This document shows, in pieces, positions 1 through 10,328 of a stretch of 10,328 nt of DNA (positions are counted from its first letter, which is position 1; the number at the start of each line of letters is the position of its first letter). The notes beneath the pieces were generated by a model, which saw nothing but the letters and a program-made list of their open reading frames with translations, did no database searches and was not told the origin of the DNA. The position numbers and the translations under genes were made by a program. Source of the stretch: Gemmataceae bacterium (GTDB lineage Bacteria > Planctomycetota > Planctomycetia > Gemmatales > Gemmataceae); contig JADLBT010000028.1 of the NCBI GenBank assembly GCA_020847555.1, positions 1 to 10,328 of the forward strand. The letters are read 5' to 3'.

Positions 1-3
1 AGG

Positions 4-43
4 CTCGCGCGGAGGCGGGGCGGGTGCCGCGCCTCAGCGCGAG
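4..43 (-). terminator. Hairpin just downstream of the ThuA-like gene
   Basis: An inverted repeat pairs 4-10 (CTCGCGC) with 37-43 (GCGCGAG) and, after one G/A mismatch, 12-17 with 30-35, giving 13 base pairs around a 12-nt loop. It begins 5 nt past the TAA stop of the minus-strand gene, the normal place for an intrinsic terminator. There is no clear U-tract after it on the minus strand, so it may instead be an RNA-stabilising hairpin. The sequence left of it is cut by the window edge. Confidence 0.5.
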
Positions 44-48
44 GTTCG

Positions 49-1014
49 TTAGATCCCGCGGCGCTTGACCGCCAGTTTGCCTTCGTCGATGAGCCCCTCC
101 AGGTCGCTGCGGCTCAGAGGTCGCGACGGCACTCCGGCCGCCGGCACCTCCAGCTTCGACACCCACGCGACGGCGTTCAGCAGCAGCGTGCGGAAGTTGT
201 TGTCGCCGAGGTTGGTGTGCCTGTGCAGGCCGGTGAAGCCGAACCCGCGGGCGCCGTCGGGTCGGTCATACGCCCACGCCATGACCTGCTTCTTCCCTGA
301 CGACACCGCTGCGTAGACCGCCGGGTTGCCGCCGCGCGGGCTCGCCTTCTTCCCCTCGGCCTGAATCGTCTTCAGCGGCGGCAGGGCGACCAGGACCGGC
401 GTCACCCCCTTCAGACCCTCGACGAAGCGCATGTGATAGTACCACTCGTCGTTGACGGCGAACGGCTTGACGCCGCGCGTCGTGTCGTGTTTGGGGATCT
501 CCTTGAACTCCGGCGTCCACCACGGGTTGACCGACCAGAACGTCTCGAAGTACCCGCCGAGCCACTTCAGGTAGTGGTCGCCCTGCTCCCCCTTGTTGAC
601 CTCAACGCTGTAGTGGATCGCCATGAACCCGGCCCTGCGGGCGGCCGCCTCCTTCACTGCCGGGTTGACAGCCGATCCGCCGTGGTTCAGCAGGACGATG
701 ACGGTGTCGGCGTGGCGGAGATCCTTCGGCCACTTCTGCATCGTGTGGACGACGGCGTAGGCGTCCGGATAGGTCGCATTGATGGTCCGGGCGAGGTAGA
801 TCGCGGCGGCCAGAAACTCGTGGTTGCCGCGCGGGCCGTGCGGCGCCGTATCGGCGACAAAGACGATCTTCTTGACGCCCCTGGCGGCCTTCTGGGCGTC
901 GTGGTCGTAGAGATCGCGTTCCTTCTGCTGGCCGTCGGCCGAACCTTCGGCGAGCAGCAGCGCGGCGGCCAGGCCGAGCGCGACGACGGCGAACCGGGAG
1001 CAACGTGCGGACAT
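49..1014 (-). CDS. Secreted ThuA-like domain protein
   Basis: This 321-residue protein belongs to the ThuA-like (trehalose-utilisation-like, glutamine-amidotransferase-fold) group common in planctomycetes; the biochemical role is not established in most members. Residues about 1-29 form a signal peptide: a basic start, then a run of A/L/V (FAVVALGLAAALLLAEG). The domain runs from about 48 (KKIVFVAD, first beta strand), through NHEF at 64-67 and the hydrophobic strand TVIVLLNHGG at 104-113, to the strand FMAIHYSVEV at 130-139. The C-terminal block RGFGFTGLHRHTNLGDNNFR (256-275) and LNAVAWVSKLEVPAAGV (279-295) resembles planctomycete homologues from memory. The start is supported by GGAGG on the minus strand (1022-1026) seven bases before ATG. 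The gene is divergent from the macroglobulin, and a hairpin follows its stop. It appears intact. The substrate cannot be read from the sequence; a secreted carbohydrate-related role is only inference. Confidence 0.85.
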   Translation of the reverse strand: MSARCSRFAVVALGLAAALLLAEGSADGQQKERDLYDHDAQKAARGVKKIVFVADTAPHGPRGNHEFLAAAIYLARTINATYPDAYAVVHTMQKWPKDLRHADTVIVLLNHGGSAVNPAVKEAAARRAGFMAIHYSVEVNKGEQGDHYLKWLGGYFETFWSVNPWWTPEFKEIPKHDTTRGVKPFAVNDEWYYHMRFVEGLKGVTPVLVALPPLKTIQAEGKKASPRGGNPAVYAAVSSGKKQVMAWAYDRPDGARGFGFTGLHRHTNLGDNNFRTLLLNAVAWVSKLEVPAAGVPSRPLSRSDLEGLIDEGKLAVKRRGI

Positions 1015-1021
1015 CAGGGTG

Positions 1022-1026
1022 CCTCC
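1022..1026 (-). promoter_or_regulatory. Ribosome binding site of the ThuA-like gene
   Basis: On the minus strand this reads GGAGG, seven bases before the ATG whose first base is 1014. It fixes the start directly before the signal peptide. Confidence 0.7.
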
Positions 1027-1118
1027 CCAACAGGTGAAAGACGCAGGCGGGCTCGGGGCGGACAGTAGCCGAGTCAGGCAGTCATGCTAAATCGGCGCAC
1101 GGACGCCGTCAACGATCG

Positions 1119-1163
1119 AATCGACCCGCCCCGCTGGGGCCACCGGAGCCCCTGGACTCGATT
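1119..1163. repeat. Interrupted inverted repeat in the divergent promoter region
   Basis: AATCGA at 1119-1124 is complementary to TCGATT at 1158-1163. Inside it GGGGC (1136-1140) pairs with GCCCC (1148-1152) around a 7-nt loop. The outer and inner arms are separated by unpaired sequence, so the whole is imperfect. Its place between divergent genes suits a regulator site or a leader hairpin, but a chance repeat in GC-rich DNA is also possible. Confidence 0.3.
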
Positions 1164-1264
1164 ACTTCCCTTGCCAGTACAGGACTTGCAAACTTCCTCG
1201 TTCCACCCCCGCCTGCAATCCCTCCCAAACCCTTCCTCGTCTATCTTGCGGGAGGCCGTCCGCT

Positions 1265-1270
1265 TACAAT
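1265..1270 (+). promoter_or_regulatory. Possible -10 box for the macroglobulin gene
   Basis: TACAAT is one of the few AT-rich hexamers here and lies about 100 bases before the start codon. No good -35 box is found at 16-18 bases; the nearest TTGCGG (1246-1251) is only 13 bases away. This is a weak call based on one half of a promoter. Confidence 0.2.
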
Positions 1271-1358
1271 AGCCAGGCACCCCCACGCCCTCTGTAACCC
1301 GCGCAGGCGACTCGCGCTGGTCGGCCCACGCATGCCCGGGCTCGCTGCGCCCCCATTC

Positions 1359-1363
1359 GGAGG
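1359..1363 (+). promoter_or_regulatory. Ribosome binding site of the macroglobulin gene
   Basis: GGAGG followed by a six-base spacer and ATG at 1370. It decides the start of the long reading frame over other nearby ATGs such as 1332, which is in another frame. Confidence 0.8.
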
Positions 1364-1369
1364 TTTCGT

Positions 1370-4300
1370 ATGCCAGGAAATCATCCCTCGCGCTGGTCGC
1401 TGGGTCAGCGGCGCGCGTGGAGCCTGCATAAGCTGTGTGCAGGCTCTCCAGGTCGCCTGGGGGTGGCGGCTTCCCTGCTCGTCGGCATCGCCGGCCTGGC
1501 CCTGCTCAGCCAGTCCGCCAGCCGCGCCGGGGCGCCACCCTTCGCGCAACAGGCCGTCGCCGTCTTCACCGGCGACAACAAACTCGTCCTCGCGGTTTCC
1601 CTGGTGAACCCGCAGGAGCAGGAACTAACCGGCCAACTTGACGTCGAGGTGCTCGGCGCCGGCGGCAAGGTGCTCGCCCGCGCCGGCCAGGCGATCGCTC
1701 AGAAGACGCGCGCCGCCAGCTATCGCTTCGAGCTGGCCGCCGACAAGGGTGACGCCGGCTCACTGTTGATCCGCAGCCGCTTCGGCAAGAACACGCTGAC
1801 ATCGCCTCTCAACAAGATCCTCCTGCAGAAGGGACACGAGACGGGGCTCACCACTGGCGTCGAGTTCTTCGCCGGCAGCACCGCGCCGTTCCGCTGCTCC
1901 GTCCACGGCGCCCGCACCCCGATCGAAACCCTGCCTTTGCCCGGGTCCGAGGTCACCCTGGCGCTCAAGGACAGGGACGGTAAGGCGCAGCAGCTGTACA
2001 CCGGGCGCACCGACAAGGACGGCGTTGCCGAGGCCGATTTCCGCGTCCCCACCCTGCCGACCGGCCAGTACACGCTCGTCGTGACGACCCGCTCGGCCCT
2101 GGGCGAGGAGAAGCTGGAGCGGCCGGTGCGTATCGCCTCGGACGCGAAGATCCTGCTCGTCACCGACCGGCCGATCTACCAGCCCGGCCACGTCATCCAC
2201 CTGCGCGCCCTGGCCCTGCGGCCCTTCGACCTCAAGCCGGTCGAGGGCGGCAAGCTCCTCTTCGAGGTCGAGGACGCCAAGGGCAACAAGGTCTACAAGA
2301 AGGCGTTCGACACGTCCGCTTACGGCGTCGCGTCGGCCGACTTCCAGCTCGCCGACGAAGTCAACATGGGCGACTACCGCATCCGCGCCGTGCTCGGCGA
2401 GCAGCGGGCCGAGAAGACCGTCACCGTCAAGCGCTACGTCCTGCCGAAGTTCAAGCTGAACGTCAGCAGCGACAAGGCGTTCTACCTGCCGAAAGAGAAG
2501 ATTCAGGGCAGCCTGCAGGTCGATTACTTCTTCGGCAAGCCGGTCGCCGGCGGCACTGTCAAGGTGACCGCCGAGACGTTCGACGTCGCCTTCCGCAAGT
2601 TCCAGACGTGGGAAGGCAAGACCGACGCCAACGGCCACGTCAAGTTCGACATCCAGCTGCCCGACTACTTCGTCGGCACCCCGCTGCAGAAGGGCAACGC
2701 CCTGGTCAAGCTGGAGGTGAAGGTCACCGACACCGCCGACCACGGCGAGACGGTGACGAAGACCTACGCCGTCAGCGATCAGCCGATTCGCGTCAGCCTG
2801 ATCCCGGAGGGCGGGCGGCTCGTGCCGGGAATGGCGAACCGCATCTTCGCCGCGGCCACCTACCCCGACGGCGCCCCGGCGCCCGGCTGCGACGTGAAGC
2901 TCTGGGCCGGCAAGGAGGCGAAGGGCGACCCGGTCGCCTCAGTCAAGACCAACGCCGCCGGCCTGGCCGAGTTCAAGCTGAACCCGAAGGCCGAGCAGTT
3001 CCGCCAGGGTAACGCCGAGCAGCGCGAGGTCGAGTTCCTCGGCGGCAAGCAGATCGGGTGGTTCTCGACGATCCTGTTCGACGTGACCGCCGAGGCCCGC
3101 GACGCCCGCGGCAGCGTGGCCCGCGCGACCGCCGAGTTGAACAGCCACCCGTTCGGCGAGAACGTCCTGCTGCGCCTCGACAAGGCGATCTACCAATCGG
3201 GCGACAGCCTGAACGTGGACGTTCACACGTCCGCCGGCATGCCGACCGTCTACCTCGACATCACGCGCGGCGGGCAGATCCTGCTCAGCCGCTGGATGGA
3301 CGTCAAGGACGGACGAGCGACGCACCGGCTCGACCTGCCGCAAACTGTGTTCGGCAGCCTGGAGGTCCACGCCTACCAGGTGCTGCGCTCCGGCGAGATC
3401 GTCCGCGACAGCCGCGTGGTCTACGTGCAGCCGCGTAACGACCTGAAGGTCGAGGTGCAGGCCGATCAAACGGTCCACGCGCCCGGCGAGAGCGGCCGCA
3501 TCCAGTTCAAGGTCACCGACGCGGCCGGCAAGCCGACTGCCGCCGCCCTCGGCATCATCATTGTCGATGAGGCCGTCTACGCCCTGCAGGAGATGCAGCC
3601 CGGCCTGGAGAAGGTGTACTTCACCCTCCAGGAGGAGTTGCTCAAGCCGCAGGTGCAGCTCAAGTTCAGCCCCGGCGAGGACGTCGGGAACCTGATCCAG
3701 CGCCCCGCCCTGCCCGCGCCCAAGCAGCAGATCGCCCAGGTACTGTTGACGGGCATCAAGGTGCGACCACCGGCCCGCTGGGACGTGGCGCCCGCCCTGG
3801 AGCGGCGCAATCGCTACGAAGCCCAGATCCAGGCCGTCGGCTGGGGCGTCTATCACTACGCCTGGCACAACGAGTCGGCCCTGCGCCACGACGAGAAAAC
3901 CGGCCGCTGGCGCTTCGCCGACGACGTGCTGCAGAAGGCGGCCAATGCTGGCCAGTTCCATCTCCAGGCACTGAATGGCCCGTTCGGCGGCAAGCTGACG
4001 CTGGAGGAGTTGGCCCGCACCGAGAAGGGGTTCAGCGCCGGGGAACTCACTCGCGCCCTGACCCGCCACCGGATGGACCGGCTGAGCGAGGCGTTCGTCG
4101 CCTACACGAGCGCTCACAAGGAGAAGTTCCTCAAGGACGGCAAGTGGTCGTTCCCGGCGACGATCCTGTCCGAGGCCGCCGCGAACCAGGGGCTCGACGC
4201 CAACTGGTTGCGCGACGGCTGGGGCCAGGGGTTCAAGCTGGTCCGCCGCGACCGCAAGGCCGACAACAAAACCGGCCACGCCCAGTTCGATCAGTTCGAG

Positions 4301-6799
4301 ATCGTCTCGGCCGGCCCGGACCGCGACTACATGACGGCCGACGACGTGCGCGGGCCGAGCGCCGAGCTGAAAACGGCCGGCGGCTGGTGGAAGGAGTTGC
4401 AGCCGACGCAAATGGCCCGGCTCGATCTGCGGCTACGCGAACTCCAGCAGCGCGGGGTGCATCTGCTCCGCGACGAGCAGCGGCGAAATCAGCTCGGCGC
4501 CATGAACCGCGACCGCGCAGGACGCCCGGGTCCGGGCGGAGGATTCGCCGCGCCGGGTGCCGCGCCGCGGGAGTTAGCGGACGCCAAGGCGGTCGGCGGT
4601 GAGGGCAAAGGCGGGTTCGAGTCGCGCGCCAAGGCCGATCAGAACCGCGGTGAGGGGGAAGGTGGCGGTGCCCCGCCGCTGCGGATCCGCGAGTACTTCC
4701 CCGAGACGATGCTCTGGCAGCCGGCCCTGATCACCGACGAGAACGGCGTGGCCAACCTCGCCGTCAACTTCGCCGACTCGATCACCACCTGGCGGCTGAC
4801 CGCGTCGGCCAACTCGCGCGGCGGCGCCCTCGGCGGCGCGACCGTCCCGCTGAAGGTCTTCCAGGACTTCTTCGTGGACATCGACCTGCCGGTCACGCTC
4901 ACCCAGAACGACGAGGTCGCCTTCCCGGTTGCGGTCTACAACTATCTGAAAAATCCGCAGACCGTGCGGCTCGAACTCCAGCAGGAGTCGTGGTTCACCC
5001 TCCTCGACACGGCGGGGGCGACCCGGACCCTGAAGCTGGAGCCGAACGAGGTCACCTCGGTCAAGTTCCGGATCAAGGCCAACAAGAACGGCTGGCAGCC
5101 GCTGACCGTCAAGGCTTTCGGCACGAAACTGTCGGACGCGGTCAAGCGTGTCGTCGAGGTCGTGCCGGACGGCCAGAAGGTCGAGCGCGTCGTCAACGAC
5201 CGGCTGAGCGGGCGCGTCGCCCAGACGGTCGAGATTCCCCAGAACGCGGTGGCCGACTCGTCGAAGATCCTGGTGCGCATCTACCCCGGAGTGGTGGCCC
5301 AGGTGATGGAAGGGATGGAAGGCATGTTACGCCTTCCCGGTGGCTGAATGGAGCAGACGTCTTCCGCGGCCTATCCGAACATCCTGGTCGTGGATTACGT
5401 CAAGAAGGCCCGTGTGGCCTCTCCTCAGCTCCTGATCAAGGCCGAGCAGTTCCTGAGCGTCGGTTACCAGAAGCTCCTCACCTTCGAGCGGCCCGGCGGC
5501 GGGTTCGACTGGTGGGGCAGCGGCCCGCCGCTGGTGTGGCTGAGCGCGTACGGTCTGCAAGAGTTCAACGACATGGCGAAGGTCTACCCGGTCGATCGCG
5601 GCGTGATTGATCGGACGCAGGCCTGGCTGATGAAGCAGATGGACAAGGACGGCACCTGGTCGAACATCGGCGCGACGCACGGCGAGACAGTCGCCACGAT
5701 GGGCAATCCGAAGCTGCTGCTGACCAGCTACGTCGTCTGGTCGCTCCTGGAGAGCGGCTACCCGAAGGACAAGCTGCGTCCGTCCGTGGACTACATCCGC
5801 GGGCACGTCGGCGACGCCGGCGAGAACGCCTACGTCCTGGCGCTGGCGGCCAACGCCCTGGCGGCCTACGACGCCAAGGACGACGCCACCCTCGACGCCC
5901 TGCAGCGCCTCGAGAAGCTGCGCAAGGACGTGCCGGAGTGGAAGGCGGTCAGCTACCCGTCGAAGGCGACCTCGCTCGCCTATTCGCGCGGCGACAGCGT
6001 GACCGTCGAGACGACCGCCCTGGCCGTCCTGGCGATGGCGAAGACGGGGCAGTTCACCAACAGCGTCAACAAGGCGCTGACGTACCTGATCAAGGCCAAG
6101 GAGGGCAACGGCACCTGGGGCAGCACCCAGGCGACGATCCTCGCGCTCAAGGCGCTGCTGTCCGGCATGGCCGGGCCGACGATCCAGGGGCGCGTGCCGT
6201 TCACCGTCTCGGTCAACGGCAAGGTGGCGGCCCGCAGCGAGGTCACGGCGGACAACGCCGACGTGATGCAGGCGTTCGACCTGAAGGAGCACACGCAGAC
6301 CGGGCCGAACCGCGTCGAGATCGAGGTCAAGGGCGAGACGCCGCTGATGTATCAGATCGTCGGCCGGCACTACGAGCCGTGGCAGAAACGGCCCGAGAGC
6401 AAGAAGCCGGTGCTCGACATCAAGGTCGAGTACGACCGCACGAAGCTGTCCACCAACGACCTGCTGCGGGCGAAGGCGACGTTGAAGTACAACGGCCCGA
6501 TCCCGACGTACATGGTGATGGTGGACCTGGGCGTCGCGCCCGGGTTCGTGGTGGACGCGGGCGACTTCGCCGAGATGGTGGCGAAGAAGCGGGTGCAGCG
6601 GTTCACCGTGACGCAGCGGACGGTCACCCTCTACCTCGGCGACGTGCGCCCGGGGGACGAGCTGACGTTCGAGTACACGCTGCGGCCGAAGTACCCGATC
6701 CGCGCCCAGGCGCCGGCGGCGGTGGCCTACGAGTACTACACGCCCGCCAACCGCGCCGTCGGCCGGCCGACGGAACTGACCGTGACCGAGAAGCGGTAG
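1370..6799 (+). CDS. Alpha-2-macroglobulin family protein with in-frame UGA at the thioester cysteine (candidate selenoprotein)
   Basis: Bacterial alpha-2-macroglobulins are large periplasmic or surface protease traps: a protease cuts the bait region, the protein closes, and a Cys-Gln thioester bonds to the target. Read through the UGA, this frame gives about 1809 residues. Residues 30-50 are a hydrophobic signal or anchor segment without a lipobox. Macroglobulin domains follow: TDRPIYQPG (265-273), YVLPKF (356-361), PEGGRLVPG (479-487), and IIIVDEAVYAL (729-739) at the bait-region domain. A long insert fills about 740-1106, then REYFPETMLW (1107-1116) opens the conserved A2M domain. The thioester motif at 1323-1329 reads P-G-G-[UGA]-M-E-Q, followed by the alpha-helical thioester domain (WGSTQATILALKAL near 1583-1596), a CUB-like part and a receptor-binding domain (about 1681-1809). 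A standard gene caller would report two proteins, 1370-5347 and 5348-6799; the second start has no ribosome binding site. It stands alone, with terminator-like hairpins after its TAG stop. Family assignment is firm; selenocysteine decoding is inference. Confidence 0.93.
4043..4348 (+). other. Pseudopilin (GspG)-like module inside the macroglobulin bait region
   Basis: Residues about 892-993 do not look like a macroglobulin domain. A helical part (892-920) is followed by KWSFPATI, LRDGWGQGFKLVRR (947-960) and FEIVSAGPDRDYMTADDV (976-993). This order of D-x-W-G-x-x-F/Y then F-x-I-V-S-A-G-P-D-x(4)-T-x-D-D is the pattern of the C-terminal calcium-binding part of type II secretion major pseudopilins as they appear in planctomycetes. 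Only the globular half is present; there is no prepilin leader. It lies between the bait-domain strand at 729-739 and REYFPETMLW at 1107. The resemblance is by eye. Confidence 0.5.
4502..4687 (+). other. Low-complexity Gly/Ala/Arg/Lys segment, likely the exposed bait stretch
   Basis: Residues 1045-1106 are rich in G, A, P, R, K and E with almost no bulky hydrophobic residues, ending directly before REYFPETMLW. In the family the protease-cleaved bait loop lies just before this domain. The many Arg and Lys residues (for example RDRAGRPGPGG, ESRAKADQNR) would suit trypsin-like cleavage. The role is inferred from position and composition. Confidence 0.5.
5345..5347 (+). other. In-frame UGA codon replacing the thioester cysteine codon (candidate selenocysteine)
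   Basis: Codon 1326 of the macroglobulin frame is TGA. The flanking codons read CTT CCC GGT GGC TGA ATG GAG CAG ACG, that is L-P-G-G-U-M-E-Q-T. The family motif is G-C-x-E-Q, so the stop stands exactly on the catalytic cysteine, which differs from TGC or TGT by one base. The frame is identical before and after. Other possibilities are a sequencing error, a recent nonsense mutation, or readthrough with another residue. The kdtA gene in this window seems to end at an ordinary TGA, so general reassignment of UGA is unlikely. Confidence 0.6.
5348..6799 (+). other. C-terminal half of the macroglobulin: rest of thioester domain and receptor-binding domain
   Basis: These 483 codons directly follow the UGA in the same frame and would be called a separate gene starting at ATG 5348. 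They begin inside the thioester motif (M-E-Q-T-S-S-A-A-Y-P-N), include the conserved GGGFDWWG, TQAWL, DGTW and WGSTQATILALKAL blocks of the thioester domain, and end with a receptor-binding domain (VLDIKVEYDR through PTELTV). There is no signal peptide and no cysteine. Purine-rich sequence at 5308-5322 is about 25 bases from the ATG, too far for a ribosome binding site. As a free-standing protein it would be cytoplasmic and without function in a macroglobulin fold. Confidence 0.85.
5356..5401 (+). promoter_or_regulatory. Candidate bacterial SECIS stem-loop after the UGA
   Basis: GACGU (5356-5360) pairs with ACGUC (5397-5401). After a 2x2 internal loop (5361-5362 against 5395-5396), UCCGCGGCC (5363-5371) pairs with GGUCGUGGA (5386-5394), nine pairs including two G-U. 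The apical loop is 5372-5385, 14 nt. It starts 24 nt after the UGA, within the spacing known for bacterial selenocysteine insertion elements. Against it, the loop begins UAUCC, without the usual guanine in its first two positions, and the region is GC-rich and codes for a conserved motif, so pairing by chance is possible. Confidence 0.45.
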
Positions 6800-6845
6800 C
6801 GTTCGCAGCTCCGGCGGCTACCGCCGCCCGGAACCAACTGTGACA

Positions 6846-6893
6846 CCCCTGATCCGTTCCGCTCCCCCCGGAGGGGTGCGGCCGGGTCAGGGG
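6846..6893. terminator. Hairpin after the macroglobulin stop
   Basis: Bases 6846-6856 (CCCCTGATCCG) pair with 6883-6893 (CGGGTCAGGGG), eleven pairs including one G-U, with a smaller CCCC/GGGG hairpin possible inside. It lies 46 bases past the TAG stop and just before the stronger hairpin at 6899-6936. No U-tract is visible. Function as a first terminator or mRNA 3' end is inference. Confidence 0.4.
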
Positions 6894-6898
6894 ACCAA

Positions 6899-6936
6899 CG
6901 AACCAGCCCCCGGGCCGCAACCCGGGGGCTGGTTCG
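6899..6936. terminator. Strong bidirectional terminator between convergent genes
   Basis: A perfect 16-bp inverted repeat pairs CGAACCAGCCCCCGGG (6899-6914) with its complement at 6921-6936 around the loop CCGCAA. On the plus strand CTTT follows. It lies between the converging macroglobulin and kdtA genes, 100 bases past the first stop and 33 bases past the second, so it can end both transcripts. Confidence 0.75.
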
Positions 6937-6968
6937 CTTTCCAGCACTCTATCCTCCTCGATCCTGCA

Positions 6969-8288
6969 TCAGGCCGCCCAGTTCGCGGCGTCGGTGCTAT
7001 CGATCAGCCAACTCAGGTGCGTCACCGTTCGCTCGGTGGCCCCCTGCTGCGACAGAACGAACCGCCGCGCCGCGGTGCCGAGCCGTTCGCGTTCCGCCGC
7101 GTCGGCCAGCAGGCGCCCGACGGCCGCGTCCAGCTCGGCCGCGTCGTTGACCTGCACGGCGGCGCCCGCCTCCACCAGCTTGGACGCCGTGTCGCGGAAG
7201 TTCCAGACATGCGGGCCGAACACCACCGCCGCCCCATATGCCGCCGGCTCGATCATGTTCTGCCCGCCGCGCTGGCCGTCCAGGCTCCCGCCGACGAACG
7301 CCACGTCCGCCAGCCCCCAGACGGCGCCCAGCTCGCCGATGGTGTCCACGAGGATGACCGGGCGACAGGATGACGGGGTTACGGAGTGACAGGGTGACGT
7401 CACCGCACTGCGACGGACACAGGGCATGCCGGAGCGGCTGAGCAGCGCGGCCACGTCGTCGAAGCGGTCCTGCTGGCGCGGCACGAGGATCAGCCGCAGG
7501 TTCGGGTGTCGTTCACGCGCGTGGCGGTAGATGGTGAGCGCGGCCTCCTCTTCCGGCGCCTGCGTGCTGCCCGCGATCCAGACGAGGTCGTCCTCGCCGA
7601 TTCCGAGCAGGCGCCGCAGGTTCTCGGTGCGCGGGTTGCGCCGGTCGCCCGTCGTGCCGTCGTACTTCACCGACCCGCTGACATGAACCCGTTCCGGCCG
7701 GACGCCGAGCGCGGCGAAGTGGATCGCATACTCCTCGGTCTGCGCGACGCACAGGTCGAGCCGCCCGAAGACGCGCCGGGCGAGGAATCCCAGCCGCCGA
7801 TAGCGCCGCAGGCTGCGCGGGCTCATGCGGCCGTTGACGACTGCCACCGGCACGCCCAGCCGGTTCGCCGCCGCCAGGAAGTTCGGCCACAGTTCCCCCT
7901 CGGCAAGGACGACGAGGGCCGGCCGCACGCGCCGCAGCGCCCGGTTGACCGCCCAGGTGAAATCGAGCGGCCAGCAGCAGACCGGCAGGTCCGGAAAGTG
8001 TTTCGACGCCTCCGCGAACCCAGTATCGGTGGTGGTCGAGACGACGCACTGCCAGTGCGGGTGGCGGCGGCGGACGGCTGCGACGACCTGGCGCAGCAGG
8101 TGGACCTCGCCGACGCTGACGCCGTGGAACCACGCACACGGGGCGTTGCCGGCGCGCAGGCAGGCGGCGCCGGTGAGCTTGCGCCACAGCCCGCGCCGGT
8201 ACTTGCCGGTGGTGAGCGCCTTGTAAAGGAGCCAGGGGGAGAGGAGGACGAGTACGAGGAGATAAAGGACGTTCAGGAGATCACACAT
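6969..8288 (-). CDS. waaA: 3-deoxy-D-manno-octulosonic acid (Kdo) transferase
   Basis: WaaA (KdtA) transfers Kdo from CMP-Kdo to the lipid A precursor at the cytoplasmic face of the inner membrane, a GT-B fold glycosyltransferase. With the start at 8288 the protein has 439 residues, close to the usual length. Residues 3-24 form one N-terminal membrane anchor (LLNVLYLLVLVLLSPWLLYKAL). WFHGVSVGEV (53-62) carries the expected catalytic glutamate E61; AEGELWPNFL (129-138), GSTQAPEEE (240-248), VDTIGEL (314-320), FVGGSL (331-336), GGQNMIEPAAYG (341-352) and FGPHVWNFRD (357-366) are the donor-binding and core motifs. AGGA at 8295-8298 with a six-base spacer supports this ATG; a longer frame from 8402 would run through the hairpin of the preceding gene. 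An unusual 14-residue insert at about 297-310 is encoded by degenerate octamer repeats. The gene follows secA on the same strand and ends with TGA. Confidence 0.92.
   Translation of the reverse strand: MCDLLNVLYLLVLVLLSPWLLYKALTTGKYRRGLWRKLTGAACLRAGNAPCAWFHGVSVGEVHLLRQVVAAVRRRHPHWQCVVSTTTDTGFAEASKHFPDLPVCCWPLDFTWAVNRALRRVRPALVVLAEGELWPNFLAAANRLGVPVAVVNGRMSPRSLRRYRRLGFLARRVFGRLDLCVAQTEEYAIHFAALGVRPERVHVSGSVKYDGTTGDRRNPRTENLRRLLGIGEDDLVWIAGSTQAPEEEAALTIYRHARERHPNLRLILVPRQQDRFDDVAALLSRSGMPCVRRSAVTSPCHSVTPSSCRPVILVDTIGELGAVWGLADVAFVGGSLDGQRGGQNMIEPAAYGAAVVFGPHVWNFRDTASKLVEAGAAVQVNDAAELDAAVGRLLADAAERERLGTAARRFVLSQQGATERTVTHLSWLIDSTDAANWAA
7351..7398 (-). repeat. Degenerate octamer tandem repeat inside waaA
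   Basis: On the plus strand six consecutive 8-base units read AGGATGAC, CGGGCGAC, AGGATGAC, GGGGTTAC, GGAGTGAC, AGGGTGAC. The consensus is close to RGGRTGAC, or GTCAYCCY on the coding strand. They encode S, T, P and C residues (TSPCHSVTPSSCRP) between the conserved parts VRRSA and VILVDT. The last unit in coding order lies on the conserved VILVD codons, so the array may have grown from there or have been inserted as a dispersed repeat. Confidence 0.7.
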
Positions 8289-8294
8289 CGGGAA

Positions 8295-8298
8295 TCCT
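8295..8298 (-). promoter_or_regulatory. Ribosome binding site of waaA
   Basis: AGGA on the minus strand (within AAAGGATT) lies six bases before the ATG at 8288. It settles the start against the in-frame upstream ATG at 8402, which lies inside the end of secA. Confidence 0.65.
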
Positions 8299-8308
8299 TT
8301 CCCACTCA

Positions 8309-8342
8309 GCAAAGCCCACGGGCTGTGTCCCGTGGGCTTTGC
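8309..8342 (-). terminator. Hairpin between secA and waaA
   Basis: A perfect 14-bp inverted repeat pairs GCAAAGCCCACGGG (8309-8322) with its complement at 8329-8342 around a 6-nt loop. On the minus strand it starts 8 bases after the secA stop and ends 20 bases before the waaA start codon, so it nearly touches the waaA ribosome binding site. No long U-tract follows. It may be a terminator, a partial attenuator or an mRNA processing site. Confidence 0.65.
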
Positions 8343-8350
8343 GATGCTCC

Positions 8351-10328
8351 CTACTTCAGCAGCCGCATGCAGCAGTTCTTGTACTTTTTGCCGCTGCCGC
8401 ACGGGCAGAGCTCGTTGCGGCCGACGCGGTCGCCGCGGTTGCGGATCGGCTCCGGCTTCTTCTCGCCGCCGCTACTGTTCGTGATCGCCTCCTGTTGCTG
8501 CGCCGTCATCGTCAGAGCGCTCTGGGCCTGCTCGTGCGTCACCGCCCCGATCGCCCAGATCGACTCCTCGAACGCCTCCTCCTCCTCCATGCGGAAGACG
8601 GTGTCGGTGACCTTGTCCTGCAGGCCGTCCCACATCGACTCGAACTCCTGCATGCCCTCGCGCTTGTAGACCGTCTTCGGATCCTCCTGAGCATACCCGC
8701 GCAGGCCGACGACCGAGCGCAGGTGGTCCATCGTGTACAGGTGGTTCTTCCACGTGGCGTCGAGCTGGTTCAGCACCAGGCTCCGCTCCATGCGGCGCAT
8801 CTCCGGCCGGAACTGCTGGTCGAACGCATTCCACAGCACCTGCCGCGCCTCGTCCAGGTCCACTCCTTCCAGCTCCTCCTGCGGCACCTCCACGCCGAAC
8901 CCGCTCCGAGCCCACTCGCACAGCTCCCTGGCGTCCTCCTCCTCGGCCGCGCGCGTGCCGCGGAACGCCTCCTCCAGGCGGGCGTCGATCTTGTCCTGGC
9001 CGACCGTCGGGAAGCACTGCTTGCTTACTTCGCGCAGCTTCTCCTCCAGCCGGGCGCGCGACAGCGTGCGGAAGTCCTCCTCCGACAGCGTCGCCTTCAG
9101 CCCCGGGAAGCGCTGCTCGCACCAGCGCATCAGCCCCTCCCGGTCGTAGCGGTGCGCCACCCCCGGCGCGACCGGCCGCTCGGACATGAAGCGCGCCATC
9201 GCCAGCTTGACCGGGAACTCGACCTCCTTCTGCCAGTACAGCTCGCGCACCCGGTCGAGGAGCAGGTTCTTGATGTGGGCGCGCGCCTGGTCCCGCAGTT
9301 CCTCCGGCGCGAGCTTGATCTGAAACTTGAGCCGAGCCCAGTCGCAGATCGACCGGACGCCCCAGTCCGGCTCGAGGTACTCGCGTCCCGGCGTCAGGTC
9401 GATCGCCAGCAGGTGCTTCTCGGCCTCGGCGATCAGGTGCTCGCCCAGGTTGTCCCGGCCGATCTGCTTCAGCTGCCGGTCCGTCACCTTCACGCCCCAG
9501 CGCGCGTTCGCCGTCTGCGCCATCGCCTGCCAGTTCCACTCCTTCGGATCGACGTCGGTACTCAGGTTCTCGTCGAGCGCCTCCTGGATCTGGGTCGGCA
9601 CGGCGCGGCTCGCCTTCTCGCGCGCCAGGCGGTCCGCCTCGTTGAAGTCGGCCCGGCCGAAGTCGCTCGCGTCGAACTCGACGCCGAGCCGCTTGCCGGC
9701 GAACTCGGCGAACGTCGCCGGCCCGTAGTCGTCGTCCAGGAAGCGGTTCAGCGCCAGCTCGACCTGACCGCCGATCATGTCGAGGATGCGGATCTTGCAG
9801 TTGGCACCGTTGAGGATCTCCTGCCGGAACCCGTAGACGCGCTTGCGCTGATGGTCCATCACCTCGTCGTACTCGAGGAGGTTCTTGCGGATGTCGAAGT
9901 TGCGCTCCTCGACCTTGCGCTGGGCGGCCTCGATGCGGCGCGACACCATGCGGCTCTCGATCGCCTGGTCGCGCTCCATGCCGAGCCGTTCCAGCCAGCC
10001 GCGCACCCAGTCGCCGGCGAAGATGCGCATCAGGTCATCTTCCAGCGACAGGTAGAAGCGGCCCGACCCCGGATCGCCCTGCCGGCCGGCGCGGCCGCGC
10101 AGCTGGTTGTCGATGCGCCGCGCCTCGTGGCGCTCGGTGCCGATGATGTGCAGCCCGCCCATCTCGGCGACGCGCCGCCCCTCCTCCTTCGTCTTCTCCT
10201 TCGCCTCGATCGTCTCGACCGTCCGCTTCCAGACGTCCTCCGGCACCTCCAGGCGCGTCGGGTACTCGTGCTTCAGCTGCGCCCACGCCATCGCCTCGGG
10301 GTTGCCGCCGAGGATGATGTCGGTCCCG
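8351..10328 (-). CDS. secA: Preprotein translocase subunit SecA (C-terminal part, cut by the window edge)
   Basis: SecA is the ATPase motor that drives proteins through SecYEG. The visible part holds about 658 residues and begins [14 protein letters not shown], in the second nucleotide-binding domain; the N-terminal part lies beyond the right edge. The ATG at 10291 is internal. [20 protein letters not shown] and [16 protein letters not shown] (helicase motif VI region) are followed by the scaffold helix ([20 protein letters not shown]), an enlarged wing region, and the conserved block [16 protein letters not shown] through [10 protein letters not shown] and YKRE. The protein ends with a zinc-binding SEC-C motif: [13 protein letters not shown] at 8369-8407. 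From GTDI to the end it is some 250 residues longer than in E. coli, judged from memory, because of five repeat-like wing units. The stop is TAG; a hairpin and waaA follow. Confidence 0.95.
8822..9715 (-). repeat. Five diverged helical units in the SecA wing region
   Basis: Five segments share the pattern (hydrophobic)-x-x-W/A-x(3,5)-F/W-x-(hydrophobic)-x-(hydrophobic) followed 5-8 residues later by a charged helix: [13 protein letters not shown] (about 9614-9715), [17 protein letters not shown] (9422-9532), [18 protein letters not shown] (9248-9358), [20 protein letters not shown] (9026-9142) and [18 protein letters not shown] (8822-8935). E. coli SecA has one comparable unit by memory. The repeats are visible only at protein level. 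Confidence 0.55.

Follow-up and report, generated by a model that had tools for sequence, protein, structure and literature searches.

In the described members of the alpha-2-macroglobulin family, a Cys and a Gln form an internal thioester, which is shielded until the bait region is cut and protease lysines can reach it (excerpts of PMC4498604). Bacterial representatives such as ECAM of E. coli and SaA2M of Salmonella carry a CxEQ thioester and are proposed to be extracytoplasmic protease traps (excerpts of PMC4498604). The protein studied here is likewise bacterial. Its gene occupies positions 1370-6799 on the plus strand of a 10,328-nucleotide stretch of DNA (the whole of which we call the window) and, by open reading frame (ORF) calls and translation, has a single internal stop, TGA 5345-5347, the sole stop in an 1809-codon alpha-2-macroglobulin frame. 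We consider it very likely that this TGA encodes selenocysteine (Sec) at the thioester position, so that an internal selenoester could take the place of the thioester. The features of the window are as follows.

49..1014, minus strand: neighbouring gene for a ThuA-like protein, without known link to the system (ORF, Pfam)
1370..5344, plus strand: N-terminal part of the macroglobulin, with MG2, MG3, MG4, bait-region domain and A2M domain (ORF, Pfam)
5345..5347, plus strand: in-frame TGA in place of the thioester cysteine codon (residue 1326 of 1809), predicted to encode selenocysteine (CD109 alignment, 40 like sites)
5348..6799, plus strand: C-terminal part of the macroglobulin, with the remaining thioester domain and a receptor-binding-type domain, stop TAG (ORF, Pfam)
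5351..5356, plus strand: GAG CAG, the Glu-Gln of the C-x-E-Q motif, with Gln as the predicted acyl partner (EQ conservation)
5356..5401, plus strand: predicted SECIS-like RNA hairpin (folding, shuffles, covariation)
6969..8402, minus strand: neighbouring gene for a Kdo-transferase-like glycosyltransferase, its own stop codon TGA (Pfam, ORF)
8351..10328, minus strand: neighbouring gene for SecA, C-terminal part (ORF, Pfam)

The first ORF (1370-5347, plus strand) encodes 1325 amino acids and terminates at the TGA; the same frame resumes at 5348-6799 with 483 amino acids and ends with TAG. The bases around the site, CCC GGT GGC TGA ATG GAG CAG ACG TCT TCC, read PGG-[TGA]-MEQTSS. The ThuA-like and Kdo-transferase-like genes flank the macroglobulin gene, both on the opposite strand. 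A hydrophobic stretch at the N-terminus, LGVAASLLVGIAGLALL, looks signal-peptide-like by eye, and the macroglobulin is predicted to be secreted. Its C-terminal part is 89% identical to the Gemmataceae protein P0002. Across the window, Rfam (at gathering scores) and ARAGORN gave no match, nor did megablast of the window against plasmids, and NCBIfam gave just weak matches on the macroglobulin, far under the cut-off.

Pfam domains above cut-off comprise MG2, MG3, A2M_BRD (the bait region) and A2M upstream of the TGA, and TED_complement (E 7.4e-39) and A2M_recep downstream of it. In a sequence alignment with the solved CD109, the Cys of GCGEQ, which we take to be the thioester Cys of that protein, is matched by the read-through residue. 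The alignment and the ORFs together bear out the initial annotation, which had placed a UGA exactly on the thioester Cys with 1325 codons before it and 483 after. The structure predicted for the C-terminal 684 residues agrees with those of native CD109, C5 and A2M, and in this model a thioester-domain fold, one of the marks of the alpha-2-macroglobulin superfamily, surrounds the TGA site. At the place of another mark, the Cys of C-x-E-Q, the codon is TGA and E-Q is retained; superfamily members without this Cys exist, C5 among them. We assign the protein to the superfamily because of its remaining features (domains and fold), with Sec proposed in place of Cys. It has just three further Cys residues, none close to the Sec position.

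Protein searches with each part showed how widely the interruption recurs. With the N-terminal part, for which full-length matches were admitted too, 93 of the 120 matches listed end exactly one residue before the Cys and 27 read through with Cys; one of the 120 is a 99% copy of the window's gene. With the C-terminal part, 113 of the 120 listed matches (the window's own protein among the 120) begin M-E-Q, a count that alone proves little because the length filter favours truncated proteins. Nine entries in these listings carry an organism name: seven Gemmataceae, one Pirellulaceae and one Planctomycetes. A scan of GTDB genomes yielded 21 loci, with TGA at the Cys in nine, one of them in the complete genome of Candidatus Uabimicrobium amorphum, and TGC or TGT in 12. 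Searching 392 genomes of the planctomycete phylum gave at least 35 TGA-bearing genes in at least 26 genomes, five of the 26 being already known from the GTDB scan; when the DNA of all 35 TGA rows listed was read, the TGA lay on the Cys codon each time. A further 102 genomes of the order added four sites, in genomes known from the GTDB scan. The total is 40 UGA sites including the window, 39 of them distinct over 63 bases, and 41 Cys sites served as the comparison set. The initial annotation had held that random nonsense would rarely pick this codon and had suggested looking for homologues with UGA aligned to Cys. Such homologues were found in numbers, and the 93 of 120 N-terminal matches ending at this point and the 35 listed rows sharing one codon put the position of the stop beyond chance. 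Its picture of a single odd protein proved too modest: UGA at the macroglobulin thioester Cys is a recurrent family trait of planctomycete relatives.

Glu-Gln is present at all 40 UGA and all 41 Cys sites; the collecting pattern itself requires EQ, the 35 TGA rows being located individually and nine without that requirement, with EQ in each. The residue after the TGA is Phe at 32 sites, Met at seven and Cys at one. Downstream of the TGA the frame is conserved, with dN/dS of 0.27-0.59 against five UGA relatives, and is conserved against one Cys relative as well. The gene shows a pattern expected of a selenoprotein, an in-frame UGA aligned with the Cys of homologues in a frame conserved on both sides.

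Several individual sites deserve mention. The window (5348-5350) and its relatives L052, L104 and L109 have Met after the UGA, where most Cys-form relatives have Phe and one, L100, has Met. At site 992 of L090 (G055:C457) the motif is G-[TGA]-C-E-Q, with a Cys codon directly after the TGA, the sole such case among the 40. L092, L093 and L094 (in G262, G136 and G280) form a branch with [TGA]-F-E-Q-C, the Cys following the Gln in all three. In L138 (G431:C456), a Cys-type macroglobulin, a TAG lies about 65 residues past an intact GCFEQ and is probably an ordinary defect or an assembly error.

On a tree of the 81 UGA and Cys sites, built by a quick method, UGA/Cys exchanges most simply number nine, and at least five are forced by well-supported branches. 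The smallest well-supported group containing the window comprises three UGA and two Cys genes. As both forms stand side by side on one tree, the question "why selenium?" becomes testable. One gene with TGC at the site, L100 (G005), is a Cys form in which Met still follows the Cys and the RNA is fairly structured (z -1.99); it may have switched from Sec to Cys recently.

We then considered the RNA immediately downstream. In the window, the RNA 3' of the TGA is predicted to form two stacked helices (-23.8 kcal/mol, z -3.39, with none of 200 shuffles as good), in which positions 5356-5360 pair with 5397-5401 and 5363-5371 with 5386-5394 around a loop at 5372-5385. Synonymous-codon shuffles, which keep the protein, were applied to all 40 UGA and 41 Cys sites over five stretches. 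In four of the five, RNA structure was clearly stronger at UGA than at Cys sites; in the stretch of nucleotides 1-45 there was no difference (p 0.16). In the strongest stretch, the mean z was -2.05 at UGA sites versus -0.40 at Cys sites, these also lying slightly below zero, and the window's own z was -1.72. Ten of the 14 pairs change on both sides in an alignment of 29 of the 40 UGA sites (A3, from which the 11 divergent sites L085 and L090 to L099 were excluded), and the true register beats six slid ones; RNAalifold found no consensus structure for these 29 sites.

The published bSECIS model specifies a loop of 3-9 nt with G first (excerpts of PMC13188914), and the window hairpin, with a 14-nt loop and no G in its first two positions, departs from it. 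Hairpins of the model type, with an energy no more than 3 kcal/mol above the optimum, occur at 13 of 40 UGA sites, the window not among them, and at one of 41 Cys sites. In selD of related genomes (L129-L136), the hairpin 3' of the TGA has, in eight of eight cases, a loop of 3 nt with G in the first two positions, and this regularity tells somewhat against the macroglobulin hairpin. The latter may be another class of bacterial SECIS element or a wrong fold; in the former case, these odd hairpins may define that class.

The machinery for Sec is common in the genomes concerned. Among the 19 planctomycete genomes of the GTDB scan, selB scored above cut-off in 17 (all nine UGA genomes and eight of ten Cys genomes), and 16 had a tRNA-Sec with anticodon UCA, eight of the nine UGA genomes among them. 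In the nine named UGA genomes, selA exceeded its cut-off in eight and selD likewise in eight, and each of these selD genes has one TGA of its own, which, judged by context, presumably falls on the active-site position. In the phylum sample, where selB calls without individual rows were accepted on E-values no higher than about 1e-83, selB was present in 22 of 26 UGA genomes versus 213 of 366 others (p 0.005); it was present in one of six Cys-only genomes with a close homologue (p 0.003 versus UGA genomes), in six of eight and eight of ten genomes of two other Cys-only sets and, pooled, in 26 of 30 UGA versus 15 of 24 Cys-only genomes (p 0.04), all these p-values being overstated because sites and genomes are related by descent. 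Co-occurrence of selB with the UGA form is only moderate, and selB seems to be needed yet insufficient for it.

Four of the 26 UGA genomes showed no selB above cut-off: two lack selB but give a strong tRNA-Sec match, G146 has as its sole marker a selB that is truncated at a contig edge and scores below the cut-off, and in G204 neither selB nor tRNA-Sec was found. Over all tRNA-Sec searches, the largest of which scored just ten candidates per genome, tRNA-Sec was seen in 22 of 30 UGA genomes and in none of the other eight; either tRNA-Sec or SelB was found in 28 of the 30. The initial annotation had pointed to selA, selB, selC and selD as a check, which came out positively for most named UGA relatives. 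Its candidate selenocysteine gains support from the UGA homologues, the sel genes of the relatives and the conserved frame. From these relatives we infer that the source organism of the window has the selenocysteine machinery.

We strongly infer that selenium is inserted at the UGA, and an internal selenoester with the conserved Gln is predicted by analogy. The starting point is observed, namely a macroglobulin frame intact except for a TGA on the thioester Cys, recurring at 40 sites. SelB and tRNA-Sec would read this UGA as Sec, aided by the RNA hairpin just downstream. After export, the Sec selenol would attack the Gln three positions further along at its side-chain amide, giving a buried selenoester, with the Cys of known family members as the model for this attack. 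A protease cutting the bait region would cause the domain to move and the selenoester to be exposed, and the latter would then acylate an amine of the protease, which would be caught; such capture by conformational change is predicted from the described members.

Selenoesters have been described as more reactive than thioesters, and in one comparison aminolysis of a phenyl selenoester was about six times faster than that of a p-nitrophenyl thioester (excerpts of PMC7232547). Activated selenoesters are also thought to hydrolyse more (excerpts of PMC7232547), so burial of the selenoester would matter. Sec may be kept in some lineages because a selenoester would be faster with amines, and replaced by Cys elsewhere because Sec is costly. 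Taken more broadly, it is probable that a widespread planctomycete macroglobulin family uses encoded Sec to form an internal selenoester as a fast covalent trap, serving acyl chemistry and defence, not redox.

Sec could instead be inserted and remain a free selenol that takes part in redox chemistry or metal binding, with no selenoester. A redox function is assumed for many of the prokaryotic selenoproteins known (excerpts of PMC13188914), and L090, with Cys beside the UGA, and L092-L094, with EQC, are exceptions to the absence of nearby Cys. We regard this as unlikely, since Glu-Gln is retained in all 35 TGA rows listed, the Cys forms have ordinary thioester motifs and the three other Cys of the window protein are not near the Sec. 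The conserved Gln and the absence of any Cys close to the Sec in the window protein make a selenoester likelier than a redox role.

Gene fission, code reassignment and a pseudogene were each considered and rejected on the following evidence. Under fission, the TGA would be a true stop and the C-terminal part would restart at the adjoining ATG, leaving two chains without a reactive Cys. The window does have an ATG at 5348, directly after the TGA, with GGTGG a few bases upstream, where a restart is conceivable in this one gene, and gene callers give two proteins in many relatives. As a general account fission fails, because 33 of the 40 sites have no start codon directly 3' of the TGA; no TAA or TAG occurred in any of the rows listed in the phylum search, and the RNA structure downstream and the repeated exchange with Cys on the tree also speak against it, making it very improbable. 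On the Sec reading, some 200 of the 240 listed protein entries probably each represent one part of a longer protein, 93 the N-terminal and 113 the C-terminal piece.

General reassignment or suppression of UGA (as Trp, Gly or Cys, for example) would likewise yield read-through, but we give it hardly any credence: no tool result favours it, each TGA row has a single TGA, at the Cys, within the approximately 350 residues compared, and tRNA-Sec or SelB accompanies nearly all UGA genomes. Because the Kdo-transferase-like gene of the window ends in TGA, this codon is most likely still a stop in this genome. A nonsense mutation, pseudogene or assembly error has a negligible chance of being the answer: such defects occur, as the TAG downstream of GCFEQ in G431 illustrates, but the same codon stands at the same position at 40 sites, the frame beyond it is conserved, and a single-assembly error is unlikely because P0121, on a different contig (12,073 bases), has the same 1325-residue N-terminal protein (99% over the compared part) with the same stop.

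That Sec occupies the thioester position of a macroglobulin appears to be new. The initial annotation knew of no described selenocysteine macroglobulin, and none appears in Table 1 of a 2026 review that puts its coverage at 119 prokaryotic selenoprotein families or subfamilies (PMC13188914); full-text literature searches, at the level of titles and the starts of abstracts, named none either, an earlier listing, for instance in supplements, being possible. The UGA macroglobulins are likely to be a new selenoprotein family and, if so, a large defence-type protein joins the selenoproteins. We know of no earlier case of Sec being retained for acyl transfer and, to our knowledge, an internal selenoester as a protein electrophile was not known before.

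Compared with eukaryote-type alpha-2-macroglobulin, CD109 and the thioester proteins (TEP1, C3), which have a Cys codon at this position, the window protein is bacterial and has UGA. ECAM and SaA2M also use Cys, and they are absent from the 60 of 75 sequence matches listed. The TGA-containing SelD of relatives with a UGA macroglobulin shares with it a TGA on a functional position and the same genomes, whereas the hairpins of SelD, with the 3-nt loop described above in eight of eight, differ from the window's macroglobulin hairpin. With the prokaryotic selenoproteins in Table 1 of PMC13188914, the macroglobulin shares an in-frame UGA at a functional Cys and Sec/Cys exchange, and probably also structured RNA downstream and, judging from relatives, sel genes in the genome; its U-x-E-Q differs from them in being, by homology, acyl-forming and not redox.
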